From the NCBI GenBank assembly GCA_905236775.1, contig CAJOOM010000064.1:1-42747 (forward strand): DNA of 42,747 bases. Reading direction: 5' to 3'. The notes under the pieces are model-generated. The model made no database searches. It was not told where the DNA came from and worked only from the letters and a program-made list of their open reading frames with translations. The position numbers and the translations under genes are program-made. This stretch comes from Candidatus Gastranaerophilales bacterium. Lineage in GTDB: Bacteria; Cyanobacteriota; Vampirovibrionia; Gastranaerophilales; Gastranaerophilaceae. This document shows, one piece after another, positions 1-42,747 of the stretch (position 1 is the stretch's first letter; each line of letters opens with the position of its first letter).

Positions 1-2170
1 CGTCATGTTAAGAGCTGCAGCAAAGCTACCGTCAACATATCCGCCATTATTATGAATAAACGTTACTTGACCGTTTTCGATGTCACCATCAACACCATAC
101 TCAGCAAGTGATGCAAATAATTCGCCAAAAGTCTTTGTTCCGTCAACGTTAACCGTAGCTGTCGGGGTGCCGTCAGAACTATGGACAACAATCGTATTAT
201 TAGCATTAGTTACTGATATAAAATCTCCAATTACACTTGTATCTGTTGCAATTTGAGTCACAGAATAAGTCTTTTGGTCTGTTGATTGTGTTGTACCGAC
301 GGTTGTCGTTGTCTTAACGGTTGTATATGACGTAGACATCTTTAAGCCGTTATTTCCTGTGAATGAACCGTCAACATATCCGCCTTCATTATGAATAAAT
401 GTTACTTGACCGTTTTCTATATCACCGTCTACACCGTATTGAGCTAAAGATGCAAATAATTCGCCAAAAGTTTGTGAGCCGTCTACAGTAACAGTCTGTG
501 TAGCTTCTCCGTCATGGTCTTTTATTACCAGTTTATTATTTCCGCTGTTTATTGTTAGAAAATCATTGATAACACTACTATCATCCGCAATTTGCTCGCT
601 TTCGTAATTGAGTCCGCTTCCTGTAGTTGTTGAACCTACTGTCTTAACTGTTGTTATTGTCGTATAACTTGTATTTACTCCCATAGCGGTGACAAAACTT
701 CCGTCTACGTAACCGTTATTATCCGTTGTAAAGGTGATTCTGCCATCTTCAATATCACCATTTACACCGTATTCAGCTAAAGATGCAAATAATTCGCCAA
801 AAGTCTTTGTTCCGTCAACGGTGACTGTTTGTGTTGCATCTCCGTCTATATCATGAACTACTATTTTATTATTGCTACCGGAAATTGTAATAAAGTCATT
901 AATCGTACTGCCATCTGTCGCAACTACATTTTGAGTATAAGTCTTTGTTCCTGTAGTCTGAACACTTCCAATGGTTGCTGTTATTGTGACTGTATTATAT
1001 GTAGTCATTAAGCCTAAGTTCTCGGCTCCGGTTCCGTCAACATATCCATCAGAATTATGAACCAATGTAACTATGCCATCATGCAATGTTGCTTGCACAC
1101 CCAGTGACCCAAGTTGCTGGAACATATCGCTAAAAGTCATTGTATTATTTAAAGTAACCGTGCCTGTTGCATTACCGTTTTGGTCGTGGACTACCAAATC
1201 TCCGCTGGCTGTTGCATAGTCTTTTATTAAGTCGCTGTCTTCTGCAACTTTTATTGTTTCGTAAGATTTTCCTGCTGTAGTCTGTGTTCTGCCGACAGTA
1301 GCAGTTGTGACAATAGTATTATAAGATGTTGTAACACCAAATCTTTCGGCACCTGTACCATCTACATAACCGCCAATTCCGCTAACAAAGGTTACTACAC
1401 CATCGTGTAAGTCACCATCAACTCCATGTTCTGCAAGTTCGCCGAATAAATCAGCAAAAGTCATAGAATTGTTAAGTGTAACTGTTCCAACTATTGCGCC
1501 ATTTCCGTCTTTAACATTAATTACACCGCTTGCTGTTACATAATCTTTTATTAAATCATCGTCTGTAGCGGTTTTTACAATAGAAAAAGTTTTTGCAGTC
1601 GTAGTTTGAGTTCCCCCAACTGTACTTGTAGTAGTAACCGTTGTATAATTCGTATTAACACCAAGTGCAGCTGCAAAAGTTCCGTCTACATATCCGCCAT
1701 CGTTATCAGTAAATGAAACTCGTCCGTCACCAATATCACCATGAACACCCAATGGATTTAATGCGGCAAATAATTCACTAAACTTCATTGTATTTGTTAC
1801 AGTAACTGTTCCTGTCGCATTTCCGTCACGATCCTTTACAACAAGTTGATTGTTTGTGTTATCTATCGTTAAGAAATCATTGATAACACTCTCTGCTGTC
1901 GCATACTCAGGTTTCTGGTATGTTTTTGCAGATGTAGATTGTGTAGCTCCAAGTGTAGTTGTTTCAGTGATAGTTTCGTAAGTTGTACTCATTCCAAGTT
2001 CTGTCAACAAATCACCAGTAACATACAATTCTCTATTAGAATCAAACATTACTATGCCGTCATGGATTTCACCATCAACGTCATATCTGGATAAATCTGC
2101 AAATAATTGATCAAATGTAGTTGTATTGTTAACTGTAACCGTTCCTATTGCTTCTCCTGTGTGTTCATGA
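1..2170 (-). repeat. Intragenic tandem repeats of 324-339 bp in the giant fliD-like gene
   Basis: Seven in-frame units are recognised by the recurring core that reads on the plus strand as GCAAATAATTCGCCAAAAGT or a variant, with E-codon positions near 121, 460, 793, 1126, 1450, 1774 and 2107. Spacings are 339, 333, 333, 324, 324 and 333 bp, all multiples of three. Units nearest the window edge are most alike at DNA level. Units toward the N-terminus drift (TFADLFGEL, KFSELFAAL, TFDQLFADL), which suggests growth by recent duplication at the C-terminal side. The array probably continues beyond position 1. Confidence 0.9.
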
Positions 2171-3702
2171 ACAACAAGTGTTCTATCCAGAGGTAGATTT
2201 ACAAAATCGCTTATTGTTGCATCACTTGTCATGTAATTTACTTGCGAATAAGTTAAGGCTCTGGATCTGCTTCTCGTAGATAAGATATGCATGTTAGCTT
2301 CTACATCTAAGCCGAGTGAAGAAAGTAGATTCGTTCCTTTCTTATGTTCATCATCAACACCGACAATCGTATTGCTGGCGCAAAGGTCTATTACTTCTGA
2401 ATCGGTAAGAGTCCTATACTCACCACCACGCAGTGTTAAAACACCGGTTTGGGAATCTAAGTCCCCATCTATACCAACGTGTCCCAAGTCGCTGATTAAA
2501 TCAGCCATTGTTTGTCCGGAATAAATTGATAAATAAAACGTATCACTATCCGGATTCTTTACCTCAAAAAATCCCCTCGTTACACCCAAATCTTCCACAA
2601 GTTTTGTATTTAAATCGACAATATCAGGTACAATTATAGTTTCTGTAAGCATATTGCCTGTTACCATAGCGCTTTCAGGTTCTTCTGTTAAACCAAATAC
2701 ACTTACAGCATCAAATGTTCCGCCAACAATCTGTCCGCCTGTTATCTCAAGGCAGCCATCATTATTCAATGTGGCATATAAACCGGCACTTTTAAGCTGG
2801 TTTATAAAATCTCCAATTCTGGTATTACTGTTTACGGTAAAAGTAGTAATATTATTGTTTGTAGAATTTTGAACATTTACAGTTTTTGCAGAATTTAAGT
2901 AATCCGAACCAATACCTAAAGCTGCCAAATCTTCTCTATTAGCAATAAGTTGAGAAATTTTTGTATCTAAAACTGCATCAGTTTGTGTTGTTTTTATAGA
3001 TGAATATTGTAATTTTCCGGTTTCATATCCCTCATTTACACCATCAAGATGAAATAATTCTTTGAAATCTGCAGCGCCGGTACCGGTAATGCTGCTCAAA
3101 CTTGTATTAAGGCTTAACTTACCGCTCGTTTGATTATATCGTGCATCGACACCTATTGCTTGGAATTTGCTAACAATAGAGTCCATATTATCGTCTTTGC
3201 GAATAGTTAGTGAGTGCTTGACCCCATCCACATTAACATCAATATTCATTATTCCTGTTGAAGCTGTAGTTGTTGTTTTATATCCTTCTATATTTTCTAG
3301 TCTGGATGTTTCTGTCGCTTTTGACGTAGTCGTTATTGTGTCTTTATATTGGCTTTTTGCTTTAGTTAAAGTAGCTAATTTATCAACAGTAATATTATAT
3401 GTTTTTTCTTCAGCCTCTGATGTCGCACGCGCAAGCAATTTGTTAGTGTTTGATGATACAGCTAACTTTTGAGAAAATAAATCAGCGTTATTTAATCCCA
3501 ATTTTGATTCGGTTATTCTGGAAATAGAAGATCTAAAAGCAACAAAATATTGTTGAATATATGACAAAGCGGATTTGGAAACATTAATTGCTTCCTTTTT
3601 TTCCTCATACTTAGTTACCTTCGCCCGCTTAAGCGCAGTGAGCGATTCGACCCATTGGGAGGTATCTAATCCTGATGCTAATCCACTGAATGATATTGCC
3701 AT
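1..3702 (-). CDS. Giant FliD-like flagellar cap protein with tandem repeats (3' end outside window)
   Basis: The frame is open from ATG at 3702 to the window edge: 1,234 codons, read through with no in-frame stop. The N-terminus (SFSGLASGLDTSQWVE) is the FliD D0 signature and closely matches the second fliD at 7823-9574. FliD caps the flagellar filament and promotes flagellin assembly outside the cell. Residues about 1-160 look like the FliD N-terminal coiled region. After that come about ten segments resembling the flagellin hook-IN motif: three divergent ones near residues 178, 297 and 400, then seven regular units near 532, 643, 751, 859, 970, 1081 and 1194. A core reads TFGELFASLAEYGVDGDIE and is followed by GGYVDGSF and a Thr-rich linker. 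Typical FliD is 450-700 residues. The C-terminal D0/D1 half would lie beyond position 1 and is unseen, so an adhesin-like FliD derivative is possible. The start has AAGG about 8 nt upstream. Confidence 0.85.
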   Translation of the reverse strand, partial: MAISFSGLASGLDTSQWVESLTALKRAKVTKYEEKKEAINVSKSALSYIQQYFVAFRSSISRITESKLGLNNADLFSQKLAVSSNTNKLLARATSEAEEKTYNITVDKLATLTKAKSQYKDTITTTSKATETSRLENIEGYKTTTTASTGIMNIDVNVDGVKHSLTIRKDDNMDSIVSKFQAIGVDARYNQTSGKLSLNTSLSSITGTGAADFKELFHLDGVNEGYETGKLQYSSIKTTQTDAVLDTKISQLIANREDLAALGIGSDYLNSAKTVNVQNSTNNNITTFTVNSNTRIGDFINQLKSAGLYATLNNDGCLEITGGQIVGGTFDAVSVFGLTEEPESAMVTGNMLTETIIVPDIVDLNTKLVEDLGVTRGFFEVKNPDSDTFYLSIYSGQTMADLISDLGHVGIDGDLDSQTGVLTLRGGEYRTLTDSEVIDLCASNTIVGVDDEHKKGTNLLSSLGLDVEANMHILSTRSRSRALTYSQVNYMTSDATISDFVNLPLDRTLVVHEHTGEAIGTVTVNNTTTFDQLFADLSRYDVDGEIHDGIVMFDSNRELYVTGDLLTELGMSTTYETITETTTLGATQSTSAKTYQKPEYATAESVINDFLTIDNTNNQLVVKDRDGNATGTVTVTNTMKFSELFAALNPLGVHGDIGDGRVSFTDNDGGYVDGTFAAALGVNTNYTTVTTTSTVGGTQTTTAKTFSIVKTATDDDLIKDYVTASGVINVKDGNGAIVGTVTLNNSMTFADLFGELAEHGVDGDLHDGVVTFVSGIGGYVDGTGAERFGVTTSYNTIVTTATVGRTQTTAGKSYETIKVAEDSDLIKDYATASGDLVVHDQNGNATGTVTLNNTMTFSDMFQQLGSLGVQATLHDGIVTLVHNSDGYVDGTGAENLGLMTTYNTVTITATIGSVQTTGTKTYTQNVVATDGSTINDFITISGSNNKIVVHDIDGDATQTVTVDGTKTFGELFASLAEYGVNGDIEDGRITFTTDNNGYVDGSFVTAMGVNTSYTTITTVKTVGSTTTGSGLNYESEQIADDSSVINDFLTINSGNNKLVIKDHDGEATQTVTVDGSQTFGELFASLAQYGVDGDIENGQVTFIHNEGGYVDGSFTGNNGLKMSTSYTTVKTTTTVGTTQSTDQKTYSVTQIATDTSVIGDFISVTNANNTIVVHSSDGTPTATVNVDGTKTFGELFASLAEYGVDGDIENGQVTFIHNNGGYVDGSFAAALNMT

Positions 3703-3726
3703 TTTTGTTGCCTTGTGTTTTTAGTT

Positions 3727-3746
3727 TTAGGTTATTCCTAACCTAA
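3727..3746 (-). promoter_or_regulatory. GGAA-loop hairpin in the leader of the giant fliD-like gene
   Basis: The minus strand can fold as TTAGGTTA-GGAA-TAACCTAA, a perfect 8-bp stem with GGA in the loop, about 25 nt before the start codon. A GGA in a hairpin loop is the kind of site bound by CsrA in flagellar mRNA leaders of other bacteria. No csrA gene is in the window, so the role is a guess. Confidence 0.35.
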
Positions 3747-3895
3747 TTTGGGGTAAGTGTCTTATTGTAGTTTTTTTGATGAATTAGTTCTTGTTTATAA
3801 AGAGTAAGTGTGTTCCTTAGCACTAATACTAAAAAGCATTTAGCACTTATTAATTATTCATCGTCTTACAAAACTTGGGGTATTGTCTTATAATA
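3747..3895. repeat. Pair of dispersed direct repeats in the giant fliD-like leader
   Basis: Two similar plus-strand stretches, TTTGGGGTAAGTGTCTTATT at about 3747-3766 and CTTGGGGTATTGTCTTATAA at about 3874-3893, lie about 127 bp apart in the 411-bp gene-free stretch 3703-4113. Both fall in the predicted leader. Purpose unknown. Apart from these, the leader hairpin and the promoter, nothing else was recognised in this stretch. Confidence 0.4.
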
Positions 3896-3938
3896 AAATA
3901 TTTAGATACTAAATATCTCATTATTACTACCTAATTAT

Positions 3939-3967
3939 ATTATATCATCTTGCATATAACTTTTCAA
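3939..3967 (-). promoter_or_regulatory. Sigma-70-type promoter for the giant fliD-like gene
   Basis: Minus strand: TTGAAA, 17-nt spacer, TATAAT. It lies about 237 nt upstream of the start at 3702, implying a long leader. No sigma-28-like site was found in this leader, unlike the second fliD. Confidence 0.6.
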
Positions 3968-4113
3968 CCTTTTTGCCGTTTATAAAGAAAATAAAAATGG
4001 CAGTAACAAGTATTAACAATCTAAAAATAAGTAAGTACTCTGTTTGCAAAAGATGATTTGGATTTTAAAACTTGCTGTTTAGAATTTTTGGAGCCGTTTA
4101 AAAGAACCTATAT

Positions 4114-4338
4114 TTAGTTTGGATAATTATAAGGAACAGGATCATAACCGCCGTCATTAAGTGGATGACATTTACAAATTCTCTTTACACCCAGCCAGCT
4201 TCCTTTTAAAACTCCAAATCGAATGATTGCTTCCTTCATATATTCGGAACAACTTGGATAAAACCTGCATCTATGAGGAAGAAATGAGGTTAATTTTTGA
4301 TATATGTGTATTAAAGCAACAAAGATATTTTTTATCAT
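4114..4338 (-). CDS. yidD: YidD, membrane protein insertion efficiency factor
   Basis: A 74-residue protein with the diagnostic YidD/DUF37 core [15 protein letters not shown] near residues 24-38, and [15 protein letters not shown] near the C-terminus. Length is typical of the family. YidD is a small, amphipathic, membrane-associated protein thought to aid YidC-dependent membrane protein insertion. GAGGTAA sits directly before the ATG. The gene follows deoC by 20 bp on the same strand, so it is probably the last cistron of uppP-deoC-yidD. In many bacteria yidD sits with rpmH, rnpA and yidC. That cluster is not seen here, so the gene appears relocated or the cluster broken up. Confidence 0.93.
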
Positions 4339-4358
4339 TTACCTCAATAATTCCCTAT

Positions 4359-5009
4359 TTACCCCTCAACTATTTTAACTCCTGAACTTGTACCGAGTCT
4401 TACTGCACCAGCTTCAATCATTTTTAATGCAGTTTCTCTATCTCTTATGCCGCCTGAAGCTTTAACTTGAAGTCCTGCATTATGCACTTCTTCGTGCATC
4501 AATCTAACATCCTCTGCCTTAGCACCAACACCGTTTTTAACGAAGCCAGTTGAGGTTTTTACAAAATCAGCACCGCCTTTTACGCATAACCTGCATGCGG
4601 ATTTTATTTCATCTTGAGTAAGTAAATCAGTTTCTAATATAACTTTTAAGATGTGTCCTTGACAAGCGGTTTTAATTTTTGAGATTTCTTCAACTATATA
4701 ATCATAATCACCGTCTTTAAGTTTTCCCCCATTTATAACCATATCAACTTCATCTGCACCATTTTTAATTGCATCAACGGTTTCTAAAATTTTGGATTCC
4801 ATGGTAGATTGCCCGAGAGGAAAACCAATTACGGTGACAATTTTTATATCCGTATTTTTCAAATAATCTTTAGCAAACTTAACATTGCAAGGATTAACGC
4901 AAACTCCTAAAAAATTATATTGAATAGCCTCGTCTAATATTTTTTTAACTTCTTCTTTTGTCGCATTTTGTTTAAGTAAAGTATGCTCTATGTATTTATT
5001 TAATTCCAT
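4359..5009 (-). CDS. deoC: Deoxyribose-phosphate aldolase
   Basis: 216 residues, normal length for DeoC. It catalyses reversible cleavage of 2-deoxyribose 5-phosphate to glyceraldehyde 3-phosphate and acetaldehyde, a cytoplasmic step of deoxynucleoside salvage. The class I aldolase Schiff-base lysine lies in GADFVKTSTGF (about residues 145-155), and the second conserved lysine in LQVKASGGIRD. GADEVDMVIN is also conserved. The start lies 2 nt after the uppP stop with AGGA upstream, so the two are transcriptionally and probably translationally coupled. No other deo genes are adjacent. Confidence 0.95.
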   Translation of the reverse strand: MELNKYIEHTLLKQNATKEEVKKILDEAIQYNFLGVCVNPCNVKFAKDYLKNTDIKIVTVIGFPLGQSTMESKILETVDAIKNGADEVDMVINGGKLKDGDYDYIVEEISKIKTACQGHILKVILETDLLTQDEIKSACRLCVKGGADFVKTSTGFVKNGVGAKAEDVRLMHEEVHNAGLQVKASGGIRDRETALKMIEAGAVRLGTSSGVKIVEG

Positions 5010-5011
5010 AA

Positions 5012-5854
5012 TTATCCTTTCATGCTAAAAAATACCGCAGTTATAATGCCCATAATTAAGCAATAGTACCCGAAAATTCCTAAAGAAAACCTGCCGACAA
5101 ATTTTAGGAAGTATTTTATACATAAATATCCGACTATTCCTGAAACTATAGTTCCTACTATTATCGCAACCCAGTTATAAGTAACAACTTCTGCAAAATC
5201 GAGTTTAAAAAGCGGATAAACCATTGAGGCGCCAAGGATTATCGGAATACTGAGCAAGAAAGAATATCTTGCCGCAACAGTTCTGTCGTGTCCGCTTAAA
5301 AGCCCTGTCGCAATAGTTAAGCCTGAACGAGAAAAGCCGGGAAGTGCAGCAAGGCCTTGTGCTATAGCAATAAAAATTGAACTTTTTAAGCTAATTTCTT
5401 TTTTATCATGTACCCTTTTACCCCACCATTCTGAGAATAAAAGCAAGCAACCGGTAAAAATAAGAAGTCCGCCTACGATAGCAGGTTTAAATACCAAAAA
5501 TTCCGCAACTTCGTTTAGAGGATACGCAATAAGAACTGTTATAACAGTACCCAACATAATATAAATACCTGTTTTAAAATCCTTTGACGAGTAGTCTTTA
5601 TTTTTTAGACCGTAATAAAGCGCATTAATTATCTCCATTATATCTTTTCTAAAGAAAATCAAAACTGCAATTAAAGTTCCCAAATGCAGCATTATATCAA
5701 GAAAAACCTCTTGGTTCGACTCTTGAACTATCTCAATTCCTTTAAAAATTTTATAAAAATTAGATGTAAAAACGAGGTGAGCAGAACTTGATATCGGCAA
5801 AAATTCGCTCAAGCCTTGTACTATTCCCATTAATATAGTTTGTATTAAATCCAT
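5012..5854 (-). CDS. uppP: Undecaprenyl-diphosphatase UppP/BacA
   Basis: 280 residues, polytopic membrane protein with seven to eight hydrophobic segments. It dephosphorylates undecaprenyl pyrophosphate to recycle the lipid carrier for peptidoglycan and other surface polymers. Family motifs present are GIVQGLSEFLPISSSAHL near residues 10-28 and LPGFSRSG near 171-178, containing the catalytic Glu/Ser/Arg positions. The Shine-Dalgarno is weak (AAAAGAAA right before ATG). An 8-bp tandem repeat lies immediately upstream, where copy-number change could alter spacing. First gene of a likely uppP-deoC-yidD unit. Confidence 0.95.
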   Translation of the reverse strand: MDLIQTILMGIVQGLSEFLPISSSAHLVFTSNFYKIFKGIEIVQESNQEVFLDIMLHLGTLIAVLIFFRKDIMEIINALYYGLKNKDYSSKDFKTGIYIMLGTVITVLIAYPLNEVAEFLVFKPAIVGGLLIFTGCLLLFSEWWGKRVHDKKEISLKSSIFIAIAQGLAALPGFSRSGLTIATGLLSGHDRTVAARYSFLLSIPIILGASMVYPLFKLDFAEVVTYNWVAIIVGTIVSGIVGYLCIKYFLKFVGRFSLGIFGYYCLIMGIITAVFFSMKG

Positions 5855-5862
5855 TTTCTTTT

Positions 5863-5902
5863 AAGTGAATAAGTGAATAAGTAAATAAGTGAATAAGTTC
5901 AT
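5863..5902. repeat. 8-bp tandem repeat upstream of uppP
   Basis: Plus strand units AAGTGAAT, AAGTGAAT, AAGTAAAT, AAGTGAAT and partial AAGTTCAT run head to tail, ending 9 bp from the uppP start. A perfect short-unit array next to a start codon is prone to slippage. Confidence 0.8.
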
Positions 5903-6001
5903 ATTAAAATTATATTTTTTATCCTTTGGGTAAAATCAAGTAAATTATAAATAGACTGATTCGCTGATTAACGGCTTCTCTTGTTCACCATTCCTCCATT
6001 T

Positions 6002-6361
6002 TTAGTTCTCAAAATAACTTGCACACGATGTAGATGTTTCCCAAACAGAGATTTTACTTGTTTGCGGGATTCTTTCCTGCATTTTTTTATATATATATTT
6101 TGCTAAAATCTCACTGCTGGGACTAATTCCTTCAAATTCAGGAAGTTCATTTATATCTTTGTGGTCTAGATAGTCCAAAACATCCTTTAAGTTTGATTTT
6201 AAAACTTTGTAATCAACCAATATATTACTTTTATCAAGTTCTGTTCCGCATACAAATGCTTCTACAAGCCAATTATGACCGTGCATATTTTCACAATTGC
6301 CGTTATAATTCAATAAATGATGCGCTGCAGAAAAATATATCTCTACTTTTAGTTCAAACAT
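6002..6361 (-). CDS. queD: 6-pyruvoyl-tetrahydropterin synthase/QueD family
   Basis: 119 residues, matching single-domain QueD/PTPS proteins. Zinc-binding histidines are visible in FSAAHHL (near residues 10-16) and in the MHGHNW motif (near 26-31), with the catalytic cysteine in the preceding NGNCEN. A C-terminal WETSTSCASY segment fits the substrate-binding end. The likely reaction is dihydroneopterin triphosphate to 6-carboxy-tetrahydropterin, an early step to preQ0/preQ1 and queuosine. A tetrahydrobiopterin-type PTPS cannot be excluded by sequence alone. Strong Shine-Dalgarno GGAGGG, 5 nt before ATG. A terminator-like hairpin ends only 40 nt upstream, so expression may depend on read-through. 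No other queuosine genes are adjacent. Confidence 0.88.
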   Translation of the reverse strand: MFELKVEIYFSAAHHLLNYNGNCENMHGHNWLVEAFVCGTELDKSNILVDYKVLKSNLKDVLDYLDHKDINELPEFEGISPSSEILAKYIYKKMQERIPQTSKISVWETSTSCASYFEN

Positions 6362-6400
6362 AAATACCCTCCTTCAATAAAATATCATGAAAACAATAAC

Positions 6401-6434
6401 AAAAATAGGCTTTTTATTCTAGATAAAAAGCCTA
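6401..6434 (-). terminator. Rho-independent terminator or attenuator upstream of queD
   Basis: Perfect 12-bp inverted repeat (plus strand TAGGCTTTTTAT, loop TCTAG, ATAAAAAGCCTA). On the minus strand it is followed by five U residues. It lies downstream of the promoter at 6663-6691 and 40 nt upstream of the queD start, so it ends a short RNA or attenuates queD. Confidence 0.75.
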
Positions 6435-6586
6435 AATCAACCCAATAATCTCCTACCCCAAAATCTTAAAATCTCCAAATCTACAATAATTCTTTTAATT
6501 TGTGATAATTGTTGTTTAAAAATACTTTACTGATTTGCCTTGGATTCTAGATTTAATTAATATATTAATTTGTCAAATGTACTTAA

Positions 6587-6637
6587 TTAATAAAAGGTAA
6601 AACTGTTACCTCTCCTCCTCTTAAGTCCGGTAGCCAT
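6587..6637 (-). CDS. Possible 16-codon leader peptide in the queD upstream RNA
   Basis: ATG at 6637 opens a 16-codon frame, MATGLKRRRGNSFTFY, preceded by GGAAAGGAGTG. The Shine-Dalgarno core is only about 2 nt from the ATG, shorter than usual, and three successive Arg codons are AGG AGG AGA. It could be a leader peptide for attenuation, or a chance frame inside a GGA-rich RNA. Confidence 0.2.
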   Translation of the reverse strand: MATGLKRRRGNSFTFY

Positions 6638-6662
6638 CACTCCTTTCCGTATCTATGACTAT

Positions 6663-6691
6663 ATAGTATGCTTACCAGATTTTTTAATCAA
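6663..6691 (-). promoter_or_regulatory. Sigma-70-type promoter of the GGA-rich RNA
   Basis: Minus strand TTGATT, exactly 17 nt, TACTAT. The predicted start is near 6656, with the first GGA motif within about 15 nt. Confidence 0.6.
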
Positions 6692-6864
6692 GTAAAGAAT
6701 TTTATAAAAATTTTTACAATTGACCATGCCTCCCATGAGTTCTGGATAAAATTCATATTTACAAAAATTTACCTTAAATATTGTTGAATTATTATTGACA
6801 AATTTCATTGATAGTAAATTCGTCAATTCTATTGTTATATGGACATTTTCTTACATTAATATAA

Positions 6865-7182
6865 TTATTTTTGCTGAACTTGATTATTAAAATTTTGCGG
6901 ACAAAGTCCAAATTGACAATTTAAATTAGAATTATTATTTTGTTTATTTAATTTTGTTTGTTCAGATGATTGTTCATTAATGTAAGGTTGAAGATTTGTT
7001 TGAGGAGATTGAGACGTGGAATTTATGCTTGAATTATTATTCTGAAAAAGCGGTAGTGGACTATCTTTAAAATTTTGCATAGAGCAAACAGTGTCTCCTT
7101 GAATTTCTAATGGACACATAGCATTAGCTTGCATAAAGTTTAAAAAAATAAGCAGCTGAATTAATAATAAAAATTTTTTCAT
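6865..7182 (-). CDS. Small secreted protein, Gln/Asn-rich, unknown function
   Basis: About 105 residues from the ATG at 7182, which has GGAGG 8 nt upstream. The earlier in-frame ATG at 7197 contains that ribosome-binding site and is unlikely to be used. MKKFLLLIQLLIFLNF followed by QANA-MC is a typical Sec signal peptide with signal peptidase I cleavage after ANA. The mature part has paired cysteines near each end (MCPLE and DTVCS; LNCQFGLCP) and a low-complexity Asn/Gln/Ser middle. No family recognised. It lies between the queD RNA region and hpf on the same strand. The hpf terminator separates it from hpf, so it is probably transcribed alone. Confidence 0.65.
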   Translation of the reverse strand: MKKFLLLIQLLIFLNFMQANAMCPLEIQGDTVCSMQNFKDSPLPLFQNNNSSINSTSQSPQTNLQPYINEQSSEQTKLNKQNNNSNLNCQFGLCPQNFNNQVQQK

Positions 7183-7264
7183 AAAAAATACCTCCATATT
7201 ATGATTTTACTTTTATATGTGGCATTTTCATTCCCTAAATGTATTACGTCATTTTATTAAAAAT

Positions 7265-7293
7265 AATCGCCGGTTAGTCTAAAACCGGCGATT
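7265..7293 (-). terminator. Terminator downstream of hpf
   Basis: GC-rich 11-bp inverted repeat, AATCGCCGGTT and AACCGGCGATT on the plus strand with a 7-nt loop. On the minus strand it is followed by ATTTTT. It sits about 30 nt after the hpf stop. Confidence 0.85.
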
Positions 7294-7323
7294 ACTAATA
7301 ATATTAAGTTTTTAAATTTAAAA

Positions 7324-7674
7324 CTAACTTTCTAGAACTTCTACTTGTTCACTATTTCTAATAGTTGACTTATCAGAAGAAAGAGATTTGTCTTTGAATT
7401 TTTTAACTTGTCTATCAAGTTTATCTGCTAATAAGTCTATGCTTGCATACATGGATTCAGCAGATTCCTCGCAATGAACAATGCCAGTATTCATTTTGCA
7501 GGAAACTTCAGCAACATGTTTTCCTGTAGCTGCCGGATTTTTGATAACAGAAAGGATAACATCAATTGCTGTAATTTGGTCATAGTGATTTGCTACTTTA
7601 CCAATTTTTTCTTTGACGTAAGCCTTAATAGCATCAGTAATTTCTATGTTTTTACCATTCACGTGTATATGCAT
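7324..7674 (-). CDS. hpf: Ribosome hibernation promoting factor, short form (HPF/RaiA)
   Basis: 116 residues: the N-terminal beta-alpha-beta-beta-beta-alpha domain of the S30AE/HPF family (MHIHVNGKNIEITDAIKAYVKEKIGKV), then a short polar tail. The C-terminal dimerisation domain of long HPF is absent, so this is a short HPF or RaiA-type factor. Family members bind the 30S decoding centre and silence or dimerise ribosomes in stationary phase. AGGAGGTG lies 7 nt before the ATG. The gene is followed by a strong terminator. It lies directly after fliD, with a weaker terminator between, so it is probably a separate unit. Confidence 0.9.
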   Translation of the reverse strand: MHIHVNGKNIEITDAIKAYVKEKIGKVANHYDQITAIDVILSVIKNPAATGKHVAEVSCKMNTGIVHCEESAESMYASIDLLADKLDRQVKKFKDKSLSSDKSTIRNSEQVEVLES

Positions 7675-7800
7675 ATGTACACCTCCTAATTACTACCTTT
7701 TATATTGTACTATATTTTCTCTCGTTTTTAAAGAGTAAAAAACAGAATATTTAACAATATGTTAAATAGAACTTATTAAAAATCGTATTTTATAATAAAT

Positions 7801-7821
7801 ATCTGTGCAATATGTACAGAT
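7801..7821 (-). terminator. Likely terminator downstream of fliD
   Basis: Inverted repeat ATCTGT...ACAGAT with a 9-nt loop begins right after the fliD stop and is followed on the minus strand by ATTTATT. The stem is short, so this is a moderate call. Confidence 0.5.
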
Positions 7822-7822
7822 T

Positions 7823-9574
7823 TTATATACTAATACCTCCGGATGTAAATGATTGATAATTTTGTTGCATTGTAGCAATCATATTTTCCATTGCTTGAAA
7901 TTTCTTTTCAAGTTGAGCTTTATAAGTAGATATACTTGAATTTTTCTTTGTAATTCTTTCTTGAGTTTTCTTTATATTTGAATCTAAAGTTGCAGTTTTT
8001 ATATCAAAGAAGCCGCTTGATGCTTTTAGACTTTGCTCAATGGTGTTTTCCATCATTCCAAATATACCATTTTCATTTGTAAGCAAAGATTTTACAGAAT
8101 CAGGATTTTCCGCGAGAGCTGCAAGAAGTTTATCCTTATCAAAGCTTAATGCGTTAGTATCAGCATTTAAATTATTTGCATCTGCAGAAGCTGTTGTAAT
8201 ACCAATTTCTGAAAGCAAGTTGTATACTCCGCCATTTGTATTATTTGCTCCATTTGCAAAATTTCTCACTGTGTTTTTCAAGCTTGTAAGTGAAGATTCC
8301 CCGTGAAGTTCTGCACCTGTTGCTGTGACGGTATCAATTTTTTCAATGAATGAATTATATGCTGATACAAAATTTTCTAATGCATCTACCAAACCCGATG
8401 AGTCTTGATTTATGCTTAAAGTTGTTTTTCCATCTTCTTCAGTACTTGTTCTTTTCAAATTCAATGTAACACCATCAATTCTTGAAATATCTGAGGTTAC
8501 TGTATTCGATGTAGAAGTTATACTTGTTCCATTAACTGTAAATATGGCATTTTTTCCAAGTTCTTGAGCATTTGTATACATTTGAGAATTTACTAAATTG
8601 CCGTCTTCGTCCCATTCAGAATTAGTAAATCCCATAACATCAGTAAAATTACTTGTTCCTGCTTCTATATTTATATATGACGCACCTTCTTTTGTAGATG
8701 CAATGGATAATTTTCCTGTTGCATCATCCCAGTATGCGTATGCCTGAGCTTTATCGTTAGAATTAATATCTGAAATCAAAGACGACAATGTCGTATTTTC
8801 ATTTATTGTAAACTCAGCATCACCTATTGTAAAAGTACCTGCTTTTATTTGTTCTTTAAAACCGGCATCATTAGCAGTCAGAAGAGAAGAAATGCTTGCT
8901 TTATAAATTGAATTAGAAGAAATGTATGTACCATCTTCTTGTCTTTCAATTCCTGTAAGTGATACGAAATTTGAACTATCTGTTGTTGCTCCTATGTGTA
9001 TCGTATCAGTGTTGTTTGCAGCAGAAAATTCCATAACTCCGTCTTCATTAATATTGAAGTTTATGCCTGCTTCAGAAAATAAAGTTTTCAAAGAACCAAC
9101 AGTATCGTCTGTCCCTATATTTATAACTTTTTTGGCTCCATTTACATAACAAGTAAGAGAGCCTGAACCTATTCCAAGGTTCTTTAACAATGTAGAATCA
9201 TCAGCAATATTACTTGCGGATTCCAATGATGTCGCTTTTGTAAATGTTGCTAGCTGCTGGACCGTAATATCATAATTTTGTTTTAAAGCTCCAGAAAGGG
9301 CTGTAGCAGTAAAAATTTCAGCATTAGATGATTCTGCATTTGTTCTTGCAAACAAATCGAAAGTTCCGCCGAATTTAGCGTCAGTAAGTTTTTCAATTGC
9401 TGTTCTCAGTGAAGACACAGCGCTTCTTGTGTCATTTAAAACACTTTTTGTTGTTTGCTGTGAAACAAGTGTTTTTTGCATTTTTGAAACATCTGCTTGT
9501 TTTACAGAAATCAGTGCTTCCACCCAAGAGGATGTATCTAAACCTGAAACTAAACCGCTAAATGATATTGACAT
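7823..9574 (-). CDS. fliD: FliD, flagellar filament cap (hook-associated protein 2)
   Basis: 583 residues, within the usual FliD range. The N-terminus SFSGLVSGLDTSSWVEALIS is the D0 signature. Hook-IN-like segments occur near residues 180 (TVGSLKTLFSEAGINF) and 258 (TLSSLISDINSNDK). The C-terminus (about residues 530-583) is a coiled coil ending near QAMENMIATMQQNYQSF, the FliD D0 C-terminal helix. It caps the growing flagellar filament outside the cell. Exported FliD usually lacks Cys; one is present here (LTCYVN). Two promoters are visible upstream: a sigma-28 site at 9709-9735 and a sigma-70 site at 9641-9669. It is a paralogue of the giant gene at 1-3702, sharing the N-terminal domain. 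Confidence 0.93.
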   Translation of the reverse strand: MSISFSGLVSGLDTSSWVEALISVKQADVSKMQKTLVSQQTTKSVLNDTRSAVSSLRTAIEKLTDAKFGGTFDLFARTNAESSNAEIFTATALSGALKQNYDITVQQLATFTKATSLESASNIADDSTLLKNLGIGSGSLTCYVNGAKKVINIGTDDTVGSLKTLFSEAGINFNINEDGVMEFSAANNTDTIHIGATTDSSNFVSLTGIERQEDGTYISSNSIYKASISSLLTANDAGFKEQIKAGTFTIGDAEFTINENTTLSSLISDINSNDKAQAYAYWDDATGKLSIASTKEGASYINIEAGTSNFTDVMGFTNSEWDEDGNLVNSQMYTNAQELGKNAIFTVNGTSITSTSNTVTSDISRIDGVTLNLKRTSTEEDGKTTLSINQDSSGLVDALENFVSAYNSFIEKIDTVTATGAELHGESSLTSLKNTVRNFANGANNTNGGVYNLLSEIGITTASADANNLNADTNALSFDKDKLLAALAENPDSVKSLLTNENGIFGMMENTIEQSLKASSGFFDIKTATLDSNIKKTQERITKKNSSISTYKAQLEKKFQAMENMIATMQQNYQSFTSGGISI

Positions 9575-9640
9575 GACTCAAAATCCTTTTTTTTACTTAC
9601 TACATCATATGTATATATAATAATATATAATATATATATC

Positions 9641-9669
9641 ATTATATAACATGTTTTTGTTCATTTCAA
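9641..9669 (-). promoter_or_regulatory. Sigma-70-type proximal promoter of fliD
   Basis: Minus strand TTGAAA, 17-nt spacer, TATAAT, lying between the sigma-28 site and the gene. The same hexamers and spacing precede the giant fliD-like gene. An AT-only stretch (9604-9640) follows in the leader. Confidence 0.55.
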
Positions 9670-9708
9670 CCCTTTAAATAGATGAATTTTTTCTGAACTC
9701 TAACATGT

Positions 9709-9735
9709 ATAACGGCATTTTTTTCAAAAACTTTA
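9709..9735 (-). promoter_or_regulatory. Sigma-28 (FliA/SigD) promoter of fliD
   Basis: Minus strand TAAAGTTT, exactly 11 nt, GCCGTTAT. The enterobacterial consensus is TAAAGTTT-N11-GCCGATAA. The -35 is perfect and the -10 matches at six of eight. It lies about 135 nt upstream of fliD, a classic late flagellar gene. Confidence 0.75.
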
Positions 9736-9814
9736 ATGAATTAGGGCAAAATTCTAAAAATTGTTACAATTTGTTACATAATGAGGATTGCAAGTTCAAT
9801 AAGTAAGCAAAACA

Positions 9815-9846
9815 CAAAAAATGCGCAAATGCTTATTTTGCACGCA
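9815..9846 (-). terminator. Terminator downstream of the PLP decarboxylase-like gene
   Basis: On the minus strand TGCG-T-GCAAA pairs with TTTGC-GCA around a 7-nt loop and is followed by TTTTTTG. It lies about 30 nt after the stop at 9878. Confidence 0.6.
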
Positions 9847-9877
9847 AAAAAGCGAGAATAAACCTATATTTATTATA

Positions 9878-10912
9878 TTAGATTTTTTTAAGTTTCAATA
9901 ATCTCGTGAGTTTTTTTTCTGTTGTACCTAGTCCGGTCAAGAGCATTGTAGATTTTTCATTAGTACGTTCGTCTTCAATATTAAATTTTTCATACAAAAC
10001 TTCTGACAATTCAAAACCCGTTAAACCTTGTTTTTTTATCAAAATTTTTGTTATATCATCACCGTAAAATTCAAAATTTGTAAGTTTTTTTCTTATATTC
10101 TTAATATTTTGAATCAATTCTTCAATCGCTTTTTTACCTTTTTTAGAATTTAAATAATTAATATTTGCTTCAATAGTCGCAAGCATCGGATATGACGGTG
10201 AAGTTGTATTAATCATATTTAGCATATTTACAGGATTAAGTTCACAATTACAATGAAGTAAAGCTGTAGAATTAATTCCGCCTGCCGTCTTATGTAAAGA
10301 TTGAACAGTAAAATCAGCAAAAGGAATTGCGCTTTGAGGTAAATTGTCTGAAAACGGATATAATGCGCCATGAGCCTCATCAACAATAAGTTTAACATTA
10401 TTGTTCTTACATATTTCTGAAATTGTTTTTATATCAGATACAATTCCTTCATACGTAGGAGATGTTATAATAATCGCATTTGGGTTATGTTTTTTTATTA
10501 ATTCTTCAACTTGGCAAGCTTTTATGCTTTCGTAAATTCCCCAATCACTGTTATAATCAAGTGCATATTCAATTATTTCAGCACCTGCCAAAATACTTGC
10601 ATTTTTATGACATTGATGTGCATTATTCCAGACTAAGATTTTGTCTCCTTTTTTACAACAAGTTAAAACAGATGCTATTATTCCGCTTGTTGAGCCGTTT
10701 GTTAGATAGTGAGTAGATTTAGTATTGTAAATTTTTGCAGCACGTTTCTGAGACTGTTCTAATTCTTCTTGTGGATTAAAAGCATACACTTCTGATATAT
10801 CGTGCAAATACCATTGATAAAATTTATGCAATAAACATAAACTTTTACCATGGCTAGGTGTCGTAAAAAGTGTTTTGTTACAGCTTTTTCTTAACATAGA
10901 AACTAAACTCAT
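9878..10912 (-). CDS. Orn/Lys/Arg decarboxylase-like PLP enzyme lacking the C-terminal domain
   Basis: 344 residues of a fold-type I PLP enzyme closest in pattern to the Gram-positive/cyanobacterial SpeA/YaaO decarboxylases. Visible are FTTPSHGKSL near the N-terminus, THYLTNGSTSG (about 68-78), IIITSPTYEG (147-156), the PLP-binding aspartate in VDEAHGA (177-183) and the Schiff-base lysine K208 in SLHKTAGG. Full-length members have about 450-490 residues, with a separate C-terminal domain. That domain is essentially missing, with only a short tail from about 290. The gene starts 8 nt after argS and is probably cotranscribed. Substrate is undetermined; arginine, lysine or ornithine decarboxylation for polyamines is the family expectation. 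Confidence 0.75.
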   Translation of the reverse strand: MSLVSMLRKSCNKTLFTTPSHGKSLCLLHKFYQWYLHDISEVYAFNPQEELEQSQKRAAKIYNTKSTHYLTNGSTSGIIASVLTCCKKGDKILVWNNAHQCHKNASILAGAEIIEYALDYNSDWGIYESIKACQVEELIKKHNPNAIIITSPTYEGIVSDIKTISEICKNNNVKLIVDEAHGALYPFSDNLPQSAIPFADFTVQSLHKTAGGINSTALLHCNCELNPVNMLNMINTTSPSYPMLATIEANINYLNSKKGKKAIEELIQNIKNIRKKLTNFEFYGDDITKILIKKQGLTGFELSEVLYEKFNIEDERTNEKSTMLLTGLGTTEKKLTRLLKLKKI

Positions 10913-10920
10913 AGCTAACC

Positions 10921-12642
10921 CTACATTCTTTCCGGAGTTGATACTCCAAGAATATCAAGTGCATTTTTAAGTGTAATTCTAACAGCCTCTACAAGACCTA
11001 GTCTCGCACTTGTAAGTTCCTTATCATCACCGATTACACGGTTAGAATTGTAGAAGGAATGGAACTCCTGCGCAAGCTCTTGAACGTAACGACAAATTGT
11101 GTAGACCGTTCTATTCTGAGCAGAAAGAGCAATTACCGATTTGAATTCTTCAAGTTTTAGAATTAATGTTTTTGCAGTATCTGCTGTTTTTAATATTAAG
11201 CTCTTATCAAAATTATTGATTAAATTATCTAATTCTGTTTTTGTCATCGGAGCCGGTGATTTTTCGCCAGTTTCGGGATTAAGTTTTTCATTAACGGCAT
11301 TTCTTAATATTGAACAAACACGAGCATAAGCATATTGAACGTAGAATACAGGGTTTTCATCAGTTGAACGTTTAGCAAGCTCAATATCAAAATCTAACGT
11401 CATATCGATATTACGCATCTCCATCCAATAACGTGTAGCATCAACTCCTACTTCTTCTATTAAGTCATCTAAAGTAACCATATTTTTACGTTTGCCCATT
11501 CTGACTTCGTTTCCGTCAATAACTAGGTTAACAAGCTGCCCTAAAAGAACTTCCAATTTATCAGGATTGTATCCAAGAGCCTCCAGAGAAGCCTTTACTC
11601 TGGCTATATATCCGTGGTGGTCAGCTCCCCAAATGTCTATTAATCTATCATATCCTCTGTCAAACTTGTCTGCGTGATAAGCAATATCAGCGGTTAAATA
11701 TGTATTTGAACCGTCGGCTTTTTTGATAACGCGGTCTTGATCATCACCGTATTGAGTTGATTTGAACCACATAGCACCTTCTTGTTCATATAAATAACCT
11801 TTATCCATAAGCTCTTTGTATCTTTTTTCTACTTTTCCTGATTTATGCAAATCAAGTTCTGAATAGAACTTGTCAAAATGAACTCTGCATCCTTCAAGCA
11901 GTTTTCTTTGGCAAGCTTCCATCTCATTTTTTGCGTAATCACAAAGAACAGAAAGTTCAACTGTATCTACATCAACATTAGGATTTTCCTGCAAGAATTT
12001 TTTTGCAACAGGAATCAAATAATCCCCTGGGTAGAAGTTTTTTCTTTCGACTTCATCGGTCGGAAAATCAACATCTTTGCCAACTTCTTGCTGTAATCTT
12101 ATTCTCAAAGAATTTCCGAGTTTTTGAATTTGACTTCCTGCATCGTTTATATAGAATTCTTGGTAAACTTCGTGACCGTAGAATTTTAAAAGATTAGCAA
12201 GTGCGCTTCCCATAGCTGCCCATCGTCCGTGACCGATGTGGAAAGGACCTGTCGGGTTTGCGGAAACATACTCCAATAAGATTTTTTCCTTGTCTTTTCC
12301 GTCACCTTTACCATAGTTTTCTTTTTTTTCTAAAACTTCCTTAATGGTATCTGCAAGCATTGAATCGCTGACTTTAAAGTTTATAAAGCCCCCGACAACA
12401 GAAACTGTATAATTTTCTTTGGAAAGTTTTTCAGTGATAGCATTAGCAATCATCGGAGGCGCAATTTTTGCCACTCGTGCAAGTGATGAAACGTTAATCG
12501 CGAAATCGCCAAAATCCGCATTTTTTGGTTTTTCTACGATTAGAGAAAACTCATCTTCTACTCCCATTTGCCCGAGAGTTCCTGCCTTTATTGCCTCATT
12601 TACCCCTTTTTTAACTTCCTTTAAGAAAAAATCTTTTAACAT
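10921..12642 (-). CDS. argS: Arginyl-tRNA synthetase
   Basis: About 573 residues, normal for class Ia ArgRS. The N-terminal Add1-type tRNA-binding domain is about 1-100. The HIGH motif is in SANPTGPFHIGHGRWAAMG, and the KMSKS equivalent is degenerate as RMGKRKNMV, as is common in ArgRS. The C-terminal DALR anticodon-binding domain ends in LDILGVSTPERM. It charges tRNA-Arg with arginine. The ATG at 12642 has GAGG 6 nt upstream; an in-frame ATG at 12654 contains that ribosome-binding sequence and is not preferred. Divergent from the phosphohexomutase gene and upstream of the PLP decarboxylase-like gene. Confidence 0.96.
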   Translation of the reverse strand: MLKDFFLKEVKKGVNEAIKAGTLGQMGVEDEFSLIVEKPKNADFGDFAINVSSLARVAKIAPPMIANAITEKLSKENYTVSVVGGFINFKVSDSMLADTIKEVLEKKENYGKGDGKDKEKILLEYVSANPTGPFHIGHGRWAAMGSALANLLKFYGHEVYQEFYINDAGSQIQKLGNSLRIRLQQEVGKDVDFPTDEVERKNFYPGDYLIPVAKKFLQENPNVDVDTVELSVLCDYAKNEMEACQRKLLEGCRVHFDKFYSELDLHKSGKVEKRYKELMDKGYLYEQEGAMWFKSTQYGDDQDRVIKKADGSNTYLTADIAYHADKFDRGYDRLIDIWGADHHGYIARVKASLEALGYNPDKLEVLLGQLVNLVIDGNEVRMGKRKNMVTLDDLIEEVGVDATRYWMEMRNIDMTLDFDIELAKRSTDENPVFYVQYAYARVCSILRNAVNEKLNPETGEKSPAPMTKTELDNLINNFDKSLILKTADTAKTLILKLEEFKSVIALSAQNRTVYTICRYVQELAQEFHSFYNSNRVIGDDKELTSARLGLVEAVRITLKNALDILGVSTPERM

Positions 12643-12786
12643 AATTATCCTCATTTCATTTGCGTTAATAGGTTAATTATAAAATAAACAAGATTAAATT
12701 TTAATTTTTTGCAAGTATAAGACTTACATTTTTTAATAAACTGTTTATGTTATAATGTCCGTAAAAGCTACTAAAGGAGAAAATGT

Positions 12787-15057
12787 ATGAAAAGAGAGCC
12801 AAGTTGTGAACTTGAAAAAGAATTATTTAAAAGTGTGTTTGAAAAAACGCCTGATTATATAAAAAACTTAGATTTGATGAATTTTGATAATAAAGACGGT
12901 TTTACGTTTACTCTAAAACGCGAACACTTATATCCGCATTCTGATTCAAATCCTGAAGGATTGAATTTGAAAGAATGGTTTGCCAATTATTCTAAAGAAG
13001 CAAAGGTTTCAACAGCAGGTATTCGTGGACCGCAGAATATTTTGTATCCTCAAGATACAAGATTTCCGATTAATTTGGTCGGTATTGTTCTTGCAACTCT
13101 TGCAAAAGCTCTTGTTGCAGTTGGTAAATATAAAGGTAAAGATATAAGAAAATTGGTTGGATCGGAAGTTCGTTATAATTCAGATTTATACCTTGATGCA
13201 ATTGCAAGAATTCAAGCTGCACAAGGAATAAAAACTTTAACTTCTAAAGACAGAAAAACTATTCCGATATGGCTTGCTTCTTTTTTGGCTTTCAAGCTTG
13301 ATTTACTCGGCGGTGAGTACATTACATCAAGCCATGGTATTTCAGTTAAAACGGCTACAAAAGATTTAAACTCACAAGGTAGTCAATATTTACCTGAAGA
13401 GTCATTGGAATTTGTAAACAAAATACAAGAAATTTTCGATATTGTAGAACGTGATGGTTCTTATGAAATTAAAATTGCTCCTAAAAATGACCCATTGATT
13501 GATGAAAGTATTATGTCAAAACTAAATGACGGTGTTGATTTGTATGTTGAATACCTAAAATCGGGGGTTGCGCAAAATCTTGATGGAGTAAAGAATATGG
13601 AAGGTAAATTATTCATTGAATCTGTTGGAGGTTGTGCTTATAGAACTTTGAGCAGAGTTTTGGAGAAATTAGAAATTCAAGATAAATACGTTTGGAACAA
13701 TATTAAAGAAGATCCTTTCTTCCACTCAATCGGAAAGTACGATACAGACCCTAAGGGAAATAAAACATTTTATGATTATTCAGTTGATGCTACTGTTTTG
13801 GCTAAAAAGCCGGATGGAAGGGGTAAATATGTAAAATATTTCCCTGTAATAGAAAGTATGCATTATGAAAAAGTTTTAAAAGATATGTCGCTAGGAACAA
13901 TAGTTCTTATCACCGACCCTGACCACGACAGACTTACGGTTTGTCAGATTGAGGCAAGCGGAAATGAACCTATGCTTGATGAGTTTGGCATTTCATATAT
14001 AGAACTTGACGAGAATAGAATTCTGACTGTGTATACTGCAAACCAAGCATTTTTAATGCTAATGAATTACAGAGTTAAACAACTTAAACATGAAGGCAAA
14101 TTTAAAAACCATCCAAGATTTATGATTAAAACAACTGCATCAGCTTTATCTTGGGATGAATGGGCAGGGGCAAATGGTATTAAGGTTGTAAACGTACCAG
14201 TAGGATTTAAAGAAATCGCAAATATTATGAAAAAAGTTGAACTTCAAATTAAGAATAATCCTGATAAGGAAGTTATAGTGGACGATGTGTTCGGGAATTC
14301 AATAAATCTAGGAGTCCAGCCAAGAATGATATTCGGCGGTGAAGAATCCGGCGGTATGATTATGGGATCTGAAGATTTGATAGAATCTCTATCCGGCAGA
14401 AAAGCTATTGCAATGAGGGAAAAGAGTGCAACTGAAGCTATTATTGTGGCATCTTCGCTTGCTTCAAAGCTGGAAGAAGAAAATAAAACTCTTTCTGAAT
14501 ACTTGGCTGAAATATTCGAAGAGAATAATATTATTGCAAAATATGATGTAAGAGAAGATATCGCTTATTATAACGAATCAGAACCGGATATAGAAAAGCT
14601 AAAATTGACCAAAACTGAGGGCGAAAAACAGAGAACAAAGAATGATTTGTTCTATCTTTCTTTAGCGATAGGCATAAAAGAAGGTTTGTTCGGAGTGGAT
14701 AAGGTGAAAGAGGTTCTTAACGGAGCATTTCCTGAATTAAACTTTGACAATTTGACTGATGTAAAATTTGTAGGAGATGGAACGTATTTGAAGTTTACGG
14801 ACAAATATGTTGAGATAAGGCCATCAGGAACTGATGCCAAAACAAAAGCTTACTCTGGTGGTGAAAACTTAGAAAACATAGAGAAATTTTCAAGAATTTT
14901 AGGTAACTATTCAGGTGAAAGAACTGACCTGCATAAGAAACTGATTAGTGATGAATTCTATGAAAAATCAAAAGAAACTGCATTGGATAATTATCTTCAA
15001 TTTGTAGAAAAAGATGCAAATAATGAGGAATTTGTGATACCGGAATATGCATATTAA
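12787..15057 (+). CDS. Large phosphohexomutase (phosphoglucomutase/phosphomannomutase family)
   Basis: 756 residues, well above the usual 450-600. Family motifs occur in order: an N-terminal VSTAGIRGPQ (75-83); the phosphoserine loop as ITSSHG (179-184) instead of TASHNP; the metal loop DPDHDR (377-382); the sugar-binding loop GGEESGG (517-523); the phosphate-binding RPSGTDAKTKA (678-688). Such enzymes interconvert hexose 1- and 6-phosphates through a bisphosphate intermediate. Substrate cannot be assigned. Extra length lies between loops 1 and 2 and at the C-terminus, which ends in VIPEYAY. Extended -10 element TGTTATAAT and AAAGGAG precede the ATG. Monocistronic and divergent from argS. Confidence 0.85.
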   Translation: MKREPSCELEKELFKSVFEKTPDYIKNLDLMNFDNKDGFTFTLKREHLYPHSDSNPEGLNLKEWFANYSKEAKVSTAGIRGPQNILYPQDTRFPINLVGIVLATLAKALVAVGKYKGKDIRKLVGSEVRYNSDLYLDAIARIQAAQGIKTLTSKDRKTIPIWLASFLAFKLDLLGGEYITSSHGISVKTATKDLNSQGSQYLPEESLEFVNKIQEIFDIVERDGSYEIKIAPKNDPLIDESIMSKLNDGVDLYVEYLKSGVAQNLDGVKNMEGKLFIESVGGCAYRTLSRVLEKLEIQDKYVWNNIKEDPFFHSIGKYDTDPKGNKTFYDYSVDATVLAKKPDGRGKYVKYFPVIESMHYEKVLKDMSLGTIVLITDPDHDRLTVCQIEASGNEPMLDEFGISYIELDENRILTVYTANQAFLMLMNYRVKQLKHEGKFKNHPRFMIKTTASALSWDEWAGANGIKVVNVPVGFKEIANIMKKVELQIKNNPDKEVIVDDVFGNSINLGVQPRMIFGGEESGGMIMGSEDLIESLSGRKAIAMREKSATEAIIVASSLASKLEEENKTLSEYLAEIFEENNIIAKYDVREDIAYYNESEPDIEKLKLTKTEGEKQRTKNDLFYLSLAIGIKEGLFGVDKVKEVLNGAFPELNFDNLTDVKFVGDGTYLKFTDKYVEIRPSGTDAKTKAYSGGENLENIEKFSRILGNYSGERTDLHKKLISDEFYEKSKETALDNYLQFVEKDANNEEFVIPEYAY

Positions 15058-15230
15058 CATATAGAAAGCAAAAAAGACCGATATTTAAAATATACACCAA
15101 ATTTCTGTTAGTTATTTTATATGTTACAATTCAAGCTGGACTTAGAAAGTAGAATGTGTTAAGATTGCGTTGTGTTAGATTTATTTTATTCTCAAGAACA
15201 AAAGGTTCTTTATGATATAAAATGTACTCT

Positions 15231-15306
15231 GCTCTCGTAGCTCAGTAGGATAGAGCGGCGGTTTCCTAAACCGTGTCTGTCGCGAGTTCGACTCTCGCCG
15301 GGAGCA
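15231..15306 (+). tRNA. tRNA-Arg (anticodon CCT)
   Basis: 76-nt cloverleaf. Acceptor GCTCTCG pairs with CGGGAGC (one G-T). D-arm GCTC/GAGC, anticodon stem GCGGT/ACCGT with loop TTCCTAA giving CCT, T-arm GCGAG-TTCGACT-CTCGC. Discriminator A. CCA is not encoded; the sequence runs straight into TTTTTT. The variable region is about 7 nt, slightly long. The next gene starts 20 nt downstream. Confidence 0.92.
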
Positions 15307-15326
15307 TTTTTTAAGGGGTGTGTATA

Positions 15327-15974
15327 ATGAACGTAAATCCAATATCTACCAATGTTAATTTTGATGGAAAAGTTATTATAAATGGCAAAATTAGTAAAGC
15401 ACAGAACAAACTTCTTAGTCAAAACAAAGGCTTGTTAGAAAGTATGATAAAGAAAATGCCATTTGATCTAATAATTAAACAAAGCAGAAGCAAAAAGACA
15501 CTTTTAGTATCGACAAATGTAGATGATGCACAAATTTTTACAGTAAAAAATAGAAAACAAACCTTTGCACAGACTGCTGATTTAGCTATATCAGACGGAA
15601 AACAGAAATCCAAAACTTACAAACGAATAGAAAAAATCAAGCAAATGTTTGAATATCGTAAACAATCTTTTTTAAATGTTTTAATTGGCAATTTTAAAGA
15701 AGCAAAAAAAAACAGGCAAGAACTTGCAAAACTTGCTATAGAAAATTTTGAAGATTTTAAGACTCTACCTAAAATTAATTTTACAAATACTCCAAAAAGT
15801 ATTATTAAAACTGCAATTTTTAACGGTTTTAAATATAGATTATATAGTGCTTTTACTTCTAAAACTCCTGAGGAAAAAGCTCTAAAAAAAATGAGCAAGG
15901 AATATTTAAAAGAACTTAAAGCTAATAAAAAACAAATAAAAACGATTAATATTCCATTTCCGTATGCGTATTAA
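15327..15974 (+). CDS. Hypothetical protein, basic, lineage-type N-terminus
   Basis: 215 residues from the ATG at 15327, which has AAGGGGTG 6 nt upstream. The upstream in-frame ATG at 15318 lies inside that site. The protein is Lys-rich, with no signal peptide or membrane segment. It opens with NVNPISTNVNFDGKVIING, then a beta-rich part (LLVSTNVDDAQIFTV near 59-73), then a long basic helical part (KRIEKIKQMFEYRKQSF) and a C-terminus NIPFPYAY. I recall short NP-IS...F-GK openings from unassigned proteins of gut Melainabacteria, but cannot verify that here. It follows tRNA-Arg very closely. No function assigned. Confidence 0.6.
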   Translation: MNVNPISTNVNFDGKVIINGKISKAQNKLLSQNKGLLESMIKKMPFDLIIKQSRSKKTLLVSTNVDDAQIFTVKNRKQTFAQTADLAISDGKQKSKTYKRIEKIKQMFEYRKQSFLNVLIGNFKEAKKNRQELAKLAIENFEDFKTLPKINFTNTPKSIIKTAIFNGFKYRLYSAFTSKTPEEKALKKMSKEYLKELKANKKQIKTINIPFPYAY

Positions 15975-15977
15975 ATT

Positions 15978-16787
15978 TTAGTAACCATTTAAGAGAAGCA
16001 AACTTGCCCATATAATAATGATTCCGGACATAACTCCCGTAATTGCATAGTGCCAATCTCCGTATTCGTGCGATAATGGCAGCAAGGTATCAAAAGAAAT
16101 ATAAATCATTATACCAACAACTGCTATGAGTAAAAATCCTATAAATGCTTCAGGCAGAATCCAATGTAGCAATCCAAGTCCGATAATTGCACCAATTGGT
16201 TCTGTTATTCCAGTCCAAAATGAATACCAAATAGCGAGTCTTTTCTTTCCGGTTGCGTGATAAATAGGTAGTGCTACAGCAATTCCTTCAGGAATATTAT
16301 GCAAAGCAATTGCGACAGCAACAGAAGCTCCTAATGCAATATTTTGTGAGGAAACAAGAAATGTTCCTAAGCCTTCCGGAAAATTATGAATAGCAATCGC
16401 TATAGCTGTAAGCAAACCTGCACGTTTAATTTTATGCTTTCTTTTACAATTTTCATCGTCCGGCAGGCATTTTTCTTGGAAATCTTCTTCTTCAACGTGG
16501 TCAGGAATAAACTCATCTATAAGTTTGGCAATTATTACACCTGATATAAAACCGAAAAATAATAACCAATGATATTTCACCGGATAATAAGCTTGCAACA
16601 TATTCTGAGCTGTGTCAAGAATTTCTGTTAATGATACAAAAATCATTACACCGGCTGAAAATCCAAGTCCTAAGGATAAAACTTTTAAATTATTTTTATG
16701 TACAAAAAAAGTTATAAATCCGCCAAATACAGTTGCGAACCCTGCTAAAAATGTCATTAAAAGAGGTATTTGCCAATGCGTTATCAT
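15978..16787 (-). CDS. zupT: ZIP-family divalent metal transporter (ZupT-like)
   Basis: 269 residues with about eight membrane segments. The paired metal-binding motifs of the ZIP family are present: HNFPEG (134-139) in TM4 and HNIPEG (163-168) in TM5. The cytoplasmic loop between TM3 and TM4 (about 95-122) is acidic, then Cys/His/Lys-rich, with DHVEEEDFQEKC, ENCKRKHK, plausibly metal-sensing. Members import zinc, iron or manganese into the cytoplasm. The specific metal cannot be read from sequence. AAGGA lies about 10 nt before ATG. It converges with the upstream hypothetical gene, only 3 bp between stops. Confidence 0.9.
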   Translation of the reverse strand: MITHWQIPLLMTFLAGFATVFGGFITFFVHKNNLKVLSLGLGFSAGVMIFVSLTEILDTAQNMLQAYYPVKYHWLLFFGFISGVIIAKLIDEFIPDHVEEEDFQEKCLPDDENCKRKHKIKRAGLLTAIAIAIHNFPEGLGTFLVSSQNIALGASVAVAIALHNIPEGIAVALPIYHATGKKRLAIWYSFWTGITEPIGAIIGLGLLHWILPEAFIGFLLIAVVGIMIYISFDTLLPLSHEYGDWHYAITGVMSGIIIIWASLLLLNGY

Positions 16788-16891
16788 GTGTTGAGATTCC
16801 TTACTATTAAAATAGTATCATAAAAATTGTATTTCTAAGTAGCAAAAAATTTTTTTACGGTCTTTTATAATAAAAAAAAGGAAAAAATATC

Positions 16892-17851
16892 GTGCTAGAT
16901 TATCTAAAATTAGGAAGAAATTTATATAAATTTTCACCCAGAGTTAAGGCAAAAACAACAACATTTATTTACAATAAAAATGGGATTGACCAGTTTAAGA
17001 AAAAGAGCATTGAATTAGAAGATGCTCTCTGTAGCAGTTTTAGGAATGTAAAAATACCTATGCTTGAGTTGTCATTTAAGGATTCAAAACCAAGTATAGG
17101 TGAAATTGTTTTAAGAGATGGAAAAGAGGAAATATCAAGAGATAATTTTGTTTTATTAAATAAACGTGATGTAAAAGATTTTACACCTGAAGCTGACGAA
17201 TATATGAAAAAGATGAAATTTGACAAAAATGGCATCTCTGCAATCACACAGCAGAACGAACAATTAAAAAAAATTCTGCCGGAATTTGTTAAAGATATAA
17301 AAAGTCCAATATTGGAATTAATAATCGGTAAGAAAAAAGATTTTTCAATCTGCAAAATTATTTTAAAAGACGGTAATAAATTAGTTAATCAAGGTTTTTA
17401 TTCAAAATCTAATAACAATCAAGGAGAAAAAATTCACTTTTTTAATGATAAAGAAATAATTACTGGATTTGGAGATGTAAGAAACTCTGTTTTAAAACAA
17501 TTTGAACGTCTGGATAAAAAACTTTTAAAAAGGTTATGGCTTTTGGATAAGAGAAGCAAAATGATGATTAAATCTCGGTATGGAATAGATTGCTCTCCTA
17601 AAAATATAAGTGCTTTAGCAGACGAATGGGGGCTAACAGATTCAAGAATCAGAGGTATAATTATCGCAGCCAAGAAAAAAATGTATGATGCTGATACTTA
17701 TTCTCCTGCTATAAGAGAGGACTTGGATAATTTAGGTCACATTTTAAACGACAGAGAACGTTATTCTTTATATCATAGGGGTAATAAAACTGAAATAGAA
17801 GATGCGCTGTACAAAATAAGAAAGTATTGGGAGAAATTAATAAAATTCTAA
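16892..17851 (+). CDS. Internally duplicated protein with sigma-70 region 4-like helix-turn-helix
   Basis: 319 residues, GTG start with AAAAGG upstream. The N-terminal half contains two copies of one unit about 83 residues apart: KNGI at 29 and 112, PMLEL at 56 and PILEL at 139, IVLRDGKE at 72 and IILKDGNK at 156. The C-terminal part has SRYGIDCSPKNISALADEWG then LTDSRIRGIIIAAKKKM (about 228-264). This resembles sigma-70 region 4, where RYGL...LEEIGEELGVSRERIRQIE is usual. It is therefore probably a DNA-binding protein, but no sigma region 2 is present, so it is not an ordinary sigma factor. No signal peptide. Target unknown. Confidence 0.6.
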   Translation: MLDYLKLGRNLYKFSPRVKAKTTTFIYNKNGIDQFKKKSIELEDALCSSFRNVKIPMLELSFKDSKPSIGEIVLRDGKEEISRDNFVLLNKRDVKDFTPEADEYMKKMKFDKNGISAITQQNEQLKKILPEFVKDIKSPILELIIGKKKDFSICKIILKDGNKLVNQGFYSKSNNNQGEKIHFFNDKEIITGFGDVRNSVLKQFERLDKKLLKRLWLLDKRSKMMIKSRYGIDCSPKNISALADEWGLTDSRIRGIIIAAKKKMYDADTYSPAIREDLDNLGHILNDRERYSLYHRGNKTEIEDALYKIRKYWEKLIKF

Positions 17852-17896
17852 TACTGGTATTGCATATTTATGTATTGTCTTATAAGATAAAAACTC

Positions 17897-18352
17897 TTAT
17901 CTGAATTTATGAAATCCCGGAAATCTTGAATCAATATAATTTATGCTGTTTCTGCGATTAGAATAGGGAGATGTTAAATAATTTGTGCGTGGTCTTACAA
18001 TATAAGGTGCTCTTGGATGATTGCGGCCTACCGGATAAAAAGAACCATATCTGGGATAATATCTTCCGTCGTTACCGTAAAATCCGGAACGCCAGATTCC
18101 AATCGGCTGCATATTTTCGTCATAAAAAGTTTGAGAATACTCTTTTAACATTCTTTGAGTAGGTGCATTTTTAATCAACTTTTCCGGAGATTCCACTTTA
18201 TTATCGTTAAAATCATAAAGCTCAAAATTATCACCATTTTTCCTATATGTTCCGACTCTATTTCCGTATTCGTCGTAAAGTTTTATTGAATATGCAAAAC
18301 ATTCCGTTGTCATAAAAATAAAAAAAATAAAAGTAAACAACAATTTACGCAT
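17897..18352 (-). CDS. Small secreted Tyr/Arg/Pro-rich protein, unknown function
   Basis: 151 residues. MRKLLFTFIFFIFMTTECFA-YS is a clear Sec signal peptide with AXA-like cleavage after CFA. The mature protein starts with SIKLYDEYGNRVGTYRKNG and has a second similar segment, FYDENMQPIGIWRSG, so a short motif of the form YDE-x4-IG-x-(Y/W)R is repeated about 68 residues apart. The C-terminal half is rich in Tyr, Arg and Pro, with no further domain recognised. AAGGAG lies 6 nt upstream of ATG. The gene diverges from def with 103 bp between start codons. Likely periplasmic or surface located. Confidence 0.65.
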   Translation of the reverse strand: MRKLLFTFIFFIFMTTECFAYSIKLYDEYGNRVGTYRKNGDNFELYDFNDNKVESPEKLIKNAPTQRMLKEYSQTFYDENMQPIGIWRSGFYGNDGRYYPRYGSFYPVGRNHPRAPYIVRPRTNYLTSPYSNRRNSINYIDSRFPGFHKFR

Positions 18353-18455
18353 AATTTGCTCCTTATAGGTTTAACGATATTATAGTGGCTATTGTTCAAT
18401 TTGTGATATCAATAACTTTTGTGCTAACATGTTAATATATAAGAGGATTAAGAAT

Positions 18456-19052
18456 ATGTCAATAAGAAAAGTTGTTAAATATGGGACTCCATCTCTTAGA
18501 GAACCCTCAAAAGAAGTTCATAAAGTTTCACAAAAGATAAAAGTTCTGGTAGAAGATTTACTTGACACTATGTACGCGCAAAATGGAGTTGGACTTGCGG
18601 CACCTCAAATTGGTGAAAATGTAAGGGTTTTTGTGATAGATGTATCAACCGGTGATGAACCTTTAAATCCAATGGTATTTATTAATCCTAAAATTATAAA
18701 AAAATCTGGAGCAGTAATAAGTCATGAAGGGTGTTTAAGCTTTCCCGAGGCATTTACTGATGTTAAACGTTATGCAAATGTTATGGTAAAGGCTCTTGAT
18801 AGAAATGGACGTTCTTTTGTTTTGGAGGCAAACGGCGGGACCCTTCTTGCAAGGTGTATTCAGCACGAATTTGATCATCTTAACGGTATTCTATTTATCG
18901 ATCATGTAATCAATCGATTTGATGCAGAAACTCAACTTTCTAAAAACAATCTACCTCCATTAGAATTAGAGCATATTCTTAATGAACCTGAACTGGAACC
19001 TGAAATTCAAAGGTTGTTGGAAGAAAAGTCTAAAAAAAATGAAGAATCATAG
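18456..19052 (+). CDS. def: Peptide deformylase
   Basis: 198 residues from the ATG at 18456, which has GAGG 9 nt upstream. The in-frame ATG at 18429 has no ribosome-binding site. All three deformylase motifs are intact: GVGLAAPQIG (44-53), EGCLSFP (91-97) with the metal-ligand Cys, and HEFDHLNG (137-144) with metal-ligand histidines and catalytic Glu. It removes the formyl group from nascent N-formylmethionyl proteins. The acidic C-terminal extension after about residue 165 is slightly long. A formyltransferase gene lies 1 kb away on the other strand. Converges with the endonuclease IV-like gene, 19 bp apart. Confidence 0.95.
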   Translation: MSIRKVVKYGTPSLREPSKEVHKVSQKIKVLVEDLLDTMYAQNGVGLAAPQIGENVRVFVIDVSTGDEPLNPMVFINPKIIKKSGAVISHEGCLSFPEAFTDVKRYANVMVKALDRNGRSFVLEANGGTLLARCIQHEFDHLNGILFIDHVINRFDAETQLSKNNLPPLELEHILNEPELEPEIQRLLEEKSKKNEES

Positions 19053-19071
19053 TTGTTTGTTGAAAAGTGAT

Positions 19072-19890
19072 TTATAAACTTAGAAAATAATCTTTCATTA
19101 ATTTCGCATCGTTTTCAATATTAGGGCTTTCGCATACAATTGCTCCTTTTATATTAAAATCTTTGAATGCTTTCAATAAATCCTTATAGTTAAAATCAGA
19201 TTCTTCAAGATTTAAATGTTTCTTTTCGCCTTTTATTCCATATTCTATCCCTGCAATATGAGCATGGAAATTTTCTAGTGCTATTTGCCCAAGTTCGTTC
19301 CCTATTTTTTCAAATATTTGAGCGAATTCATCATATGTATTATGTGTGCCATTATATCTGGCATGCAAATGAGAAAAATCTACGCATGGCAAAACTGTTT
19401 CAAAATCTTTAGATAACCTTATAATTTCTTCTAAATCTCCCCATTGAGTCGCTTTTCCGGTTGTTTCAGGACGTATCCAAATATTGTTATTAACCTTTTT
19501 TAATTCATTAGTAATTGTTTTTATTTGTTTTTTTATTTGTTGAAATACACTTTCTTTGTCCATACCTAGATAAAATCCAGCGTGAAAAGTTATACTAAAT
19601 CCTCCAAGTTCATTTGCAGTCTCTGCAGTTTCAATTATACGTTGAATACTCGCTTCAACTTTGTCTTCTTCTCTTGCATTAAGATTTACATAAAAGGGAG
19701 CATGTGCAGTTATAATTTTTTTTGAAGAAATGACAGAAGCCTTACTTTTATCGCTTATTCTAACACCTCTTACAAATTCCAGCTCCAGTCCATCAAGTCC
19801 CATTTTATCGAGAATTTGAAATCCTGCTTCATATCCTTTATTTCCGGCTTTTAGCGGTACACCGGCTGTTATAAAATTTAAATTATTCAA
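19072..19890 (-). CDS. Endonuclease IV-like TIM-barrel protein
   Basis: 272 residues of the AP endonuclease 2/sugar isomerase TIM-barrel family. Metal-ligand positions of endonuclease IV (Nfo) can be matched: H63 in TAHAPFYVNL, H103 in TFHAGF, E142 in RPETTGK, D171 and H174 in CVDFSHLHA, H209 or H211 in NFHAHIAG, H225 in KKHLNL and E254 in VCESPN. The aspartate two residues before the H225 equivalent in Nfo is a lysine here, so activity may differ. Likely a DNA-repair AP endonuclease; a sugar isomerase/epimerase is the alternative. Start is TTG with AAGGAG 6 nt upstream. It follows the formyltransferase on the same strand, separated by a repeat array. Confidence 0.75.
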   Translation of the reverse strand: MNNLNFITAGVPLKAGNKGYEAGFQILDKMGLDGLELEFVRGVRISDKSKASVISSKKIITAHAPFYVNLNAREEDKVEASIQRIIETAETANELGGFSITFHAGFYLGMDKESVFQQIKKQIKTITNELKKVNNNIWIRPETTGKATQWGDLEEIIRLSKDFETVLPCVDFSHLHARYNGTHNTYDEFAQIFEKIGNELGQIALENFHAHIAGIEYGIKGEKKHLNLEESDFNYKDLLKAFKDFNIKGAIVCESPNIENDAKLMKDYFLSL

Positions 19891-19965
19891 AATTTACTCC
19901 TTAGTTTTTTCAAATTGCCAAATAATTTTTAGTCGCCCCACATCATTTACTCACTATTTTTATCT

Positions 19966-20040
19966 CTATTTACCCCCTATTTACTACCTATTTACCCCCT
20001 ATTTACTACCTATTTACCCCCCCCCTATTTACCCCTATTT
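19966..20040. repeat. 11-bp tandem repeat with a nine-C homopolymer between formyltransferase and endonuclease IV-like gene
   Basis: Plus strand units CTATTTACCCC and CTATTTACTAC alternate from 19966, followed by units with a C run at 20017-20025 (nine C). The stop codon of the formyltransferase gene (CTA on the plus strand, 20035-20037) is part of the last unit. The minus strand therefore carries G-runs of 4, 9, 5 and 5. Length variation and weak G-quadruplex formation in the mRNA are possible. Confidence 0.85.
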
Positions 20041-20976
20041 GAATTCTTCACCTATTTTGGGATTAACTATCCTAATGAAATCTTTACTGTCACCAATAAA
20101 AAAGCTTCCAAATTGCATTACAGTAGGAACTATTAAACCTTTAGTTGTAGATATAAAAATTTTATCATCTTCTATTTTTGCGAGAGTTCCGGCAGGATGA
20201 GGCAAACAAAATGCATCTGATGCAACTTCCGCTTTCATGATTTTCATTACATTACCTCGAAAAGTTGTGCTAGCGAGTAAAAAAGGATTTAAAGCGCGAA
20301 TAAAACGTTCAATTTCTTCTGCGGATTTTTCATAATTTATAAATAATTCTTTATCGTTTAGTCCTCGTCCTGATATAAAATTTCCTTTAGGCTGAGGGAT
20401 TCTGGGAAGCGGCTGTATTTCATAATTTTCCAGAACTTGTAAAAGTAGTTCTATACCAATAAAATTCAATTCGTTAAAAATTGTTCCCATTGTGGCTTTA
20501 GAATTTATATGATATGGTTTTTGAGCAATAATGTCACCAGTATCAAATCTATCATCCATAAAATGAATAGTTACTCCTGTTTCGCTTTCTCCATTCATAA
20601 TTACGCGTGAATAAGGATTACCGCCTCGATATTTTGGAAGCATAGAAGGATGTACATTTATAAACCCATCACGAGTAGCATCCATTAAGACTTTCGGAAT
20701 TTTATAGTTATATGAGCAAACAACAGCAGCATCAATATCAAGGTTTTTAATTTTTTCAATAAGTTGAGGTTCGTCTAATTCATCAAATTCGATAAAATTA
20801 AGCCCTCTTAATTGTGTGAATCTTTTAAATTCTTCATACATATTATGAGATTTTTTTGGACCTAGAACTCCTACTATATTTACTCCGGCCATTAAAAGTC
20901 CGTCTATGCCTATATATGCCATATCAGGAATTCCGACAAATAGTATTCTTTTTTTAAATTGTGTTCTGTTAAACAT
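20035..20976 (-). CDS. Formyltransferase (methionyl-tRNA formyltransferase or sugar N-formyltransferase)
   Basis: 313 residues. The N-terminal formyltransferase domain carries the 10-formyl-THF/catalytic signature INVHPSMLPKYRGGNPYSRV (His, with Asn upstream) and the catalytic Asp in FDTGDII. The C-terminal third looks like the OB-type domain of Fmt/ArnA. Fmt formylates Met-tRNAi; ArnA-like relatives formylate amino sugars. The canonical Fmt string SLLPRWRGAAPI is replaced by SMLPKYRGGNPY, and the sugar-formylating branch often has a similar RGG. The deformylase gene nearby favours Fmt. A sigma-28 promoter upstream hints at flagellin sugar modification. Undecided. Shine-Dalgarno is weak. Confidence 0.8.
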   Translation of the reverse strand: MFNRTQFKKRILFVGIPDMAYIGIDGLLMAGVNIVGVLGPKKSHNMYEEFKRFTQLRGLNFIEFDELDEPQLIEKIKNLDIDAAVVCSYNYKIPKVLMDATRDGFINVHPSMLPKYRGGNPYSRVIMNGESETGVTIHFMDDRFDTGDIIAQKPYHINSKATMGTIFNELNFIGIELLLQVLENYEIQPLPRIPQPKGNFISGRGLNDKELFINYEKSAEEIERFIRALNPFLLASTTFRGNVMKIMKAEVASDAFCLPHPAGTLAKIEDDKIFISTTKGLIVPTVMQFGSFFIGDSKDFIRIVNPKIGEEFK

Positions 20977-21072
20977 TTACTCACTCATCTTAATATGTAG
21001 AACTGATAACTATATATTATCATTTAATAAATTATGTGTAAATGTCATTAAGTAAACCTGTTATATAGCAAA

Positions 21073-21165
21073 CAGAGGCTCTCAAAAAGCGAGAACCTCT
21101 GTGCCCCATTCTGCCGGATATGCACCGACATACTACTCAACTCAATGTCTGTTCCGAATTCTTTT
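21073..21165 (-). ncRNA. Candidate structured RNA upstream of the formyltransferase
   Basis: GC-rich island in an AT-rich gap. On the minus strand GACAT...ATGTC (13-nt loop), then CGG-TGCATAT-CCG, then a GGGGC-containing link, end in a hairpin CAGAGG-T-TCTC with GAGA-G-CCTCTG (plus 21073-21101) followed by TTTGCT. The final hairpin resembles a terminator with a weak U-tract. The CGGTG...CCGGC core vaguely recalls cobalamin aptamers, but other required parts are missing. A 27-codon frame (21048-21131) overlaps it without a good ribosome-binding site. Transcribed toward the formyltransferase, probably from the sigma-28 site at 21267-21293. The rest of the gap 20977-21491 holds promoters only. 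Confidence 0.45.
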
Positions 21166-21266
21166 TATTAATCTCTTTTCAGAAAAATTTTAATTATAAT
21201 TTGAGACATCAAGTTAAATTATTTATGCAGAATAGATTTTTTGCTATTTATAGTTTCATACAATAT

Positions 21267-21293
21267 ATAACGGCAAAATTTTTTAAAACTTTA
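21267..21293 (-). promoter_or_regulatory. Sigma-28 promoter reading toward the structured RNA and formyltransferase
   Basis: Minus strand TAAAGTTT, exactly 11 nt, GCCGTTAT: identical hexamer-octamer pair and spacing to the fliD promoter at 9709-9735. No flagellar gene follows directly. The first elements downstream are the structured RNA and the formyltransferase gene. Confidence 0.65.
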
Positions 21294-21391
21294 ATTTTTT
21301 GAGCAACTTAGTTACAAAAATTTACATTTGACCTCAGAGAGTTCCCCCTATATTTGCCCCAGATATTTTACTATGGCTTTATTTAATCCTG

Positions 21392-21420
21392 TTGACAACT
21401 ATTTCCCGCCGTACTACAAT
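21392..21420 (+). promoter_or_regulatory. Sigma-70-type promoter of metK
   Basis: Plus strand TTGACA, exactly 17 nt, TACAAT. Predicted leader is about 65 nt and contains a hairpin GCCGG...CCGGC (about 21438-21465) before the AAGGAG ribosome site. No SAM riboswitch was recognised. Confidence 0.7.
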
Positions 21421-21491
21421 GTTGCTAATGTGTATAGCCGGGTCGGAATTAAAAACCTTACCGGCAAGTATAAATTAAGGAGAAAAAGATT

Positions 21492-22763
21492 ATGACATCA
21501 AAGAAATTTTTGTTTACTTCCGAATCTGTCACAGAAGGACACCCCGACAAAGTTTGTGACCAAATATCGGATGCAATATTAGACGAATTTTTATCAAAAG
21601 ACCCATCAAGTCGAGTTGCTGCAGAGACTACAGCAACAACTGGTATGGTACTTGTATGTGGCGAAATAACTTCAAATTGCTATGTAGATATTCCGCAAGT
21701 TGTTAGAAATACTGTGAAAAGTATTGGTTATACTGGCACTTCTGGCGGAGGATTTGATGCAGACACTTGTGCTGTATTAACAAGTATTGATGAACAATCT
21801 ATAGACATTGCAGGCGGTGTTAATAAAGCATTGGAAAGCAGAAGCGATAGTGCTGTAACGTCAGCAAATGAAACATCTGATATAGGTGCAGGTGACCAAG
21901 GAATAATGTTTGGTTATGCTTGTAATGAGACACCTGAATTAATGCCGTTACCGATAAGTTTGGCTCATAAACTTTCTTATAGATTGGCACAAGTAAGAAA
22001 AGAAGGAATTCTAAACTATTTAAGACCGGATGGCAAATCTCAAGTTACAGTTGAATATGTAGATGGAAAACCAAATAGAATTCACACCGTCTTGATATCT
22101 ACTCAACACGCACCGGAAATTAACGGTATAAGTGATAATTCAAAAGTTCAATCAATTATATCTTCTGATTTAAGAAAACACGTTATAGATTACGTTTTTG
22201 AAACAGAGTCTATTAAGCCAGATTCAGAAACAATCATTTTAATTAATCCATCAGGAAGATTTGTAGTGGGTGGACCTCAAGGAGATACAGGTTTAACAGG
22301 TCGTAAGATTATTGTTGATACATATGGCGGATATTCTCGTCACGGCGGCGGCGCATTTTCAGGCAAAGACCCAACGAAAGTTGACCGTTCAGCAGCTTAT
22401 GCGGCAAGATATGTAGCTAAAAATATTGTAGCAGCAGGACTTGCTGATAAATGTGAAATCGAGCTTGCTTATGCAATTGGTAAAGCTGAACCTGTTTCAA
22501 TTTTCGTTGATACATTTGGTACAGGAAGAATATCTGATGATGAGATTTCAGCAATTGTAAGCAAGAATTTTGATTTAAGACCGGCTGCAATTATTGCTAA
22601 CTTTGATTTGAGAAATCTTCCGGCTAAAAATGGCGGTAAATTCTACCAAAAACTTGCCGCTTATGGTCACGTTGGCAGAACAGATATTGTTGTTCCTTGG
22701 GAACAATTAGATAAGGTTGAAATATTAAAAAAGTCTTTATCTAACTCTTATGCAGTTTGTTAA
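21492..22763 (+). CDS. metK: S-adenosylmethionine synthetase
   Basis: 423 residues, at the long end of the bacterial range and similar to cyanobacterial MetK. The three-domain enzyme makes S-adenosylmethionine from ATP and methionine. Motifs present are [19 protein letters not shown] (about residues 16-34), [13 protein letters not shown] (near 131-143, ATP-binding hexapeptide) and the P-loop-like [20 protein letters not shown] (near 284-303). TTAAGGAG lies 9 nt before ATG. A single-gene unit with its own promoter and terminator. The leader carries a short hairpin but no recognisable SAM aptamer. Confidence 0.97.
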
Positions 22764-22794
22764 GAGTTCAATGCAGAAAAAATCATAAATAAAG

Positions 22795-22826
22795 ATACCG
22801 ATTTTAAACAAATCGGTATTTTTATT
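22795..22826 (+). terminator. Terminator of metK
   Basis: Inverted repeat ATACCGATTT, 5-nt loop, AAATCGGTAT, followed by TTTTATTT on the plus strand, 30 nt after the metK stop. Confidence 0.9.
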
Positions 22827-22925
22827 TATGTATTTTAAAAACTTGCAGAAAATCAAAAATTTTTAACTATTCTACAATCTCAAAAAATATGATATCATGC
22901 AGTTATAAACGGAGGATAGAAGAAG

Positions 22926-24647
22926 ATGCAAGTTTCAAAGCGCCTTGTGGTACATAAAGAGATTCCTGTAGATACAGCAAAAGAGATGGATTTGTTAACA
23001 TCTATGGATGTCGCAATGGCTGAACAGTACTGCAAAGTAAAAAATTTTGAAGATGGACTAAAAAAATTTAAAGATGTAATTCCGCAAATTAGTAATGAGG
23101 AAGAAAGAAGAAAAGTTATAAATAAATATTTGAATTTTGCTCTATCCTATGGTCAGAGCTTAATGGGACAGCAAAAATTTCTTGAGGCGCTGGAAATATA
23201 TCGTGAAATAATGCAGGTTTCTTATACTCCTATAAATGTATATAAACAGATAGGTTTATGCATGAAAAACTTAGGGAATGCAGATATGGCAATTAAGTTC
23301 CTTAAGTATTTTGAAGAGATTTCGCCGGATAAAGAAGATGTTTATATATATCTAGGTGATTTAGTTTATACGGATATTAAAGATAATAAAAAGGCGATTG
23401 AGTATTATGAAAAAGCTCTGGAAAAATATCCGGATAATTATACTATTTGTAATATGTTAGGACACTTATATTCAACCTGCTATCAAGATAAATATAAAGA
23501 TAAACAAATAGAGTATTTAACAAGAGCATTTAAGCTTGCACCAAACAATAGAATAGTTGTTAAGAATTTGGCATATGTGTATGGAAAATTTGATGAAGAG
23601 GCAAAAGCAGATGAGATGTATGCAAAATTGATGTATTTAAATCCTACTCATTCGGATTTGCATGCGTATGGTGCTTACTTGGTAAAACACGGACGATTTG
23701 CTGAAGGATTTAAATTCTTACAGCACAGATTCCAAAAAGAAGACTTGGGTAATGTAGCATTTCCTGAGATATTTAAAACAAAGAAAAAACGTTGGAACAT
23801 GAAAGTTGATATTACAAATAAAGTTGTTTTAGTGCATTTTGAACAGGGTTTTGGTGATTCTATAATGTTTGCCAGATTTCTTGATGAATTGAAAACAAAA
23901 TGTAAAGAAGTTTTGTTGGTTGTGCAAAACGGTTTAATCCAGCTAATGAAAGATTCTAAACTTGGAGTTGAAGTGTATTCAGAAGCAGATGTTCCGAATC
24001 TCAAGTATGACTATTGGGTTCCAATGATGGATTTACCGATTATATGCGAAACACGACCGGATACAATACCTCAAACAACAGGATATTTAAAAGTTCCAAA
24101 AACAAAAATAAATGCATACAAAAAACAGTATATAAATGACAATGACAAGCTAAAAATAGGTATAGCATATGAGGGTACTATGGCAAGTAAAGAAACAAAC
24201 CGTGATATACCTTTAGAGTATATGTATCCGTTAATGCAGCTTCCGGATGTTGAAGTATATAGTTTTCAGGTGGATGATTTAACCCGTCAAATGGATAGAA
24301 TTCCGCAGGATGCTAATTTAATAAGACTTGGAAAAACATTCAAAAATTGGGAAGATACAGCTTGTGCAATGAATTGTATGGATGTAATTGTAACAACAGA
24401 CAATGGTGTAATGAACCTTGCAGGTGCATTGGGAATTAGAACCTTTGGCTTGTTTAATAAGATTACGGAATGGCGCTGGTTTAAGACTCAAGGAGAAGAC
24501 ATTGCTTGGTATAGAAGTATTAAACCATTCCAATGTCCGACCTCTGATGATTGGGCAACTGCGATGAATAATGTTTTAGATGAAATAGATAAAATAAGAT
24601 GCAAAAAAATAGCTGAAAAAATAAAAGGTAAGACAGTACATAAATAG
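22926..24647 (+). CDS. TPR protein with C-terminal glycosyltransferase-like domain
   Basis: 573 residues. Residues about 30-270 are tetratricopeptide repeats, for example FLEALEIYREIMQVSYTPIN and NKKAIEYYEKALEKYPDN. From about 295 a GT-B-like domain resembling the glycosyltransferase family 9/O-GlcNAc-transferase-like C-termini of bacterial TPR proteins follows: VVLVHFEQGFGDSIMFARFL, KIGIAYEGTMASKETNRDIPLEYMY, VIVTTDNGVMNLAGALGIRTFGLF, EWRW...WYRSIKPFQCP. Probably a cytoplasmic protein or glycan transferase. Given the flagellar genes in the window, flagellin glycosylation is a reasonable guess but not shown. GGAGG lies 10 nt upstream. Followed 11 bp later by the DUF4145-like gene, probably one operon. 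Confidence 0.75.
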   Translation: MQVSKRLVVHKEIPVDTAKEMDLLTSMDVAMAEQYCKVKNFEDGLKKFKDVIPQISNEEERRKVINKYLNFALSYGQSLMGQQKFLEALEIYREIMQVSYTPINVYKQIGLCMKNLGNADMAIKFLKYFEEISPDKEDVYIYLGDLVYTDIKDNKKAIEYYEKALEKYPDNYTICNMLGHLYSTCYQDKYKDKQIEYLTRAFKLAPNNRIVVKNLAYVYGKFDEEAKADEMYAKLMYLNPTHSDLHAYGAYLVKHGRFAEGFKFLQHRFQKEDLGNVAFPEIFKTKKKRWNMKVDITNKVVLVHFEQGFGDSIMFARFLDELKTKCKEVLLVVQNGLIQLMKDSKLGVEVYSEADVPNLKYDYWVPMMDLPIICETRPDTIPQTTGYLKVPKTKINAYKKQYINDNDKLKIGIAYEGTMASKETNRDIPLEYMYPLMQLPDVEVYSFQVDDLTRQMDRIPQDANLIRLGKTFKNWEDTACAMNCMDVIVTTDNGVMNLAGALGIRTFGLFNKITEWRWFKTQGEDIAWYRSIKPFQCPTSDDWATAMNNVLDEIDKIRCKKIAEKIKGKTVHK

Positions 24648-24658
24648 AATTTTAAAAT

Positions 24659-25318
24659 ATGGTTACAAATTTTGATTTTTTAAAGAGAAATGATAAAGCT
24701 TTGTATGATATAATAAACGATGCCGAAAAACTCTATAGAGGAGAATTCTTTGAGCAATGTATGACTCAAACCCGCAGATTTGGTGAGGTTGTATGTAAGA
24801 AAGTGCTTGGCTCAAGAAGAACAACGGAAGTTACGTTTGACGCAATGCTAGCAACATTAAAAGACTGCACATTGGGAAGTTCTGAAGAAGCAAAAGAGTT
24901 TGTGGATGACTTATATTTTCTAAAAAAGCACGGTAATGATGCAACTCATTCTGTTACAGTAAAACAAGATGGTATGGAAGCTTTGGAATGTTTGCAGCGC
25001 GCATTTGAGATAGCGCTTAATTTTTGTGTATATTCTTGTAATGAAGACAGAAGAATTTTAAAGTTGAGATATGATACGGAATTGCTTGTAACAGGTAAAA
25101 AACCTAGAAAAACACTTTCAGAAAAATATACAGAAGAAGCGGAAAAACTTAATAAGAAAAATAGTTCCAAAAAAGAGTCAAAAACAACCAGACCAAAGTC
25201 GCAATACTGTTCAGTAAAATCTCAGCCGCAAAGCAAGAAGAAACCTTATTTTTGGTATTTTGTAGGAATCTCCGGAATTGTTTCCGTATTAATACTATTA
25301 ATACTTGCGATTCTTTAA
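24659..25318 (+). CDS. DUF4145-like protein with C-terminal membrane anchor
   Basis: 219 residues. The N-terminus (NFDFLKRNDKALYDIINDAEKLYRG, then a Gln/Arg-Arg-Phe-Gly-Glu helix QTRRFGEVVCKKVLG and FLKKHGNDATHS) resembles the DUF4145 domain, an all-helical module also found at the N-terminus of type I restriction HsdR subunits. Residues about 150-195 are a Lys/Ser-rich linker, and 197-218 are a single hydrophobic segment ending the protein, typical of a tail anchor. No nuclease motifs are present, so this is not a restriction enzyme. Initiation lacks a good Shine-Dalgarno and is probably coupled to the TPR gene. Function unknown; possibly a scaffold for its neighbour. Confidence 0.6.
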   Translation: MVTNFDFLKRNDKALYDIINDAEKLYRGEFFEQCMTQTRRFGEVVCKKVLGSRRTTEVTFDAMLATLKDCTLGSSEEAKEFVDDLYFLKKHGNDATHSVTVKQDGMEALECLQRAFEIALNFCVYSCNEDRRILKLRYDTELLVTGKKPRKTLSEKYTEEAEKLNKKNSSKKESKTTRPKSQYCSVKSQPQSKKKPYFWYFVGISGIVSVLILLILAIL

Positions 25319-25369
25319 ATCTTGGCTTTCAAAAGAAAATTTTTCAGCATTTATTTTAAATTTGTTGAT

Positions 25370-26713
25370 TTAACTCTTTTCCATTTTTTCAAGTTCTTTA
25401 CCAAGGACAGTTATTGTTCCTGCTCCTAAACCTATTACGACATTTCCATCGTGAAGTGTAGGTAACAATTTTCGTGCAACATCTCCAATACTTCCCGAGT
25501 AGTATTCAGAACCATCAAGTTCTTCAGCGAACAGTTCTGCGTTAATTCCCTCAATAGGGTCTTCAGATGCTGCATAAACATCAGTAACTATAACTCTGCC
25601 GGCTTCATCGAATGCGGTTTTGAATTCATTCCATAATCCCTTTAATCTGGTGTATCTATGAGGTTGAAATACTGCAACAATGTTTTCTTTACCAAACTTA
25701 GTTGCAGCTGCATCAAGTGTAGCCTTAATCTCAGTTGGATGATGAGCATAGTCGTCATAAACTTCTACACCATCTATCTCACAAACTTTCTGGAATCTTC
25801 TTCCCATACCGGTAAAGCCATAGAAAGAATCTTTAACTTTATTTATGTCAATTCCGGCTTCACATAAAGCTGATACAACTGCAAGAGTGTTGTATACGTT
25901 GTGAATTCCTGAGAGTTGAATTTTTATATTAGTTAAAACCTGACCGTTATGATAAATATCAAAATTTGTAGATTCTTTTGTATAAACAATATTTTTTGCT
26001 ACATAATCAGCATTATTAAGTCCAAAAGTAACAAAATTCCCATTTAAGAGTTTTGCTCCGCTATTGTCATTATTGATAATAATTTTCTTTGACTTTTCAA
26101 TTTCTGTTTCAAAAGTTTTAACTAAATCACTCATTCCGTTGGTGTAGTAATCAAGATGGTCTTCTTCAAGGTTATTAATTACGAGAATGTCAGGAGAATA
26201 TTTAACAATAGTTCCATCGCTTTCATCAAGTTCCGCAATAAAATAATTACCATCTTTATGTTGAGCATTTATTCCTAAATCCGGCACAATACCGCCAACG
26301 ACAAACGCAGGTTCAAATCCGGATTTATCTAATACATATGAACAGAGTCCGCTTGTTGTAGTTTTTCCGTGAGTTCCTGAAAAGCCAATAAAGCATTTAC
26401 CTTTTTGTTGTGCTTGCTCTGAGATTTCTCTTAAAAGTCCTGAACGATGATATATTTTTAATCCCATAGCAATAGCTTTTAACACTTCCGGATTATCTTT
26501 TCTAATAGCAGAACTTACAATAACAGTTGCATCATCAGGTACATTTTCAGAACTATGTCCGATTTTAATGGAGGCACCTAATTTTCTTAAGTTTTCAACA
26601 TATTTTGTATCAGCCATGTCCGAACCGCTGACTTCATGTCCTTCTTCAAGAAGATACTTTGCAAGTCCGCTCATTCCAACTCCGCCTATTGCTATAAAAT
26701 GATATTTTGCCAT
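25370..26713 (-). CDS. murC: UDP-N-acetylmuramate--L-alanine ligase
   Basis: 447 residues from the ATG at 26713, with GGAG 11 nt upstream. A TTG at 26728 is a possible but less likely upstream start. It adds L-Ala to UDP-MurNAc, the first peptide-stem ligation. The N-terminal Rossmann motif is AIGGVGMSGLA (8-18), ATP loop GTHGKTTT (113-120), central NNLEEDHLDYY, and C-terminal DDYAHHPTEI. Normal length and intact motifs. No murB, ftsQ or other mra genes flank it, so it is outside the usual division cluster. A sigma-70 -10 (TATAAT) lies about 40 nt upstream. A hairpin and sigma-28 site lie further upstream. Confidence 0.96.
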   Translation of the reverse strand: MAKYHFIAIGGVGMSGLAKYLLEEGHEVSGSDMADTKYVENLRKLGASIKIGHSSENVPDDATVIVSSAIRKDNPEVLKAIAMGLKIYHRSGLLREISEQAQQKGKCFIGFSGTHGKTTTSGLCSYVLDKSGFEPAFVVGGIVPDLGINAQHKDGNYFIAELDESDGTIVKYSPDILVINNLEEDHLDYYTNGMSDLVKTFETEIEKSKKIIINNDNSGAKLLNGNFVTFGLNNADYVAKNIVYTKESTNFDIYHNGQVLTNIKIQLSGIHNVYNTLAVVSALCEAGIDINKVKDSFYGFTGMGRRFQKVCEIDGVEVYDDYAHHPTEIKATLDAAATKFGKENIVAVFQPHRYTRLKGLWNEFKTAFDEAGRVIVTDVYAASEDPIEGINAELFAEELDGSEYYSGSIGDVARKLLPTLHDGNVVIGLGAGTITVLGKELEKMEKS

Positions 26714-26776
26714 ATGCTTTTTCTCCAAAGTCTGTCTTTATATAATTATAGTACAAAATTAGTATTCTGGCATGTA

Positions 26777-26815
26777 AAATAGAATTCATTTCAAGCTTTT
26801 GAAAGAATTCTATTT
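26777..26815 (-). ncRNA. Long hairpin following a sigma-28 promoter upstream of murC
   Basis: Perfect 11-bp arms AAATAGAATTC (26777-26787) and GAATTCTATTT (26805-26815) enclose a second 5-bp stem TTCAA/TTGAA. On the minus strand it is followed by TTTTAC. With the sigma-28 site at 26844-26870, this would define an RNA of about 60 nt ending before the murC promoter, or a leader hairpin. The AU-rich stem makes termination uncertain. Confidence 0.4.
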
Positions 26816-26843
26816 GTATAATTATTTCAATTATTTAATTTAT

Positions 26844-26870
26844 ATATCGGCATAAATTTAGAAAACTTTA
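26844..26870 (-). promoter_or_regulatory. Sigma-28 promoter upstream of murC
   Basis: Minus strand TAAAGTTT, exactly 11 nt, GCCGATAT: fifteen of sixteen consensus positions. The predicted start is about 125 nt upstream of the murC ATG, with the long hairpin in between. Confidence 0.65.
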
Positions 26871-26921
26871 GCGATTTTAATGTAATTGTTACAAAAATTT
26901 ACAAATCAATAATTGTGCGAA

Positions 26922-26954
26922 ATAGCAGGTACATAGCAGGTACATAGCAGGTAT
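26922..26954. repeat. 11-bp tandem repeat between murC and smc
   Basis: Three head-to-tail copies of ATAGCAGGTAC, the last ending T. It lies in the 429-bp gene-free stretch 26714-27142. Besides this array, the sigma-28 site and the hairpin near murC, this stretch has a short inverted repeat ATATTGAG-TCTG-CTCAATAT near 27013, possibly the smc terminator. Confidence 0.85.
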
Positions 26955-27142
26955 CTGTCTAAAAATAGTTTAAGAAAAGTCTATCAATTTATTGACATAT
27001 TAGACTAAATATTGAGTCTGCTCAATATGATAGTTTAGGAATAACTTCGGGCTAGTTTTGAAAGTTTAAAGTAAAATGAGCATAAGCAATGTCACTTCTA
27101 TAAAACCATTTCTGCTTACTGCTAAAATCCGCCATTGACGAA

Positions 27143-30100
27143 TTAATCACGCAATTTTACACCGGTTACTTTAGAAATACCTTTTTCTTTCTGTGTAACA
27201 CCAATTGTTCTGTTAGCTGATTCTATCATAGGTTTTCTGTGGCTTACAACAATAAATTGCGTTGTTTCTGATTGGGATTGCACTATGTGAGCAAGTTTTT
27301 CAACATTAATACCGTCTAAGCTAGCATCTACTTCATCAAAAGCATAGAAAGGTGCAGGCATATACTTTTGAATTGCAAAAACAAATGCTAATGCCGTAAG
27401 TGCTTTCTCTCCGCCGGACATGCCTGCAAGACGCTGTTTTTTCTTATCTCTTGGCTGAGCTTCTATATCCAAACCGCCCTCAAAAGGTTTTTCTTCATTT
27501 TCCAGAACAAGTGTTCCTTCGCCGTCTGACAGTTTATGGAAAATTTCTTTAAAATTATCATTAAGCGCATAATAAGTCTTTAGGAAAGTTTCCTTTTTTA
27601 AATCTTCATATCCTTTCATACGTTCAAGAATTTGTTCTCTTTCTCTTGATAGGGTATCAATTTGATTATGCAATTCTTCTTGACGTTTAGAAACATTTTC
27701 ATAGTCTTCCAGTGCTTTCATGTTAACAGCACCTAATTCATCCATACGTTTTTGCAGCCTTTGAATCCTGTTAGTAATTTCATCTATAGACATTTCAACA
27801 GGAGTTAGTGTATTTACATCAATCCCGGCATCAGCAAGTGTATTTTTTGTTTCTTCCAATTGGGGTTCAAGTTCTCGTCTGCGCGACTTAAATGATTCTA
27901 TTTGTTCTGCAATCTTTTCAATTTCAGAGGCTTGAAGATTTTTCTTCGTCTCTAATTCAACTAAATCATTATTAATCTCGTCTCGTTGTTTTAGCAATTC
28001 TCCAAGTTTGTCAGTAATTTCTTTTATTTGAACTTCTAATTCATCAAGTTGAGCTTTAAGAGTTTTTATATCTTCTCCGAATTTTGCCTTATCTAAATTA
28101 AGTTCTCTATTGTTTTCTAACGCATGAGAAATCGTTTCATTGTGAGTTTTTATAGTTGTTTTAAAGAATTCTATCATCTGATGCAGACCATCTATTTCAT
28201 TAATTGCATCGGCTTTATTTTTCTCATAACGTTTTATTTCTGCCTCAACTCCTGCTGTTTTTTCCTTAAGTTCTTTCAAATCCGTGTCATTCATGAGCTT
28301 TTCAATCTCTTCAATTCCAGCTTGAACTTCACTCATTTTTTCCGATAATATAATGTGTTCTTCTTCTAATTTATCTAACTCTTTTTCCAGTTTACTGATT
28401 TCAGGTTCCGTTGTTTTGATAAAATCCTGTTTTTCGTTGATATTATTTTGGGTATTTGAAAAGTTAGTTTCCAAACCGGTTAATTCAAGTTTTGACTTAT
28501 TATACTCATTTGTAGAAACAGAAAACTTACTTCTTATATCTTCAAGCTTGCTCTCCAGTTCATTTCGTTTAAAAATCAAGCTTGAACGTTTATTTTCAAG
28601 TTCTTTAAGTTTATTTCTATATACTTCAATCTCAGAATCAGAGTTTTGAGCAAATTTTAAACCATTCTTTTTATTAATAGAACCGCCTGTTATCGAGCCT
28701 GATTTTTCAAATAAATCTCCGGATAATGTTACCATGCGGTATTTCCCGATAAGTTTGCTTGCTACTTCTCTATCCTCCACAACAAGAGTATCTCCTACCG
28801 CATAATAAAATGCGTTAAGATATTCATCATCAAAATCTATTAAATTTATAGCAAAGTCTATTACACCTTTATCTTTGGGTAAATTCAAACTCTTTGGACA
28901 TCTTACTATTTTGTTAAGCGGAATAAACGTTGCTCTACCTGTTCCAGCAGATTTAAGAAGTTCTATACAAGTTGATGCTACATACTCATCATCAACTACT
29001 ATATTTGCCATTCTTCCACCGACAGCAATCTCTAATGCCGTTGAATATTCTTTATCAACTTGTCCCAATCTCATTAAAGGCGCATGTACACCTTTAATAT
29101 TCGCATTCATAACTGTATCAACAGTGCTTCCAAGATTTGCTGCTTCGTTTGCTCGCTTAGTAGCTTCTAATTCATAAACTTTCTTACTCGTTGATTGAAT
29201 GTCATAATCAAAATCCGAAATTTCATTTTTAGTTTTATCCAATTCATTCATTGTATTTTTTAGGATAATTTTGAAATCTTCAAGTTCTTTTGACAAAGTT
29301 TCTATCATTAATTCTTTTGCAGATTTTGTTTCAGTATAATTGTTTTTAAACTCTTCAAGCTCATTTAGTTTTAATTTTGCATCCTCTATTGCTTTTTTCT
29401 TAGTAGAGAGTTCCGCTTCCATAGGAGCTTGTTTCTGGATAAGTTTTGTCTCTTTATCTTGATATTCTTCGAGTTCTTTCCTTAAAGTATTTCTTTTTTC
29501 TAAATGTTTATCAGCAGTTTCGCTTAAACCGGACATGTCTTCAAGAATCTTATGTAAAACTGCTTTTTGGTCTTCTATATTTTTTTCAATTCCTTCGATT
29601 TCATTATTCTTAGATTGAATCTTAAGCTCGCTATCCTTAATCTTTCCCTCTTGAACCTCAATTCCGTTTTTGGTATTCTCAATGGTTTTAAGATTTGTTT
29701 GAATCTGTTTGTCTGCATAGTCTATAGAAGCATTTTTTCTTTCTATTGAACCTTTTATTTCCTCGGCTTTTTGCTTTAGTTCAAGCTGATGCCCCTCGCC
29801 TTTTTCTTTTATAGTAGAAGAAATTTCTTCGTATTTTTCTTTTATTAACTTTAGTCTTTCTTCTAAATCTTTTGACTTAACCTCTTCTTCTTTCTTTTTT
29901 TTAGTAAATTCTAAAATATTTTCGTGAGCTTTTTCAAGACTTCTTTTTATATCAAAGAACTTTACAGTATTAATTTGGCTTTCTAGCCCTGTTTTTTCAT
30001 CTTTTAATTTTTGGTATTTTAAAGCAACTTCTCTTTCTTCTTTTAATTGCTCAAGTCTAGCATTAACTTCATTTAAAATAAGAGTTGAATTTGTAACTCG

Positions 30101-30637
30101 TTTTTCTACTGTTTCAAGCTCTCCTGTTGCTTGTTCTATTCTTCTGTCAAAATCAGCAACACCTGCTATTTCATCAATAATTTTACGACGTTCACCGGAT
30201 GTGCAATTCGTAATGCTCATAACGTCACCCTGCATCATAACGTTATAACTGTTTGGAGTTATGTTATATTTTTCAAGTTTTGCCAAAATATCAGAGTGTG
30301 TAACTATCTTGTCATCCATATAATAGATACTTACAAAGCCTTGAGAAGATTTTCTTATTCTTCTTGCGACAGAAAAGTCTCCGTCTTCTGTGTCTCCGAA
30401 TGTTACTTTAACGAAAGCTTCGTTTCGTTTGTTGTAAGTTGATATTAAATGAAAGAGTTTTTCTGCACGCAAAGTTCTGCTGGTTGACAGTCCCAGAGCA
30501 AAAAGAATACTGTCTATAATATTACTTTTTCCTGAACCGTTTGGACCTGATATAGTAGTAAAACCTTTTAACAAAGGTATTTCAACTTTATTAGCAAATG
30601 ATTTAAAGTTGTCAACTTCCAGCTGTTTTATGTACAT
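27143..30637 (-). CDS. smc: Chromosome segregation protein SMC
   Basis: 1,164 residues, full-length bacterial SMC. Walker A GPNGSGKSNIIDSILFALG lies at about 32-50. Long coiled coils run about 165-490 and 690-1000. The hinge (about 505-690) contains GVHAPLMRLGQVDKEYSTALE and GSITGGS. The ABC signature LAGMSGGEKALTALAF and Walker B FYAFDEVDASLD lie in the last 110 residues. SMC dimers with ScpA and ScpB compact and segregate the nucleoid. ScpA/B are not in the window. A TATAAT-like element lies upstream with no clear -35. Monocistronic between murC and flagellin. Confidence 0.97.
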   Translation of the reverse strand: MYIKQLEVDNFKSFANKVEIPLLKGFTTISGPNGSGKSNIIDSILFALGLSTSRTLRAEKLFHLISTYNKRNEAFVKVTFGDTEDGDFSVARRIRKSSQGFVSIYYMDDKIVTHSDILAKLEKYNITPNSYNVMMQGDVMSITNCTSGERRKIIDEIAGVADFDRRIEQATGELETVEKRVTNSTLILNEVNARLEQLKEEREVALKYQKLKDEKTGLESQINTVKFFDIKRSLEKAHENILEFTKKKKEEEVKSKDLEERLKLIKEKYEEISSTIKEKGEGHQLELKQKAEEIKGSIERKNASIDYADKQIQTNLKTIENTKNGIEVQEGKIKDSELKIQSKNNEIEGIEKNIEDQKAVLHKILEDMSGLSETADKHLEKRNTLRKELEEYQDKETKLIQKQAPMEAELSTKKKAIEDAKLKLNELEEFKNNYTETKSAKELMIETLSKELEDFKIILKNTMNELDKTKNEISDFDYDIQSTSKKVYELEATKRANEAANLGSTVDTVMNANIKGVHAPLMRLGQVDKEYSTALEIAVGGRMANIVVDDEYVASTCIELLKSAGTGRATFIPLNKIVRCPKSLNLPKDKGVIDFAINLIDFDDEYLNAFYYAVGDTLVVEDREVASKLIGKYRMVTLSGDLFEKSGSITGGSINKKNGLKFAQNSDSEIEVYRNKLKELENKRSSLIFKRNELESKLEDIRSKFSVSTNEYNKSKLELTGLETNFSNTQNNINEKQDFIKTTEPEISKLEKELDKLEEEHIILSEKMSEVQAGIEEIEKLMNDTDLKELKEKTAGVEAEIKRYEKNKADAINEIDGLHQMIEFFKTTIKTHNETISHALENNRELNLDKAKFGEDIKTLKAQLDELEVQIKEITDKLGELLKQRDEINNDLVELETKKNLQASEIEKIAEQIESFKSRRRELEPQLEETKNTLADAGIDVNTLTPVEMSIDEITNRIQRLQKRMDELGAVNMKALEDYENVSKRQEELHNQIDTLSREREQILERMKGYEDLKKETFLKTYYALNDNFKEIFHKLSDGEGTLVLENEEKPFEGGLDIEAQPRDKKKQRLAGMSGGEKALTALAFVFAIQKYMPAPFYAFDEVDASLDGINVEKLAHIVQSQSETTQFIVVSHRKPMIESANRTIGVTQKEKGISKVTGVKLRD

Positions 30638-30788
30638 ATCTATCCTAAAACTTACGTCTATTCTCTTCCCACAAGTATACTTTATTATAATTAAACCTTA
30701 ATAATATCTTTATGTCAATTTTGTAAAAATTAATCTCATAAATTTTATTTAATAAAAAAGATTAAATTTCGTGCTTAAAAAAGGCAAA

Positions 30789-30813
30789 CTCCTGCACTAT
30801 AAAGTAGCAGGAG
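30789..30813 (-). terminator. Terminator of the flagellin gene
   Basis: CTCCTGC and GCAGGAG arms with an 11-nt loop, followed on the minus strand by TTTGCCTTTTTT. It lies 50 nt after the flagellin stop. The remainder of 30638-30862 shows nothing else. Confidence 0.8.
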
Positions 30814-30862
30814 CTATTGAAAGGACCTTTTATTATATATTTATATAGTTTGGATTTTGTTA

Positions 30863-31987
30863 TTAAATCAAGTTTAATGCTATTGACGGCATTTGGTTAG
30901 CTGTGGATAGAAGTGTTGCAGCAGATTGTTGTAAGATTTGGTACTTAATATAATCTGATGATGATTTTGCTACGTCTTCATCCTTGATTGTTGAATTTGC
31001 TTCTGTTAAGTTAGATCTTTGTACATCTGTTGCATCAATTGCTGATTGCAATCTGTTCATGTATGCACCAATTTTTGTACATCTTAGTGATATATTATCA
31101 ATTGCCTTATCGATTTGGTCAATAAAATCACGTGCAGATGAATCGTTTCTATAAATAGCATTACACATATTAGTAATAGAAATTGTCTTTCCGTCTTGTG
31201 TCTTAACAATTGTAGCATCTCCGTCTGCCGGTGTAATTACACCATTTTCTGCAAGTGCTGCGGCTAGAGCAGTTTTATATGACCCCGGTAAGTAGTAATT
31301 TGGATCATTAATATCTTCATACATAGGAGAACCATCAGAATTCAATCGTCTTGCTCTGTATGGATATGTTGTATCAGTAGTGCTTGATGTTAAATCAATA
31401 TATCCTGGTCTGTTAGGAACACTAGTATCATTCATACTTCTAAAACCAAAGATTACTGTGGATTTAGCACTGTCAAACAAGAATGCATCCATTTTGATTA
31501 CGCATCTTTTGTTTGAATACAAACCTACTTGCAAGTTAATATCACTTTGTCTGGAACCATCAAGTAAATATGTGTCATTAAAATCTGTTATTTGGCACAA
31601 ACGGTTAATTTCGTCCATTCTTTGTGTTACTTCAAGATTTAATGCATTCAGAGAAGCTGAGCCATAAGTTCCGTTTGCTGCTTGCATGGTCAAATCTCTG
31701 ATTCTTTGTAAATAATCACCGATGATGTCTAAAACTCCTTCTTGGGTTGTTAACATGTCTAAACCCATTTGAGAGTTCTTTTCAATAATGTCATAACCGC
31801 TGATTTTTGCTTCCATACCTGCTGATACTGCATAACCTGCGGCATCATCTTTTGCTGAATTAATACGAAAGCCTGTTGATAATCTTTCCATTGCTTGATT
31901 CATACCTCTGGTTGCTTGAGTGAGGTACTTTTGACAGGTCAATGACGAAAGATTCGTGTTGATTGTAATTGCTGCTGTCGATGTCAT
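30863..31987 (-). CDS. Flagellin
   Basis: 374 residues. The N-terminal D0/D1 motif reads INTNLSSLTCQKYLTQATRG, then MERLSTGFRINSAKDDAAGYAVS, the flagellin signature recognised by FliS/FliC-type export. The C-terminal D1/D0 reads GAYMNRLQSAIDATDVQRSN and KYQILQQSAATLLSTANQMP. The variable central part (about 165-280) is Thr/Asp/Tyr-rich. Five cysteines are present (SLTCQ, RLCQI, KRCVI, NMCNA, LRCTK), unusual for flagellin, whose family generally avoids Cys. AAAGGAAA lies 6 nt before ATG. It has its own sigma-28 promoter and terminator, so it is a monocistronic late flagellar gene. No fliS or flaG adjacent. Confidence 0.95.
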   Translation of the reverse strand: MTSTAAITINTNLSSLTCQKYLTQATRGMNQAMERLSTGFRINSAKDDAAGYAVSAGMEAKISGYDIIEKNSQMGLDMLTTQEGVLDIIGDYLQRIRDLTMQAANGTYGSASLNALNLEVTQRMDEINRLCQITDFNDTYLLDGSRQSDINLQVGLYSNKRCVIKMDAFLFDSAKSTVIFGFRSMNDTSVPNRPGYIDLTSSTTDTTYPYRARRLNSDGSPMYEDINDPNYYLPGSYKTALAAALAENGVITPADGDATIVKTQDGKTISITNMCNAIYRNDSSARDFIDQIDKAIDNISLRCTKIGAYMNRLQSAIDATDVQRSNLTEANSTIKDEDVAKSSSDYIKYQILQQSAATLLSTANQMPSIALNLI

Positions 31988-32033
31988 AATAAATTTCCTT
32001 TCAATAAAATTTCTATTTCGCCTTTCAGTTATG

Positions 32034-32060
32034 TTATCGACAAAAAGTTGTAAAACTTTA
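32034..32060 (-). promoter_or_regulatory. Sigma-28 promoter of the flagellin gene
   Basis: Minus strand TAAAGTTT, exactly 11 nt, GTCGATAA: fifteen of sixteen positions of the FliA consensus. Predicted leader about 40 nt. Confidence 0.85.
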
Positions 32061-32067
32061 CAACTTT
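32044..32067. promoter_or_regulatory. Palindromic operator-like site overlapping the flagellin -35
   Basis: Perfect inverted repeat with 11-bp arms AAAGTTGTAAA and TTTACAACTTT and a 2-bp centre. It covers the -35 octamer and most of the spacer of the sigma-28 promoter. The size and symmetry fit a dimeric repressor site. No such palindrome overlaps the other three sigma-28 sites. Confidence 0.5.
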
Positions 32068-32169
32068 AGTTAGAGAATCCTCCAAATGGATGAGAAAAAT
32101 TGAATTGCCGTATAAACGCAGATACCATTATAACCATTGTTACTATTGATTTTTGTTCACTATTTTTAT

Positions 32170-32205
32170 AAAAAACGAGAGCAATTAACATTACTCTCGT
32201 TTTTT
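32170..32205 (-). terminator. Terminator of the membrane pyrophosphatase gene
   Basis: 12-bp arms AAAAAACGAGAG and CTCTCGTTTTTT with a 12-nt loop. T-runs occur on both strands, so it can act bidirectionally. It lies 25 nt after the pyrophosphatase stop. Confidence 0.85.
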
Positions 32206-32230
32206 AAGTTTTTTCGTTTTTTCCTTGTTA

Positions 32231-34630
32231 TTAATCTTTACTTGGAATTCTCATTCCATAAAAAGAACGAATAACAAATATTAGTGCAATTATTAAGAAT
32301 ACAATACCACATAATTTTGCATTTTCTTTAAACGCAGGAGCAATTGCAATCTCCATTGCCAAAAGCCCGAATAGAGTTGTAAACTTAATAATAGGGTTCA
32401 TTGCAACTGAAGAAGTATCTTTGAACGGATCTCCAACCGTATCACCAACAACTGTTGCTGCGTGTAAGTCAGTTCCTTTTTCCGCCATATCAACTTCAAC
32501 AATCTTCTTTGCATTATCCCAGCAGCCGCCTGCATTTGCCATAAATACAGCTTGGAAAAGACCAAATACCGCAATTGCAATTAAGTAGCTTACAAAGAAT
32601 GATACGGGTGCATTGTCATCACTCATAGGAGCTGATAGGCATGCAAGTGCTAGAGCAAAGCAGAAAAGAGAAATGAATATATTATACATGCCCTTTTGTG
32701 CATATTGAGTACAAATTTTTACAACTTCCTTTGAATTTGATAGATTTGCACTCTTTTCGTCTGCTTCACCTAATTTTATATTGTCTTTGATATATTCAAC
32801 TGCTCTATAAGCACCTGTTGTAACAGCTTGCATTGAAGCACCAGAGAACCAATAAATTACAGCACCGCCTGCGATGAAACCTAACAGAGTATAAGGATTT
32901 AACAAGTTAAGTATCATTTCCGGCTGAATGCCTAATGTTTCTTTGATTACTAAGATTAAAGAGAAAATCATGGTTGTAGCACCAACAACAGCAGTTCCGA
33001 TAAGAACAGGTTTTGATGTCGCTTTGAATGTATTACCTGCACCATCATTTTCTTCCAAGTATTTTTTAGCATTTTCAAAATCGGGAGTAAATCCGTAGTA
33101 TTTTTCAATACCTTCTTTAACACCGTCGATTTCTTCAATCAATGACAATTCATATACTGATTGAGCGTTATCCGTAACAGGACCGTAAGAGTCAACCGCA
33201 ATAGTAACAGGTCCCATTCCCAAGAACCCAAACGCAACTAAGCCAAATGCAAACACTGATGGGTAAATCATTACCTCAGTCGGAATATTCAGACTTGCAA
33301 AGTAAGCTAAGCCCATTAATAATACAACAATTGCACCTATCCAAAAACCGGAGAAGTTACCTGATACAATACCTGAAAGGATTGTAAGAGATGCTCCGCC
33401 TTCTTTAGATGCTACAACAACTTCGTGAGTATGTTTCGCTTTTGGTGAAGTAAATATCTTAGTAGCTTCAGGTATTAAAGCTGCACCTAATGTACCGCAA
33501 GAAATGATTATTGAAAGAACTAACCATAAGTTTGCAGGTAAGTCTTTTAATAAATAATTACTTACACCGAATGTCATACATATTGATAGAATTGAAGTTA
33601 TCCACACCAAAGAAGTCAATGGAGCTTCAAAATCAAAGTGTTTAGCTTTTGCTAGGAATAATTTTGTATAAATTCCGTTAATCCAATATGCAACAACAGA
33701 AGTTATAATCATTAAGAATCTCATAGTGAAAATCCAAGCAAGCAATTGTACTTGATAATCTTGGAAAACTCCTAAGAGAATAAAACTTACAAGAGCAACA
33801 CCAGTTACACCATAAGTTTCAAAACCATCAGCAGTAGGTCCTATTGAGTCACCCGCATTATCACCTGTACAATCTGCGATAACTCCAGGGTTACGCGGGT
33901 CATCCTCTTTGATACCGAATTGAATTTTCATCAAATCCGAACCGATATCAGCAATTTTTGTAAATATACCGCCTGCAACACGAAGTGCAGATGCACCTAA
34001 AGATTCCCCGATTGCAAAACCGATAAAGCAAGCTCCGGCAAGATTCCCCGGAACGAATAGAAGAATAATCAACATCATAATTAATTCTATTGATACAAGT
34101 AATACACCTATACTCATACCGGCTTTCAAAGGAATGCCAAGAATTTCTAAGGGTTTACCTTTAAGGGCAGTAAATGCAGTTCTTGAGTTTGCTAGTGTGT
34201 TCATTCTGATACCGAACCAGGCTACCATATATGAGCCTAAAATACCAAGAACAGACCAGCCTAATATTATTAATACAGATTTTAATTCCATTTCTTGTAA
34301 GTGCCAAAAATAAAACGCAATACACAAACCGATTAACACTTCTAACATGAGCAAAAATTTACCTTGCTGAACAAGATATGTTTTACAAGTTTCAAAGATT
34401 GTGTTACCAACTTGTGCCATAGCTTCGTGCACTTCAACTTTTTTAACTCTTGTGTAGGCCCAAAGTCCCCAGAAAACACCTAACACAGAAACAACAATCC
34501 CTGCTACAAGCAGATTATAACTGAGTTCAGATGCCTCACGAATATTTGGAACGACAAGAGATGCTTCTCCGGCAAATACCGGAGCAGAAATAATCATTGC
34601 CATAACAGACAAAAACATTTTTTTTAGCAT
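32231..34630 (-). CDS. hppA: Membrane-bound proton-translocating pyrophosphatase
   Basis: 799 residues with about 16 membrane segments. It couples pyrophosphate hydrolysis to ion pumping. Substrate-binding motifs include DNAGDSIGPTADGFETYGVT and GGASLTILSGI. The ion-dependence site reads GNTFKATSK: Lys at the position that is Lys in K+-independent enzymes and Ala in K+-dependent ones, with Ser where Thr is usual three residues on. That favours a K+-independent H+ pump. The N-terminal MLKKMFLSVMAMIISAPVFAG is signal-like before TM1. AAGGAG lies 7 nt upstream of ATG; a promoter is at 34675-34703. Single-gene unit. Confidence 0.95.
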   Translation of the reverse strand: MLKKMFLSVMAMIISAPVFAGEASLVVPNIREASELSYNLLVAGIVVSVLGVFWGLWAYTRVKKVEVHEAMAQVGNTIFETCKTYLVQQGKFLLMLEVLIGLCIAFYFWHLQEMELKSVLIILGWSVLGILGSYMVAWFGIRMNTLANSRTAFTALKGKPLEILGIPLKAGMSIGVLLVSIELIMMLIILLFVPGNLAGACFIGFAIGESLGASALRVAGGIFTKIADIGSDLMKIQFGIKEDDPRNPGVIADCTGDNAGDSIGPTADGFETYGVTGVALVSFILLGVFQDYQVQLLAWIFTMRFLMIITSVVAYWINGIYTKLFLAKAKHFDFEAPLTSLVWITSILSICMTFGVSNYLLKDLPANLWLVLSIIISCGTLGAALIPEATKIFTSPKAKHTHEVVVASKEGGASLTILSGIVSGNFSGFWIGAIVVLLMGLAYFASLNIPTEVMIYPSVFAFGLVAFGFLGMGPVTIAVDSYGPVTDNAQSVYELSLIEEIDGVKEGIEKYYGFTPDFENAKKYLEENDGAGNTFKATSKPVLIGTAVVGATTMIFSLILVIKETLGIQPEMILNLLNPYTLLGFIAGGAVIYWFSGASMQAVTTGAYRAVEYIKDNIKLGEADEKSANLSNSKEVVKICTQYAQKGMYNIFISLFCFALALACLSAPMSDDNAPVSFFVSYLIAIAVFGLFQAVFMANAGGCWDNAKKIVEVDMAEKGTDLHAATVVGDTVGDPFKDTSSVAMNPIIKFTTLFGLLAMEIAIAPAFKENAKLCGIVFLIIALIFVIRSFYGMRIPSKD

Positions 34631-34674
34631 AATTTCTCTCCTTCTCTCTAAACGGTTAAAACACTAATAGAAAT

Positions 34675-34703
34675 ATTATATATAATTATACTTTTAAGTG
34701 CAA
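34675..34703 (-). promoter_or_regulatory. Sigma-70-type promoter of hppA
   Basis: Minus strand TTGCAC, exactly 17 nt, TATAAT, about 45 nt upstream of the hppA start. Confidence 0.65.
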
Positions 34704-34836
34704 TATTTAAAGAAATGAAAAATTTTTCGATTTTTTATAAAGTTTTCTTTACAAAACTTAATAATTTTATTAAAAAAGGCAATTTCTGAAAAGAAAAATA
34801 CTTTATATATATAAGAGTATTAATAGGAGAATAATT

Positions 34837-35427
34837 ATGACAACTACTTCACCATTTAATATGTCTAATAATTCAAGTATAGCTTCATATTTCCGTTCGT
34901 TTGGATATGAAGTATCTGAGAATAATGGTAAATGCTTTGTAAAAATGAATGGGGTAAGTATTCCTGTTGAAGATGGAGATACTATTTTTACGTTAGAATA
35001 TAAATATAAAAAGATTAAAGAAAATATGAAACAAGAAACCGGTATGACAAAATCATTAACATACTGGCCAAAACACTTCCAAGAAACCTCTAATGAAATT
35101 ATTGCAAAAAGACGAGAATGGATTGCTGAACTGCTTGCAAAATTAGGAATACAAACAAAAACTTGGAAAAAGGACGATAATGAATTTACTACCTTTAAAA
35201 CATCTATTGGTTTTAATGGCGATGAATCAACTTTAACAAATTCTCAAAGGACAGAGTATAAAAAATACGATGGAATGGTAAGTCGTGATCTTTCTTCAAT
35301 AAATAAAACTAATGACCAAATAGAGATTTATCAAGATACAATAGCTCATGAGAGAGCTTGGATTGGTAAATGTCAGAACATGCAAGCAATAGCAGAAGCA
35401 ACTGAAAGGCAACTTGGATTAGCATAA
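34837..35427 (+). CDS. Hypothetical soluble protein
   Basis: 196 residues with AGGAG 7 nt upstream of the ATG. No signal peptide, membrane segment or known motif. The N-terminal 20 residues are Ser/Thr/Asn-rich; a short region (GKCFVKMNGVSIPVEDGDTI, about 31-50) looks beta-rich. From about 55 it is helical and charged, with Trp at several places (YWPKHF, REWIAEL, KTWKK, RAWIGK). I do not recognise the family. It sits alone between divergently transcribed hppA and the 74-residue gene. The upstream gap holds a TAAAGTTTT/AAAACTTA imperfect inverted repeat. A hairpin GTGGAA/TTCCAC lies 25 nt after the stop, without a U-run. Confidence 0.6.
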   Translation: MTTTSPFNMSNNSSIASYFRSFGYEVSENNGKCFVKMNGVSIPVEDGDTIFTLEYKYKKIKENMKQETGMTKSLTYWPKHFQETSNEIIAKRREWIAELLAKLGIQTKTWKKDDNEFTTFKTSIGFNGDESTLTNSQRTEYKKYDGMVSRDLSSINKTNDQIEIYQDTIAHERAWIGKCQNMQAIAEATERQLGLA

Positions 35428-35496
35428 TTTACAATAGAAATCAGACATATAGTGGAAAAAAAATTCCACAGGAAAGATTTAATAGTAAAATATACA

Positions 35497-35721
35497 TTAT
35501 GGGGCAAGCCCAATTGTTTCTTGATGTCTTACATAAAGCAAATGTTTTGCACATAGCTTTATAGAATAATTTAGAGCAAGCAATTCTTCTCCTTTTTCAC
35601 GTGTCATTTTTTCAGAAAAAATATTCCAATCTTCATTGCATTTATAGTAAATAATATCAGAAAGAACTTCTATTGCTTTCATTGGAGTATAGCTTTCTGC
35701 TAAAAAGTTATCATAGTCCAT
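35497..35721 (-). CDS. Small hypothetical helical protein, divergent partner of AbrB-like gene
   Basis: 74 residues, with GGAGG 7 nt before the ATG and a strong promoter, so a real gene is likely. Predicted mostly helical, with no signal peptide. It contains MKAIEVLSDIIYYKCNEDWNIF and EKGEELLALNYSIKLCAKHLL. No toxin motif recognised. It is transcribed away from the AbrB-like gene, and the shared 100-bp gap carries an inverted repeat covering both promoters. The arrangement resembles a small autoregulated pair, but the partner need not be a toxin. Confidence 0.6.
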   Translation of the reverse strand: MDYDNFLAESYTPMKAIEVLSDIIYYKCNEDWNIFSEKMTREKGEELLALNYSIKLCAKHLLYVRHQETIGLAP

Positions 35722-35749
35722 AAATAAACCTCCATTTTAAATTAATAGC

Positions 35750-35809
35750 AACTATTGTTATAACATAAAGAGCAACAATATGTCAACAAAATTTGTTATA
35801 ATAGTAGTT
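35750..35809. promoter_or_regulatory. Divergent promoter region with inverted repeat operator
   Basis: Imperfect inverted repeat of 16-bp arms (35750-35765 and 35794-35809, 14 of 16 matching; arm AACTATTGTTATAACA) with a 28-bp centre. Between them lies the minus-strand promoter TTGACA, 17 nt, TTATAA (35758-35786). The right arm contains a TATAAT -10 for the plus-strand AbrB-like gene. The layout suggests autoregulation by the AbrB-like protein. Confidence 0.55.
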
Positions 35810-35821
35810 ACGAGGTTATAC

Positions 35822-35974
35822 ATGATAGAAAAAAAGTTCCGTAATATCGGTAATAGCTGGGGAATTATTATTCCAAAAGCAATTATAGAGGGTTTAAGTA
35901 TTAATCCTGTTTTGGATAAAGTTGAAATATATCTAGAAAATAACGAAATACGGATTAGAAAAATTAAAAAATAA
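35822..35974 (+). CDS. AbrB/MazE-type swapped-hairpin DNA-binding protein
   Basis: 50 residues from the ATG at 35822, which has GAGGT 5 nt upstream. An in-frame ATG at 35780 lacks a ribosome site and would overlap the operator. The sequence RNIGNSWGIIIPKAIIEGL followed by DKVEIYLENNEIRIRKIK is the AbrB/SpoVT swapped-hairpin fold used by MazE-like antitoxins and transition regulators. It is short, comprising the DNA-binding domain only. No MazF or other recognised toxin follows; the next gene (permease) is on the other strand. Likely a regulator of itself and of the divergent 74-residue gene. Confidence 0.8.
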   Translation: MIEKKFRNIGNSWGIIIPKAIIEGLSINPVLDKVEIYLENNEIRIRKIKK

Positions 35975-36031
35975 TCTAATTCAATTGTGTGAAAAACAGT
36001 TTTATAACGGCGAAATTTCTGGTTACAAAAA

Positions 36032-37567
36032 CTAGCTTTCCACCTCTTCATTTCTTTTTGATTTATAGCTGTATGCAGCATAAATCAAAATTCCGATTAT
36101 AAGCCAGATTATAAAGTATAAAGCTGATGTTGCCTTTGCTGAGAATTTGCAATACATAAGCGCAAGACAAGTTAGTATGCCCAATATTGGAAACCAAGGA
36201 CAGAATGGAACTTTAAACGGTCTTGGTCTATCGGGTTCAGTTTTTCTTAATATCAGAACTGCGATACAAATTATAATAAACGAAGTAAACGTACCGAAAT
36301 TACAAAGTTCTGCAGATAAGTTTAAATCCATAAATAATGCGCAAACAATTACAACTAAACCTGAAAGCCAAGTCATAACGTGTGGTGTTTTGAATTTTTT
36401 ATGAACTACATTCAAAGACTTAGGCAAGAATCTGTCACGGCTCATAGCCCAAAGAATTCTTGTTGTACCTAATTGATAAATTAAAAGAACTGATGTTAAT
36501 GCACATAAAGCTCCTACAGATAATAAACCTGCATACCAGTTTTTCCCGATAAATCTCATCGCATGTGCAAGTGGTGCTTGTGTATCGATAAAGTTAAAAG
36601 GTACAATTCCGGTTAAAACTAGTGCAGCGCAAACGTATAAAATTGTACATATTAAAAGAGTTCCCATAATTGCAATCGGCAAGTCTCTTTGTGGATTTTT
36701 GGTTTCTTCTGCAGCAGTAGATATTGCATCAAATCCTATGTATGCAAAGAAAATTATAAATGCACCTGAGAAAATTCCTTCAAGACCATTTGGCGCAAAT
36801 GGTATCCAATTCTCAGGTTTCACATAGAAAGAACCCATAATGATGAATGATAGTATAATAAACATATTTACACCCACCATTATTGTTGCAACTTTTGTGG
36901 ATTCTTTTACCCCTCTTATTAGCAATAATGTTAATATTAATACTATGGCTATTGCCGGAATATTTATAGCAAGGGGTAAATCTATTCCAAACGGCAAATG
37001 TAAAAACGGCATTTTATCGTGTACGTCCCAACCGTACTTGTTACAAAGTTCATACATAGTTCTGTAGTCATTTCTTAGCCATAGGGGACAATTAATCACG
37101 AAAGCCGGAAGAATATGTTTGAATCCTTTTAAAAATTGTACAAAATATCCTGTCCATGCGCTTGCGACTGTAATATTTCCAATTGCGTATTCAAGCATTA
37201 ATATCCAGCCTACCATCCAAGCCATAAATTCGCCCATGGTTGCATAAGTATAAGTATAGGCACTGCCGGCAACAGGTATCATTGCTGCAATTTCAGAATA
37301 AGAAAGAGCTGAAAATACACTTGCAATTGCAGCTAAGAGCATTGATATAACAATAGCAGTACCAGCTCCCGCACCGTCAGAACTTCCTACAATTGCACTC
37401 CCAATAATTGTAAAAATACCGGTTCCAACTACGGCTCCTATTCCTAAAATTATCAAGTCAAAAGCGTTTAATGTCTTTTTTAACTCTGAATTTACTCCCT
37501 CATCGATTAACTCTTGAGGACTTTTACATTTTATTAAATTTTTAAATATTATCTTTAAATTATTCAT
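36032..37567 (-). CDS. Amino acid permease, APC superfamily (cationic amino acid transporter type)
   Basis: 511 residues with about 12 membrane segments. The N-terminal cytoplasmic helix KKTLNAFDLIILGIGAVVGTGIF includes the APC TM1 motif G-x-x-x-G-T-G-I-F. TM6 region FIIFFAYIGFDAISTAAEETKNPQRDLP matches the CAT/YfnA subfamily. It imports amino acids; substrate cannot be assigned. The start overlaps the end of the upstream permease gene by 8 nt, so the two are translationally coupled tandem paralogues with nearly identical architecture. C-terminus KRNEEVES. Confidence 0.9.
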   Translation of the reverse strand: MNNLKIIFKNLIKCKSPQELIDEGVNSELKKTLNAFDLIILGIGAVVGTGIFTIIGSAIVGSSDGAGAGTAIVISMLLAAIASVFSALSYSEIAAMIPVAGSAYTYTYATMGEFMAWMVGWILMLEYAIGNITVASAWTGYFVQFLKGFKHILPAFVINCPLWLRNDYRTMYELCNKYGWDVHDKMPFLHLPFGIDLPLAINIPAIAIVLILTLLLIRGVKESTKVATIMVGVNMFIILSFIIMGSFYVKPENWIPFAPNGLEGIFSGAFIIFFAYIGFDAISTAAEETKNPQRDLPIAIMGTLLICTILYVCAALVLTGIVPFNFIDTQAPLAHAMRFIGKNWYAGLLSVGALCALTSVLLIYQLGTTRILWAMSRDRFLPKSLNVVHKKFKTPHVMTWLSGLVVIVCALFMDLNLSAELCNFGTFTSFIIICIAVLILRKTEPDRPRPFKVPFCPWFPILGILTCLALMYCKFSAKATSALYFIIWLIIGILIYAAYSYKSKRNEEVES

Positions 37568-39128
37568 TTTTTGCTACTTCTTTTTTTTCAGCTAATCTAT
37601 TTTTTCTGTATCCGTATGTTGCATATATTATTGCACCCATAATAATCCAAACTATAAATAATTCCGTAGAAAGTTTTGCACTTTCCCCTTTTGCTATTAC
37701 CATAGAAAATATCATTAATCCTCCGCAGCAAATTATGCCGGCAAGTGGAAACCATGGGCAAAATGGTACCTTAAACGGACGAGGTCTATCCGGATCAATT
37801 TTTCTTAATATAAGAATTGCAACGCATACAATTATAAATGATGTGAATGTTCCAAAATTGCAAAGCGAAGCTGCTGCATCTAAGTTTAGTGATAAAGTTC
37901 CAAAAATAGAGACAATACATACAGCCCATGTTAATATATGTGGAGTATTAAACTTTGGGTGTAATTTCTGGAATACTTCTGGGAAAAAGTGATCACGGCT
38001 CATTGCATAGAGAATTCTGGTTGCAGCAAGGTGCATTACCAGAAGTACGGATGTTAAACCTGCAATTACACCAACGGATATGAATCCGGGAACTGCCTTT
38101 GCCCAAATACCTGATAGAACATTTGAGATAGAAAATGCAACCGGAGCTTGCAAGAATGCCGGAGCTACTTGACCTTGAGTCGGGTATATTCCTGTTAATA
38201 CTAAAGCTACCAAAGTATACACAATTGTAGTTACAATCAAAGAGCCTATAATACCTCTTGGCAAATCCCTTTGCGGATTTTTGCATTCTTCTGCCGTTGT
38301 AGCAAGTGCATCAAATCCAATATATGCAAAGAAAATTATAAATGCTCCCATAAATACACCGCTCATACCGTTTGGTGCAAAAGGAGTCCAATTTGAAGGT
38401 TCAACAAAAAACAGACCTGTTACAATAAATAAACCTATTATACCAAGTTTCAAAGCTACCATAAATGCAGCCATTTTGGTTGAATCTTTTGTTCCTTTTA
38501 TTAAAATTCCCGTTATAAATAATATTATTAATGCAGCCGGAAGATTTATGCTGATAGGCATTCCACATATAGATGGGATTACAGAATGCGGATCTATTCC
38601 CTGTTGAGTTAAAGTATGTACGGCTGTTCTATAATCACTTACAAGCCATATTGGAGGATTAGAAAGCCATGTCGGTAAAATATGTCCAAAGCCTTTTAAA
38701 AACTGAACAACATAGTTTGCCCAAGCGCAAGATACTGCAATATAAGCAATTACGTATTCTAACATTAATATCCAGCCAACAATCCACGCGGCAAATTCAC
38801 CTAATGTTGCGAAAGTATAAGAATATGCACCTCCTGCAACAGGAATCATAGATGCGAACTCGCTGTAGCAAAGCGCAGAAAATATACACGCAATTGCGGC
38901 TACTATCATAGATAAAACCAATGCCGGTCCTGCACCGGGACTTGTTCCGTCAGCAGAACCTGCTGCAGCAATACCGACAACTGCAAATATTCCCGAACCA
39001 ATAATTGCACCTACACCTAAAATAATTAAATCCCAAACTCCTAATGTTTTTTCCAAACCGCCCTCTTTTGCGCAATTCAGTGCGTCATCAGGAGTTTTAC
39101 GTTTTAATAGGTTTTGTAATATTGTCAT
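37560..39128 (-). CDS. Amino acid permease, APC superfamily (cationic amino acid transporter type)
   Basis: 522 residues, paralogue of the downstream gene. TM1 GLEKTLGVWDLIILGVGAIIGSGIFAVVG and TM6 AFIIFFAYIGFDALATTAEECKNP match the CAT/YfnA-type APC permeases. The region around residues 165-190 (between TM4 and TM5) differs most from its neighbour, which may reflect different substrate or partner use. AAGG lies 7 nt before the ATG. First gene of a two-gene operon. Its upstream gap carries a GGAAAGT-type repeat bordering the four-helix-bundle module. Confidence 0.9.
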   Translation of the reverse strand: MTILQNLLKRKTPDDALNCAKEGGLEKTLGVWDLIILGVGAIIGSGIFAVVGIAAAGSADGTSPGAGPALVLSMIVAAIACIFSALCYSEFASMIPVAGGAYSYTFATLGEFAAWIVGWILMLEYVIAYIAVSCAWANYVVQFLKGFGHILPTWLSNPPIWLVSDYRTAVHTLTQQGIDPHSVIPSICGMPISINLPAALIILFITGILIKGTKDSTKMAAFMVALKLGIIGLFIVTGLFFVEPSNWTPFAPNGMSGVFMGAFIIFFAYIGFDALATTAEECKNPQRDLPRGIIGSLIVTTIVYTLVALVLTGIYPTQGQVAPAFLQAPVAFSISNVLSGIWAKAVPGFISVGVIAGLTSVLLVMHLAATRILYAMSRDHFFPEVFQKLHPKFNTPHILTWAVCIVSIFGTLSLNLDAAASLCNFGTFTSFIIVCVAILILRKIDPDRPRPFKVPFCPWFPLAGIICCGGLMIFSMVIAKGESAKLSTELFIVWIIMGAIIYATYGYRKNRLAEKKEVAKNE

Positions 39129-39151
39129 TCGGCTGCCTTTCGTTATTTTTA

Positions 39152-39181
39152 GTGGAAAGTTGAAAATGGAAAGTGGAAAGT
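39152..39181. repeat. Purine-rich repeat bordering the four-helix-bundle module (left)
   Basis: Plus strand GTGGAAAGTTGAAAATGGAA followed by AGTGGAAAGTT: units GTGGAAA, GTTGAAA and ATGGAAA repeat every 7-8 bp. The same words occur on the minus strand near 39535-39556 and 39883-39930. The sequence runs up to the stop of the four-helix-bundle gene. Confidence 0.7.
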
Positions 39182-39537
39182 TATTTTAAACTATCACTTG
39201 TCGTCTTTACTATGCTGGTTAGCATTTTTTCTATTTCAATACAATCCTTTATTATAGATTCTTTTTGTTCTTGATTTATATATTCTGTTGCACTCAAAAG
39301 TTCAATCCAATATTTTGTTTCTGTACATTCTTTTAATGATATATTCATTTTCATCAAAAAGTCTTTTTTGCTTTGCCCTTGTTGAGCTTCATTTATATTT
39401 GCACCAATACTGGTTCCACTTTTTAGAACTTGCTTTGATAAAACAAATTCTTTCTTTTCTTCCGTTAAATACTTATACAATTTAACGATTCTTATTGCAA
39501 AGTTAAAACTTTTTTCTTTTACGATATTCTTATTCAA
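39181..39537 (-). CDS. Four helix bundle protein (23S rRNA intervening-sequence/S23 family)
   Basis: 118 residues matching the S23/IVS four-helix family: SFNFAIRIVKLYKYLTEEKK, VLSKQVLKSGTSIGANINEA, KKDFLMKMNISLKECTETKYWIELL. The family is related in fold to Avd of diversity-generating retroelements, but no reverse transcriptase is nearby. It forms homopentamers in solved examples; biological role unclear. The start appears to be TTG within a GAAAAGTTGAAT repeat word. Stop falls at the border of the left repeat. It lies between glyQ with a small membrane gene and the permease operon, all on the same strand. Confidence 0.85.
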   Translation of the reverse strand: MNKNIVKEKSFNFAIRIVKLYKYLTEEKKEFVLSKQVLKSGTSIGANINEAQQGQSKKDFLMKMNISLKECTETKYWIELLSATEYINQEQKESIIKDCIEIEKMLTSIVKTTSDSLK

Positions 39538-39552
39538 CTTTTCACTTTCTTT

Positions 39553-39912
39553 TTAATAAACAAAAATTTTATCTTTTAGTATATCTTTTATTCTAAAAAT
39601 ATCCTTAAAACCAACGTCATATATCATTATAGACACACAACTGTTTTGTAATTCATTAAGAGTTCTATTCGTATAATAGTACTTATCTTTTATACTATGA
39701 GTACTAACAACAGGACAATTATAAAAATTTTTTCCAGCAGTTATTCTTAATCGTAGTTTTCCTTTGTCTTGTAGCACATTTGCTTTTTTTACATATATGT
39801 CATCAAACTGATATATCGGAGCAAAATAAATGTATATATATGGCAAAAATAAAAATAGAGCACATATAATTATTGCTTTAACCATTTTCCATTTTCCATT
39901 TTCCATTTTCAA
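39553..39912 (-). CDS. Small protein with N-terminal membrane segment, start inside heptamer repeat
   Basis: Up to 119 residues. Three in-frame starts exist: TTG at 39912 (GGAG 8 nt upstream), ATG at 39906, and ATG at 39885 just before the hydrophobic stretch AIIICALFLFLPYIYIYFAP. All lie in or beside a 4 x 7-bp repeat. The remainder (about 90 residues) is predicted extracytoplasmic, beta-rich and with two Cys (NCPVV, NSCVS). No family recognised. Downstream of glyQ by 34 bp and upstream of the four-helix-bundle gene by 15 bp, probably one transcript. Confidence 0.5.
   Translation of the reverse strand: MKMENGKWKMVKAIIICALFLFLPYIYIYFAPIYQFDDIYVKKANVLQDKGKLRLRITAGKNFYNCPVVSTHSIKDKYYYTNRTLNELQNSCVSIMIYDVGFKDIFRIKDILKDKIFVY
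39883..39910. repeat. Four perfect copies of a 7-bp repeat over a start region
   Basis: Plus strand CATTTTC x4; minus strand GAAAATG x4. Each copy supplies an ATG in a different reading frame on the minus strand. Because 7 is not a multiple of 3, gain or loss of copies shifts which ATG is in frame with the downstream gene. Confidence 0.9.
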
Positions 39913-39946
39913 TTATACAACTCCACTTTCAACTCTTAATGCTCCT

Positions 39947-40819
39947 TTATTTGCAAAGCGGAAATCCGAGTTTTTCTCTTTGTTCAACATAAAGCTTAGC
40001 AACTGCTGATGCCATTGTGCGAACTCTGTTTATAAAGTTTATACGCTCATCTTTAGAGATTACTCCTCTTGCATCAAGAAGGTTAAATGTGTGAGAGCAC
40101 TTTAGTACGTAGTCATAAGCTGGCAATACAAGTTCCGCATTTACACAGTTATCAACTTCAGCTTGATAGGCATCGAAAAGCTTAAATAATCTTTCTGCAT
40201 CAGAATATTCAAAGTTGTATTTTGATTGTTCCACTTCATTTTGGTGATAAATTTCACCATACTTTAAAGTATCATTCCACATAATATCAAAAACTGATTC
40301 TTTATTTTGAATATACATGGCAATTCTTTCTAAACCATAAGTAATTTCTAATGCAACAGGTTTAACTTCTAAGCCACCAACTTGTTGGAAGTACGTAAAT
40401 TGAGTAATTTCCATTCCATCTAACCATACTTCCCAACCTACACCGGCTGCACCAAGAGTTGGAGATTCCCAGTTATCTTCAACAAATCTAACATCATGTT
40501 TGGATAAATCAATACCCATTGCTTCTAAACTCTTTAGATAAAGCTCTTGAGCATTATCGGGAGATGGTTTAAGTATAACTTGATATTGGAAATAATGCCC
40601 TAAACGGTTTGGGTTTTCTCCATATCTTGCATCTGTTGGACGTCTGCAAGGTTCAACCATTGCAGTTTGCCATGGTTCAGGCCCTAATGCTCTTAAGAAA
40701 GTTGCAGGATTCATTGTTGAAGCACCTTTCTCAATATCATAAGGTTGCTGAATTATACAACCATATTCAGACCAAAAACGTGATAAGTTTAAAATTAAAT
40801 CTTGAAAATTTAGCGCCAT
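39947..40819 (-). CDS. glyQ: Glycyl-tRNA synthetase alpha subunit
   Basis: 290 residues, typical of the bacterial class II GlyRS alpha subunit (alpha2-beta2 type). Motifs: [24 protein letters not shown] at the N-terminus, [42 protein letters not shown] and [15 protein letters not shown]. It forms glycyl-adenylate with the beta subunit providing tRNA binding. glyS is not adjacent; small genes follow instead. Split glyQ and glyS occur in cyanobacteria, so this arrangement may be ancestral. GAGGG lies 7 nt before ATG; a promoter is at 40856-40884. Confidence 0.97.
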
Positions 40820-40855
40820 TTATTTTCCCTCTGTTGTAAAATTTACACTTAATTT

Positions 40856-40884
40856 AGTATACATAGAAATTAAGCAAATATCAA
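40856..40884 (-). promoter_or_regulatory. Sigma-70-type promoter of glyQ
   Basis: Minus strand TTGATA, exactly 17 nt, TATACT, about 37 nt upstream of glyQ. A weak hairpin ACACC-TCTG-GGTGT lies further upstream at about 40990, after the oxidoreductase stop. Confidence 0.65.
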
Positions 40885-41034
40885 AGGTAAAAAGATATAT
40901 TGTAAAATTTTGTAACACAGTAAGAATTTGGGGAACGGTTTTGTTGCAGTATTTGCGCTAACCTGCATGTACACTACAACCCACACACCCAGAGGTGTAT
41001 TTGAAAAAGTTAAATTCGACATTTGATATTACAA

Positions 41035-42411
41035 TTATCCTCTTGCACAAATTGTTTGAGCAACATACACTCCGGAAGCTGATGCTTGTATTAATCCTCT
41101 TGTTACGCCTGCACCATCGCCTATGGTAAACAGATTTTTCACACCCTCTGTTTCAAGTTCATTTGTCAGCTTGACTCTAGCGGAGTAGAATTTAACTTCA
41201 ATACCATAAAGTAAAGTGTATCTGGAAGCTGTTCCCGGAGCTATTTTATCAAGAGCGAATAACATTTCAATAATGCTTTTCATTTGTCGATAAGGAATAA
41301 CAAGACTCAAATCACCGGGTGTTGCACAAGTAAGAGTCGGAGTAATTACACTGGACTTAATTCTGTCGGGAGTTGAACGTCTCCCCTCTAATAAATCGCC
41401 AAATCTTTGTACAAGAATTCCTCCTGCAAGCATATTAGCAAGACTTGCAATGTGCTGACCATAAGCAATAGGTTCTTTAAATGGTTCCGTAAATTTCTTG
41501 CTTACTAGCAATGCGAAGTTAGTATTATTAGTTTTTATATTTGCATAACTATGTCCGTTAACAGTTGCTATTCCGTTATAATTTTCTTGAACAACTTCAC
41601 CATTTGGGTTCATGCAAAAAGTACGTACTTCATCACCAAATGTAGGAGAATGGTAAACCAATTTTGATTCATATAGTTTATCTGTTAAAGGTGCAAAAAC
41701 CGGTGCAGGAAGTTCAACACGAACACCAACATCAACAGCATTATTAACCATGCCGATTTTATTTTTTGCAAACTCGTGAGTAAGCCAATCAGCTCCCTCT
41801 CTACCAGGGGCAATAATAGTATATTCTGCTTTTATAGTTTCTCCATTATCTAAAACGATACCTTTAACTTGTTCGCATTCTACTATTAAGCTTTCTGCAC
41901 AAACATTATTAAGAATAGTAATTTTTTCATCCAAAAAGTCTTGCATGTGCTTAAGAACATCCAAACTTCGCTCTGTTCCTAAGTGTCTAACCGGAGAATG
42001 AACCAGTTTAAGTTCTGCAAGAACTGCTTGGCGCTCAATATCTCTGAAAACATCCATATCAGTACCAAAAACTTCGTCAGTAGCGCCGTGCTCAAGATAC
42101 ATGCCATCAGCATACTTGATTAGTTCTTCGACTTTATTTCTTGGCATGTAATCAATTAAATGTCCGCCGACATCTGGAGTTAGTGTTAATTTTCCATCAG
42201 AAAAAGCGCCTGCACCGCCCCAACCGCATAATAAACCACAACGTTTGCAATTTATACATTTTGGAGAGCCCTCTCTAATTGGGCATTTTCTTTTTTCTAT
42301 TTTCTGCCCTTTTTCAATAAGGATAACTTTCCAATCAGGTTTAAGTTTCACTATTTCTAAAGCAGAAAAAATGCCTGCCGGACCTGCACCAATAATTGCT
42401 ACGTTGTACAT
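41035..42411 (-). CDS. FAD-dependent oxidoreductase (NAD(P)/FAD dehydrogenase family)
   Basis: About 458 residues. The N-terminal FAD dinucleotide fold is VAIIGAGPAGIFSALEI. A cysteine-rich segment follows (KRKCPIREGSPKCINCKRCGLLCGWGGAGAFSDGK, about 41-75 in parts). Six Cys in this stretch could bind an iron-sulfur cluster or be redox-active. Further conserved parts are TIIAPGREGADWL and the C-terminal FAD-contacting LFTIGDGAGVTRGLIQASASG. It resembles the uncharacterised dehydrogenase family with the GWGGAGAFSDGKLTL signature. Substrate unknown. ATG at 42411 is about 10 nt from AGGAG; the ATG at 42420 is only 1 nt from it. Monocistronic. Confidence 0.85.
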   Translation of the reverse strand: MYNVAIIGAGPAGIFSALEIVKLKPDWKVILIEKGQKIEKRKCPIREGSPKCINCKRCGLLCGWGGAGAFSDGKLTLTPDVGGHLIDYMPRNKVEELIKYADGMYLEHGATDEVFGTDMDVFRDIERQAVLAELKLVHSPVRHLGTERSLDVLKHMQDFLDEKITILNNVCAESLIVECEQVKGIVLDNGETIKAEYTIIAPGREGADWLTHEFAKNKIGMVNNAVDVGVRVELPAPVFAPLTDKLYESKLVYHSPTFGDEVRTFCMNPNGEVVQENYNGIATVNGHSYANIKTNNTNFALLVSKKFTEPFKEPIAYGQHIASLANMLAGGILVQRFGDLLEGRRSTPDRIKSSVITPTLTCATPGDLSLVIPYRQMKSIIEMLFALDKIAPGTASRYTLLYGIEVKFYSARVKLTNELETEGVKNLFTIGDGAGVTRGLIQASASGVYVAQTICARG

Positions 42412-42557
42412 ATTGTTCATACTCCTAATCTTATAATGCCGTACATGTCCAGCATACTTTAAATAAATGTAATTTACAAGTAAGTGTTTAGAATAATGAA
42501 CCTAATTTTTTAAAGTTTATGTTGTAGGAATGAATATAATATCTAAAGTAAATTTTC

Positions 42558-42588
42558 TTGACAATAAATTTTGATATCATATTATAGT
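42558..42588 (+). promoter_or_regulatory. Promoter of tRNA-Gln
   Basis: TTGACA at 42558 with ATTATA (17-nt spacer) or TATAGT (19-nt spacer) as -10. It lies about 16-20 nt before the mature tRNA 5' end. No other feature was seen in 42421-42557. Confidence 0.6.
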
Positions 42589-42603
42589 ATATGTGCAAGG
42601 TGA

Positions 42604-42679
42604 TGGGACGTCGCCAAGTGGTAAGGCAGCTGGTTTTGGTCCAGCCATCTCGGAGGTTCGAATCCTTCCGTCCCAGCCA
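42604..42679 (+). tRNA. tRNA-Gln (anticodon TTG)
   Basis: Acceptor TGGGACG pairs with CGTCCCA, discriminator G, encoded CCA. D-arm GCC...GGC, anticodon stem GCTGG/CCAGC with loop TTTTGGT giving TTG, T-arm GGAGG-TTCGAAT-CCTTC (one mismatch or G-T). U1-A72, as in most bacterial tRNA-Gln. Unlike the tRNA-Arg in this window, the CCA is encoded. Confidence 0.93.
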
Positions 42680-42683
42680 TTTG

Positions 42684-42708
42684 AAAGACCAGAAATGGTC
42701 TTTTTTTT
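42684..42708 (+). terminator. Terminator of tRNA-Gln
   Basis: AAAGACCA, 4-nt loop, TGGTCTTT followed by a run of T, starting 5 nt after the tRNA. Confidence 0.9.
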
Positions 42709-42747
42709 ATGGAAGGATGAGAACCTCTACTAAGCGGAGCTTAGTCA

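Follow-up and report, generated by a model that had tools for sequence, protein, structure and literature searches.

A giant paralogue of the flagellar cap protein FliD, built on an array of head-type repeats, in the Gastranaerophilales

INTRODUCTION

FliD is a small, conserved chaperone cap, and to our knowledge its head varies only by one or two domains. How is one to read a gene that opens as fliD and then runs on through at least 1,234 codons, most of them in repeats of a head-like unit? The gene lies at one end of the window, by which is meant the whole stretch of 42,747 nucleotides analysed here, and the window is the entire contig C64 of a draft genome of a Candidatus Gastranaerophilales bacterium (2.1 Mb, 181 contigs, 94% complete). 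The literature searched yielded no paper on a giant FliD and none describing the FliD of the Gastranaerophilales. A first-pass annotation, made from the DNA letters, had proposed a giant FliD paralogue with an outer region of tandem repeats. We consider whether such a protein is genuine, how its array arose and what it might do.

THE GENE AND ITS SURROUNDINGS

The N-terminal 1,234 codons of the giant gene occupy positions 1..3702 on the minus strand, as do all the features located below. An ATG at 3702 begins a frame that continues without a stop to base 1, in agreement with the minimum length first given for it. Base 1 is the contig end, so there is no sequence further left to read, and PF07195 (FliD_C) is absent from the cut frame, which ends at the contig edge. 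The clear FliD N-terminus described earlier is borne out by a Pfam match to PF02465 (FliD_N, the N-terminal part of the D0/D1 cap leg) at residues 10-111, positions 3370..3675, with an E-value of 4e-14 and 53 bits against a cut-off of 24.8. No ligand-binding domain was recognised in the window gene.

A second, ordinary fliD is found in the same window at 7823..9574, encoding 583 residues with both FliD_N and FliD_C by Pfam. Further along, at 30863..31987, is a flagellin gene; flagellin domains are matched six times in the genome, this gene included. It is preceded at 32034..32060 by the motif TAAAGTTT-N11-GTCGATAA, read from the sequence, which we take to resemble the sigma-28 consensus and thus to be a sigma-28-like promoter. 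Flagellins and the flagellar FlhA are present in the genome. As an ordinary FliD is encoded alongside it, the giant is probably dispensable for filament growth. The NCBIfam FliD equivalog model scores the window part of the giant at 32 bits and its candidate C-terminal half, described below, at 56 bits, both under the cut-off of 469; the ordinary FliD of this genome also fails, at 130 bits, and the NCBIfam FliD models therefore do not cover the Gastranaerophilales lineage here.

THE REPEAT ARRAY AND ITS RELATION TO THE FliD HEAD

About ten head-type segments, seven of them regular, had been claimed for the protein, and an iterated unit profile finds ten, the last seven at the expected spacing of 108-113 residues. 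The first three are irregular (residues 129-241, 259-344 and 364-436, together at 2395..3318) and match the profile with E-values of 2e-9 to 1e-12. The regular units begin at residues 492, 601, 712, 820, 928, 1039 and 1152, so that the successive periods are 109, 111, 108, 108, 111 and 113 residues. They comprise unit 4 (residues 492-597, positions 1912..2229), unit 5 (601-708, 1579..1902), unit 6 (712-816, 1255..1569), unit 7 (820-924, 931..1245), unit 8 (928-1035, 598..921), unit 9 (1039-1149, 256..588) and unit 10 (1152-1233, 4..249), the last being cut by the contig end. Units 7-9 draw on the structural model as well as on the profile, unit 7 being a beta-alpha bead with a Thr-rich linker of ~30 residues.

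Compared unit by unit, all 21 pairs among units 4-10 match at E<1e-5, while a residue-shuffle control gave none in 200 trials. Self-BLAST of the whole protein returned no off-diagonal matches, probably because the full-length diagonal swallows them. The greatest likeness is found near the window edge, just as was first noticed: units 8-10 are mutually 58-67% identical (unit 10 is 66-67% identical to units 8 and 9), whereas unit 4 is only 41-45% identical to the others.

Whether the units deserve the name 'hook-IN-like', as first proposed, has a divided answer. The predicted fold speaks for it, as does the homology to the head of ordinary FliD that the iterated profile brings out; a match to PF07196 itself is absent, whether the window protein was searched in full (E up to 0.1) or as single units (E up to 10), with HMMER filters that can drop weak matches. 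Matches of the arrays to OTU1_UBXL, SAMP2, CBS, TubC_N and similar Pfam families were rejected as chance, being sums of weak repeats of which no stretch passes alone. In this genome's ordinary FliD the iterated profile has two matches, one at residues 124-225 (E 7e-18) and one at 238-338 (E 2e-5). A profile of the seven window units only does not reach that protein (best shuffle E 0.025), and hence it is the iterated profile, together with the paralogue tree and the fold, that ties the array to ordinary FliD.

The fold was predicted by AF2 from a three-unit model, in which each unit forms a bead of ~78 residues followed by a Thr-rich linker of ~30 residues. The bead is predicted to run strand, strand, helix, strand, strand, short strand-helix, with pLDDT of 60-93 by block, and the linker falls under 50. 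Foldseek gave no match to the unit model at E<0.001. With VIA-align the bead is moderately similar to the head domains of FlgK, FliD and flagellin (Z ~5.0-6.5), and the best 22 rows are all flagellar proteins. The predicted unit structure thus agrees with the hook-IN/head class, as had been supposed. Taken with the profile results, the array looks as if the head domain of FliD itself had been duplicated many times over.

The D0/D1 legs and D2/D3 head were judged on a relative of 1,200 residues, the shortest of the intact giants. Its AF2 model has long leg helices at 14-68 and 1143-1199 with pLDDT ~90. In an alignment with Salmonella FliD of the cap-filament complex, 420 of 442 residues are matched (Z 23.1, Foldseek E-value 2e-15), between residues 11 and 1200 of the giant. 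As modelled, this relative forms a whole FliD, from whose head the array emerges as a looped insertion.

A CANDIDATE C-TERMINAL HALF

FliD_C occurs in this genome in the ordinary fliD and in one other place, a frame of 1,598 codons that runs off the end of contig C3 (E 3e-29). This frame contains eleven units of the same profile class as the window array, and the seven-unit window profile matches its array with an E-value of 4e-42. Here too the edge-side units are most alike, reaching 87% between units C1 and C2. The location of the most similar units at the broken edges of both contigs is what would be expected if a short-read assembly had broken inside the array. The C3 frame is probably the C-terminal half of the window gene; the simplest reading is one gene of at least 2,832 codons, joined here by argument and not by continuous sequence.

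Direct attempts to join the two contigs failed. Their ends have no exact 16-mer in common and no suffix-prefix overlap. Synteny was no help either, as the flanking genes are not neighbours in relatives and giant loci have no fixed neighbourhood; deoC and the phosphorylase-like gene next to the C3 frame were never found on one contig in the 57 relatives searched. These failures, and the occurrence of two giants in several relatives, would suit two distinct giant genes, both cut, a possibility that bears upon the join and not upon function. It is the less probable arrangement, though one to be taken seriously. Against it, a genome that is 94% complete has a single giant N-half and a single giant C-half; each is cut by a contig end within the array, at the place where adjacent units are most alike, and the halves are linked by the profile match just given. 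Furthermore, no intact giant matches the N-half better than that of genome G008, which also ranks among the best intact matches to the C-half.

A FAMILY OF GIANTS

Whatever the fate of the join, the family can be examined in genomes where the gene is whole. A giant frame with FliD_N or FliD_C is present in at least 24 of 34 genomes of the same genus, this one included. Some near-complete genomes of the genus (G011, G019) show no giant, and the giant is therefore not needed for flagella. The sister genera g31 and g44 also carry giant FliD paralogues. Among 382 genomes sampled across the class, a giant-type N-terminus (E<1e-69) was found in these three genera only, ordinary FliDs being clearly separate at 1e-57 or weaker. 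The giants form one clade beside ordinary FliD (UFBoot 99, SH-aLRT 96) in a tree that left out the ordinary FliDs of g31 and g44. The related genomes are assigned to Candidatus Gastranaerophilales or Melainabacteria, and several come from rumen or from yak, sheep, goat or horse gut. A viral origin was considered and discarded, as the alignment of giant N-termini has no relative in IMG/VR.

FliD_N, array and FliD_C are found in a single frame in 32 intact giants of 1,200-6,589 residues with 7-35 units, which upholds the idea of a giant FliD paralogue. The absence of a C-terminal domain had been named as the sign of some other kind of protein; at the level of the family, FliD_C is present in all 32. 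The giant FliD is a genuine and strongly supported variant of a known protein family.

The draft genome is fragmented and the window gene stops at a contig end, many relatives' giants are likewise cut by contig ends, and such a gene could be an assembly artefact or a decaying pseudogene. That explanation is refuted for the family and can be given hardly any weight. The intact frames extend to 19.8 kb without stops, several lie deep inside long contigs (e.g. G207:C1 of 443 kb and G176:C2 of 335 kb), and dN/dS is well under 1. Orthologue pairs align over most of their length with dN/dS of 0.08-0.15 where dS could be computed, ratios that are rough as dS is close to saturation. On these values, the arrays appear to be kept by selection.

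The number of units is nonetheless variable. Among orthologues whose ends are 82-85% identical the counts are 17, 24 and 27 units, so the variation foreseen between strains is evident at the level of species. Giant loci are scattered and have no fixed flagellar neighbourhood; G005 and G013 each have a tandem pair of giants, with ~20-30 bases between the two genes.

INSERTS AND UPSTREAM SEQUENCES

Between the units of the largest giants lie stretches of 200-1,650 residues in which GLUG motifs occur, along with the related N-terminal region of M26. Other inserts between units consist of Thr-rich repeats. One insert holds an acyl-carrier-protein domain. No GLUG was found in the window part or in the C3 half, and neither half has a recognised insert.

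A short box, TTACCCCAA, precedes the giant gene of the window at 3748..3756 and is common to about half of the giant fliD genes. In the form [AT]ACCCC, mostly TTACCCC(A/G)A, it is found in the 160 bases preceding 19 of 41 giant genes, for the most part 22-79 bases ahead of the start, as against 8 of 206 other ORFs (Fisher p 2e-11, an optimistic value as related species are not independent). No clear sigma-28-like box was seen in the regions upstream of the giants.

WHAT MIGHT A GIANT CAP DO?

We favour, with a little more than even confidence, an accessory cap paralogue whose legs sit at the flagellum tip and whose head forms long flexible arms, probably adhesive. The two ends of the giant form the ordinary cap leg domains (D0/D1), the C-terminal one being seen in relatives and on contig C3. 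Between them the head, in ordinary FliD ~two small beta-alpha domains, would have grown as one such domain was duplicated again and again, giving a row of compact beads joined by Thr-rich linkers. The protein would pass unfolded through the flagellar channel, as other axial proteins do, and assemble by its legs at the filament tip, alone or mixed with ordinary FliD. Several long arms could then extend into mucus, plant fibre or neighbouring cells and grip them, and in the largest relatives the arms would additionally bear GLUG repeat blocks, like large surface proteins.

A head of such size may be tolerable since the head of Pseudomonas FliD is dispensable for filament formation and can be replaced by the larger one of Helicobacter (PMC8533109). 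The likeliest function is adhesion in the gut or rumen. It is made plausible by the GLUG inserts of the largest members, the gut and rumen habitat and published binding of FliD to mucin: FliD mediates mucin adhesion in Pseudomonas, according to Arora 1998 as cited in PMC8533109, and fliD mutants of C. difficile bind less mucus, though they also lack flagella (PMC12713411).

The main rival makes the array a passive spacer or tall cap, shielding the growing tip or altering its hydrodynamics or antigenicity, with no specific ligand and with a repeat number that drifts by recombination and has no adhesive meaning. Its units are, after all, flagellar head beads of the ordinary kind, in which no known binding domain is present, their number varies among orthologues and the Thr-rich linkers are predicted to be disordered. 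The GLUG blocks inserted between the units of large members and the purifying selection along most of the length of the giants argue otherwise, and we consider this reading rather unlikely. Less probable again is a cell-surface or secreted adhesin that has borrowed the FliD ends as export signal and leg and acts away from filament tips, either released or staying on the hook or cell surface. As this genome also encodes an ordinary FliD, the giant is not required as a cap, and the scattering of giant loci away from any fixed flagellar neighbourhood would also fit. Against it stand the conservation of both leg halves and the full-length model of a relative, in which a complete FliD is seen.

The accessory cap could be taken further. 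A tentative picture, for which we would give rather less than even odds, is of a three-genus gut lineage that has made very long tip tentacles from a duplicated cap protein, the head growing by unit duplication and capturing GLUG blocks, possibly with a few giant subunits mixed in among ordinary FliD: a grappling device of changeable reach, perhaps controlled via the upstream TTACCCC box. If so, giants of up to 6,589 residues would rank among the largest substrates of flagellar export.

Bead duplication has made the cap paralogues of this clade up to eleven times larger, selection acts on them and their copy number changes, all of which suggests that long repeat arms can be borne at the tip of the flagellum. 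The giants make testable the protein size limit of the flagellar export channel and whether caps mix, and they bear on how uncultured, non-photosynthetic cyanobacteria hold on in gut and rumen.

COMPARISON WITH KNOWN SYSTEMS

The closest system is FliD itself (HAP2; PF02465 plus PF07195), with which the giants have in common the end domains, the predicted D0-D1-D2/D3 fold and the fold class of the head bead. They differ in scale. The ordinary FliD of this genome has 583 residues and ~two head segments, and the NCBIfam FliD models matched have 440-673 positions, against 1,200-6,589 residues and 7-35 units in the giants, which coexist with ordinary FliD and do not replace it.

In Helicobacter and Campylobacter the FliD head has extra domains (D4 and beyond), and the cap head is thus enlarged as it is in the giants; a link between D4 of C. 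jejuni FliD and heparin binding has been proposed (PMC7316729). There the additions are one or two domains, whereas the giants have dozens of duplicated beads and inserted GLUG blocks.

Giant flagellins of over 1,000 residues are found in Bermanella and Oleibacter (PMC6248924). Like the giant FliDs, they are axial proteins with conserved ends and a hugely enlarged, surface-exposed middle. A giant flagellin, however, builds the whole filament, while the giant FliD is a cap paralogue of up to 6,589 residues of which few copies would be expected at the tip. Finally, the GLUG blocks of the largest giants are found also in GLUG-repeat surface proteins (PF07581, and the IgA1-protease N-terminal region PF05342), which differ in that the carrier here is FliD, and both the window part and the C3 half are free of GLUG.

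Giant fliD genes and their relatives

About half of the giant fliD genes have in common an upstream box, TTACCCC(A/G)A, which lies at 3748-3756 on the minus strand of the window. It is present upstream of 19 of the 41 giant fliD genes, in most cases 22-79 bases from the start codon, and is seldom found upstream of other open reading frames. The giant fliD genes possibly form a regulon. Tandem pairs of giant fliD genes occur at loci L038 (G013:C36:1154-21614) and L042/L043 (G005:C12), the partners being of about 5,000 and 1,300-1,400 codons with a gap of 20-30 bases, and their products possibly co-assemble as subunits.

One giant alone, that of locus L040 (8081-9436; G014:C7), contains an acyl-carrier-protein domain (PP-binding, E 2.5e-12), which is located within a GLUG insert, with a DSLD motif present. 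Elsewhere in the family, outside the genera with giants, open frames 960-6,511 residues long have weak FliD_N matches (G141:C9:19053-19328; G201:C2:73428-73682; G247:C29; G235:C10; G183:C11), all scoring below the curated cut-off, and are possibly further, more diverged giants.

Flagellins and export apparatus

Giant flagellins occur in the window's own genus. Flagellin_N domains (G025:C1:20021-20422; G003:C74:16077-16472; G028:C6:87-503) lie in open frames of 1,113-1,380 residues, and flagellin-domain matches within this genus reach 13 per genome.

In most of the order's genomes that were tested, there are two FlhA/FHIPEP proteins of full length, and a third protein of about 490 residues aligns with the C-terminal half of FlhA alone. 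This is the pattern of the window's own genome (C172:9884-11875; C17:210-2186; C3:47780-48832), and it recurs in relatives. Members of the order may possess a second export apparatus, flagellar or otherwise.

The window's flagellin gene is preceded, at 32034-32060 on the minus strand, by a sigma-28-like promoter, TAAAGTTT-N11-GTCGATAA, which points to a regulon of late flagellar genes.
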